Positions 1-49,851 of a stretch of 49,851 bases of DNA are shown piece by piece. The translations under genes were made by a program, and so were the position numbers. This stretch comes from Prochlorococcus sp. AG-315-C08 (GTDB lineage Bacteria; Cyanobacteriota; Cyanobacteriia; PCC-6307; Cyanobiaceae), in assembly GCA_003284185.1 (NCBI GenBank), contig QBWB01000003.1:1-49851 (forward strand). Direction: 5' to 3'. Numbering within the stretch: the first letter of the stretch is position 1; every line of letters starts with the position of its first letter. The notes below the pieces were generated by a model that saw nothing but the letters and a program-made list of their open reading frames with translations, was not told the origin of the DNA and did not search any database.

Positions 1-437
1 TTAATTATCAATTTCGCCTGCTGCCGGCTATTGAAAATATAAAAAGAAAAAGTTTCGGAACAATAGCATATGGATTAAGTATAACTATTTTACTTGCTCT
101 CTTTTGGCCTAAATATGCTGCAGCTGTTTCTTTAGGCGTACTTTCGATGGCTTTTGGCGATGGAATGGCAGGATTAATAGGAAGATCTATTAAATCCCGA
201 AAATGGTTAGTGCTTGGCCAAACAAAATCAGTAGCTGGAACATTAACAATGGGTTTAATAGTAGCTATTACAACTTTAACTATATCTCAAATAAACCATC
301 TCAATTTTCAACCACTAGAAATTATAGTTATATCATTAATAGCTACAGGATTTGAACAAATTAGCCCATGGGGAATTGATAATATAACTGTTCCGATAGG
401 AGTGACTTGTACTGCAATATGGCTTTTAGGCACATAA
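1..437 (+). CDS. Phytol/dolichol kinase-like membrane protein (3' part)
   Basis: The reading frame is open from base 3 to a TAA at 435-437, so the gene begins before the window. About 144 C-terminal residues are visible. They contain the family signature: a KRKSFGT stretch, a hydrophobic helix, then AFGDGMAGLIGR, and later a GQTKSVAGT segment. This matches the cyanobacterial VTE5/DGK1-type lipid kinases, which phosphorylate phytol or a polyprenol at the membrane. At least four hydrophobic segments are visible. Phytol salvage for tocopherol or chlorophyll is the likely role by family; databases sometimes call these proteins dolichol kinase, and the substrate cannot be decided from the sequence. 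The gene converges on the aroG remnant with only about 10 bases between the stops. Confidence 0.8.
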   Translation, partial: NYQFRLLPAIENIKRKSFGTIAYGLSITILLALFWPKYAAAVSLGVLSMAFGDGMAGLIGRSIKSRKWLVLGQTKSVAGTLTMGLIVAITTLTISQINHLNFQPLEIIVISLIATGFEQISPWGIDNITVPIGVTCTAIWLLGT

Positions 438-447
438 AATTTCTAAA

Positions 448-678
448 TCAACTAGAATTTTTTACTGACTCAGCCAATTCTTCTAACAAAATTTCAGTTG
501 TAGAGAAATCTATACAAGCATCAGTCACACTTTGTCCGTAATTAAGTTGTGATAAATCTGAACTTAATTTCTGGTTCCCTTCAACAAGATGACTTTCAAT
601 CATGACGCCCATCACATGTTTTGAGCCTTCCTTTAATTGTGTGGAAACAGATCGTAAGACTTCGGATTGTCTACGAAA
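448..678 (-). pseudogene. aroG: aroG (DAHP synthase) 3' fragment, 5'-truncated
   Basis: Read on the minus strand, 678 down to the TGA at 450-448 encodes about 76 residues that match the extreme C-terminus of class I 3-deoxy-7-phosphoheptulonate synthase: VMGVMIESHLVEGNQ, then YGQSVTDACIDF and a helical tail. A full enzyme has about 350 residues, so roughly the first 270 are missing. Immediately upstream the same frame hits a TAA (681-679), and the 3' end of the MFS gene begins. There is no start codon with the fragment, so it is not expected to be functional. The C-terminal sequence itself is well conserved, which suggests a recent truncation or an assembly/amplification join rather than an old decayed gene. 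DAHP synthase is the first enzyme of the shikimate pathway, so an intact copy should exist elsewhere in the genome. Confidence 0.8.
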
Positions 679-1891
679 TTAACAATAAAACCATTATGAG
701 AAGCAATATAGTTCCGAAAAACGGACTTTTTGGACCAAATAAATCATATGAGAATCCTGCTGCTGTAGCACCAAGAAAGGTTCCAAGACTTTGCAACCCC
801 TGAAGGCTTCCTAATACTGCTCCTTGTCCTGCAGAGCTTAGTCGACGGGAAATGAGTGCTCTTAAAGTAGGAGTAACAAGTCCAGTTCCCATTGCAAGTA
901 TTGCGACTGCAGTAAATACCATGGGTATTGAATTTTCAATGTTTGCTTGTGTTAAAAGAAAACATCCTGCTATTACAAAGCCAATTCCTGTAAAAGTTAA
1001 TTTCCATTCGCCAAATCTTTTTACTAATGGACCAATTAAACCCCCTTGAACAATCATTGCGATGACACCAACGACTATAAAAGCTTGACTGGATAATCCA
1101 GGAGTCCATTGAAACTTTTCTTTCAAATAAAGTACTAAAACAGCTGTAAAACCATTGAATGCCATAAAGAAAATAAAAAATGATAAACAGAGTGTCCTAG
1201 ATAAAGGATTTATAAATACAATCTTTAATTGACTAAATGGATTAAGTTCCCTTTTTTTTGGTAAGAAATTTCTTTTATTTTTGGGTAAAGTTTCAGGTAA
1301 AAGCCAAAGTACTAAACTAAGATTTAATAGTGCAAATCCGCTTGCTGCCCATACAGGTAAAGTAACACTATATTGAGCAAGGGTTGTTCCTAAACCTGGC
1401 CCAAGAATAAAGCCTAAACCAAAGGCTACTCCAATTAAACCAAAAGTTTTTGCGCGATTTTCCGGAGTAGATATGTCTGCAAGTATTGCAGTAGCAGTAG
1501 CAGCTGTGCCACCACTAATACCATCTATTATTCTAGCTAAAAATAATAATAATAAAGGTAAACTTGATGCCCATAAAGGTAAATAATTTTCCCAAGAAAA
1601 GCTTACAGTTAATGCAAATAAACATAATCCGATGACTGAACCTGATACGCATGTAATCATTATTGGTTTACGACCAAAACGGTCACTCAGGGCTCCAATT
1701 AATGGTGATACAGCAAACTGAGATATTGCATAAGTTCCGGCTAATAGGCCAAGCGTGGTTCCGCTTTTTGTGAATTGTTCTAATAAAAAAGGTAATAAAG
1801 GAAAAACAATGGTTTCACCAAGGCGATCATTTAGAAGTGTAATAAAAGCACTCAAAAGAGTGGGAATTTTTGGCCTTCGCACAGTTATCAA
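671..1891 (-). CDS. MFS efflux transporter (TetA/multidrug-type)
   Basis: This is a 406-residue protein with about twelve hydrophobic helices, as in the major facilitator superfamily. The cytoplasmic loop after TM2 carries the classic motif GALSDRFGRKP, and a GLGFILGPGLG segment in TM5 resembles the antiporter motif C, which points to drug or metabolite efflux; the substrate is unknown. The start is uncertain: the first in-frame candidate is a TTG at 1891, with a GTG three codons later. The stop codon (TAG, 673-671) lies inside the aroG remnant and is read out of the aroG frame, so the last few residues may not be native. The gene is divergent from the GNAT gene with only 37 bases between them. 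Confidence 0.85.
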   Translation of the reverse strand: MITVRRPKIPTLLSAFITLLNDRLGETIVFPLLPFLLEQFTKSGTTLGLLAGTYAISQFAVSPLIGALSDRFGRKPIMITCVSGSVIGLCLFALTVSFSWENYLPLWASSLPLLLLFLARIIDGISGGTAATATAILADISTPENRAKTFGLIGVAFGLGFILGPGLGTTLAQYSVTLPVWAASGFALLNLSLVLWLLPETLPKNKRNFLPKKRELNPFSQLKIVFINPLSRTLCLSFFIFFMAFNGFTAVLVLYLKEKFQWTPGLSSQAFIVVGVIAMIVQGGLIGPLVKRFGEWKLTFTGIGFVIAGCFLLTQANIENSIPMVFTAVAILAMGTGLVTPTLRALISRRLSSAGQGAVLGSLQGLQSLGTFLGATAAGFSYDLFGPKSPFFGTILLLIMVLLLIS

Positions 1892-1928
1892 TTCATAATT
1901 TATTCAACATCTCATATTTTAAGTTCTT

Positions 1929-2426
1929 TTGGTTTTTAATCGTGAAAAAAAGAGTTCAAATCGCTACTTGAGACCTTTGAAGAGTTCTGATCAAATGGTT
2001 TTGAGAGAAGTTTATGAAGATGCGGTTTGTACTTCTTCTCATGATTTATATAGTCAGGAACAAATTGATGCATGGTCAGGTTTAGCTTATCTTCCAGGTG
2101 TTCTAGATAAGCCACTTAAAGAAGGGAAGGGATGGGCAAGTTGTGTTGACTCAGTGATTGAGGCTTTTGCAGTGAAATACCCTAAAGATCGATTGGCGTT
2201 ACTTTATTGTCGAGGTCGCTCTTCGCGACAGGGACATGCTACAGATCTTCTGAATAAGATAGATGAAGAAGCTCAAGAGGATGAAACTATGAGATTATCA
2301 ACTGAAGCAAGTTTATTTAGTTATCAATTATTTTTAAGTCATGGCTGGAAAATGATTTCTCGAGAGACTATTAAAATAGGTGGCGTTGGTTTTTGTCGTT
2401 ATTTAATGGAAAAAAAATTTGGTTAA
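1929..2426 (+). CDS. GNAT-family N-acetyltransferase (putative)
   Basis: 165 residues. The start RYLRPLKSSD resembles the first strand of GNAT proteins. A central segment, LALLYCRGRSSRQGHATDLL, fits the acetyl-CoA pyrophosphate loop (R/Q-x-x-G-x-G/A), and the C-terminal part has FLSHGWKMISRETI, typical of the last strands of YafP/ElaA-like acetyltransferases. The substrate cannot be predicted. An in-frame stop at 1920-1922 limits the N-terminus; the best start is the TTG at 1929, because the next ATG (1995) would cut off the first strand. It is divergent from the MFS gene and converges with the trpD2-like gene, whose stop is 8 bases away. Confidence 0.7.
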   Translation: MVFNREKKSSNRYLRPLKSSDQMVLREVYEDAVCTSSHDLYSQEQIDAWSGLAYLPGVLDKPLKEGKGWASCVDSVIEAFAVKYPKDRLALLYCRGRSSRQGHATDLLNKIDEEAQEDETMRLSTEASLFSYQLFLSHGWKMISRETIKIGGVGFCRYLMEKKFG

Positions 2427-2434
2427 ACATATTG

Positions 2435-3490
2435 TTAATCAATATTTGTCTTGCGCCAGGTAATTAATTGTTCTAATTTCTGCATTGCATATCCCTTATT
2501 GATCAGGTATTTGGCTTGATTAATGCCTTCTTTTATGTCAGTACATAAGCCTGCATAGAAAAAATAAATACCCGCATTCCATTGCAGCGCATTGATTAAT
2601 GGTCCTTTGCCATCAAGAGCTTCAAAAGCAAATCTTTTCCATTCTTCAATATCTTTCCATTTAATATCTTCTCCTGAACACTCATAATCTTTTGGATGAA
2701 AAACTTCTCTTGTTCCATTCTGATTTTTATAATATCCAATTCTTGTAGATCGATGAACTGAAAGATCTATTCCACCTTCAAGCCCTTTGACAGTAATTAT
2801 ATGTTTTTCGCCCATAAGCTCGAGTGTCTTCCAATGTCTTTCTTCAGTAGGCGAATGTACATAACCACTAATATGTAGATGATTTCCTTCATGTGAGGTC
2901 CAAATTAATTCCATACTTGCTAGAGGTGGCCTTTTCCCAATTTGATCTCGATAGGAAATTAAATTTTCAGCTAATGGAAAATGATCAGGTTGATGTATCA
3001 AAGCAAGTTCATTTTGATTAAAAAAACTTTGGACTTGTTCAATTGATAAACCGCTTAAATTGATGCCTAATGCTTGAAATAGTTCATTGTGGGTAATTCC
3101 GTATTTAACAGGCATAGGAGAACCTCCATGAAAAATAACAGGTTGCTTTTGACTTAATAAAAGCAATGTTGTTAGAGGATAAATTGGCGCAGTTTTAGTA
3201 CGACCGTCAAAAGGCATTCCAAAAAATATTGGTTGTCGTTGAGTTTTCTTTGATTTAATCTTTGGCCCTAATTTCAAATAAGTATCAATCATTCCTGCTA
3301 ATTCTTCTGGTTCAGGACGTCTAATTCTATGTGCAATCATGAAACCACCAATTTGTGCTGCACTAGCTTTTTTTGTAAGCATTAGTTTCATCGCTTCGGC
3401 AGATTCCACGCGAGTCAGATTTTTTCCGGTGACTTCACCACTACCTATCTTTTTTAAATAGATTTTAAATTCTTCATATTTATTTGACAT
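2435..3490 (-). CDS. TrpD2-like protein (anthranilate phosphoribosyltransferase paralogue)
   Basis: About 351 residues from the ATG at 3490 (MSNKYEEFK); upstream in-frame ATG at 3514 and TTG at 3529 are alternatives. The first 75 residues form the helical domain of glycosyltransferase family 3, with GEVTGKNLTRVESAEAMKLML and a QIGGFMIAHRIRRP segment. The body follows the TrpD fold, but I do not see the GTGGD phosphoribosyl-pyrophosphate loop of true TrpD, which is the hallmark of the TrpD2/YbiB group. Known YbiB-type proteins bind nucleic acid rather than acting in tryptophan synthesis, so tryptophan biosynthesis should not be assumed. It is divergent from cobA. Confidence 0.8.
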   Translation of the reverse strand: MSNKYEEFKIYLKKIGSGEVTGKNLTRVESAEAMKLMLTKKASAAQIGGFMIAHRIRRPEPEELAGMIDTYLKLGPKIKSKKTQRQPIFFGMPFDGRTKTAPIYPLTTLLLLSQKQPVIFHGGSPMPVKYGITHNELFQALGINLSGLSIEQVQSFFNQNELALIHQPDHFPLAENLISYRDQIGKRPPLASMELIWTSHEGNHLHISGYVHSPTEERHWKTLELMGEKHIITVKGLEGGIDLSVHRSTRIGYYKNQNGTREVFHPKDYECSGEDIKWKDIEEWKRFAFEALDGKGPLINALQWNAGIYFFYAGLCTDIKEGINQAKYLINKGYAMQKLEQLITWRKTNID

Positions 3491-3593
3491 GCCAGAGCTT
3501 ATTTTTGATAGCATAGTAATAGGGAACAAATAAATTTTAACTTGATATCAAATCCATTCATCGAGGTTTAGTTAATATTTTGAGAAATTTGCC

Positions 3594-4379
3594 ATGATTA
3601 GAGAGCCTCTTGGCACTGTATATCTTGTTGGTGCAGGTCCTGGTGATCCGGATCTTTTAACAGTTAAAGCACAAAAATTGATTAGTAAATGTGATGCACT
3701 TGTCTATGACTCGTTAGTTCCTCTTGAGCTCCTTCAATTAGCTTCTAAGCAATGTCAACTTCACTCAGTAGGGAAGAGGCGAGGTCATCATTCAGTGCCT
3801 CAGAGAAAAATAAATGACATCCTTTACTCATTATCAAAGAGTTATTCTTGCATTGTGAGATTAAAAGGAGGCGATCCTTTTTTGTTTGGTAGAGGTGCTG
3901 AAGAGGCTTTATATCTGCATGAAAGAGGTGTTCCATTAGAAGTTGTTCCAGGAGTTACATCTGGCATAGCTGCTCCTTCTTATGTTGGGATACCTGTTAC
4001 TCATAGACTTGCTGGTTCTTCAGTTACTTTTGTAACGGGACATGAGGGAATTGATAAAAAACGCCCAGTTGTCAATTGGCGCTCTTTAGCAAAATCTAGT
4101 GACGGTTTAGTTATATATATGGGTGTTCATAATTTGAAGTTTATTTCAGAAGAGTTAATTGCAGGTGGTATGAATCCTCAGACTTCTTCCGCCGTTATTG
4201 AGCAGGGTACCGTTATTGGCCAACGTTTTGTTAAAGCACCACTAATTGAGCTTTGCGATAAGGCAAAAATTCAAAATTTAACTTCTCCTTCGATCGTTGT
4301 AATAGGTCGAGTTGTAGATTTTCAAGTAGAGGCTTGCTCACCTAAACCAGCTGATGTCACATTCCCCATTCCAGTTTAG
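3594..4379 (+). CDS. cobA: Uroporphyrinogen-III C-methyltransferase
   Basis: 261 residues covering the whole SAM-dependent uroporphyrinogen-III methyltransferase. The N-terminal glycine-rich loop VGAGPGDPDLLTVKA, the RLKGGDPFLFGRG motif and VVPGVTSGIAAPSYVGIPVTHR are all present. It adds two methyl groups from S-adenosylmethionine to uroporphyrinogen III, giving precorrin-2, the branch point to siroheme and cobalamin (pseudocobalamin in this group). It is a stand-alone CobA without the CysG dehydrogenase/ferrochelatase domain. The ATG at 3594 directly precedes the family N-terminus. I see no cobalamin riboswitch in the short upstream gap. Confidence 0.93.
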   Translation: MIREPLGTVYLVGAGPGDPDLLTVKAQKLISKCDALVYDSLVPLELLQLASKQCQLHSVGKRRGHHSVPQRKINDILYSLSKSYSCIVRLKGGDPFLFGRGAEEALYLHERGVPLEVVPGVTSGIAAPSYVGIPVTHRLAGSSVTFVTGHEGIDKKRPVVNWRSLAKSSDGLVIYMGVHNLKFISEELIAGGMNPQTSSAVIEQGTVIGQRFVKAPLIELCDKAKIQNLTSPSIVVIGRVVDFQVEACSPKPADVTFPIPV

Positions 4380-4388
4380 ATATTTTTA

Positions 4389-4413
4389 AACAACCTAACT
4401 TTATAGGGTTGTT
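4389..4413. terminator. Possible bidirectional terminator between cobA and pabC
   Basis: AACAACC (4389-4395) pairs with GGTTGTT (4407-4413) around an 11-nt loop, at the meeting point of the convergent cobA and pabC genes and covering the pabC stop codon. The flanking T-tracts are short and interrupted on both strands, so the call is weak. Confidence 0.35.
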
Positions 4414-5231
4414 AATAATTTCAGCCACAATTTTTTAGGGTTGGTTGACATACATAATTCTTTTGTATCGATATTTTGAATTGGACGACAACTTAAACTA
4501 TTGATTAGAAACCATTCGTCTCCGTTTTGTGGTGAGTCTTTAATTATTGCTTCTTTGATAATATTTAAATTAATACCACGCTGACGCATTACACCTGGGA
4601 TACAGCCACTATTTATATGGGGTGTAAGCCAATAATTATTTCTTTTAACTAAAATATTTGCTGTCGTACCGCAACACATATCACCATTATTATTTAATAA
4701 TAATGCATCATTATATCCTGCTTTTTTTGCTTCTAGACGAGCTTGAATTGATTGATTATAGGAAAATGTTTTACATCTACTTAACCGACTAAAAGTATTT
4801 CTTCTTTCTGTTTCACTAATTAATGTCGATATAGATTCAAAATTTGGTTGGTAATGGTTTATCTCTACCCAAAAACGATGAGAGTTTGTATTACTTAAAT
4901 CAATCCCACGTTGCACAGAGCTTCCTCTACTCCAGTTTAGACGAATTGCTCCATTTTCTTTTTGTAAGTGAGATTTCTTTATTCCATCAGAAATTAGGGC
5001 CATCACCCATGCTTTGGAAGGTGGAGGATTCATTCCTAAGAGATTTGCACTTTTTTCCCATCTACTTAGATGTTCGTTAACAAGTCGTGGAGTTCCATTG
5101 AAAATTAGAATTGTTTCAAAAATTCCATCGGCATAATTTAGACCTCGATCATTTATTGGGATTTTTAAATCTTCACAGCTCTCCCATTGACCATTAATCC
5201 ATCCTAACCTTTGCGTTTTATGTGTAGTCAT
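4401..5231 (-). CDS. pabC: Class IV aminotransferase, probable aminodeoxychorismate lyase
   Basis: About 276 residues from the ATG at 5231, which overlaps the pabB stop as ATGA; the open frame continues upstream inside pabB, but that extension is not homologous. This is a fold-type IV PLP enzyme: NDRGLNYADGIFETI near residue 30, the likely PLP lysine in RCKTFSYNQ (about residue 154), and GTTANI near 190. Its position directly behind pabB argues for aminodeoxychorismate lyase, which releases p-aminobenzoate and pyruvate for folate. Branched-chain or D-amino-acid aminotransferases share the fold, so the assignment rests partly on the gene neighbourhood. Confidence 0.82.
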   Translation of the reverse strand: MTTHKTQRLGWINGQWESCEDLKIPINDRGLNYADGIFETILIFNGTPRLVNEHLSRWEKSANLLGMNPPPSKAWVMALISDGIKKSHLQKENGAIRLNWSRGSSVQRGIDLSNTNSHRFWVEINHYQPNFESISTLISETERRNTFSRLSRCKTFSYNQSIQARLEAKKAGYNDALLLNNNGDMCCGTTANILVKRNNYWLTPHINSGCIPGVMRQRGINLNIIKEAIIKDSPQNGDEWFLINSLSCRPIQNIDTKELCMSTNPKKLWLKLLTTL

Positions 5232-6565
5232 GTTAATGCATTTAAAAGAGGCAATAATTTCCAACTCATTTCTTCTGCCTCTTTCTTGCTGTCTGAGTCT
5301 GCAACAATTCCGCACCCAGCATGGGCTTTGATAGTGGATTCTTTAATCATTAAAGAGCGAATTAGAATATTGCTATCAAAGACTCCATTCCAATTGATAT
5401 TTAAGATTGATCCGCAATATGGACCTCTTGCTGTTGACTCAAGTTCATATAATCTTTTGCATGCTCTTAGTTTGGGTGCACCTGTAACTGAACCACCTGG
5501 CCAGCATGCTTGAAGTAAGTCAACCCAATGTTTATTTTCATTTAGTACACCTTTGACTACAGAAGTGAGATGATGTACTTGAGGATAGCTTTCTAAAACT
5601 AGTAGATGTGGAACATGAATTGATCCAGCTTTACAAACTCTTCCAAGATCATTTCTTAGAAGATCTACAATCATTATATTTTCTGCATGGTCTTTAGTAC
5701 TACAAATAAGTTCAGCTGCTAAATCAGCATCTTTTTTTGGATCTTTATCTCTAGGTCGAGTTCCTTTTATTGGTCTCGTTTCCACTTCACCGTTAGGTAG
5801 AGCTTTAAGAAATCTTTCTGGTGAGGCAGATATGATAGCTTCTCCTTTTGTAAGATTATCTCCAATGATGAGACCAGCAAATGGAGTTCGTGAATAGTTT
5901 CTAAGTCTAGAATATACGTCTAATGGACTCATAGATTCTGGTAATGAAGCCTGGCAAGATGTAGTGAGGTTGGCTTGAAAAATATCTCCATTTGCAATTA
6001 AATTTTTGATATCATCAACTCTTTTTGAATATTCCTTACTAGTTAATATCCATTCCCATGATTCTAGAGGAATATTTTGTTTTTTTATTTTTTTTGATAC
6101 CCCATCTTTAAGTTTTCTATGGTATTGATTAAAGGTATTTTTGAGAAACTTTTCCATAATAGTTATTCGTTTTTGATCCTGTCCTTCTAGCCATAGCTCC
6201 TTTTTTTGAAGATCAAATTTTAAAACAGGATCATGAGAAGCTATCCACAGAGTTGCTATAGAACTTGATCTCCATGGATTTTGAGGCTCTGTCCAAGAAG
6301 CCGCTTCATAGCTTAACCAACCAGTCCAATGACCAGGAGGTAAGTTACGTAAAATTTGAAAGGGATTAGACTCGTTTTTTGAATTTTCTAATTCTCTAGA
6401 ACAAAATTGTTCTCGTGGACTAACCGCTAATGTAACCCATCTGCCTAAGTGACTGCCATCCCCATCAAGCCATATCAAACCTGCTTCGCCCCATTCTTGA
6501 ATTAATTTGTAAGCTATTAGCTCAGGTGATTCCCATTGGCAAAGTAGTCGTTTAGGATTTTTCAC
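5228..6565 (-). CDS. pabB: Aminodeoxychorismate synthase component I
   Basis: 445 residues of the chorismate-binding family. The C-terminal catalytic half shows the diagnostic motifs in order: [36 protein letters not shown] and [10 protein letters not shown]. It converts chorismate plus amide nitrogen to 4-amino-4-deoxychorismate. The linked class IV lyase and the shorter length support PabB over anthranilate synthase TrpE or isochorismate synthase. The glutamine amidotransferase subunit is not in the window. The start is a GTG at 6565 that overlaps the queC stop (GTGA), and the stop overlaps pabC (ATGA), so queC-pabB-pabC are probably translationally coupled. Confidence 0.9.
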
Positions 6566-7242
6566 AAGTTGTTGCTACTACAAAGATCTAAACGACCTAT
6601 TTCTTTGAAGGCATTATCTCTTATACGACAACTATCACATTCTCCGCATGGTTTATCTTCTCCTTGATAGCAACTCCATGTCTTTTCAATCGGAATTTTT
6701 AAACGTAATGCTTCTCTAAAGATTTTAGTTTTGTCCCAGTGTAGTAATGGGGCCCAGAGTTCTATACCTTTTCCATCTCTACCTACTTTATTGGATAAAT
6801 TAGCTAATTGTTGATATGCGTATAGATAGTCAGGTCTACAATCTGGATACCCAGAATAATCCATGGCATTTATTCCCAATGCTATTCGACTAGCTCCCCG
6901 AGCTTCTGCAAGACTCAACCCAATAGCAACAAAAATAGTATTTCTGCCTGGAACATAAGTGTTAGGAATAATATTCTTTTGAATACCTTTTGTGGGTATT
7001 TCTTGTGATGCGTCGGTTAAGGAAGACCCACCCCAAGAAGATAGATTAATGCCGATTGTTAGATGATCTTCAAGATTTAGATATTGGGCTAATGTGTCGG
7101 CTGCTTGTAATTCTTTACGATGACGTTGACCATAATCAAATGATAAACCAATCACTTTTTGTCCGCTTTCCAAAGCTATACCAGCAGCTGTAGCAGAATC
7201 AATTCCTCCTGATAGCAATGCAATTGTTCTTCGTTCAATCAT
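6562..7242 (-). CDS. queC: 7-cyano-7-deazaguanine synthase
   Basis: 226 residues. The ATP-pyrophosphatase P-loop [11 protein letters not shown] is at about 9-19, followed by [12 protein letters not shown]. The C-terminus carries the zinc site with cysteines at about 191, 199, 202 and 205 ([15 protein letters not shown]). QueC turns 7-carboxy-7-deazaguanine into preQ0 using ATP and ammonia, on the way to queuosine in tRNA. It lies 58 bases downstream of queE, which makes its substrate, and overlaps pabB. QueD and the preQ0 reductase are not in this window. Confidence 0.95.
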
Positions 7243-7300
7243 TTAATGATTCTTTCTTCTTTTTTAAGACATTGTAGATAAAAGTTATTCATATCAATGC

Positions 7301-7942
7301 TTAAAGTACACCCAGCCATTTGTGAGTTTGCATGCTTAGCCTCCAATGGGAATTGTTTTTAACATGTTTGAATGCAAGACTTTGCCCCTCTTTATTGTTC
7401 CATCCAGCTTGTAAAAATAATTGAGGTTGAGGCATGGCATTAATGTTTGTTTGATTGGCCATTCTTTCTGCAAAATATAAATCTTCTTCATTATTGATGA
7501 CAACTTTTAATTCTTGGCAAGAAAAGAGAACGTCAGATCTTGGCGGAAAGTGACGCTTTGGAGATAAAGTTATCCAATCTGGGTGGCCACTTAATGGATC
7601 TACGCCACTAGTTTCGAGATGAATAGGTATAGAACTATTTTCTTGGTCTAATGTGGATTTTCTGATTTCCTTGCAGAGTTGATTTAAATTATGATGTAAT
7701 GGCTCACCTCCAGTGATAACTACAAAAGCAGCCCCTTCTTGTTGAGCTTTTGTTGTGTTTAAGGACAAGTCAATTAGATTTTGTTGTAGATGAACTGCTG
7801 AATTCCATGATTCTTTCGTGTCACACCATGAACAGCCAACTTTACAGCTAGCTAATCTAATGAAGTAAGCACTTCTTCCAGCGTGTGCTCCTTCTCCTTG
7901 TAGAGAATGAAAACATTCCACGACGGGTAGAGTTGCTTCCAT
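7301..7942 (-). CDS. queE: 7-carboxy-7-deazaguanine synthase (radical SAM)
   Basis: 213 residues. The N-terminus has HSLQGEGAHAGRSAYFIRL, then the cluster-binding cysteines at 33, 37 and 40 (CKVGCSWCD), the standard Cx3CxxC radical-SAM spacing, followed by VITGGEPLHHN for S-adenosylmethionine binding. It converts 6-carboxytetrahydropterin to 7-carboxy-7-deazaguanine, supplying QueC. The ATG at 7942 directly abuts the TAA of pyrG (TAAATG), which implies co-transcription with pyrG. Confidence 0.93.
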   Translation of the reverse strand: MEATLPVVECFHSLQGEGAHAGRSAYFIRLASCKVGCSWCDTKESWNSAVHLQQNLIDLSLNTTKAQQEGAAFVVITGGEPLHHNLNQLCKEIRKSTLDQENSSIPIHLETSGVDPLSGHPDWITLSPKRHFPPRSDVLFSCQELKVVINNEEDLYFAERMANQTNINAMPQPQLFLQAGWNNKEGQSLAFKHVKNNSHWRLSMQTHKWLGVL

Positions 7943-9610
<1,668 letters not shown>

Positions 9611-9713
9611 TTACTTTTCAATCATTCTTTAAACTACCTCGATCTTCGTGAAGGCCAAGTAATTTTTATACTTTCTCTTTAGGATAAGGTCTTTAACATT
9701 TATTTCTACTAAT

Positions 9714-11534
9714 TCATTCAGGATCTACCCAAGTGGAAGCAATGTGGAGTTCTTCTAGTTGTTTGTTTTGAACATTGGCAGGTGCTTGAGCCATCAAACA
9801 ACGAGCTTGCTGGGTTTTTGGAAAGGCGATTGTATCCCTAATAGAATCTTCATTGGCTAGCAGCATTACCATTCTGTCAATTCCAAAAGCAATTCCACCA
9901 TGAGGAGGTGCACCCATTGAAAGAGCATCAATAAGGAAACCGAATTGTTCTTCTGCTTCTTTTGATGAAAAGCCAATTACTTCCAATACATTTTTTTGAA
10001 GCTCTGGATTATGAATACGTAAAGATCCTCCTCCAATTTCTAATCCATTTAAAACAAGGTCATATGCCTGAGCATTGGCATTAGGGAGTTTTTCTTGCCA
10101 CAAACTTTTTGCTTCACCAATATCTTCAGTTTTTGGAGCACAAAAAGGATGATGAATTGCTTCAAGACGATTCTCATCAGAGTTGAATTCAAACATGGGA
10201 AAGTCAACAACCCATAGAAAATTCCATTTGTTACTCAAATCACTTTCGGAAATTAGGTTTAAATTTTTAGCAATAAACTGTCTAATTCTATCAAGTGTTT
10301 TGTTGACAATATCTGTTGGTCCTGCACCAAAAAGTATCAAATCACCAGGTTTAGCACTTGTCCTTACAAGGAGTTCATGTATTTGTGATGTAGTTAAATT
10401 ATCTTTTATAGCTCCAATAGTATCGACTTCTTCATTTTCACGAACTCTGATAAATGCTAATCCTCCTGCGCCAGCCTTTTGTGCTTCACTAAAAATATCT
10501 CCTCCTGGCTTTATTCGTACATTACTGATGGACGCATTACCTTGATCAATCGCTATACATTTTACGCATCCACCTCCAGAAATAGCTTTTGAAAATACTT
10601 TAAATCCACTTTGGGCAAATAAATCACTTGTCTCTACAAGCTCCATTCCATATCTGGTATCTGGTCTATCAGTACCATATCGGTCCATAGACTCTTTCCA
10701 AGTTAGCTTGGGAAACGGGATAGGAATATCAATTCCTTTAGTTTTTTTCCAAATGTTTGCTATTAATTTTTCATTTAATTCAAGTATTTCGTTTTGCTCC
10801 ATAAAACTCATTTCAATATCTAATTGTGTAAATTCTGGCTGTCTATCAGAGCGTAAATCTTCATCACGAAAACATCTTGCTACTTGATAGTAACGTTCAA
10901 TTCCTCCCACCATCAGCAATTGTTTAAATAATTGAGGGGATTGAGGTAACGCAAAATATTCTCCACCACATACTCTAGATGGGACTAAATAATCCCTAGC
11001 CCCTTCAGGAGTTGATCGCGTTAAAACAGGAGTCTCAACCTCTATAAAACCTTCCTCTTCAAGAAAATTTCTAGCTGTCTTAACGGTGTCATGCCTCAAT
11101 TTAAGATTATTATTCATTCTTTCCCTTCTGAGATCGAGATATCTATAGCGCAATCTGATTTCTTCTTTGATACTCTCCTCATCATGTATTGATACGGAAA
11201 AAGGGAGATTAGTAGTAACAGAATTCAGTATTTTTATTCTCTCTGCTAATACTTCCACTTCACCTGTAGGAATTTTTGAATTAATCGCTTCATCAGGTCT
11301 TGATCTAACTTTCCCATTGATTTGAATGACTGTTTCATTCCTGAGACTTTCAGCTGTATTAAAAAGATCTTTTCCTTTATCAGGATCAACTGTTATTTGT
11401 ATAGTTCCAGTCCTATCTCTTAGATCAATAAAAATCACTCCACCATGATCTCGAAGTCGATCTACCCAACCACATAGTTGTACATTCGCGCCAATTGCCG
11501 AGGTGCGCAGTTCTCCACAACAAATGCTGCGCAT
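9714..11534 (-). CDS. aspS: Aspartyl-tRNA synthetase
   Basis: 606 residues, typical for bacterial AspRS. An N-terminal OB-fold anticodon-binding domain ([21 protein letters not shown]) leads into class II motif 2 ([25 protein letters not shown]). The bacterial GAD insertion domain is in the middle, and motif 3 [13 protein letters not shown] is near the C-terminus. It charges tRNA-Asp; whether it also mischarges tRNA-Asn cannot be read from the sequence. The ATG at 11534 gives the standard N-terminus. It is 72 bases downstream of gcvT on the same strand. Confidence 0.96.
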
Positions 11535-11606
11535 AAATTTTTAACCAACTAAATAATGAGTTTCCCACAAAGACTGTCTTTTGTGCATTCTAGAGTTCTT
11601 ACTTGC

Positions 11607-12725
11607 TCAAAAACTTTTTCTGTAAAATGGTTTTTGAACAATTAAAACTGGGTGTTCTTTTCCTCTGATTTCTACTTTTAACTCAGTATTAATTTGTGCA
11701 TGCTCGCTTGAAACGTAAGCTAGAGCGATTGCTTCTTTCAGTGTGGGAGACCACGTTCCACTGGTCACTTGTCCTATACATAAATTGTCCTTCAAAACTG
11801 TATATCCTTTTCGGGCAATTCCTTTATCTTGAACTTTTATACCAACAAGTTTTTTTTTCAAACCTGTTTCAGCTTGTTTCTCTAAAGCTTTTCTGCCTAT
11901 GAAATCATAAGGCATTTCTAAATGTACTAACCAACCCAACCCAGCTTCGAAAGGAGTAGTTTCTAAATTGATATCGTTGCCATAGAGATGCATTGAGGCT
12001 TCTAATCTAAGTGTGTCTCTTGCTCCTAATCCACATGGAGTTACTCTTAAATCAATAAGACTTCCCCAAATTGATCTTGCTGTTTCTTTAGGTGCTAGGA
12101 ATTCGAAACCTTCTTCTCCTGTATAACCGGTACGAGCAATAAAAATTGGTAATTCTGAGTTGGGTAGGTTTGTTTGTGGTGTAATAGTTTTGTGGCCAAA
12201 GCGAGGTAAATCGGATAAATGCTCTTCAAAAATATTTTCTAAGGTATTAATAGAATTTGGCCCTTGTACAGCTATTAATGCTCCTCCAGGGATATAGTCC
12301 GAGATTGATATTTCGTATTCTGATAGATTCAAATTTAACCAATTCATATCTGATTCTTTTCTCGCTGCATTTATTACGAGAATGATTCGTTCTTCATCTT
12401 TATGATTAAAGCCTTGATCATAAATTATTAGATCATCTTGAATACCTCCATTTTCATTGAGAAAAACTGTATAGCAGGCTTCTCCAGGTCCTATTCGAAA
12501 TAAGTCTGAAGGTACCAAATTTTGCAATGCTTTCTTGAGATGCTTTCCTTGTAATAACAAAACCCCCATATGGGATATGTCAAACATCCCAACATCTCTT
12601 CGGACTGAATTATGTTCTTGAATTAGTCCTGAGAAAGTTAGGGGCATTTCCCAGTTTGCAAACGGACCCATTTTCCCTCCCATTGCTAAGCATTGTTCAT
12701 AAAGAGGGGTTTGCAGCAATTTCAT
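11607..12725 (-). CDS. gcvT: Glycine cleavage system T protein (aminomethyltransferase)
   Basis: 372 residues of the GcvT/YgfZ fold. Recognisable segments are PLYEQCLAMGGKMGPFANWEMPLTF at the N-terminus (given here only in part as the family opener), DISHMGVL for folate-site contacts, IARTGYTGEEGFEF and GLGARDTLRLEASMHLYG. It transfers the methylene group from the lipoyl arm of GcvH to tetrahydrofolate. Its partners gcvH and gcvP are about 20 kb away on the opposite strand in this window. I looked for a glycine riboswitch upstream (12726-12854) and did not find its conserved core. Confidence 0.95.
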   Translation of the reverse strand: MKLLQTPLYEQCLAMGGKMGPFANWEMPLTFSGLIQEHNSVRRDVGMFDISHMGVLLLQGKHLKKALQNLVPSDLFRIGPGEACYTVFLNENGGIQDDLIIYDQGFNHKDEERIILVINAARKESDMNWLNLNLSEYEISISDYIPGGALIAVQGPNSINTLENIFEEHLSDLPRFGHKTITPQTNLPNSELPIFIARTGYTGEEGFEFLAPKETARSIWGSLIDLRVTPCGLGARDTLRLEASMHLYGNDINLETTPFEAGLGWLVHLEMPYDFIGRKALEKQAETGLKKKLVGIKVQDKGIARKGYTVLKDNLCIGQVTSGTWSPTLKEAIALAYVSSEHAQINTELKVEIRGKEHPVLIVQKPFYRKSF

Positions 12726-12854
12726 TGTTTTTTAACTTGCACGAGACATTGATCAGTGAAGATGGGAATGTAGAAGAACTTTGAAAATCAAATTTAATGC
12801 TTTATGGCTCAATTCGGGAAGTTTTACTAATCTATGAGTCTTAGTTGATTTTCA

Positions 12855-13079
12855 ATGACTGCTACAAGGTGTTGTCGAAGCTGTAAGCAATTTGTCTCAA
12901 GTCAGGACAAAGCGTTTGCTTCTTGCAAACTTAGAAAAATAAAAATTCATTCGGAGATCTCAACGTTTGCTTTTTGTCATCATTGGATAAAGAAAGATTC
13001 AAATTTTCCCTTAATTGAAGAAAAGTGTATTGATAAACAACTAGATTTTGGAAAGGTTTTAGTAGGAACCAAAAACTAA
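12855..13079 (+). CDS. Small Cys-rich protein, unknown function
   Basis: 74 residues, not recognised as a named family. Cysteines at 6, 7, 10, 24 and 41 give a CxxC-x13-C-x16-C pattern that could bind one zinc, with a lysine-rich stretch after the third ligand. The ATG at 12855 is clear, and the gene has its own 129-base divergent upstream region shared with gcvT. It converges on speB with 19 bases between stops. The sequence composition looks protein-like and the position in a compact genome supports a real gene; a zinc ribbon role is inference. Confidence 0.65.
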   Translation: MTATRCCRSCKQFVSSQDKAFASCKLRKIKIHSEISTFAFCHHWIKKDSNFPLIEEKCIDKQLDFGKVLVGTKN

Positions 13080-13098
13080 ATTTTTATTCAACTGGTCA

Positions 13099-13992
13099 CT
13101 ATTTATCTAATAACATTATTAATGAACGAATAACTTTAGCTGCAAGAATTGTACTGATACCGGACGTATCTAACATAGGAGATAGTTCAACAACATCAGC
13201 TCCTACTAATTTATGTTCTTTGATTACTTCAATAATTGCTGCAAAATCTTTCCATATGAAGCCACCTGGTTCTGGAGTTCCTGTTCCTGGCATAACAGAT
13301 GGATCAAACCAATCCAAGTCACAAGTTAAATAAATAGGAGTTCCTATAAATTGCTGAAGAGCTTTTTTTAAATGGCTAGCGCTTTCCCCTGAAGTGTGTG
13401 GAATTAGTCTGTTATTATCATTCATTTCTTTGAACTCTGATTTCGTTCCACTTCTTATTGCCACTTGTAAAATCTTTTGACTAGGTAGTATTTCTAAACA
13501 TCTTTTCATCGTACATGCGTGACTATGTTTATTGCCTAACCACTCATCTCGTAGATCTGCATGAGCATCTAATTGGAGTATTAATAAGTTAGGATAATCT
13601 TTTATCATTGCCTCAATTACTCCGGTTGTTATTGAATGCTCACCTCCAATGATTAGCGGTTTCAAATTATGCTTTAAAAGTTTTAACGTTGCATCTTTAA
13701 TACATTTAATTGTTGATATTGTATTTCCTAAAGGAACATCCAATGAGCCTAAATCTGTAAAATTTACATTTTCCAAATCAAGATCAAGTTGTGGACAATA
13801 TGTTTCAATTCCAGTGCTGATTTCTCGAATAGCCGAAGGGCCGAATCGAGAACCTGGTCTAAAACAACTTGTTCCATCATAAGGAACACCTAATAGTCCG
13901 ACTTTACAATTATCTATAGTTCTTTTTGAAGTCATAAATATGGCACCATCGTTGTTAAATGGGGGCACATTATTAAAGCTTTCTGAATTCAT
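13099..13992 (-). CDS. speB: Agmatinase/arginase-family ureohydrolase
   Basis: 297 residues with the dinuclear manganese motifs of ureohydrolases: GGEHSITTG, LDAHADLRDEW followed by HSHACTMKR, and CDLDWFDPSVMPGTGTPEPGG. The family hydrolyses agmatine or arginine to release urea. Its overlap with speE (ATGA at 13992-13989) favours agmatinase, which makes putrescine for the next step. The length and the GFxxxGSRFGPSAIRE N-terminal region fit the SpeB group. Related guanidino-acid hydrolases cannot be excluded from sequence alone. Confidence 0.88.
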   Translation of the reverse strand: MNSESFNNVPPFNNDGAIFMTSKRTIDNCKVGLLGVPYDGTSCFRPGSRFGPSAIREISTGIETYCPQLDLDLENVNFTDLGSLDVPLGNTISTIKCIKDATLKLLKHNLKPLIIGGEHSITTGVIEAMIKDYPNLLILQLDAHADLRDEWLGNKHSHACTMKRCLEILPSQKILQVAIRSGTKSEFKEMNDNNRLIPHTSGESASHLKKALQQFIGTPIYLTCDLDWFDPSVMPGTGTPEPGGFIWKDFAAIIEVIKEHKLVGADVVELSPMLDTSGISTILAAKVIRSLIMLLDK

Positions 13993-14852
13993 TTAATAAG
14001 CTCTCTTTCTATGTAGGCTGGCATAGCGCTGAATGCTCCTTTTTGCCATCGCGGGCTCCATATTTGGCAATTTTTGGAGATTTCAATTATACGACTTTCA
14101 AGAGGATACAAGTAATTTGCTTCTTTCATAGATGCAAATGTCCAACTCCACCATCCACTGGGATATATGGGTACTGATCCATATAAAGGATCTGCAAAGT
14201 CAAAGATTTGGCGTAGTGAATTGACAATATTGATGTGAGCTTCGTGAAATGCCTCAGGGGACTCACTTTGCGTTGCGAAAATGCCACCAGGCTTAAGTAT
14301 TCGTTTGCAGTTGTTGAGAAAACTATGACTAAATAATTCTTTTGCGGGTCCAACAGGATCTGCACCATCAACAATAATTACATCATAAGAGTCATTTTTT
14401 GTAGTTTTCACCCAATCAATTCCATTTTTAATTTTGATATTTAATCTTGAGTCCGTCCACCCATCTCCAAGAATTGAAGTTAAATATTTTTTACTAAGTT
14501 CAATAACCTTTGAGTCTATTTCTATTAAATCTATAGATTTAACTTCTTCATATTTAAGACATTCTCTAGCACTACCGCCATCACCTCCACCAATAATTAA
14601 AATATTATCTATTATTTTTGAACCACATAATGCAGGATGAATAAGAGATTCATGATAATGCTTCTCTTGCTTTTCTGCTGTCATCCAGCAATTATCAAGT
14701 AATAATGCTCTACCATATTTAATGCTTTCAAATATTGTGATTGTTTGAAAATTGCTTTCCTCTTGCCTTAGAACTTTTCCTTCTAGACCATATCTAGCTC
14801 CTTGATGATACTCATCAAACCATTCAATTGTGTCTTTTAATTTATTATTCAT
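13989..14852 (-). CDS. speE: Spermidine synthase (polyamine aminopropyltransferase)
   Basis: 287 residues. The decarboxylated-SAM binding motif IIGGGDGGSARECLKY is at about 87-102, with VDGADPVGPAKELF near 160 holding the conserved aspartates. The N-terminal beta domain starts IEWFDEYHQGARYGLEGKVL. It transfers an aminopropyl group to putrescine. It lies 12 bases after mazG and overlaps speB. As in many cyanobacteria the source of the aminopropyl donor (speD) is not in the window. Confidence 0.93.
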   Translation of the reverse strand: MNNKLKDTIEWFDEYHQGARYGLEGKVLRQEESNFQTITIFESIKYGRALLLDNCWMTAEKQEKHYHESLIHPALCGSKIIDNILIIGGGDGGSARECLKYEEVKSIDLIEIDSKVIELSKKYLTSILGDGWTDSRLNIKIKNGIDWVKTTKNDSYDVIIVDGADPVGPAKELFSHSFLNNCKRILKPGGIFATQSESPEAFHEAHINIVNSLRQIFDFADPLYGSVPIYPSGWWSWTFASMKEANYLYPLESRIIEISKNCQIWSPRWQKGAFSAMPAYIERELIK

Positions 14853-14864
14853 AGATGATGATTA

Positions 14865-15677
14865 TTAATGATTGAGATGTACTTTTGCAGATTCCCAAAA
14901 TTTATCTAATACTTCTTTATTCTGACAAGTGAAGTCTCCTTTAATCTTTTCTTCAATATAAGTCAATCTTTCTATGAAACGTTTGTTTGTTGTTGCTAAT
15001 CCTTCTTCAAAACTTAAATTTTTTAATCTTGCAATATTAATCAATGTAAAGAAGACATCTCCTAGTTCAGATTCAGCATTTGTTACCTGATTGCTTTTTA
15101 ACTCTTCTTTTAATTCGTCAAGTTCTTCATATAATTTGTCCCATACTTGATCAATCTCTTCCCATTCGAATCCAATTTTTGCAGCTTTTTTTGAAATAAT
15201 TAATGCTGCATCAGTTGCTGAATGTGCACGTATCTTCGATTTTAATTGATCAATTATTGGGCTTTTTGAATTTTTAAAAGTTTTTTCTTCGGTTTTAATT
15301 ATTTCCCAATTATCTTTAACTTTTTGAATATTGATTTTTTCTTTCGTTTGAAAGACATGTGGATGCCTACGGATTAATTTTTTTGTAATTTCTTCAATGA
15401 TATCTGTAATTTGAAATAACTTATTTTCTTTTGCTATTTGAGAATGCAATATTATTTGCAACAAGAGATCTCCAAGTTCTTCTTTTAGCTCATTTGGCGT
15501 TTCTTCTCGTATCGCATGAGCAACTTCTTGAGCTTCTTCAAGCACATAGGGTATTAAAGAATGGTGAGTTTGCTGTAGATCCCAAGGACAGCCTTCATTT
15601 GGATCACGCAAAATGGAAACGATTTTTATTAGTTCAGCAAATGACTCTTTAACATCGACTTCTTTTTCTTGTTTCAT
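14865..15677 (-). CDS. mazG: Nucleoside triphosphate pyrophosphohydrolase
   Basis: 270 residues with two MazG repeats. The first begins LRDPNEGCPWDLQQTHHSL and contains the metal-binding EELGDLLLQIILH (ExxED-like helix); the second carries ESELGDVFFTLINIARL near 200. MazG hydrolyses (d)NTPs to monophosphates and so sanitises the nucleotide pool or lowers ppGpp. The full two-domain length matches the cellular enzyme, not the short cyanophage form. It is the first gene of the mazG-speE-speB set. Confidence 0.93.
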   Translation of the reverse strand: MKQEKEVDVKESFAELIKIVSILRDPNEGCPWDLQQTHHSLIPYVLEEAQEVAHAIREETPNELKEELGDLLLQIILHSQIAKENKLFQITDIIEEITKKLIRRHPHVFQTKEKINIQKVKDNWEIIKTEEKTFKNSKSPIIDQLKSKIRAHSATDAALIISKKAAKIGFEWEEIDQVWDKLYEELDELKEELKSNQVTNAESELGDVFFTLINIARLKNLSFEEGLATTNKRFIERLTYIEEKIKGDFTCQNKEVLDKFWESAKVHLNH

Positions 15678-15757
15678 AGTCTAGTTCTTTTGAAGAATAT
15701 CTTTCATACTTGAAAATAGATTTTTTCTTAAAAAGGATCAGCTTAAGGTATAAAGTA

Positions 15758-15779
15758 TTTGTCATTAGCTTACTGACAA
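15758..15779. repeat. 7-bp inverted repeat upstream of tRNA-Val
   Basis: TTTGTCA (15758-15764) and TGACAAA (15773-15779) form a perfect inverted repeat, ending 16 bases before the mature tRNA start. The left arm includes a possible -35 element (TTGTCA) and a TAAGAAT-like -10 follows near 15784, so this may be part of the tRNA promoter. A role as operator or RNA hairpin is not shown. Confidence 0.35.
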
Positions 15780-15795
15780 AGGCTAAGAATACAAC

Positions 15796-15867
<72 letters not shown>

Positions 15868-15994
15868 TCACTTTTTAAGAGCTTTTCTTATTAGTTCACT
15901 CCAAACGGTCTGAAAACCATTTTTGATGGCTTGGATTTAAAAAAATTGCTCAAAGTACTTAAATTTAAGGTTTTTAGATCTATATATTTAGCTT

Positions 15995-16246
15995 TTATTC
16001 TTCCGGGAATAATATTGAAGCTAGCTCTTCAGAATCAACTTCGTAAACGCGAGCTAGACTTGACTCAATTGCGTTAGTTACTTCGCCTGGTAAAAACCTC
16101 ATCGCATTTAAAGCATCGTCAGCTATTTCATCAGTAAGTAATTTGTCTTGATCATTTAATTTTTCGTCGTTAATTACAGCTATTACCCAACTTTGGTATG
16201 CATAAACCAGATCAGAGAATTCAAGTTCGGGGTTGTTCAGATCCAT
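15995..16246 (-). CDS. Conserved-type small protein, unknown function
   Basis: 83 residues from the ATG at 16246 (MDLNNPELEF); a TTG two codons upstream is less likely. The protein is acidic (many D and E), predicted largely helical, with no cysteine, signal or membrane segment. It resembles small cyanobacterial DUF proteins of unknown role, but I cannot name the family safely. It is divergent from the gene at 16302 with about 55 bases between starts, so the two probably share a promoter region. Confidence 0.65.
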   Translation of the reverse strand: MDLNNPELEFSDLVYAYQSWVIAVINDEKLNDQDKLLTDEIADDALNAMRFLPGEVTNAIESSLARVYEVDSEELASILFPEE

Positions 16247-16301
16247 AATCAAAGAAACTGATAATCAACAGTAAACACTAGTTTGGCTTTAGTTGGAGAA
16301 A

Positions 16302-16760
16302 ATGTCTTCCATGGAACAAATCTCTCATACTTCAATTCAGGCAAAAGTCTTTGATTTTGCTTTGCTTGAGTTGATACGAAGTAAACGAGATAGCTTTCAC
16401 CCTCTTTGGAGTGTGGATAGTTGGGTTAAATTTTTGATTTGGATGACTTTAAATTGTGGGTTATCTGGTGAACGAGAAAGTCTTGAATTATTTGCTAATG
16501 CAATAGGCTCTCCATTAACTCAGCGTATGCGTAAAGCTTTTTTCGAAAGAGTTCTAGATGATTTATCCTTGCATATTTTGGCTGATCCAGCGGAACCACA
16601 AATTTTGGTCATGCCTTTATCTAATGGAAAGCTGATAAAAAATAATGAGGTTGATCAAGCTTTTAATAATATTGGTTTAACAGAAAAGATTGCTTTAGAT
16701 CAATCCCTCTGGGAAAGACATGAATCTATAATTGCTATTCCTTGGAATTTGAAAAAGTGA
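16302..16760 (+). CDS. Hypothetical protein upstream of valS
   Basis: About 152 residues. Possible starts are TTG 16293, ATG 16302 and ATG 16311; a GGAG lies at 16295-16298, which fits 16311 better by spacing and 16302 poorly, so the exact start is open. The N-terminal two thirds look helical (FDFALLELIRSKRDSFHPLW, then WVKFLIWMTLNCGLSGERES), the last third is mixed. No known motif or transmembrane segment is recognised. It precedes valS by 77 bases on the same strand. Confidence 0.65.
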   Translation: MSSMEQISHTSIQAKVFDFALLELIRSKRDSFHPLWSVDSWVKFLIWMTLNCGLSGERESLELFANAIGSPLTQRMRKAFFERVLDDLSLHILADPAEPQILVMPLSNGKLIKNNEVDQAFNNIGLTEKIALDQSLWERHESIIAIPWNLKK

Positions 16761-16837
16761 CATTGAATTTAGGAACATCACGAATGGTATAACTCTTTGC
16801 GAGCATAGGTAAATTAAATTAAACATATTTTTTTTCT

Positions 16838-19627
16838 GTGATAGAGCGGGCAAAAACTACAAATTTTTCTGAGGCAACTGGACTTCCTAAAACATATGAC
16901 CCTGTTGGGACTGAAAATCGCTGGCAGCGGGCTTGGGAAGAAAACGGCGCATTTAAGCCTGATCCAAATGAGCCTGGGGATCCATTTTCAATAGTGATTC
17001 CTCCTCCGAATGTCACAGGCAGTCTTCATATGGGTCATGCTTTTAATACCGCTTTGATTGATACCATTGTTAGATATCAGAGATTGCAAGGAAAAAACGT
17101 TCTTTGTCTCCCAGGAACAGACCATGCATCGATTGCAGTGCAAACAATTCTTGAAAAACAATTGAAAGAGGAGGGTTTAACTCGACGAGATCTTGGAAGA
17201 TCTTCTTTTTTAGAAAAAGCTTGGGAATGGAAGGAAAAAAGCGGGGGTAGAATCGTTGGTCAATTAAAACGTTTGGGATATTCCGTTGATTGGAGTAGAG
17301 AGAGATTTACTTTAGATGAGGGATTAAGTAAAGCTGTTTCTGAAGCATTTGTGCGTTTATATCAAAAAGGCTTGATTTATAGAGGTGAATATTTAGTTAA
17401 TTGGTGCCCAGCTTCTTGTTCGGCTGTAAGCGATCTAGAAGTCGAGATGAAAGAAGTTGATGGCTATCTATGGCATTTTCAATATCCAATAGTTAATTCA
17501 TCCTCAGATATTAATTTTCTTGAGGTGGCTACAACACGTCCAGAAACGATGCTTGGTGATGTTGCTGTTGCTGTTAACCCTTTAGATGAACGATATAAAC
17601 ATTTAATTGGTGAAAAACTTACTTTGCCATTAGTTGGAAGAACAATTCCGATTATCGCTGATCATCATGTCGACCAAAACTTTGGAACAGGATGTGTGAA
17701 AGTGACGCCAGCGCATGATCCAAATGATTTTGAGATAGGGCAAAGACATGGCCTACCCCAAATCACGGTTATGACGAAAAAAGGAACTATGAATCATAAT
17801 GCTGGTCAATTCGAGGGGTTGGATCGATTTGAAGCTCGTCAAGCTGTAGTTGAGTCTTTGAAAGACGAAGGACTCCTCAAGAAAATAGAGCCTTATAAGC
17901 ATAGTGTTCCTTTTTCAGATAGAGGAAAAGTTCCTGTAGAGCCATTGCTGTCGACTCAGTGGTTTGTAAAAATGGATCCTTTAGCTAATAAATGCAGTAA
18001 GTTCTTAGAAGAGGGAAAACCTCAATTTATACCCAATAGATGGAGTAAGGTTTATAAGGATTGGTTAACTGATATTAGGGATTGGTGTATTAGTAGACAA
18101 TTATGGTGGGGGCATAGGATACCAGCTTGGTTTGTTATCAGTGAGACGGGCAACAAAGTTATTAATGAGACGCCTTATATTGTTGCTCGAACGGAAGTTG
18201 AAGCTATGAAAATTGCAAAAGAAAAATATGGTAATTCAGTAGAAATACAACAAGATGAAGATGTTTTAGATACTTGGTTCTCAAGTGGATTATGGCCTTT
18301 CTCAACGTTGGGTTGGCCAGATGAAAAATCTCCAGATTTTCGTTTTTGGTATCCAACAAACACATTAGTTACAGGCTTTGACATCATTTTCTTTTGGGTG
18401 GCGAGAATGACAATGATGGCTGGTGTTTTTACAGATCAAATACCTTTCTCTGATGTTTATATTCATGGACTCGTAAGAGATGAGCAGAATCGAAAAATGA
18501 GCAAAAGTGCGGGCAATGGCATTGACCCTTTATTATTAATTGATAGATATGGAACGGATGCTTTAAGGTTTGCATTGGTGCGTGAAGTCGCAGGAGCAGG
18601 GCAAGATATTCGACTTGATTATGATCGTAAAAGTAATACTTCACTTACTGTTGAAGCCTCTAGAAACTTTGCTAACAAACTTTGGAATGCGACTAGATTT
18701 GCCCTAATTAATCTGGATGATCAAAAGAATCAAAATTTAGACAAATTTGATTATAGTCAATTACAATTATCGGATAAATGGATTTTATCTAGGCTTTCTA
18801 GAGTTAATAGTGAGACCTCAAATCGATATGAAAACTATGGATTAGGAGAGGCTGCCAAAGGTTTATATGAATTTGCATGGAACGATTTTTGTGACTGGTA
18901 TTTAGAGTTAATTAAGCGTCGTTTAAATAATGTAGATTCTTCTTCTCCAGAGGAATCTTTAGATCAGCAATTAGTAAAAAGTGTTTTATATAAGGTATTA
19001 AGTGATCTTTTAATTATGCTTCATCCACTAATGCCTCATTTGACTGAGGAGCTGTGGCATGGATTAACAGGTATGTCTGAAGATCAATTTCTAGCTTTAC
19101 AACCTTGGCCTACATTTAATGATGGAGACTTGAATGAGGAATTAGAGAATTCTTTTAATGAATTATTTGCTTCTATAAGATTAATTCGTAATTTAAGAGC
19201 AGAAGCTGGCTTGAAACCCTCTCAAAAGGTGCCTGTTCTTTTAGTCTCAGGTAAAAGTGGTTTAATTAATATTTTAAAAACATCAATTAATGATATTAAA
19301 GTTTTAACTAAGGCTAAAGATGTTCAAATATTGACTACAGAAGAAGCAAAGTTATTGCCACCTATGAAGGTTTTGGCTGGTGTTAGTGGCGAGTTGGAGG
19401 TTGTATTACCTATTGAAGGCTTAGTTGATATAAATTCTTTAAGATCTCGACTTGAAAAAGATTTAAATAAAGCTCAAAAAGAAATAGCCAATCTTAATGG
19501 TCGTCTTTTTAATGAAAATTTTGTAGATAAGGCTCCTAAGGAGGTTGTTTCACAGTGCAGAGAAAAGTTGCGGGAAGCAGAGGCTCAACTTCGTCTGGTA
19601 CAAAAACGTCTTGTTGGACTTGATTAA
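16838..19627 (+). CDS. valS: Valyl-tRNA synthetase
   Basis: 929 residues. The class I signature HMGH is at 64-67 ([15 protein letters not shown]) and KMSKS at about 553-557. Between them are the CP1 editing domain ([18 protein letters not shown]) and [14 protein letters not shown], typical of ValRS. The C-terminal 70 residues form the coiled-coil arm that contacts tRNA (ARG-poor heptads ending RLVGLD). The start is a GTG at 16838. A tRNA-Val gene lies about 1 kb upstream, probably by chance. Confidence 0.96.
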
Positions 19628-19640
19628 TGTGTTTAAAGCA

Positions 19641-20264
19641 ATGATTAGCAATGTAGACCTATTTATAGAAAATTTTTCACCTTTTCTAATTAGTCCTTTA
19701 GGTATTTTTATATTTATTGTTTTATATGCATTGTGGGTAACTTGCTTGCTACCAGGGTCATGGCTTTCAATGCTATCTGGTTTTTTATATGGGACTTGGC
19801 TAGGAAGTTTAATAGTCTTTCTAGGTGCTTTTCTTGGCGCTCATTTAACTTTTTACCTAGGGAGAACATTTATAAAAGATTGGGCACAAAAAAAAGTCTC
19901 GACTTTTTCAAAAATTCAATCAATTGAGAAAGCTGTTAGCAGGGAGGGTCGTAAAGTAGTTTTTCTAACAAGACTTTCCCCTCTTTTCCCATTTGGATTG
20001 CTTAATTTTGCTTATGGATTAAGTGATGTCAAAGTTTTAGATTTTACGCTAGGAATGTTAGGAATAGTACCAGGAACGATTTTGTATTGTAGCTTTGGTT
20101 CATTAGCACTAAAAATTTCTAATTTTGGTGATATTCTTTCTGGAAGATCAAGTACTGATTCTTTTATTTGGAGTCTAATTAGTACTTTCTCAACAATTTT
20201 AGTTGTTATCTTAATATTACGTTCTACAAAAAAGATATATCAGGATTCTGAATCTTTAACATAA
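19641..20264 (+). CDS. VTT-domain (TVP38/TMEM64/DedA-like) membrane protein
   Basis: About 207 residues from ATG 19641; a GTG at 19629, one base after the valS stop, is an alternative. The open frame runs back into valS, but that part is not protein-like. Several hydrophobic segments flank the VTT core: LLPGSWLSMLSGFLYG, a glycine-rich GAFLGAHLTFYLGR and, after a short amphipathic stretch, FLTRLSPLFPFGLLNFAYG, which is the family signature with its conserved R and P. Such proteins are reentrant-loop membrane proteins, linked in other organisms to lipid scrambling or flipping; the job here is unknown. It is probably co-transcribed with valS. Confidence 0.82.
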   Translation: MISNVDLFIENFSPFLISPLGIFIFIVLYALWVTCLLPGSWLSMLSGFLYGTWLGSLIVFLGAFLGAHLTFYLGRTFIKDWAQKKVSTFSKIQSIEKAVSREGRKVVFLTRLSPLFPFGLLNFAYGLSDVKVLDFTLGMLGIVPGTILYCSFGSLALKISNFGDILSGRSSTDSFIWSLISTFSTILVVILILRSTKKIYQDSESLT

Positions 20265-20419
20265 TTTTTAACTGGTAAATTCCAATCTTTAATAATAGCA
20301 AAAATAATAAACCAATAAAATCTGATGCGAGCAAAGAATCCCTTTTTTGAAAGAAGCATTAGATATTTTGCTTGTCCACATTCTGTTTTGATTAGTGAGT
20401 AGATACGAATTTGATTCAT
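20240..20419 (-). CDS. 59-residue basic small protein, unknown
   Basis: A complete ORF from ATG 20419 to TGA 20242-20240, starting MNQIRIYSLIKTECGQ. It begins 21 bases after the ligA stop on the same strand, so translational coupling is plausible, and its last 25 bases overlap the 3' end of the VTT gene on the other strand. The sequence is basic, with an aromatic-hydrophobic stretch (ARIRFYWFIIFAII) that could be membrane-associated. It fills what would otherwise be a 176-base gap. Codon use looks like that of neighbouring genes. I do not recognise a family; homologues in related genomes would settle it. Confidence 0.55.
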   Translation of the reverse strand: MNQIRIYSLIKTECGQAKYLMLLSKKGFFARIRFYWFIIFAIIKDWNLPVKNYVKDSES

Positions 20420-20440
20420 TTAAAGAATTTCTCTAAGCTT

Positions 20441-22537
<2,097 letters not shown>

Positions 22538-22545
22538 TTATTTCA

Positions 22546-22968
22546 TTAACTTTGAGTTTTTGCAATACGATCAATTTTCCAACTTTCGTCTATTTTGATA
22601 AAGGTAAAATCTAGAGGCATTTCGTCTTTTTTATCTTCTGATTTGAGTTTTAGCGTCAGCATTATTTCCTTGTCTTCGATTCTTGGGCGACCAGATTTCA
22701 GATTTCTGTAACGATTAAGTTGCAAGCTCCCTAGAAATTTAATGAAGTCTTGTCTGTTGACGTGTTGCTTATAGCCTTTCGTTGTGAGTCTATAGGCCCC
22801 ATCAATACGCCCAGCCGCAATTTGATTGAAAAATTGTTTGATAAGCGGATTTATTCCTCTAGCGCTAATAACTAGTTTTATTGCATTGAACGTCCAGAAA
22901 AGTAAAAGTGCACTAACTCCTACCAGAAGGACTTTTATTCCAATTGCTTTTACTAGAGCACCATCCAT
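22546..22968 (-). CDS. Membrane-anchored hypothetical protein (NTF2-like?)
   Basis: 140 residues. Residues about 8-35 form a single hydrophobic segment (VLLVGVSALLLFWTFNAIKLV), consistent with an N-terminal membrane anchor. The remainder, starting NPLIKQFFNQIAAGRIDGAY and ending in strands (MPLDFTFIKIDESWKIDRI), has the helix-then-strands pattern of DUF4864/SnoaL-like NTF2-fold domains. That fold call is an inference from pattern, not from a signature. It lies just upstream of ligA and divergent to the long gap. Confidence 0.65.
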   Translation of the reverse strand: MDGALVKAIGIKVLLVGVSALLLFWTFNAIKLVISARGINPLIKQFFNQIAAGRIDGAYRLTTKGYKQHVNRQDFIKFLGSLQLNRYRNLKSGRPRIEDKEIMLTLKLKSEDKKDEMPLDFTFIKIDESWKIDRIAKTQS

Positions 22969-22993
22969 TTTTCTTAATGCGGTTTTAATAAAG

Positions 22994-23050
22994 ATTCTGA
23001 CTTACTAACTATAGAAATCAGCTTGTTTGTTATCGACTGTTAGTCAGAAT
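22994..23050. repeat. 9-nt inverted repeat, 39-nt spacer
   Basis: ATTCTGACT (22994-23002) is the exact reverse complement of AGTCAGAAT (23042-23050). It lies 26 to 82 bases upstream of the hypothetical gene at 22546-22968. It could be two half-sites for a regulator or the closing stem of an RNA; neither is proven. Confidence 0.45.
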
Positions 23051-23072
23051 GTTATCTGAATAATAAAGCCAT

Positions 23073-23103
23073 CAGGTATCTGCGCATATTTCTGTGCTAC
23101 CTG
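23073..23103. ncRNA. Candidate structured RNA hairpin
   Basis: Two stacked stems can form: CAGGTA (23073-23078) with TACCTG (23098-23103), and GCGCA (23082-23086) with TGTGC (23093-23097, one G-U pair), closing a six-base loop with a three-base bulge on the left. This is unusually good pairing for such AT-rich sequence. It is followed by an imperfect T-rich stretch, so it could be a terminator, part of a small RNA or a leader for the ORF at 23155. Confidence 0.4.
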
Positions 23104-23154
23104 TATTACTAATTTTCCATAGGATTAAACACAAAATATTTTTAAGGTTCTTTG

Positions 23155-23262
23155 ATGAAAGAGGGTGTTTCAAGAGTTGGTATACGTTGGAGTGATGGCA
23201 GGATGAAAGCTATAGCAGGCTTATATAGAAGAAAATTTAATTTTTTTGGAATTCAAGGATGA
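23155..23262 (+). CDS. 35-residue ORF (possible small protein)
   Basis: MKEGVSRVGIRWSDGR opens a short basic peptide ending at TGA 23260-23262. AAGG lies seven bases before the ATG, a reasonable ribosome binding site for this genome. It has no recognised family, cysteine or membrane segment. Its length alone is not significant, so it is listed as a candidate. Confidence 0.3.
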   Translation: MKEGVSRVGIRWSDGRMKAIAGLYRRKFNFFGIQG

Positions 23263-23329
23263 GAAATCATTCTTTCTAAACCTTTTCTTTCTCATCTTCC
23301 TGAAAAAGATTTAGAGAGCACCTTATGTT

Positions 23330-23443
23330 ATGAATGATCAAAATGCATGGATAGATCTATTTTCAACAGTTAAGGAGGTTCATGGCCCTTGTCTTAATAA
23401 ACCAGTGGAAGAAAAAATTCTTCTCAGGATAATTTCACAGTGA
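23330..23443 (+). CDS. 37-residue ORF (possible small protein)
   Basis: MNDQNAWIDLFSTVKEV begins a mixed-charge peptide that ends in a hydrophobic/basic helix-like tail (EEKILLRIISQ) at TGA 23441-23443. The residue mix looks more protein-like than random AT-rich translation. There is no clear ribosome binding site, and the poly-C run starts 12 bases after the stop. Confidence 0.3.
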   Translation: MNDQNAWIDLFSTVKEVHGPCLNKPVEEKILLRIISQ

Positions 23444-23454
23444 CGGTTCGCCAT

Positions 23455-23464
23455 CCCCCCCCCC
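23455..23464. repeat. Homopolymer of ten C
   Basis: An uninterrupted run of ten C (poly-G on the other strand) in sequence that is otherwise AT-rich. It is not inside a confident gene. Such tracts are slippage-prone in replication and are also a known site of sequencing length error. Confidence 0.9.
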
Positions 23465-23538
23465 AAACACCAAAGATAAACCCTAGATGACTAGCAAATT
23501 GTCCATCCTATAATCGAATTTTTCCATATCAATGGTTA

Positions 23539-23649
23539 ATGAAAGGTGCTTCATGCCGGAGCTGTTGTAACAATTATTTTGAGGACCTTGTAATTAAATT
23601 TTTTTATTGCAAGCTGCACTACTTGGACAGACCAAATAAATGTTTTTAG
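23539..23649 (+). CDS. 36-residue Cys-rich ORF (weak candidate)
   Basis: Starts MKGASCRSCCNNYFED and has six cysteines in total. No ribosome binding site is visible and the ORF is short, so it may be chance. It is noted because of its cysteine pattern and its place in the unexplained gap. Confidence 0.15.
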   Translation: MKGASCRSCCNNYFEDLVIKFFYCKLHYLDRPNKCF

Positions 23650-23735
23650 TTGATCAGAGGTTCTTTAATTAATTTTTTTGAGAATTTCATTACTAGATTT
23701 TTCAAATGTTTGGAACAAAGCGTTAAATTCTACAT

Positions 23736-24263
23736 ATGGGCTCATACCAAACTCGAAATCAAAATCGTCAACGATCCCGCGATTCTTTAGATAGGAGAAT
23801 GGATCAATGGATTCAAACAGGAAAACAAGTTGTTGACGGCGTATCTGGGAATCGTCCTGGGGGAAGGAGAGGAGAACGCAAAGGAAGACCTAATGGAACT
23901 AATTTTGAGAATGTTGGGCGCTGGGTGGAGGAGAAGATTGATTGGTTTTTTGAAGACGATGACGATTGGTTAGATACTGAAGATATCAATGAGTCAATTC
24001 AAGAAATAAATGAAAATAGAAAAAGACCTCTAGGGGCTATTTCCTTGAGAGCTCCTAAGGCTTTGCCTCCTCAAATTAATGAAATAAGAAATAATTTAGA
24101 TGATGAGAATGAATGGCCTGATGAACAGTCTTTTAAGGTCAACAATTGGGAAAGAAAAGATCAGTTAATCGAAAAACAAAATCAGGATTTTGATAATTAT
24201 AGTTCGAAGATGAATTCTTCTAGAAGAAAAAATTTGCCTAGATCAAGTAGAAAAAAATATTAG
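23736..24263 (+). CDS. Highly charged, probably disordered protein
   Basis: 175 residues in three compositional blocks: an Arg/Gly-rich N-terminus (about 1-55, with GNRPGGRRGERKG), a very acidic Trp-containing centre (about 65-95, WFFEDDDDWLD) and a basic Ser/Arg/Lys tail. There is no signal peptide or transmembrane segment. The charge pattern suggests nucleic-acid or ribosome association, but that is inference and no family is recognised. It starts at a clear ATG and converges on the chorismate lyase gene with seven bases between the stops. Confidence 0.7.
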   Translation: MGSYQTRNQNRQRSRDSLDRRMDQWIQTGKQVVDGVSGNRPGGRRGERKGRPNGTNFENVGRWVEEKIDWFFEDDDDWLDTEDINESIQEINENRKRPLGAISLRAPKALPPQINEIRNNLDDENEWPDEQSFKVNNWERKDQLIEKQNQDFDNYSSKMNSSRRKNLPRSSRKKY

Positions 24264-24270
24264 TAATGTT

Positions 24271-24858
24271 TTAAAAAGCTTTTCTTGGTATTGGACCTAA
24301 CCATTTTTCTAATTCAGGATTAAATACTTCTCTAATTACAGTTAATTCTTTTTGTTGACGAAAAAATCGATAATGCCGACTCCAAAAAGGGCCTTCGGTT
24401 TTAAATTCTAATTTTAACCAATCCGCATTTACTAAGGCCAAACCGTCTACTTCTCTAAAAAGTTCGGAGCGACCTTGCGTAAGACTTTTCCATATGGGTT
24501 GATTTTTATTTTGAAGATGTTTTTCGGCTTCTTGATAATTCCACCAGCTCTCAGCCCAGGCCAGAGTTATTTCCCCACAGGTCAACCAAACTTGTCGACG
24601 AAGTAATGGTGGTTCTAATTCTTTTACTTCTTCAGGAACTTTTGATTTAGGGTTATTTTCTAGGCCCATAGAAATTAGTTTGACGGCGACTTCATGACCA
24701 GTCAAAAGCTTTAAATTTCTTGTAGGACTCCCATCTCCTAATAGCATTAATTGCCATGGGCCAGGAAGTTTTTCGTGACCTTTTCCAGAGAGAACACTTT
24801 CTTTTGGTGCTTCCCAAACAAGCTCAGGTGAAATTAAAGGTGTTTGGTTTGAATTCAC
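24271..24858 (-). CDS. Chorismate lyase (DUF98), 4-hydroxybenzoate forming
   Basis: 195 residues resembling the cyanobacterial chorismate pyruvate-lyase family (DUF98, Synechocystis Sll1797 type). Characteristic segments are [24 protein letters not shown] near residue 31 (shortened family opener), [11 protein letters not shown] near 87 and a C-terminal [10 protein letters not shown] followed by IREVFNPEL. It would remove pyruvate from chorismate to give 4-hydroxybenzoate, the head group precursor of plastoquinone in cyanobacteria. The GTG start at 24858 overlaps the mnmG stop (GTGA), so the two are translated together. Confidence 0.78.
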
Positions 24859-26834
24859 TTGTGTGATGATTGGGATTTTTTATGTTCATGACTTTCAGTT
24901 CTTTTCATGTTGTCTATTTTTAACCAAATTAGAAGTGCAGTGAGATCAGCTTTGCTTACTCCTGGAACTTGGGCAGCATGACCAAGGCTGACTGGTTGAG
25001 AGATAGATAATTTTTCTCTTGCTTCTTGAGAAAGAGTTTTTATTTTGTTGTAATTTAAGTCTCTTGGTAGTAACTTTTTACTTTGTTTTTTGAATTGATT
25101 TATTTGAGCTTCTTGTCTTTCTAAATAACCACTATATTTAATATCTATTTCTACTCCTTCTTGAACATCTAAAGGCATATTTCTATCCATTAAATCATAA
25201 CTAATTAGATCTTTACAATGAATATTTGTTCGTCTTAAAAAGTTAGCTAAAGTTAAGGAACCTTTGATAGGTATGCCAGTAGAGATCTTTATTAATTCAG
25301 CGATATTATCACTATCTTTTATACGCTCTTTATTCATTCTTGATTTTTCTATTTCTATAGATTCTTTTTTGGCACTATATATCTTCCATCTTCTTTCATC
25401 AATTAGTCCTAGCTGGTGAGCCAGTGGAGTTAGTCTTCTGTCTGCATTATCACTTCTAAGTACTAATCGATATTCACTTCGGCTTGTTAATACTCTATAA
25501 GGTTCTTTTAAGTCTTTTGAAACTAGGTCATCAATCATAGTCCCTATGTAACTACTTTCACGACCAAAGATAACTTCGTTTTGATTTTTTACTAATCTTG
25601 CAGCATTTAAACCTGCTACTAAGCCTTGTGCAGCGGCTTCTTCGTATCCTGTTGTTCCATTAAGTTGTCCAGCACTAAACAACCCAGTAATTTTTTTTGT
25701 TTCTAATGATGGTAGGAGTTGAGTAGCCGGAAGATAGTCATATTCAACTGCATAGGCTGGTCTCAGCATTACGCATTGCTCTAATCCTGGAAGGGTTCTC
25801 AAAAGTTCCAATTGTAAGTTTTCAGGCAACCCAGTGGAAAAACCTTGCACATAAATTTCTGGAGTATCTCTTCCTTCAGGTTCTAGAAAAATTTGGTGCG
25901 AATCTTTGTTAGCGAACCGAACGATTTTATCTTCGATTGAAGGGCAATATCTTGGCCCTTTGCTATCTATGAAACCACCATAAATAGGAGTTAAATGAAG
26001 ATTCTTTTTGATAAGTTCGTGAGTTTCTTTTGTTGTACGAGTGATATGGCAACTCATCTGCTCGCCACTTTTCCATGAAGCAGGGTCAAAGGAAAAAAAT
26101 CGGTCTGAAGCGTCACTAATTTGTTCATCAAGAGAACCAAAATCAATACTTCGTCTGTCCACTCTTGCAGGTGTTCCTGTTTTTAACCGATCAGTGGTAA
26201 AACCTAATTTTTGTAATTCTTCTGTTAAGCCTTCAGATGCCTGTTCTCCTGCTCGACCAGCGCTCATAGATTGATTGCCAATCCAAATCCTTCCTCCCAA
26301 AAAGGTACCAGTTGTAAGTACGACTGCTTTAGCAGAAAAAATACTTCCAAAATAAGTTTTAATTCCCTTTATTTTACCAATTCTTTCTGTTCCTTCAGGC
26401 TTAAAACGAATGTCTTTTTTAGAAAAAGTTTCTATTTCTAGGCCTGTAACCATAGCCTCTCGAATCTTAAGATTCGGCGTTTCTCGAAGTGCTTTAAGCA
26501 TCTCATTGGCATATAAGCGTTTATCTGTTTGTGCTCTTAAAGCTCTTACAGCTGGTCCCCTACTTGAGTTAAGTACTCTTTTCTGAAGAGCTGTTGAATC
26601 TGCTAATTTTCCTATTATTCCTCCTAATGCATCAACTTCATGGACTAGCTGGCTTTTTGCAGGTCCTCCTATAGCAGGATTACATGGTTGCCATGCAATC
26701 CTATCAAGATTGAGTGTAAATAAAGCGGTATTTAAACCCAATCTGGCTGATGTTAATGCAGCTTCACAGCCGGCATGACCACCGCCAACAACAATTACAT
26801 CAAATATTTCATTTATGGAATTTTTATTCATCAT
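24855..26834 (-). CDS. mnmG: tRNA uridine-5-carboxymethylaminomethyl modification enzyme
   Basis: About 659 residues (two adjacent ATGs at 26834 and 26831). The FAD-binding motif [15 protein letters not shown] is near 15, the GidA signatures [25 protein letters not shown] and [11 protein letters not shown] are present (the first is cut here to its key part [11 protein letters not shown]), and the C-terminal helical domain ([23 protein letters not shown]) binds MnmE. MnmG with MnmE modifies the wobble uridine of several tRNAs. It lies 38 bases downstream of dnaB. Confidence 0.96.
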
Positions 26835-26874
26835 CAATCAACTCATTTTTGGGTGCTTGGATCTTTTTCAGGAG

Positions 26875-28293
26875 TTAAGCCGCAAGGTTTCTGAATCTAG
26901 TGAATTGTGGTTCAAATAGTAATTTAACTGTGCCTACTGGACCATTTCTATGCTTGGTGACTATTACTTCTGTAATACCTCTGTCAGTTGTTTCGGGATT
27001 GTAATACTCATCTCGATAAATCATCAAAACTAAATCAGCGTCTTGTTCTATTGAACCTGATTCACGCAGGTCGCTTAGCATTGGTCTTTTGTTTGTTCTT
27101 GATTCCACCCCTCGACTTAATTGAGATAGTGCTATCACAGGAACTTTGAGTTCCCTGGCCATACCTTTCAGACCTCTTGTAATTCTTGATATTTCTTGTA
27201 CTCGATTATCTGGTGTACTACCTTCCATTAGTTGCAAGTAATCAATAATAATCAGGCCCAGTTCCTTGCCTTGTTCTGCAATCAATCGCCTACATAATGA
27301 GCGCATTTCAAGAACACTGGAATTTGGTTTGTCGTCAATAAAGATTGGTAATTGACCTAGTGTGTTTATACCTTGTCCCAAAAGTGGCCACTCATCCTGC
27401 TGCAATCGACCAGTTCTTAATCTTCCGCTTTCAATCCCTACCTCACTAGATAGTAATCTATAAGTTAATTGCTCTTTACTCATCTCAAGACTAAATATGC
27501 ACACTGGTAGGTCATGAAGTTGAGCTACGTTTTTTGCAAGATTAAGGACAATTGATGTTTTACCCATAGCTGGCCTGCCTGCAACAATGATTAGATCGCT
27601 TCTTTGAAGACCTTGAGTCATTGCATCAAGATCATAAAAATTTACGGGTATGCCAGCTACAGATTTTCCTAATGAACGACTTTCAATTTCATTAAAAGTA
27701 CTTGTAAGAATTTCTGCTGTAGGGGTTAGGCCTTTGGATGGTTGCTCTTGGCTAATGGCAAAGATCTTTTGTTCTGCTTGATCTATTGCATCTTCCATCG
27801 GAAGACTTTGATCAAATCCTAATTTGATCACTTCATTCCCAGATCGAATTAATTGTCTTCTGAGGAATTTGTCACTTATTAATTTTGCAACTTGCTCAAT
27901 TGAGGCTGTGGATGTAACTCTTTCGACTAATTCAACTAACCGATTATTGCCTCCTATTTTTTCTAATGAATTAGTATCAGCAAGCCATGCACTCATAGCA
28001 GTTAAGTCTGTTGGCTTACCTTGGCTATGCAGCATTAACGCAGTTCGGAAAATCTCTCGATGTGCAGCAATATAAAAAGCTTCAGGTTGTAAGAAATCTG
28101 CTATTCGGCTTATCGCATCAGGATCTAGAAGAATCCCACCTAAAACAGATTCTTCTGCTTCTAAGTTTTGAGGTGGTATTTGATCGGGTTGAGCTTCAAA
28201 TTTGGGAGTATCAATTTTGGAAGTTTTGGATCTTCCAAAATTTCCAACTGATTTTGACAAATCTCCGTTATTTGAGGAGGGGTCGCTAATCAT
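26875..28293 (-). CDS. dnaB: Replicative DNA helicase
   Basis: 472 residues. The N-terminal DnaB domain (PPQNLEAEESVLGGILLDPDAI) carries the helical collar, and the C-terminal RecA-like ATPase has Walker A GRPAMGKTS near 242, Walker B LIIIDYLQLM and the motif ALSQLSRGVESR. It unwinds DNA ahead of the replisome. No intein interrupts it, although DnaB is a common intein site in cyanobacteria. It is 58 bases downstream of rplI, a widespread bacterial linkage. Confidence 0.97.
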   Translation of the reverse strand: MISDPSSNNGDLSKSVGNFGRSKTSKIDTPKFEAQPDQIPPQNLEAEESVLGGILLDPDAISRIADFLQPEAFYIAAHREIFRTALMLHSQGKPTDLTAMSAWLADTNSLEKIGGNNRLVELVERVTSTASIEQVAKLISDKFLRRQLIRSGNEVIKLGFDQSLPMEDAIDQAEQKIFAISQEQPSKGLTPTAEILTSTFNEIESRSLGKSVAGIPVNFYDLDAMTQGLQRSDLIIVAGRPAMGKTSIVLNLAKNVAQLHDLPVCIFSLEMSKEQLTYRLLSSEVGIESGRLRTGRLQQDEWPLLGQGINTLGQLPIFIDDKPNSSVLEMRSLCRRLIAEQGKELGLIIIDYLQLMEGSTPDNRVQEISRITRGLKGMARELKVPVIALSQLSRGVESRTNKRPMLSDLRESGSIEQDADLVLMIYRDEYYNPETTDRGITEVIVTKHRNGPVGTVKLLFEPQFTRFRNLAA

Positions 28294-28351
28294 TTATTGA
28301 AGCCGTACCAGAGGTCTCTTACTTTGGCTATCTATTGGCGATATGCAACTA

Positions 28352-28810
28352 TTAGTAACTAGCAACTTCAAGGTTTATTTCAGCATTTACTTCACTGTGA
28401 AGTTTGATTTGAACCTTATATTTCCCTACTCCATGAATTTCAGGGACAGAAATTTCTCTGCGGTCAATTTCTTTTTTAGTTACCTCCTTGATAACGTCAG
28501 CAATATCTCCATTTGTCACGGTTCCAAATAAAACCCCATCTTCACCTACTTGCTTTTTAACTGTAAACCGCCCAATTGTAACTAGAGCTGTTTGGAAATC
28601 TATAGCCTCTTGTTTTTTTGCAGCCTCTTTTTCAGCTTGTTTTGCTCTTCTATGCTCGACTTGCTTTAGAACAGTCGGGGTTACTGGTAAGGCTTTTCTA
28701 TTTGGTAATAAATAGTTTCTTGCATAACCAGGGGCAACTTCGACAAGGTCACCATCTTTACCAAGACTTTTTATGTCTTCATTTAGAACAACTTGAACTC
28801 GTTTAGCCAT
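28352..28810 (-). CDS. rplI: 50S ribosomal protein L9
   Basis: 152 residues. The N-terminal L9 signature is complete ([21 protein letters not shown] then [13 protein letters not shown]), followed by the long connecting helix rich in Lys/Glu/Ala and the C-terminal domain with [20 protein letters not shown]. It binds 23S rRNA at the base of the L1 stalk. It is placed between desC and dnaB on the same strand with 40 to 58 base gaps. Confidence 0.97.
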
Positions 28811-28850
28811 GGATTGATTTTTAGATATGCTTAATTAGTTATGGATAACT

Positions 28851-29792
28851 TTACGATGCGATAGGTAATCGAATCTTTTTAGCTAGTCCAAGGGCGTTTA
28901 AAAAACGTATATGCTGCCAAGTTAGGTCAATTTGGTTTTTATGGAGCCCATGCTTTGCAGAACTTGGGAATGCATGGTGATTATTGTGCCATCCTTCCCC
29001 AAATGTTAGAGCTGCTACCCATTTATTATTTTTGGAATTATCTCCACTGTCATAAGCAATAGTTCCCCAACAATGAGTAGCAGAATTAACGAGCCAGGTT
29101 ATGTGATAAACAAAAACAAGACGAAGAGGAATGCCCCACAGGACTAGGGCCCATCCTCCTGCCCCAGTTGCTGTACCAATCCAAAAAAGAAAAGCTCCTA
29201 ATGGTAGTTGAAGAAGTAAAAAATATTTATTTAAAAAGCGATAGTAAGGATCTTTGTTTAAATCACCTGCAAGCCTATTAACAGCTTTCATTGCGGCCAC
29301 ATCTTCAAACATCCATCCCATATGACTCCACCAAAATCCTTTATTACTGTCATGGTGATCAGCCTCGGTATCAGAAAAAGTATGGTGATGTCTATGTAGC
29401 CCAACCCAGTCAATTGGTCCATGTTGGCAACTTATTGCTCCACAAGTGGCAAAAAATCTTTCTAGCCACTTAGGCACTTGAAACGAGCGGTGAGATAAAA
29501 GGCGATGATATCCAGTTGTTACTCCTAGACATGCAGTAAGCCAATAAAGGATCAGAAATGCAGAGAATGCCTGCCAGCTCCAAAATTTAGCTTGTAATGC
29601 AAAAATGGTTAGAGAATGTATTCCTCCCATAAAAAGTACCGTCCCCCATCTTTTGCGTGCTTTCTTGATGTTGTGTCGAGTTGATATTCGAGTCGATAAA
29701 GGTTCCTGAAGCTTTCTTGAAGCCTCCATTGCTTTGTCACCAGAGACTGGTTTTGAAAATGGAGCCGAAGCCTCGATCACACTGGAAACCAT
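28851..29792 (-). CDS. desC: Acyl-lipid delta-9 fatty acid desaturase
   Basis: 313 residues with the three histidine boxes of membrane desaturases: HRLLSH (about 96-101), HRHHH (about 133-137) and HNNHH in GEGWHNNHHAFPSSAKHG near the C-terminus. Two pairs of hydrophobic helices separate them. It introduces the first double bond into membrane lipid acyl chains, which controls fluidity at low temperature. A 16-nt palindrome lies 34 bases upstream of its ATG, next to a divergent putative HTH gene, and may regulate it. Confidence 0.92.
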   Translation of the reverse strand: MVSSVIEASAPFSKPVSGDKAMEASRKLQEPLSTRISTRHNIKKARKRWGTVLFMGGIHSLTIFALQAKFWSWQAFSAFLILYWLTACLGVTTGYHRLLSHRSFQVPKWLERFFATCGAISCQHGPIDWVGLHRHHHTFSDTEADHHDSNKGFWWSHMGWMFEDVAAMKAVNRLAGDLNKDPYYRFLNKYFLLLQLPLGAFLFWIGTATGAGGWALVLWGIPLRLVFVYHITWLVNSATHCWGTIAYDSGDNSKNNKWVAALTFGEGWHNNHHAFPSSAKHGLHKNQIDLTWQHIRFLNALGLAKKIRLPIAS

Positions 29793-29807
29793 TAGTGATG
29801 CGTCTAG

Positions 29808-29841
29808 TTATCGTATATGATAGACGATAAGGATCCTTATC
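29808..29841. promoter_or_regulatory. Candidate operator: overlapping palindromes
   Basis: GATAAGGATCCTTATC (29826-29841) is a perfect 16-nt palindrome. It overlaps the right arm of a second inverted repeat, TTATCGT (29808-29814) with ACGATAA (29824-29830). It lies midway in the 79-base gap between the divergent starts of desC (29792) and the putative HTH gene (29872). Size, symmetry and position fit a dimeric regulator site; which protein binds it is unknown. Confidence 0.5.
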
Positions 29842-29871
29842 AGGTCTTTTTGTTGATTCTGTACGTGATTT

Positions 29872-30606
29872 GTGAAGTCTGGTTTCCGCGATGAATTAAT
29901 AGCTGGTCGAAGAGCGATGGCGCACTTGATTCATGTTTGGCATGAGCGAAATGCTTGGTCTCACAAGGTGCTTCCTGCGTTAGCTGAATCTCTTGATTTA
30001 GGTAGAGTACATAGTTCTCAGATTTCTAATTTACGAAATGGAAAGCTTGTATCTCCTAGTCCAGAAGTTTTTTTTGCTTTGGGCAAAGTCAATAAAGCTT
30101 TATCTCTCGGCCTAGAAAAGATAAAAAATCATTTGTCGATAGTTAATCCTGAACTGCTTAAAATTCTTGTTGATTCTGCTATACCAGTTGAGGGGAATGA
30201 AGGAAATCCACTTTCAGCGGGTGATTTTTTTGAGATTTTTGTTGGTTTAGCTTCTTTGCCGTCATCCTTTGATTGGTTTATTGAGGATAATGAGGCTTCT
30301 TTTTTAAGTGCATCTCTCGCGGATTATCTTTGCAAAGGTAAGTCTTGGCGGATTTGTGGTGAGCAAGTAATGGCTGCTTATCCAGTTAGTAAAAAACAAC
30401 GAAGAGAGAGATTTGCAGAAGTTATGGCAGGCTTAAGAGATTACACAGCAGAGGAACTGGACGGTGAATTATTAGATTTACATGCTACTAACAGGACCTT
30501 AAATGCTATTGAAGGACAAGGAGCAGATGATTTTCTAGATAATCTTCGCCAAAGGGGATTATTATTAAAAGATCAAGAAAAATTAGAAATTATTTTTTCT
30601 GATTGA
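29872..30606 (+). CDS. Putative HTH-domain protein, unknown function
   Basis: 244 residues from a GTG at 29872. Residues about 29-75 (WSHKVLPALAESLDLGRVHS, then SQISNLRNGKLVSPSPEVFF) look like a Cro/CI-type helix-turn-helix, with the recognition helix around SSQISNLRNG. The rest is helical, ends in a region with many charged residues, and has no known enzymatic motif. It is the first gene of a plus-strand set with the PLP protein, gcvH and gcvP, and it starts 31 bases after the palindrome. DNA binding is inferred from pattern only. Confidence 0.6.
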   Translation: MKSGFRDELIAGRRAMAHLIHVWHERNAWSHKVLPALAESLDLGRVHSSQISNLRNGKLVSPSPEVFFALGKVNKALSLGLEKIKNHLSIVNPELLKILVDSAIPVEGNEGNPLSAGDFFEIFVGLASLPSSFDWFIEDNEASFLSASLADYLCKGKSWRICGEQVMAAYPVSKKQRRERFAEVMAGLRDYTAEELDGELLDLHATNRTLNAIEGQGADDFLDNLRQRGLLLKDQEKLEIIFSD

Positions 30607-30624
30607 TAATAATTATCTCTATTT

Positions 30625-31923
30625 ATGGGAAATAAAATAAATCAACATATGTCAGACGAATTTGCTAAGAAGTTTATTCAATCTATAGAAGAAAAAATAT
30701 ATACCTCAATTAGATATCATACTGATAATGTAACTTTTAAATTAGAAAAAGTACTAAAAGCATTTTCTCAATCCCGTTTAAATGTGCAGCATTTTGCCTC
30801 GTTGACTGGATATGGTCATGGAGATTTAGGAAGAGAAGTTATTGATGAAATCTTTGCCAATATTTTCAATACAGAGAAAGCAGCAGTCAGACTGCAGTTC
30901 GTAAGCGGAACTCATGCTATTACTTCAGCATTATTTGGAGTCTTAAGACCCGGAGATAACTTTTTTTCTGTAACTGGAAAGCCTTATGAGACTTTGGAGG
31001 AAGTGATTGGTTTGAGAGGAAATGGACAGGGGTCACTTATTGAATTTGGAGTTTCATATGATGATATATCTTTTGAAAAAGATGGAAATGTTGATTTTTT
31101 GGCTTTAGAGAAGGCTTTGGAGATTCCAAGGAAACTAATTTTCATTCAAAGAAGTTGTGGCTATACATGGCGACCATCTTTAACAATTGATGTTATTAAA
31201 AGAATTTGCGATTTATGTCATAAAAAACAGCCTAATTGTATTTGTTTTGTTGATAACTGTTATGGAGAATTTGTTGAAGATACAGAACCAACTGATGTAG
31301 GTGCTGACTTAATTGCAGGATCATTGATTAAAAATTTAGGTGGAACAATTGTTCCAACAGGTGGATACGTTGCTGGTAAAGCAGATTTAGTTGGTAAAGC
31401 ATGTTGTCGTTTAACTGCTCCTGGTATTGGGTCAGAAGGTGGTATCACTTTTGATTTGAATAGGATTATTTTGCAAGGCCTTTTTTTAGCTCCTCAGATG
31501 GTTGCAGAGTCTTTAATTGGAGCCGAACTTATTGCAGCTACTTTTAGTGAGCTTGGTTTTAATGTCTCACCATCCGCAGGTTCTTTACGAGGAGATTTGA
31601 TTCAAGTTGTCAGGATTGGTGATCCAAAAGCATTAAAAATAATTTGTAGGTCCTTTCAAGAAAAATCACCCGTTGGATCTTATCTTGATCCAATTCCTGC
31701 TTCTATGCCTGGGTATGAAAATAATTTAGTCATGGCAGGTGGAACTTTTATTGATGGCAGTACTAGTGAGTTATCTGCAGATGCTCCTATGAAACCTCCA
31801 TTTGATCTTTTTATACAAGGAGGTTCACATCGATCACATGTCAAAATTGCTTTAATTCATGCATTATCTAATTTATTTCGGGCAGGATTCATCAAACTGT
31901 CTCACAATAGTGAAGCGTTTTAG
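30625..31923 (+). CDS. Methionine gamma-lyase-like PLP protein (aluminium-resistance family)
   Basis: 432 residues of the PF06838-type fold-type I PLP family, often annotated as aluminium resistance protein or YnbB. Visible features are FVSGTHAITSALFGVLRPGD near 93, the cofactor aspartate in FVDNCYGEF (D210) and the PLP lysine at about 236 in GSLIKNLGGTIVPTGGY. The biochemical substrate of this family is not established; carbon-sulfur lyase activity is suggested by fold only. The ATG at 30625 is 18 bases after the HTH gene, and gcvH starts 11 bases after its stop, so the four genes likely form one operon. Confidence 0.8.
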   Translation: MGNKINQHMSDEFAKKFIQSIEEKIYTSIRYHTDNVTFKLEKVLKAFSQSRLNVQHFASLTGYGHGDLGREVIDEIFANIFNTEKAAVRLQFVSGTHAITSALFGVLRPGDNFFSVTGKPYETLEEVIGLRGNGQGSLIEFGVSYDDISFEKDGNVDFLALEKALEIPRKLIFIQRSCGYTWRPSLTIDVIKRICDLCHKKQPNCICFVDNCYGEFVEDTEPTDVGADLIAGSLIKNLGGTIVPTGGYVAGKADLVGKACCRLTAPGIGSEGGITFDLNRIILQGLFLAPQMVAESLIGAELIAATFSELGFNVSPSAGSLRGDLIQVVRIGDPKALKIICRSFQEKSPVGSYLDPIPASMPGYENNLVMAGGTFIDGSTSELSADAPMKPPFDLFIQGGSHRSHVKIALIHALSNLFRAGFIKLSHNSEAF

Positions 31924-31934
31924 TTATCAGCGCA

Positions 31935-32321
31935 ATGGGTTTTTCCTTTCCTGATCATTTTCTTTTTGCTGATAGTCATGAATATGCTTTTGTTGATAAT
32001 GAATTTGTGCGCATTGGGATTAGCGAATTTGCTGTAGATCAATTGGGGGATATAGTTTTCGTTGATCTTCCTGAGCAAGGCTCAATCCTTACCAAGGGAT
32101 CAACTTTTGGGAATGTTGAGTCAGTTAAGGCAGTTGAAGATCTGCACGCCCCTATAAGTGGAGAAATTGTTCACAGAAATGATTCGGTTTTGGCTAGTCC
32201 AGAAGAATTGCAAAATGACCCTCATGGGGAAGGGTGGTTATTAATTGTGCGTCCTGAGAATAAAGATCAATTAAAAGAACTCATGGATGCAGCTACTTAT
32301 ACAAAGAAAATTTCAGCATAA
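31935..32321 (+). CDS. gcvH: Glycine cleavage system H protein
   Basis: 128 residues, standard for the lipoyl carrier of the glycine cleavage system. The lipoylated lysine is K65 in GNVESVKAVEDLHAPISGE, with the preceding strand GDIVFVDLPEQG and the conserved NDDPHGEGWLL-like end (QNDPHGEGWLLIV). It shuttles the aminomethyl group between GcvP, GcvT and GcvL. In photosynthetic cells the system recycles photorespiratory glycine. It is 79 bases before gcvP. Confidence 0.96.
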   Translation: MGFSFPDHFLFADSHEYAFVDNEFVRIGISEFAVDQLGDIVFVDLPEQGSILTKGSTFGNVESVKAVEDLHAPISGEIVHRNDSVLASPEELQNDPHGEGWLLIVRPENKDQLKELMDAATYTKKISA

Positions 32322-32400
32322 AATGTGATTTTGATTTTTCATGCGACAAAGTAGGAAAATATTTCTATTATTGAACTCTTTCTAATAGTTTAATTTTATT

Positions 32401-35325
32401 GTGCTTGAGAACAAGCTCATGTTCCTTGATGAATCAAAGGACTCTAATTTTCAGTCTAGACATATAGGCCCAAGTCATGAAGACGAAGCTTTAATGCTTG
32501 AGAAGCTCGGGTTTGGTGACTTAGAAAGATTTATTGGTTCAGTAATCCCAAAGGAAATTTTTGATTCTTCTTTAGTTGAAGATGAAGTTCCCTTTGGCTG
32601 CAATGAAGTTGAAGCTTTAGACGCAATAAATAAAATTGCTCAGAGAAATATTAATTTCCGTTCTCTTATTGGATTGGGATATTTCTCTACAGTCATTCCA
32701 CCAGTTGTTCAAAGAAATGTTTTAGAAAATCCTTGCTGGTATACAGCTTATACCCCCTACCAAGCAGAAATTTCTCAGGGAAGACTGGAGGCCTTGTTTA
32801 ATTTTCAGACTTTAATTACAGAATTAGTTGGTTTGCCGATAGCGAATGCATCTTTACTTGATGAAGCTACTGCAGCAGCAGAGGCAATGAGTTTAAGTTT
32901 TGCTGTTAAAAAAAACAATGATGCTAAACGATTTCTAGTTGATAAAGAAGTTCTACCTCAAACACTTGCTGTTTTGAAAACTCGTTCCGAACCTTTGGGA
33001 ATTTCTGTGAAATTGTTTGATCGCAATTATGCAGAAATTGATAAGAATACTTTTGGTGTTCTGCTTCAGCTTCCTGGGAAAAGTGGTTTGGTTTGGGATC
33101 CTTCGTTACTAATCAATAAAGCTCACGAAGTTGACGCTCTTGTCAGTGTCGCAATTGATCCATTAGCTCAAGTTGTAATGAGACCTATTGGTGAACTTGG
33201 GGCTGATATAGCCATTGGAAGTACTCAGAGATTTGGAGTTCCAATTGCCTTGGGTGGCCCGCATGCAGCTTTTTTTGCAACTAGGGATAAATATAAGAGG
33301 CAAATTCCAGGTCGCATAGTAGGAAGCTCTGTTGATATGGAAGGCAATCCAGCTTTAAGGCTTGCTCTTCAAACAAGAGAGCAACATATACGCAGAGATA
33401 AGGCAACCAGCAATATATGCACTGCACAAGCTTTGTTGGCTATTCTTTCATCATTTTATGTGATTTATCATGGCCCTAATGGACTGATTTCAATAGCAAG
33501 GAAAGTGATGAAATATAGAGCTTCTTTTGAAGCTATTTTGAGTTATCTTGAATATCCCATTCAGTCAGGAGTAAGGTTTGATAGTGTTGATATTTATTGC
33601 CAAGAAGCTCCTCAAATTCATAATTTAGCATCTTTACAAGGCTTTAATCTTAGGATTCTTCCTCTTGGATCTAACCTTATAGATTCAACTGGCTTTGGAG
33701 TTGCTTTTGATGAATTAAGTTCTGATGAAGAGCTTTTTAAACTATATAAGATACTTGCAGAAATCAAAGGTAAGGAAACTCAAGATCTCTCAGAGATTGG
33801 TATTAAAAAAGATTTTTTAGAAGGAATTCCATTAAGAGAAAAACCTTGGTTACAACAATCTGTATTTAATAAATATCATAGTGAGACAGATTTGATGAGG
33901 TATATACATCGCTTAGTTGCGAAAGATTTTTCATTAGTCCAAGGAATGATTCCACTGGGAAGTTGTACTATGAAGTTAAATGCAGCGGCAGAATTACTAC
34001 CAATTGAATGGAAAGAATTTTCATTAATTCATCCTTTTGCTCCTAAAGAACAGTTCAGTGGATATCAACAAATAATTAATGATTTGGAACTATGGTTGTC
34101 TTCTTTGACTGGTTTTGAAGGGGTTTCTTTGCAGCCTAATGCTGGTTCACAAGGAGAATTAGCAGGTTTACTTGTAATTAGAGCATGGCATAAGTCATCT
34201 GGAGAAGGTTATAGAAATATTTGCTTAATTCCTACCAGTGCCCATGGGACAAATCCTGCAAGTGCAGTGATGTCTGGTTTTCGAGTTGTTTCAGTTAATT
34301 GTGATGAATATGGAAACGTTGATTTGAAAGATTTACGTTATAAAGCAAATATCTACTCAAAGGATTTGGCAGCCTTAATGGTCACTTATCCTTCAACACA
34401 TGGTGTTTTTGAACCAAATATTCGTGAAATATGCGAAATAATTCATAAGAATGGCGGACAAGTTTATTTAGATGGTGCAAATTTAAATGCTCAAGTGGGA
34501 ATCTGTCGTCCGGGCAGATATGGCGTTGATGTTTGCCACTTGAATTTGCATAAAACTTTTTCAATACCTCATGGTGGTGGTGGCCCAGGAGTTGGACCCA
34601 TAGCCGTTGCTGAACATTTATTGCCTTATTTACCAGGACATCCAATAGTTAAGTGTGGTGGAGATAAAGGAATTCCAGCAGTCTCTGCAGCTCCTTTTGG
34701 AAGCGCTGGAATCTTGCCCATCAGTTGGATGTATATTCGAATGATGGGTAAGGATGGATTACGTAAAGCTAGTTCTATCGCAATCCTTTCTGCAAATTAT
34801 TTAGCCAAACGGCTTGAGCATTATTACCCGATTTTATTTAAAGATCCCAATGGTTTAGTTGCTCATGAGTGCATATTGGACTTAAGACCACTTAAGAGTC
34901 AATTAGGCATCGAAGTTGAAGATATTGCGAAGAGATTGATGGATTATGGTTTTCATTCCCCAACGATTAGTTGGCCTGTTGCAGGAACTTTGATGGTTGA
35001 GCCAACTGAAAGTGAAAGTTTGTCTGAATTAAATCGATTTTGTGATGCGATGATTGGAATACGCGAAGAAATTAAACAAATAGAATTAGGAAATGTTGAT
35101 CCAATAAATAACCCTTTAAAGCAATCTCCTCATACTTTGAATGCAGTTACGTCTGATAATTGGAAAAACCCTTATACAAGAGAAGAGGCAGCTTTCCCAT
35201 TGCCTGATCAGCAAAATTACAAATTTTGGCCATCTGTTTCAAGAATAAATAATGCTTTTGGAGACAGGAATTTGATATGTAGTTGCCCTTCAGTTGAAGA
35301 CTTTGAAGAAATCCATACACATTGA
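32401..35325 (+). CDS. gcvP: Glycine dehydrogenase (P protein)
   Basis: 974 residues, the single-chain P protein with two homologous halves. The N-terminal half begins [19 protein letters not shown]; the C-terminal half has [13 protein letters not shown] and the PLP lysine K718 in [20 protein letters not shown]. It decarboxylates glycine and loads the aminomethyl group on GcvH. The start is a GTG at 32401, with ATG 32419 as an alternative. A good rho-independent terminator follows 40 bases after the stop. Confidence 0.97.
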
Positions 35326-35364
35326 AGACTGGTTAAAACGTGTTTTTCTAGTTACATTTTGGAC

Positions 35365-35390
35365 GAAAACCTATTTTCGGTTTTCTTTTT
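35365..35390 (+). terminator. Rho-independent terminator after gcvP
   Basis: GAAAACC (35365-35371) pairs perfectly with GGTTTTC (35379-35385) around a seven-base loop and is followed by TTTTT. This would end the HTH-PLP-gcvH-gcvP transcript before the small gene at 35450. Confidence 0.75.
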
Positions 35391-35449
35391 GCTGCTCTTC
35401 AAAGATTTTTATTAATCTTTGCTGCAGTATTAAATTATATGGGGACAAA

Positions 35450-35710
35450 ATGACAAAAGATAGATCATTTGATCTCTCTGATCAAGCAACTAAGAAAGAG
35501 GATTTAGTATTACCTGCTTTTTCTAATTGTCTTGACTCTATTTTAAGTAAAGGAGAGCTTTTGCAAGTATCAGGAACTAACGTAGTTAGAGTGCCATTTG
35601 GAATACGTCAGCCAAGGAAGAAAAGACCAGAGAGAGCGAATAACTGGGCGACTTTGGTTCTTCCTTTGCAATCATTTAATTCACCTACACCTCCTCCACA
35701 CGCTGCATAG
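35450..35710 (+). CDS. 86-residue hypothetical protein
   Basis: The frame is open from 35294, but the first protein-like start is ATG 35450, after the terminator (GGGG five bases upstream as a possible ribosome binding site). The protein has a hydrophilic N-terminus, a middle with VSGTNVVRVPFGIRQPRKKRPERANNW and a Pro-rich tail ending PTPPPHAA. No family is recognised. The basic cluster may bind nucleic acid, which is speculation. It converges with sqdX, with four bases between the stops. Confidence 0.6.
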   Translation: MTKDRSFDLSDQATKKEDLVLPAFSNCLDSILSKGELLQVSGTNVVRVPFGIRQPRKKRPERANNWATLVLPLQSFNSPTPPPHAA

Positions 35711-35714
35711 ATCC

Positions 35715-36863
35715 CTAAGCAGCAAGCTTGGATTGGTTTTTTTCTAGCACGTTTTTGTAATAATTTCTCAATTGAGTAGTAGCTCCACTCCATCCCCATT
35801 GCTCAGCTTCTAAACGAGCAGATTTTCTTAATGCTATTCGCTCTACCTTATTCCCTAATAATCTTTTTGTAGCTTCAATCAAGCTAGCAGCACCATCATC
35901 TTCACCATCAGGATTATATAAACACCCATTTTTACCATCGGAGATAATATCGGGGATCCCACCTTTATTTGCTCCCACGACTGGACATCCTGCTGCCATG
36001 GCTTCTAAAAGAACGAGGCCAAGGGTTTCAGTGCTTGAGGGAAATAAAAAGGCATCTCCAGAGGCATAGGCACTGGCTAGTGCATTCCCGCTTAAATAGC
36101 CTACAAATGTTGTTGCGGTTCCTTGAAAAATCTTTTCCAATTGTTGTCTATATGGCCCATCTCCAACTAAAGCAAGTCTGGTGTTGGGTAATGCTTCAAG
36201 TACAGGTTTAATTCTCTCGATTTGTTTTTCTGCAGAAAGTCTTCCCACATAAATAAGCAGAGATCCTTCATCACTGAAATTTCCTAATAGACGAGCTCTC
36301 ATTTGATCGTTTCTTAATTCTGGCCTAAAAATGTCTGTATCTACTCCTCTTTGCCATAAAGCGGTGTTTTGAATACCTTTGTCTGATAGTTCTTCAACCA
36401 TGGCACTAGAAGTACAGAGATTCAAAGTTGCTTGATTATGCGCGGCTTTAAGCAATTCCCACAAAAGTGGTTCCAACATCCCCATGCCATAGTGTTCGAG
36501 ATATTTAGGTAGATGCGTGTGATAACTAGCAATTAATGGAATATTATTTGTTTTAGCAAGCCAAATACCTCCTAAGCCCAATACAGCTGGGTTTACAACA
36601 TGTATAAGATCAGGTTTGAATCTTTCTAATTCTTCTGATACTGCTGGCCCAGGTAGTCCTAACTTGAGTTCTGGATATAACGGTAACGGCATAGCTGCTA
36701 CCCCTATAACTTTTGCTCCCATATAGCTTGATGGACAACCTTCTGGACAGAAAATAAGAACCTCATCACCTAATTCAACTAAATTTTGAATAGTTTTGGT
36801 AAGTCGCGTTACTATTCCATCAACTTTTGGCAGGAAGGTTTCGGTAAAAAAGGCTATCTTCAC
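35715..36863 (-). CDS. sqdX: Sulfoquinovosyltransferase (sulfolipid synthase)
   Basis: 382 residues of glycosyltransferase family 4 (GT-B). The N-terminus MKIAFFTETFLPKVDGIVTR (started by GTG at 36863) and the C-terminal EX7E-type nucleotide-sugar site STETLGLVLLEAMAAGCPVVG are typical. SqdX transfers sulfoquinovose from UDP-sulfoquinovose to diacylglycerol, making SQDG, a sulfur lipid that replaces phospholipids in phosphorus-poor oceans. It follows sqdB by 36 bases on the same strand, which strongly supports this function over other GT4 enzymes. Confidence 0.93.
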   Translation of the reverse strand: MKIAFFTETFLPKVDGIVTRLTKTIQNLVELGDEVLIFCPEGCPSSYMGAKVIGVAAMPLPLYPELKLGLPGPAVSEELERFKPDLIHVVNPAVLGLGGIWLAKTNNIPLIASYHTHLPKYLEHYGMGMLEPLLWELLKAAHNQATLNLCTSSAMVEELSDKGIQNTALWQRGVDTDIFRPELRNDQMRARLLGNFSDEGSLLIYVGRLSAEKQIERIKPVLEALPNTRLALVGDGPYRQQLEKIFQGTATTFVGYLSGNALASAYASGDAFLFPSSTETLGLVLLEAMAAGCPVVGANKGGIPDIISDGKNGCLYNPDGEDDGAASLIEATKRLLGNKVERIALRKSARLEAEQWGWSGATTQLRNYYKNVLEKNQSKLAA

Positions 36864-36899
36864 TTTGCTGGACTATCGAGGATTGGGTATCGGATTGAT

Positions 36900-38093
36900 T
36901 TAGGATTCATTTATTGCTTGTTCTTGGGTTGATGTCCAAGCAGATACACAAGGTATTCGTTTTAGATCACAACGATTAGACCATTTTTTAGCAACATCTA
37001 CAACTTCGGCAAGTAGACCATCGTCAAGAGTAGTGGGATCTAAGCCTAGTTCAATAAAACAACGGTTGTCCACGATTAAATCATTTTCAACAGCTTCGTT
37101 TCTTGGGTTAGGCAGAAAATTAATTTTTGCTCCAGTAAGAGAGGCAATTTTTTTTGCTAATTCTCCTACTTGATGACTTTCAGTCATTTGGTTAAAGATT
37201 TTTACTCTTTCTCCTTGGACTGGTGGATTTTCTAAAGCTAGTTGCACGCATTTAACTGAATCACGAATATGAATAAAAGCTCTGGTTTGCCCCCCTGTGC
37301 CATGGACAGTTAAAGGATATCCAATAGCGGCTTGCATTAAAAATCTATTAAGCACTGTTCCGTAGTCACCATCATAGTCAAAACGATTTGTCAGTCTTGG
37401 ATCACGACTGGTGGCTTCTGTATTTGTTCCCCATACGATTCCTTGATGAAGATCGGTTATTCTGATTTGATCGTTTTTGTTGTAATAAAGAAAAAGTAAT
37501 TGATCAAGCGTTTTTGTCATGTGATAAACGCTTCCAGGACTTGCTGGATGAAGAATTTCTTCTTCAAATCGACTTCCATCTGGTTGAGGTACTTCAACTT
37601 TTAAGTATCCCTCGGGAATGGTTGCTCCACGATGAGAGCCATATCCATAAACACCCATCGTTCCAAGATGAACGATATGAATATCTAATTTTGATTCAAC
37701 TATTGCAGCAAGAAGGTTATGCGTACCATTAACGTTGTTATCAACGGTATACCTTTTTGTTGCGCTGCTTTTCATGGAATATGGAGCAGCGCGTTGTTCA
37801 GCAAAATGAACAATTGAATCGGGCTTTTCTTCAATTAAGAGATCTAAAAGCCTTTGATATTCACAAGAAAGATCTAAATGAATAAATCGCATCGGCTTTC
37901 CACCGATTTCAGACCATGCGTTGATCCTTTCACCAATACTTGAGATTGGTGTAAGGGAGTCAACTTCAAGGTCAACATCGATTTTTCGACGGCTGAGATT
38001 ATCCACGATTAAAACATCGTGACCTTTATCAGCCAGATTCACCGCACAAGGCCATCCGCAGAAGCCATCGCCGCCAAGAACAAAAACTTTCAC
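36900..38093 (-). CDS. sqdB: UDP-sulfoquinovose synthase
   Basis: About 397 residues from GTG 38093 (MKVFVLGGDGF); a TTG four codons upstream extends the frame. It is a short-chain dehydrogenase-type epimerase: NAD site VLGGDGFCGWPCAV, catalytic YHMTK (Tyr-x3-Lys) and FAEQRAAPYSMK, which is diagnostic for SqdB. It builds UDP-sulfoquinovose from UDP-glucose and sulfite and feeds SqdX downstream. Confidence 0.95.
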   Translation of the reverse strand: MKVFVLGGDGFCGWPCAVNLADKGHDVLIVDNLSRRKIDVDLEVDSLTPISSIGERINAWSEIGGKPMRFIHLDLSCEYQRLLDLLIEEKPDSIVHFAEQRAAPYSMKSSATKRYTVDNNVNGTHNLLAAIVESKLDIHIVHLGTMGVYGYGSHRGATIPEGYLKVEVPQPDGSRFEEEILHPASPGSVYHMTKTLDQLLFLYYNKNDQIRITDLHQGIVWGTNTEATSRDPRLTNRFDYDGDYGTVLNRFLMQAAIGYPLTVHGTGGQTRAFIHIRDSVKCVQLALENPPVQGERVKIFNQMTESHQVGELAKKIASLTGAKINFLPNPRNEAVENDLIVDNRCFIELGLDPTTLDDGLLAEVVDVAKKWSNRCDLKRIPCVSAWTSTQEQAINES

Positions 38094-38149
38094 CCCAAAC
38101 TCCAAAAGAAAGAGCTAATGCTCATATTCTTCAAGCTACTATAAGGATT

Positions 38150-38317
38150 TCACTTGATTGTTAAAGAAAACGCAATTAGTCCAATTACAAGGATACCTCC
38201 ACTAAGGGTAAAAAGCCAAGACCCTTTGTTGTTACTGCTTTCTTTTAAGAGCACTTCAATTTTTGGTTCATTTGCAAAAGCATTCAGTCGACCTTCACTT
38301 TCTTTAGTTACTGTCAT
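38150..38317 (-). CDS. Ssl1498-type small light-harvesting-like protein
   Basis: A 55-residue ORF from ATG 38317 to TGA 38152-38150, starting MTVTKESEGRLNAFANEPKI and ending in one transmembrane helix (TLSGGILVIGLIAFSLTI). The GRLNxFAxEPK block followed by a single C-terminal helix matches, from memory, the cyanobacterial ssl1498 family of small light-harvesting-like proteins. It lies between thiG (49 bases upstream) and sqdB (57 bases downstream), all on the minus strand, so it probably belongs to that transcript. The exact role of the family is not known. It does not carry the ExxNxR motif of high-light-inducible proteins. Confidence 0.72.
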   Translation of the reverse strand: MTVTKESEGRLNAFANEPKIEVLLKESSNNKGSWLFTLSGGILVIGLIAFSLTIK

Positions 38318-38366
38318 GATTTTTCGTCATTTAGGTTATTACGTTACTAATTTTTAACGTTTTAAT

Positions 38367-39173
38367 CTAATTTTTTGAAATAACTCCATCAAAAGGCGAA
38401 CTGGGGTTAGCAAGTGAACTTCTTTTGAGTCTTCCAGATAAGTAAGCATCTCTTCCCGCTTCAGTCGCTTTGGCGAATGCATTAGACATTAAAACAGGAT
38501 TGTTTGATAATGCTATTGCGCTGTTTATAAGTACGGCATCTGCTCCCATTTCAAGTGCTTGTGCCGCCTCGCTAGGGACTCCAATACCGGCATCAATAAT
38601 TATTGGAATTTGGGCTTCTTCAATAATCATTGCAATATTTGCTGCATTTCTTATACCTTGCGCGGATCCGATGGGAGAACCGAGCGGCATTACAGTTGCG
38701 CAGCCAATCTCTTCAAGTTTTTTGGCAATTAATGGATCAGAATTAATGTAAGGGAGCACAGTGAAACCCTCTTTTACTAATTGCTCTGCTGCTTTTAATG
38801 TAGCTATTGGATCGGGTAGTAAATATTTCTTGTCAGGGATGACCTCCAGTTTTACAAAATTATTAGTTTCTTGACCAGCTAACTTTGCTAATTCTCTTCC
38901 CAGTCTTGCTACCCGAATAGCTTCTTCTGCATTGGTACAACCAGCAGTATTAGGAAGCATCCAAATTTTTTTCCAATCGATAGCTTCCATTAAACCTTTA
39001 TGCCCACTTTCTAACCCTTTAATTCTTCTTACCGCGACAGTAACTATTTCACAGTTTGTTGTTTTTAAGCTATTTTGCATCACTTCTAATGAAGAGTATT
39101 TCCCTGTTCCAACTAATAGTCTGCTTCTGAATTCTTTATCCCCAATTTTAAGAAATTGATCTGAGCCTTTCAT
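38367..39173 (-). CDS. thiG: Thiazole synthase
   Basis: 268 residues with the TIM-barrel ThiG signature: FRSRLLVGTGKYSS near 15, TVAVRR near 45, the Schiff-base lysine about K108 in FVKLEVIPD, and GIGVPSEAAQALEMGADAVLINSAIA near the C-terminus. It makes the thiazole ring of thiamine from deoxyxylulose phosphate, a glycine-derived imine and ThiS thiocarboxylate. ThiS and ThiO are not in the window. No TPP riboswitch is seen upstream. Confidence 0.96.
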   Translation of the reverse strand: MKGSDQFLKIGDKEFRSRLLVGTGKYSSLEVMQNSLKTTNCEIVTVAVRRIKGLESGHKGLMEAIDWKKIWMLPNTAGCTNAEEAIRVARLGRELAKLAGQETNNFVKLEVIPDKKYLLPDPIATLKAAEQLVKEGFTVLPYINSDPLIAKKLEEIGCATVMPLGSPIGSAQGIRNAANIAMIIEEAQIPIIIDAGIGVPSEAAQALEMGADAVLINSAIALSNNPVLMSNAFAKATEAGRDAYLSGRLKRSSLANPSSPFDGVISKN

Positions 39174-39206
39174 AGTTAAAAATATTTTTAATAAAAGATG
39201 TATGTT

Positions 39207-39764
39207 TTAGAAGCCTTTTTTTTCTAAAGACGGAGCATTTGTTATACCTGTTCGACGTTCAATTTTTTTTATTTGCAACTTTGCAGTTTTATTATTAGGG
39301 TCAAATTTTAAGACCTCTTGATAATTTTTGTAAGCTTCATTTTCTTGCAGCAATTGTTGATAAGCAAATCCAAGATTATTTAAAGCTACAGAATACTCTG
39401 ACTTTGCTTTTAAAGCTTTTTTATAATGAATAACAGCTGATTTAAAGTCATTTTGCGCAGCAAGAGCAAAGCCTAGGGCATTTTCAATAAGTGCTTTGGC
39501 TTCATCGGGTTCATCATTAAGTTGTTTTAATGCTTTTTTGAGAGTTGATGTTGCTTGTGGATACAATCTTTTTTTCAACTGAACAGAAGCTAATTCGTAC
39601 ATAATTGCTGCGTCTTGTTCAATATCAGAAACAGTTTTTTCTAAATTGATCAGTTTAATTTCATCTTTTCTGACCTTGAAAAGTTGTCGACCAACTAAGA
39701 TCGCAATTACTAACAAAAGACAACATAAACCAATTAAATAGGTCTGAGGCAGGTTAAGAATCAT
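39207..39764 (-). CDS. TPR protein, Ycf37-like photosystem I assembly factor
   Basis: About 185 residues from ATG 39764 (a TTG five codons upstream is possible). A single N-terminal transmembrane helix (YLIGLCCLLLVIAILVG) is followed by a linker and about three TPR units, such as ALIENALGFALAAQNDFKSA and ALNNLGFAYQQLLQENEAYK. This layout matches Ycf37, a thylakoid protein that helps photosystem I assembly in cyanobacteria. Other anchored TPR proteins would look similar, so the name is tentative. It lies downstream of rplT and upstream of thiG. Confidence 0.7.
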   Translation of the reverse strand: MILNLPQTYLIGLCCLLLVIAILVGRQLFKVRKDEIKLINLEKTVSDIEQDAAIMYELASVQLKKRLYPQATSTLKKALKQLNDEPDEAKALIENALGFALAAQNDFKSAVIHYKKALKAKSEYSVALNNLGFAYQQLLQENEAYKNYQEVLKFDPNNKTAKLQIKKIERRTGITNAPSLEKKGF

Positions 39765-39923
39765 TTTTAATACCTGCAAAATAACCTGAATACTTCTGTA
39801 TATATTATTGTTTTTATTAATAAATACATTTAATTTAAGAAATTTCTTTCTCTAGCTTACTTTGAATTAATTTTGCCGGTATTTTCATTAAGTTTAATTC
39901 TTACTAGGTCTTTAAAATTATAT

Positions 39924-40271
39924 TCAGCTTTTCACTTCATCTGCAATATTTGTGAAGCTTTTAGGATCTATTACGGCTAACTGAGCCAACATTTTTCTAT
40001 TTATTCGTACGTCTTCTTTTTTTAATCCACCTATAAACTTGCTATAACTCAAACCATTCAACCTTGCTGCAGCATTAATTCTTGCAATCCATAGACGTCT
40101 AAAGTCACGTTTGCGACGTCTCCTGTCTCTATATGCATTGCATAAAGCTTTCATGACTCTTTGGTTTGCAGTGCGAAATAGAGTACCGTTTCCGCCTCTA
40201 AAACCTCTAGCTAGACGCAGAATTTTATTTCTACGCTTGCGAGCGACATTTCCTCTTTTGACGCGTGCCAT
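39924..40271 (-). CDS. rplT: 50S ribosomal protein L20
   Basis: 115 residues of very basic sequence: [40 protein letters not shown] and [16 protein letters not shown]. It binds 23S rRNA early in large-subunit assembly. It lies 50 bases after rpmI, the usual L35-L20 pair; infC is not next to them here. Confidence 0.97.
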
Positions 40272-40321
40272 AATTAAAAATCAAAAATTAATTGGACTAC
40301 TCAAATTGTTGTAAGTAGTTT

Positions 40322-40519
40322 TTATGCATAAGGGAGCATAAGACTCACATTCTCAGCATCACGTTCGTCAACAACAGCTTTTGTGGAAAGGTGTCTCTTT
40401 AATTTCCGGCTTTTATGATCGAGTAAGTGATTGTGAAAGGCACGACGCCTCATGAATTTGCCAGTGCCAGTTGCTTTGAACCGCTTTGCGGCAGCTTTGC
40501 GGGTCTTGAGCTTAGGCAT
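40322..40519 (-). CDS. rpmI: 50S ribosomal protein L35
   Basis: 65 residues from ATG 40519 ([20 protein letters not shown]). The open frame extends nine codons upstream, but the conserved family N-terminus fixes the start at 40519. Typical features are [18 protein letters not shown] and the C-terminal VSLMLPYA. It is transcribed with rplT, and its upstream region is shared with the divergent SpoIID-domain gene. I do not see a convincing L20 leader structure. Confidence 0.97.
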
Positions 40520-40610
40520 TGAACATGAATGTTTAGTTATCAACAATAAGACCTAAGGCGTACTTAAGCCAACCCAAAAATTATTAAATTATTAATTAAA
40601 GGTGATTTTT

Positions 40611-42170
40611 ATGGTTATTAAAAGTTATTTGAGATCACAAAATATTCGGTTTTTTCTCTGTAGTCTTGTTCTTTTTTATGGGTTTCAACATTCAAACCAT
40701 TCTGCTGCCTCACTTGCTTTAGGAAATAAACGGTTCCCAACACATCAAATTCTTCCGAAAACAGTTTCAATTAGCAATGATAAAAAAGTATTATTAGTTG
40801 GATTAGAATCATATTTAGGTAGGGAAGTTATAAATAATCATAGTTCTCCATATTTGTCTTTATCTAGTAATAAAAAAAGCTTGATTTTGGAGGATGCTAA
40901 TGGAGTTATTCATAAATCAAAAGAGATAAATATTGGTTGGAGAAGTAAAAGATTAGAGCATCCAAAAATATTTGTTCGTCAAAAAATAGGTCCTTTCGCG
41001 AGTTTTGAATCTGCTGAAAGAGTTTCAAATGATTTAAAAAATAAAAGAATAAAATCAACTATTGCGCACCCGAAAGACTGGGAGATTTGGTTGTCAGAGG
41101 AGGTGAAGATTCCAAAGTCAATAAAATCTACTTATCAAAAAATAAAAGTTGTCAAAACAGTTGTCCCGTTTTTAGATACAAAAATTGGAAAAATTTCCTT
41201 AGAAGGACCTATTAATATTCATGCTCCAGAAGGTTTGAACTGGAAAGATGGGATTTATTCAGGTCCATTTTCCATTCAATTGGATGCTTATGGAAGTTGG
41301 ACTTTGATTGAACATGTTCCTTTGGAACGTTATCTACTCGGTGTTGTACCACATGAAATCGGGTCTAATTCACCTCCTGCAGCATTGGCAGCACAGGCAG
41401 TGCTTGCGAGAACATGGGCTATAGCTAATAGTCATAGATTTGATATTGATGGTTATAACCTTTGCAGTGATACACAATGTCAGGTTTATAAAGACCCCTC
41501 TCAGGCTAGTAAAAAAATAAAAAACGCCATCTTGAAAACTACCGGGAAAATTCTTACTTGGGATCAAAAACCAATTAGTGCTGTTTATCACGCCACAAAT
41601 GGTGGAGTAATGGCTTCTTATGATGAGGCATGGGCAACTAATCCAGTACCGTATTTAAGAATGCGACTAGATGGCCCAGCGTCTTGGTCTGGTGCAGTGA
41701 AATTACCATTATCTAATGAAAATAATTTGAAATCATTTTTGTTAGACGATTCCAAGGCCTTTGGTTTTGACCACTCACTTTTTAGATGGACTAGGGTTTT
41801 TAATAGTGCTCAGTTAGCAGCTCAGTTAAGAGTGGCTAAGAAAGTTTCTGGATCGTTTTCTCTAAAAACAATCAAGGTTTTAGAAAGAGGACCAAGTGGC
41901 AGAGCGACAGTTTTGAAAATTGTTGGAAAAACTGGATCTGAATTTTTACTAAGACTTGACGATATTCGACGAGTTTTTCGTCAATTACCTAGCACTTTGT
42001 TTGTTGTTAATGAAGTTAAAGAAGGTCAATGGCGTTTTTCTGGTGGAGGATTTGGCCATGGGGTTGGAATGTCCCAGTCTGGGGCTATAGAGTTGGGAAG
42101 AAATGGTTGGACTCCTGAGCAAATTCTTTCTCATTATTATCCAAAAACAAAATATGAATTTTTGCCTTAG
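40611..42170 (+). CDS. SpoIID/LytB-domain exported protein
   Basis: About 519 residues. ATG 40611 is preferred over GTG 40602 because AAAGG lies eight bases before it. A hydrophobic signal-like segment (FFLCSLVLFYGF) is followed by an unmatched region with a SPOR-like stretch (about 115-170, PFASFESAERVSNDLKNKRI), then the SpoIID domain: RYLLGVVPHEIGSNSPPAAL, AQAVLARTWAIAN, HATNGGVMASYDEAW and GFGHGVGMSQSGAIELG. In sporulators SpoIID is a lytic transglycosylase; in cyanobacteria the domain probably acts on peptidoglycan in the periplasm during growth or division. Confidence 0.85.
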   Translation: MVIKSYLRSQNIRFFLCSLVLFYGFQHSNHSAASLALGNKRFPTHQILPKTVSISNDKKVLLVGLESYLGREVINNHSSPYLSLSSNKKSLILEDANGVIHKSKEINIGWRSKRLEHPKIFVRQKIGPFASFESAERVSNDLKNKRIKSTIAHPKDWEIWLSEEVKIPKSIKSTYQKIKVVKTVVPFLDTKIGKISLEGPINIHAPEGLNWKDGIYSGPFSIQLDAYGSWTLIEHVPLERYLLGVVPHEIGSNSPPAALAAQAVLARTWAIANSHRFDIDGYNLCSDTQCQVYKDPSQASKKIKNAILKTTGKILTWDQKPISAVYHATNGGVMASYDEAWATNPVPYLRMRLDGPASWSGAVKLPLSNENNLKSFLLDDSKAFGFDHSLFRWTRVFNSAQLAAQLRVAKKVSGSFSLKTIKVLERGPSGRATVLKIVGKTGSEFLLRLDDIRRVFRQLPSTLFVVNEVKEGQWRFSGGGFGHGVGMSQSGAIELGRNGWTPEQILSHYYPKTKYEFLP

Positions 42171-42214
42171 CGAGTAAATCACCTTAGAGTCGTTAGCTGA
42201 CCGATGTAAGCTCC

Positions 42215-43531
42215 ATGGCATTAGCCAAAATCAGAGGAGATAATCGTCGCAGAAAGTCAGCATTGTTTTTGATTTGCTGCGGTTGGGCAGGAGTATTTCC
42301 TCATTTACTTGAACCTGCAAGAAATCTTTTTCCTGCAATTACGCTTGCTTTTTTGTTAGGCGGTTATGGCTTAAGAGTGGTTTTACGAGACCGAAGAGAG
42401 AACTATCAATTAAAAAATGATGAAATATTCACTGATAAAGAATACTTTGAAAAATTACCGACAGTGGATGTTTTGGTGGCCGCTCGTGATGAAGAAAATG
42501 TAATTGAGGGATTAGTTAGTAGGTTATTATCTATTGAATATCCAGAACAGAAAATCTCTATTTGGATTATTGATGATGGTAGTCAGGATCGTACTCCTAT
42601 TTTATTAAACAAATTAAGCAAGAAATTCCCAAGTATTCATATTCATAGTCGTAAAAGATTTAGTGGAGGTGGTAAATCAGGGGCACTCAATTCAGTTTTA
42701 AAAGTAATTAATGGAGAATGGTTATTTATTCTTGATGCTGATGCTCAATTACAAAAGGATATTTTGCTTAGAGGTATTACTCTTGCTTTAAAAGGGGGAT
42801 GGTCTGCTATTCAGCTAAGAAAAGCTGTTGTTAATTGCAAGCAGAATAAACTTGCATCGTTTCAAGCAATGGAGATGGCAATGGATGCAGTTATTCAGAG
42901 AGGTAGATTGGCTAGTGGCGGTGTTGCTGAATTGCGAGGAAATGGTCAGCTAATCAACAGAAAAATACTTGATTCATGTGGGGGATTTAATGAACAAACA
43001 ATCACTGATGATTTAGATTTAAGCTTTCGCTTTTTATTAACTAGAGCATCAATTGGAATAATGTGGGATCCTCCAGTTCAAGAAGAGGCAGTGGGATCTA
43101 TTTCAGCACTTTTCAGGCAGAGACAAAGGTGGGCTGAGGGTGGACTTCAAAGATTTTTTGATTATTGGCCATTGCTAACATCGAAAGGCTTAAATAATAT
43201 AAATAGACTGGATTTAGCTTGCTTCTTCTTATTGCAATATGCATTACCAATTGTATCTTTTATAGATGTTATTCTATCCGTTGTGATTGGTCAAATTCCT
43301 TTGTATTGGCCTCTTTCTATCTCTGCATTTAGTGTATCTGGTTTAGCTTATTGGAAAGGATGTAATAGGAAAAGTGAAGGTCCTGAATTGCCAGCAGGTA
43401 ATATCATTAATATATTAGGCGCATTAATTTATCTTAGCCATTGGTTTATTGTTATACCTTATGTAGCTTTTAAAATGTCAATATACCCTAAAAAATTAGT
43501 TTGGGTAAAAACTAATCATATAGGAGTTTAA
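42215..43531 (+). CDS. Membrane glycosyltransferase family 2
   Basis: 438 residues. Hydrophobic helices lie near the N-terminus and three or more at the C-terminus, with a cytosolic GT-A domain between them. The processive GT2 motifs are present: IIDDGSQDRT near 119, LDADA near 174, TDDLDLSFR near 260 and the QxxRW-type RQRQRWAEGG near 290. This places it with cellulose/hyaluronan-synthase-like or N-acetylglucosaminyl transferases making a cell-surface glycan or glycolipid; the product is unknown. It starts 45 bases after the SpoIID-domain gene and may be co-transcribed. Confidence 0.85.
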   Translation: MALAKIRGDNRRRKSALFLICCGWAGVFPHLLEPARNLFPAITLAFLLGGYGLRVVLRDRRENYQLKNDEIFTDKEYFEKLPTVDVLVAARDEENVIEGLVSRLLSIEYPEQKISIWIIDDGSQDRTPILLNKLSKKFPSIHIHSRKRFSGGGKSGALNSVLKVINGEWLFILDADAQLQKDILLRGITLALKGGWSAIQLRKAVVNCKQNKLASFQAMEMAMDAVIQRGRLASGGVAELRGNGQLINRKILDSCGGFNEQTITDDLDLSFRFLLTRASIGIMWDPPVQEEAVGSISALFRQRQRWAEGGLQRFFDYWPLLTSKGLNNINRLDLACFFLLQYALPIVSFIDVILSVVIGQIPLYWPLSISAFSVSGLAYWKGCNRKSEGPELPAGNIINILGALIYLSHWFIVIPYVAFKMSIYPKKLVWVKTNHIGV

Positions 43532-43546
43532 TTTATAGATATAGTT

Positions 43547-45277
43547 TCATTCAAGATTTACAACCTCTCCATTGAAGAAATCTGCGAGTTGTTTTGCTTG
43601 TTTATCAATTGATTTTCCATTAATATCTTGAGAATTAGTATTTAAATCTTGTTTTCTATCTTTTGATACTTTCTGTGTTGACTTTTCTATATCTTTTTCC
43701 TTCTGTATATTTTGATTTGCTTGAAGATTATTTTTGAGTTTACTTTCTTCTGCTATTATTTTTTCTTTTGGGCTATATACTTCTTCTAATTGTTTAATTA
43801 AAATAATTTTTTTTGGAGATCCTAATGCTTTTTTAAAGGCTTCTTCTATTAAATTTTTACGACTTGCGATCATATTTATCCATTTTTCTGAGATAGTTAT
43901 TTCTGCTGAATCATGATTTAAACTTGCCAGTTTTGCTTGCTGAGAAAGAAGCATCTTTGTTGATGGAAGTTCTAACATTGCTAAAACCTTGTTCCAAGCC
44001 TCATCTAGATTAATATTTTTGGACGTCTGATTTTCTTTTTCTATTGTTTCATCTATTAAGACTTCTTTTGTTAAGGAAGAAGTCTTTTCTTCAGGTTGAT
44101 TCTGAATACTTTTATCATGAGAATATGCAGTATTTCTTTTGTTAATTATAAATTTATCGATATTTTTTTGAGGCTCACTATTTTGTTCCGAGAGTAAACC
44201 TAATAGGAGAATTTCTAGCCATAATCTAGGTTGGATACTATTTCTAATTTGGCTTTCTGAACCCTTTAATTTTGACTGTAAACTGAGAATATGTTCAAGT
44301 TTTATTTCGTTCGCAAGGCTTAGTATACTTTGATTATGCTCTTGAGAAATATTACATAAATCACTTGGTTTATCTGATATTTTGGTAATAACTAAATCTC
44401 TTAAGATTGATGCTATTCCTTGCAGTATAGCGATTGGTTCTTTCCCTATTTCAAGTAGTTCTCGACAAGTATTTAAAATAAGTTTTGGATCTTTATGTGT
44501 AAGTGCTGTCGCTAATCTTATTAGCTCTTCTTCTGGGACGGCACCTATTAAATTGAAAATTGTTGATGTTTTTATTGGTGATGGAAGTAAACTAAGTTGA
44601 TCAAGCATGCTTTCGGCATCTCTTAATCCTCCTTGAGAGCGTTTAGCAATTAATAATAAAGCTTCTTCGTCAATTAGTATTCCTTCTTTAGTGGCAATAT
44701 TTGCTAGATGCTTCTTTAAATCATTGAGAGCAATTCTACGAAAATCAAAGCGCATACATCTGCTTAGGATTGTTGGTAGAACTCTTTGTGGATCTGTCGT
44801 TGCAAGAATGAAAACGACCCTAGGAGGTGGCTCTTCTAACGTCTTTAGAAGAGCATTGAATGCTGCTGTTGAGAGCATATGACATTCATCAATTACATAG
44901 ACTTTCCATCTGGCTTGCACAGGAGCAAATCTAGATCTTTCAATTAATTCACGTATATTTTCAACTCCTGTATTGGACGCCGCATCAATTTCAATAATAT
45001 CTAAGGCATTACCTGCGCTTATTGCTTTGCAAAGTTCACACTTGTTGCAGGGTTCTGTTGTGGCATTTTGATAGTTCAAACAATTGAGTGATTTCGCGAA
45101 AATCCTTGCACTAGATGTTTTACCAGTACCTCTTGGTCCAGAAAAAATATATGCGGGAGCAATCCTGTTACTTATTAATGCCTGTTTTAATGTCGTGGCA
45201 ATGGGTTCTTGGCCAATTAGCTCGTCAAATCTTTTAGGTCGATATTTGTGATGTAATGGTTGATAAGCTTTTATCAT
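43547..45277 (-). CDS. dnaX: DNA polymerase III subunit gamma/tau
   Basis: 576 residues. The AAA+ clamp-loader module begins YRPKRFDELIGQEPIATTLK with Walker A GPRGTGKTS (47-54), a four-cysteine zinc site (CLNYQNATTEPCNKCELC), Walker B VIDECHML and sensor 1 LATTDPQR. The C-terminal 200 residues are low-complexity, Lys/Asn/Gln-rich and poorly conserved, as in tau tails. It loads the sliding clamp and bridges polymerase and helicase; DnaB is also encoded in this window. No intein is visible. Confidence 0.94.
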   Translation of the reverse strand: MIKAYQPLHHKYRPKRFDELIGQEPIATTLKQALISNRIAPAYIFSGPRGTGKTSSARIFAKSLNCLNYQNATTEPCNKCELCKAISAGNALDIIEIDAASNTGVENIRELIERSRFAPVQARWKVYVIDECHMLSTAAFNALLKTLEEPPPRVVFILATTDPQRVLPTILSRCMRFDFRRIALNDLKKHLANIATKEGILIDEEALLLIAKRSQGGLRDAESMLDQLSLLPSPIKTSTIFNLIGAVPEEELIRLATALTHKDPKLILNTCRELLEIGKEPIAILQGIASILRDLVITKISDKPSDLCNISQEHNQSILSLANEIKLEHILSLQSKLKGSESQIRNSIQPRLWLEILLLGLLSEQNSEPQKNIDKFIINKRNTAYSHDKSIQNQPEEKTSSLTKEVLIDETIEKENQTSKNINLDEAWNKVLAMLELPSTKMLLSQQAKLASLNHDSAEITISEKWINMIASRKNLIEEAFKKALGSPKKIILIKQLEEVYSPKEKIIAEESKLKNNLQANQNIQKEKDIEKSTQKVSKDRKQDLNTNSQDINGKSIDKQAKQLADFFNGEVVNLE

Positions 45278-45466
45278 TATTAGAAAGTTGGAGCTCGAGG
45301 AACTTTAATTATCTTTTTTTGATTATAATAATATTGAAAAGTCTAAAGGAGACAACTTTCAATTATACTTATTACTAATTTTTATTTTTTGATAAAAATC
45401 TAGTTTTGCTTTATAAGATCTAATTCATTTAATTTTGCCAATTCTTTAATACTAATTATTATTTAT

Positions 45467-46825
45467 TTAGGCAGACTCTTTCACAATTCTATTTTTACTT
45501 GCTTGAAGTGGGACAATTTTACCACCTGTTATTTCATCTACCATTTCTTTGGTTACTTTAAAATCTTTGATATTTGATTGAGAAGGAAGATCATACATTA
45601 GATCTAGCATGATTTCTTCAATAATTCCTCTAAGAGCTCTGGCTCCAGTTTTTCTTCGATAAGCTTCTTGAGCTATTGCTTGAATAGCATCTTCATCAAA
45701 TGATAGTTCTACATTATCCATACTTAATAGAGTTCTAAATTGTTTAACGAGAGCATCTCTTGGCTCTGTGAGAATAGATTCAAGGGCCTTAGCATTTAAT
45801 GGTTCTAGAATTGCACTAACTGGCATTCTTCCAATGAATTCGGGAATGAGACCGTATTTCACAAGATCGTCTGGCTCTAAGTTTTGAATTAAATGTGTTC
45901 CATTTACTTCACGCATTGATTTATTTCTAGTTCTGTTGTCGTTTGGAATAAATCCAATTGAATTTTTACCAAGTCTTTTTTGGACTAAATCATCTAACCC
46001 TACAAATGCACCGCCGCAAATGAACAGTATTTGACTTGTGTCAATTTGAATAGCATCTTGATAGGGATGCTTTCTCCCCCCTTGAGGAGGGACATTTGCT
46101 ACAGTTCCTTCTAGCATTTTTAATAGCGCTTGTTGAACTCCTTCTCCTGAAACATCTCTGGTAATGGATGGGTTTTCACTTTTACGAGCAATTTTGTCAA
46201 TTTCGTCAATATAAATAATTCCTCTTTGAGCGAGGTCAACATCCATATCTGCTTTTTGAAGAAGTCGTAAAAGAATATTTTCTACATCCTCTCCGACATA
46301 TCCTGCTTCTGTAAGTGTTGTTGCATCAGCTACTGCAAATGGAACATCAAGCATCTCCGCCAAGGTTTGAGCTAATAATGTTTTTCCGCAACCTGTGGGA
46401 CCAATTAAAAGAATATTAGATTTTTGTAATTTGGTTGCTGTCAAATCTGTTTCTCCAGAACCATCTCCTTTCCAAGCAAGTCTCTTATAGTGGTTATAGA
46501 CAGCTACAGAGAGAATTTTCTTGGCTGGTTCTTGACCGACAACTTGTTCATCAAGAAATTTTTTAATTTCAATAGGTTTTGGAATTGATGCAAGAGTAGG
46601 AGCGGGCTTACTTTGTGTCGAAGAGGTTGAAGTTGCTTTGCGTTTTTGCTCATTGCTACTGCGATGAGGACTTTGAGTATCAATCAGTTCCTCATCTAGA
46701 ATTTCATTGCATAAATCAATACATTCGTCACATATATAGACTCCTGGACCAGCGATTAGTTTTCTCACTTGATCTTGGGCTTTCCCACAAAAGGAGCATT
46801 TCAGATGGGCCTCAAACTTTGCCAT
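45467..46825 (-). CDS. clpX: ATP-dependent Clp protease ATP-binding subunit ClpX
   Basis: 452 residues. The N-terminal zinc-binding domain has C10, C13, C32 and C35. The AAA+ module has Walker [16 protein letters not shown], Walker [14 protein letters not shown] and the C-terminal [17 protein letters not shown]. The IGF loop that docks on ClpP is seen as NSIGFIPN near 300. It unfolds substrates for ClpP2. It sits 103 bases downstream of clpP. A 189-base AT-rich gap with nothing recognisable separates it from dnaX. Confidence 0.97.
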
Positions 46826-46928
46826 CGAGCTCTTTCACAAATAAAGGTTTATGAGACCGATTAATTGTATGCAGTCTTAATTAATAGGTTCGTTGAAGAT
46901 CACTGAACTGTCAGCTTTCCTTAACGAT

Positions 46929-47585
46929 TCATATTGAGTTGAGACTGGAAACAACTTTGTCGATCAGGCCATATTCAACCGCTTCTTTCGGAGAAAGGAA
47001 GTGGTCTCTATCAGTGTCTTCAGAAATTTTCTCAATATTTTGACCAGTATGTTCAGCTAATAGAATATTTAGGGTCTCTTTTAGATAAAGAATTTCTTTG
47101 GCTTGGATTTCAATTTCAACAGCTTGACCTTGGGCCCCACCTAGAGGTTGGTGGATCATGATCCTTGAATTAGGTAAGGCAAGTCGTTTACCTTTACTCC
47201 CGCCTGATAATAAAAAAGCCCCCATACTCGCAGCTAGTCCATAGCAGATTGTTATGACATCAGGACTGACTTGCTGCATGGTGTCATAGATAGCTAGTCC
47301 TGCCGTAACTGAACCTCCAGGTGAGTTGATATATAGTTGAATATCTTTTTCTGGATCATCAGCTTCTAAAAAAAGCATCTGAGCTACAAGAGCATCTGCA
47401 ACTTGATCATTAACATCGGTTCCAAGAAAAATAATTCTTTCTCTAAGCAAACGTGAATAGATATCAAATGCACGATCTCCTTGACCTGATTGTTCAATAA
47501 CAGTTGGCAAGACACCAGGTCCTGAAAATAAACCTGGTTCGTTCCAATGACTATGTATGGGATGATTTGTTCTTGCTTCAATCAC
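46929..47585 (-). CDS. clpP: ATP-dependent Clp protease proteolytic subunit (ClpP2-type)
   Basis: About 218 residues from GTG 47585; a TTG at 47591 is also possible and there is no ATG. The catalytic serine is in [11 protein letters not shown] (about 120) and the histidine in [10 protein letters not shown] (about 145). The mature part begins around [19 protein letters not shown]. Cyanobacteria have several ClpP/ClpR subunits; the one next to clpX is ClpP2 by synteny, so that paralogue name is inferred. It lies between tig and clpX, the classic tig-clpP-clpX order. Confidence 0.94.
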
Positions 47586-47630
47586 ACGCAAAAATTCAGT
47601 TCGTTAACCTCTTTAATCTATGAGGATAAT

Positions 47631-49070
47631 CTAGGATTTGGGCGATTTTGAACTTTTCGTTTCTTTCTCATCCTTATTGATCTTATTTGTTGAGCTGTTC
47701 GCACTGCTTTTGGTACCTTTCTTTTTTTTATCTTCTACTTTAGGTTTAGCTGTCTGTTCTTTAACAATATTATTTTCTTCAAGCCAAATAAATAATTTTT
47801 CTTGTAATAAATCATCTGAAATAGCTTGTCTCAGCTGATCAGGGGAAATATTTTTTTCTTTTGAAAGTTTTAGTTCAGCTTGTACTTCTTTGAATTTGGA
47901 TTGTATTTCGTCTGCTGAGACTTCAATTTTTTCTGATGTCGCTAGTGCACTTAAAGCTAGTTTTTGTCGAACTTTTTTTTCTGCGTCTTCTCTAGAGGAT
48001 TCCATTAGTGATTTAACAATCTCTGGCGTCATCATTGTTTTGATATCAATTCCTTGCTGAGCAAAATTTTGTGCTGTTTGTTCAACGATTACTCTAACTT
48101 CTTGATCTATAAGGCTTTTTGGTAACTCTACTTCAAGTTCTTTTACCAGAGCATCAAGTAAGGAATCTTGGCGATTTTTAATTTGTCGATTATTTAAATC
48201 CTCTTTTAACCTTTTTTCAAGATCAGAACGAAGTTCAGCCAAAGTATCTTTATCACTGGCTTGTTTTGCAAAATCATCATTCAGTTCTGGTAATTCTTTA
48301 GCTTTTATGTCTTGAAGAGATATTTGAAATTCTGCTTTTCTTCCACAGGCTTCTTTTTGTTGATAATCATCAGGAAATTGACATTTTAAAAGCTTTGTAT
48401 CGTTTATTTCCATGCCTATAACTCCTTCAATAAATCCAGGAATCATTCTGCCTTTTTCAAGTTCAATCTCCATAGAATCTGCGCTTCCGCCTTCAATCGC
48501 ACTACCATCATCTGCAAAAATTCCTTTAAAACTAACTAAAGCAATATCGCCTTTTTTAGCGGGTCGATCATTGACCGGAACTTTTGTGGCGAGTTGATTT
48601 CGTGATTGCTCAATTAGCTCATCAACTTTTTTGGGGTCAAAGTTAATACTTTCTACTTCTGCTGTCAGGCCTGAAGTCTTTTTCAATATTGGATGTGGAG
48701 CAATATCAGTTTCTAGAGTTAATTTGAGGATTTTTTCCGGATTGAAATTTTCTAGCAAAGAATCAAAATCTTCTGTAAGTTCTGGCTCAGATAATGGTTC
48801 TATCCCTTCCTGATCTAAGGATTCTTTCCACACAGCTTGTAAAAGTGTTTCAAGAGCAGAAGCTTTTATTCTTCCTACACCAAGTTGTTGAAGAACTACT
48901 GCTTTAGGTACTTTCCCTTTTCTAAAGCCAGGAATTGAGATAGACTTGCTCAATTTATTTAAAGCTTCTGCGTAACTGTTTTTGCATCTATCGGCAGGAA
49001 CTTCTATCTCCACAGCAATTCTGCTTTTTGGGGCAGGATTCGTTGTTACTTGTAATTTTGAAACACTCAT
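47631..49070 (-). CDS. tig: Trigger factor (peptidyl-prolyl isomerase chaperone)
   Basis: About 479 residues from ATG 49070 (MSVSKLQVTT); an upstream TTG would add 16 unlikely residues. The ribosome-binding motif is GFRKGKVPKAVV (48 on), the FKBP-like domain includes RPAKKGDIALVSFKGIFADD, and the long C-terminal helical arms follow. The last 45 residues are an unusual Lys/Ser-rich tail, common in picocyanobacterial trigger factors but not needed for the fold. It folds nascent chains at the ribosome exit. Confidence 0.94.
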   Translation of the reverse strand: MSVSKLQVTTNPAPKSRIAVEIEVPADRCKNSYAEALNKLSKSISIPGFRKGKVPKAVVLQQLGVGRIKASALETLLQAVWKESLDQEGIEPLSEPELTEDFDSLLENFNPEKILKLTLETDIAPHPILKKTSGLTAEVESINFDPKKVDELIEQSRNQLATKVPVNDRPAKKGDIALVSFKGIFADDGSAIEGGSADSMEIELEKGRMIPGFIEGVIGMEINDTKLLKCQFPDDYQQKEACGRKAEFQISLQDIKAKELPELNDDFAKQASDKDTLAELRSDLEKRLKEDLNNRQIKNRQDSLLDALVKELEVELPKSLIDQEVRVIVEQTAQNFAQQGIDIKTMMTPEIVKSLMESSREDAEKKVRQKLALSALATSEKIEVSADEIQSKFKEVQAELKLSKEKNISPDQLRQAISDDLLQEKLFIWLEENNIVKEQTAKPKVEDKKKKGTKSSANSSTNKINKDEKETKSSKSPKS

Positions 49071-49176
49071 TGAATAGCAATTCTCAAATTTGGTTAGCTT
49101 AATAAAGCGTTGGATCACTTCAAAGGCTATTGTGGCCTAAAAAGCATCAAAAAATTTAGTATTTGTTGATTTTTCC

Positions 49177-49200
49177 AATAAGAAAGGTTTTTTTCTTATT
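49177..49200. repeat. 9-bp AT-rich inverted repeat upstream of asd
   Basis: AATAAGAAA (49177-49185) pairs with TTTCTTATT (49192-49200) across a six-base loop. It lies 28 bases before the asd start in the tig/asd divergent gap. With a single G-C pair the hairpin would be weak; an operator or terminator role is not supported by a clear T-tract. Confidence 0.35.
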
Positions 49201-49228
49201 AAATTTTTCAATTTTTCCTTAATTAAGT

Positions 49229-49851
49229 TTGGACTCGAAATTCCTTTTACCAGATAGACCCCTTACTGTTGCTGTTCTTGGATCAAGTGGGGCAGTAGGA
49301 CAAGAATTGTTAGCTTTGCTTGAAGAGAGATCTTTTCCAATTAAAAATTTAATCTTATTAGCTTCTAAACGGTCTGCAGGTCAAATTCAGATTTTTAATG
49401 GCGAGGAATTAACAGTTCAGGAGACAACGTTAGAAAGTTTTCATAGAGTAGATCTAGTTTTGGCTTCTGCGGGTAGTTCTATTTCGCGGAAATGGAAGGA
49501 AGTTATATATGCTTCTGGCGCTGTGATGATTGATAATTCAAGCGCATTTCGAATGGATGGTGATGTTCCTTTGGTTGTCCCTGAAGTTAATCCTTCTGCA
49601 GTTAAGACTCATAAAGGATTGATAGCAAATCCAAACTGCACAACGATTTTATTAGCCCTTGTCTTAGCACCTTTAGCTAATCACATACCTCTTAAAAGGG
49701 TTATTGTGTCTACTTATCAATCGGCTAGTGGTGCAGGCGCTAAGGCAATGGAGGAATTGGAAAGACTTAGCCAAGAAGTTTTAGATGGCTTGATTCCTGA
49801 AAGTAAAGTTCTTCCTTACTCACTAGCATTTAATCTTTTTCTGCATAATTC
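49229..49851 (+). CDS. asd: Aspartate-semialdehyde dehydrogenase (5' part)
   Basis: The first 207 residues are present; the gene continues past the window. An in-frame TAA at 49220-49222 forces a TTG start at 49229, giving LDSKFLLPDRPLTVAVLGSS as the N-terminus with its NADP site VAVLGSSGAVGQELL. The catalytic cysteine is at about 137 in IANPNCTTILLAL. It reduces aspartyl phosphate to the semialdehyde used for lysine, threonine and methionine and for diaminopimelate. It is divergent from tig. Confidence 0.93.
   Translation, partial: MDSKFLLPDRPLTVAVLGSSGAVGQELLALLEERSFPIKNLILLASKRSAGQIQIFNGEELTVQETTLESFHRVDLVLASAGSSISRKWKEVIYASGAVMIDNSSAFRMDGDVPLVVPEVNPSAVKTHKGLIANPNCTTILLALVLAPLANHIPLKRVIVSTYQSASGAGAKAMEELERLSQEVLDGLIPESKVLPYSLAFNLFLHN

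Follow-up and report, generated by a model that had tools for sequence, protein, structure and literature searches.

A conserved candidate operator between desC and a divergent gene for an XRE-like protein in Prochlorococcus and its picocyanobacterial relatives

The 79-nt gap between desC and the divergent gene

The window, meaning the whole stretch of 49,851 nucleotides that was analysed, belongs to a Prochlorococcus assembly of 0.96 Mb that is 52% complete and that also served for the own-genome scans; judging from its relatives, the genome appears to belong to the low-light NATL-like clade. A gap of 79 nt, reaching from the start of desC at 29792 (minus) to a GTG start at 29872 (plus), separates two divergent genes and contains the palindrome studied here. 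The features of the locus are as follows:

28851 to 29792, minus strand: desC, a delta-9 acyl-lipid desaturase of 313 aa (Pfam FA_desaturase, E 7e-21), presumed to be of the DesC4 type
29808 to 29830, no strand assigned: outer imperfect inverted repeat
29810, minus strand: predicted start of desC transcription, 18 bp away from that of the HTH gene
29816 to 29821, plus strand: -10 box predicted for the HTH gene, TATGAT (most sister genomes have TATAAT), inferred from the sequence
29817 to 29822, minus strand: predicted -10 box of desC, TATCAT, offset by one base from the plus-strand box
29826 to 29841, no strand assigned: putative operator, the 16-nt palindrome GATAAGGATCCTTATC (family consensus GATAnGGATCCnTATC), conserved in the family and of low diversity in the genus
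29828, plus strand: predicted start of HTH-gene transcription, 7 nt from its -10 box
29853 to 29871, plus strand: second conserved pattern, TTGATYTT-N-TGATTT, in the 5' leader of the HTH gene, right before its GTG
29872 to 30606, plus strand: gene of the XRE-like helix-turn-helix (HTH) regulator, 244 aa, found only in the picocyanobacterial family
29968 to 30036, plus strand: predicted helix-turn-helix, residues 33-55, with the strongly conserved HxSQ[IL]S[NM]LRN, based on low-confidence models
30625 to 31923, plus strand: Met_gamma_lyase-family gene, 18 nt downstream of the HTH gene, followed by gcvH and gcvP; neighbours

The original prediction had described a perfect 16-nt palindrome that overlaps a second inverted repeat and lies between two divergent starts, and this description holds in all three respects: GATAAGGATCCTTATC is perfectly symmetric, it is overlapped by the outer repeat, whose arms (29808-29818 and 29820-29830) are 11 nt long and 91% complementary, and it is flanked by the two starts given above. 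The outer repeat as such is not retained in relatives, which keep only its -10 block. Perfect palindromes of at least 16 nt occur six times in the window, whereas 60 dinucleotide shuffles gave 1.45 on average and never more than 5, and because they are not rare there, symmetry alone does not single out GATAAGGATCCTTATC. The others, of 16-18 nt, lie at 14525-14542, 21829-21844, 26461-26476, 31341-31356 and 39176-39191. When the gap itself was shuffled, a perfect palindrome of at least 16 nt arose in 21 of 20,000 cases. In the own-genome scan, GATAAGGATCCTTATC was the sole match at 0 or 1 mismatch; with up to 3 mismatches allowed there were 14 sites, and the reversed control had 11. The evidence that counts for the palindrome is its conservation rather than its symmetry.

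Conservation of the element and geometry of the predicted promoters

Gap sequences were collected from the contigs of relatives and from family genomes, and after removal of the window's own copies and of duplicates 93 distinct sequences remained, 78 of the non-high-light type and 15 of the high-light/HNLC type. In the 78 non-high-light gaps, the best 16-mer differed from GATAnGGATCCnTATC by 0, 1, 2, 3, 4 and 5 mismatches in 12, 40, 17, 3, 3 and 3 cases, so that 69 gaps contain a 16-mer within 2 mismatches and nine deviate by 3 to 5. Of these 69 16-mers, 64 are located 30-34 nt before the regulator start; the other five, from Cyanobium-like genomes, are found at or near a regulator start that is extrapolated there. 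The high-light/HNLC gaps differ from GATAnGGATCCnTATC by 3 mismatches in one case and by 4 in the other 14, and their element reads GATATGnAATATTATC or GATATGAAATAATATC, mostly GATATGnAATATTATC, while the recognition segment of the protein is unchanged. Within the genus of the window, 25 of 35 distinct gaps read GATAAGGATCCTAATC and only 3 contain a perfect palindrome. Footprinting of the gap in relatives has therefore borne out the conservation of the element, whereas the perfect symmetry is absent from most of the genus.

An information profile of 41 sequences, from which the 15 high-light/HNLC gaps, the four divergent gaps L096, L102, L106 and L115 and three near-duplicates were omitted and in which the window's genus was cut to five, peaks on the element, with positions 3, 9 and 14 invariant. 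Among 32 sister gaps of the same geometry, the element has a pairwise diversity of 0.030 and the -10 block one of 0.023, compared to 0.158 and 0.135 for the remaining gap and 0.287 and 0.289 for the third codon positions of the two genes. Within the genus, variation in the element is thus roughly one fifth of that in the remaining gap and roughly one tenth of that at third codon positions.

The base preferences of the columns are symmetric, and the two halves vary independently among 36 distinct 16-mers. Compensatory change between the half-sites (GATAAG..CTTATC versus GATACG..CGTATC) was considered and rejected, with permutation P values of 0.22-0.66 for the four varying pairs; in the remaining four, variation is slight or an excess is absent. 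Halves without covariation fit two protein subunits rather than an RNA stem. This bears on the proposal that the element is an RNA hairpin, or plain core-promoter sequence, where the HTH transcript begins, which we regard as very improbable: GATAAG-GATC-CTTATC could form a 6-bp stem at the 5' end of this transcript, but pair 5-12 is complementary in only 9 of the 36 16-mers, with A-A as the commonest combination, the centre (A8, T9) is conserved as much as the arms, and two lineages that have no HTH gene and keep desC4 have lost the element in whole or in half. The mirror-image site is most likely an operator conserved across the picocyanobacterial family.

The predicted -10 box, present on both strands, ends four bases before the element. 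In the 78 non-high-light gaps, the desC strand carries TAnnnT in 63 and the HTH strand in 53, with both strands doing so in 53, and the two-strand form is commonest at this offset among all offsets from -40 to +59. Outside the genus the respective numbers are 28, 18 and 18 of 43, and in the 41-sequence profile the box columns have A at -8 in 39 and T at -4 in 33 sequences. Since the two-strand box adjoins the site, the latter would lie in the spacer of the desC promoter and over the predicted HTH start, the predicted operator spanning about -16 to -31 of desC and about -2 to +14 of the HTH gene. A consensus -35/-10 promoter scan of the gap found no pair. The distance of 18 bp is the commonest start spacing in bidirectional promoters of E. 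coli (PMC12825309). We therefore read the gap in the window as a putative bidirectional promoter with a -10 box shared by both strands. The conserved operator appears to overlap both promoters, as far as predicted starts allow and with the high-light group diverged.

Two further patterns were noticed in the gap. In the high-light/HNLC sequences (L030-L039, L041, L093, L109-L111), candidate -10 boxes TATACTAT are seen by eye on the HTH side of the element and not on the desC side, and the promoter may be rearranged around the operator in this group. The second leader pattern also occurs in relatives, and its TGAT-like repeats are 12 nt apart in 19 of 35 sequences.

The geometry is also what an activator might use. 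The HTH protein could activate desC, or act both ways, for example by bending the DNA between -35 and -10, and repress only itself, a reading that we hold to be unlikely. Proteins of the XRE type at such sites are usually repressors, the regulator has no MerR-like match, and the site covers the predicted HTH start as well. The location of the site in the desC promoter spacer beside the -10 box would nevertheless suit activation, as would the failure to find a consensus -35/-10 promoter in the gap, and activators of the MerR type bind between the hexamers (PMC12825309).

The putative regulator, its desaturase neighbour and their natural losses

Homologues of the regulator are found in 221 of 250 sampled family genomes and, in a sample of the phylum, in 29 of 291 genomes, all 29 of which are picocyanobacterial. 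Its N-terminal part, including HxSQ[IL]S[NM]LRN, is strongly conserved. Among the curated models, the window protein matched no HTH model and no MerR-like, TetR or receiver domain, and PHROGs and NCBIfam gave no match to the regulator. Among 36 relatives, HTH profiles matched weakly, with HTH_3 in 7 (best E 0.014) and HTH_31 in 4. A paralogue of 227 aa, which aligns to the regulator family over 189 columns (98.7%), reaches Pfam HTH_31 with E 8.7e-6 and 26.4 bits, just under the cut-off of 27. Two structure models of low confidence (pLDDT 60 and 63) place helices at residues 33-40 and 48-55; Foldseek returned nothing at E ≤ 0.001 with either of them, and a sequence search of solved structures gave none or weak L29 matches only. 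The structure matches listed are a mixture, with many XRE chains (HipB, SinR, C.AhdI and the 434 and P22 c2 repressors) at Z 3-4 among others that are unrelated; the best row is a POU domain with Z 5.5. Matches at Z 3-4 may reflect a mere common helical arrangement. The putative helix-turn-helix of the original prediction is supported by the paralogue with its HTH_31 match and, weakly, by the folds, and we take the divergent protein to be an XRE-like regulator with a C-terminal part of unassigned kind.

Freshwater-type genomes (L204-L208, L210 and similar) contain up to 9 regulator matches including the orthologue, the others being 22-32% identical. One class of these paralogues has, by eye, its own palindrome TTAGC-N5-GCTAA just upstream of the start at six loci, which suggests that self-operators may be a recurrent feature in the wider family. 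On an HNLC1 scaffold (L041, 3001-3718) the HTH gene is apparently frameshifted after residue ~107 with the element intact, which would be either a sequencing error or a recent loss.

The desaturases of the family fall into two types, the window type with at least 62% identity to the desC of the window and a second type with at most 59%. The former flanks the operator; the latter, where present, is convergent beyond the HTH gene. A divergent desC of the window type was found at 137 of 138 HTH-bearing loci, a set that includes several loci from one genome, and the remaining one (L043) is cut by a contig end. The regulator is thus divergent from, and linked to, its putative target across lineages. 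According to the gene coordinates in a published table (PMC2593844), G201 fits strain CC9605 with one gene, of the second type, and G219 fits CC9902 with both. DesC3 is described as core and DesC4 as absent from warm thermotypes (PMC9124967; PMC7393227), which is why the window type is presumed to be DesC4, the desaturase associated with cold thermotypes in the same sources. Low temperature strongly alters the expression of desC4 in WH7803, and other stresses alter it too (PMC7393227); in MIT9301 desaturases including desC are reported as raised in the cold (PMC10294614). In WH5701, desC4 goes up with high salinity and other desaturases go up in the cold (PMC12834511).

In genus g5, 17 of 19 genomes have no DesC4-type desC; 16 of these are also without a regulator match, some of these absences being only absence from the match list, and G231 has a weak match (E 3.8e-4). 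In G103 and G219, desC4 is kept and the regulator is gone, and the gap contains no operator (best 16-mer with 5 mismatches, elsewhere in the gap). In G058, which also has desC4 without the regulator, only the half GATAAGGAT is left and the other half is degraded. Five less complete genomes (G046, G029, G164, G079, G178), with both genes absent or a contig end, were left out of the loss count. The operator hence decays where the regulator is lost and desC4 kept, in two lineages, one of them with a half-site left; since there are only two, this is suggestive and not proof. Family-wide conservation and this decay together support the operator candidate that had been proposed between desC and the divergent HTH gene.

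Reach of the site and the gcv neighbours

When 121 family genomes were scanned for GATAnGGATCCnTATC with at most 1 mismatch, 34 of them yielded 42 sites in total, 29 in the desC-HTH gap, 11 elsewhere and 2 unplaced. The 87 genomes without a match are explained by operators that diverged further or were not found. The reversed control yielded 6 sites in the same scan against the 11 outside the gap, a comparison to be read with care, as the control includes CTAG, a tetramer that other factors may make rare. Seven of these 11 were checked, and all of them lie inside long stop-to-stop open frames. A widespread motif is accordingly not supported, and nothing points clearly to a second target in the 121 genomes at up to 1 mismatch. 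Upstream of the DesC3-type desaturase, no match within 2 mismatches was found at 24 loci; site-based regulation of this type was rejected, matches being found in the desC4-HTH gap or inside desC4 only.

These counts also weigh on the idea that the site serves as operator for a different regulator with a wider reach, the HTH gene being a mere neighbour. We consider this quite improbable, since more sites would be expected and those checked outside the gap lie in open frames, and since loss of the HTH gene is accompanied by operator decay. Known motifs do not fit either: there is no HLR1-like direct repeat in 29793-29871 at up to 3 mismatches, and by eye the half-site spacing is unlike the Fur, Zur and NtcA boxes, GATAA-N6-TTATC deviating from the spacing of Fur/Zur and the GTA-N7-TAC of sister genomes from the GTA-N8-TAC of NtcA. 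In favour of a wider regulator are the excess of outside sites over the reversed control, the presumptive nature of binding by the HTH protein, and the changed element of high-light Prochlorococcus beside an unchanged recognition segment. The last point is unexplained by the reading of the protein as a repressor. The palindrome is probably the only operator of the XRE-like protein.

The original prediction had also extended control to gcvHP. No terminator-like site was found in the 18-nt gap between the HTH gene and the Met_gamma_lyase-family gene in the window, and read-through from the HTH gene into the gcv genes is possible in the window's own lineage. In lineages with a second desaturase (e.g. 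L075, L079), this convergent gene is located between the HTH gene and the Met-gamma-lyase/gcv genes, which directly follow the HTH gene where the second desaturase is missing, as in the window, and for this reason the adjacency in the window is secondary and control of gcv is not an ancestral trait. As a conserved or ancestral trait, gcvHP control is thus unsupported.

Proposed control of DesC4 and its place among known systems

The best reading, which we consider probable, is that the protein is a local repressor dedicated to desC4 and its own gene, with binding, repression and signal as the presumed parts of this model. The XRE-like protein would bind as a dimer to the palindrome, which lies immediately upstream of the desC -10 box and covers the point where transcription of the HTH gene is predicted to begin. 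Because the site adjoins this box and covers the HTH start, the bound dimer would block RNA polymerase in both directions at the bidirectional promoter, and both the DesC4-type desaturase and the regulator itself would be repressed. Release of the repressor, and with it a rise in unsaturation, would follow from a signal connected with cold, salt or membrane saturation; given the salt response of desC4 in WH5701 described above, this signal is not necessarily cold. The site, its conservation, the fixed promoter geometry as it appears in the sequence, the close linkage and the decay in two lineages are the observed part of this model.

Divergent local autoregulators are an already known kind. 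DesT and FabR, two bacterial regulators of desaturases, are of the TetR type, and the window protein has no TetR match. The predicted N-terminal helical HTH is shared with XRE/HTH_31 regulators, such as the freshwater-type paralogues, SinR, HipB and C.AhdI, but the window protein matches no curated HTH model and has a long C-terminal part for which no known relative was found. In the acrR/acrAB system of E. coli, the regulator is likewise divergent from its target, with a two-strand -10 box and a predicted start spacing of 18 bp, and is thought to repress both genes (PMC12825309), as is proposed here; AcrR, however, is of the TetR type and controls efflux, whereas here an XRE-like protein would act on a desaturase. 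DesK-DesR of Bacillus subtilis and Hik33-Rre26 of Synechocystis also provide local or cold-linked control that includes lipid unsaturation (PMC3264485). They differ in protein family, Hik33 acts on many genes, and the window protein has no receiver domain match. In the accessible text of the open-licence literature, no description of the regulator family, of its operator or of a link to DesC4 was found, which agrees with the earlier view of a local, undescribed regulator.

A more far-reaching proposal, which we put forward as speculative and rather unlikely, is that this one-site regulator family, restricted to picocyanobacteria, itself senses temperature or the acyl state of the membrane and sets DesC4 accordingly, so that loss of the regulator-operator-desC4 module, or of regulator and operator alone, would mark lineages with a changed thermal niche. 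Prochlorococcus is considered to possess few regulators, and its range is limited by temperature (PMC10294614). No dedicated regulator was found in the accessible open-licence literature. A regulator-operator pair that has one site and has been lost naturally in some lineages opens the control of membrane unsaturation to direct tests.
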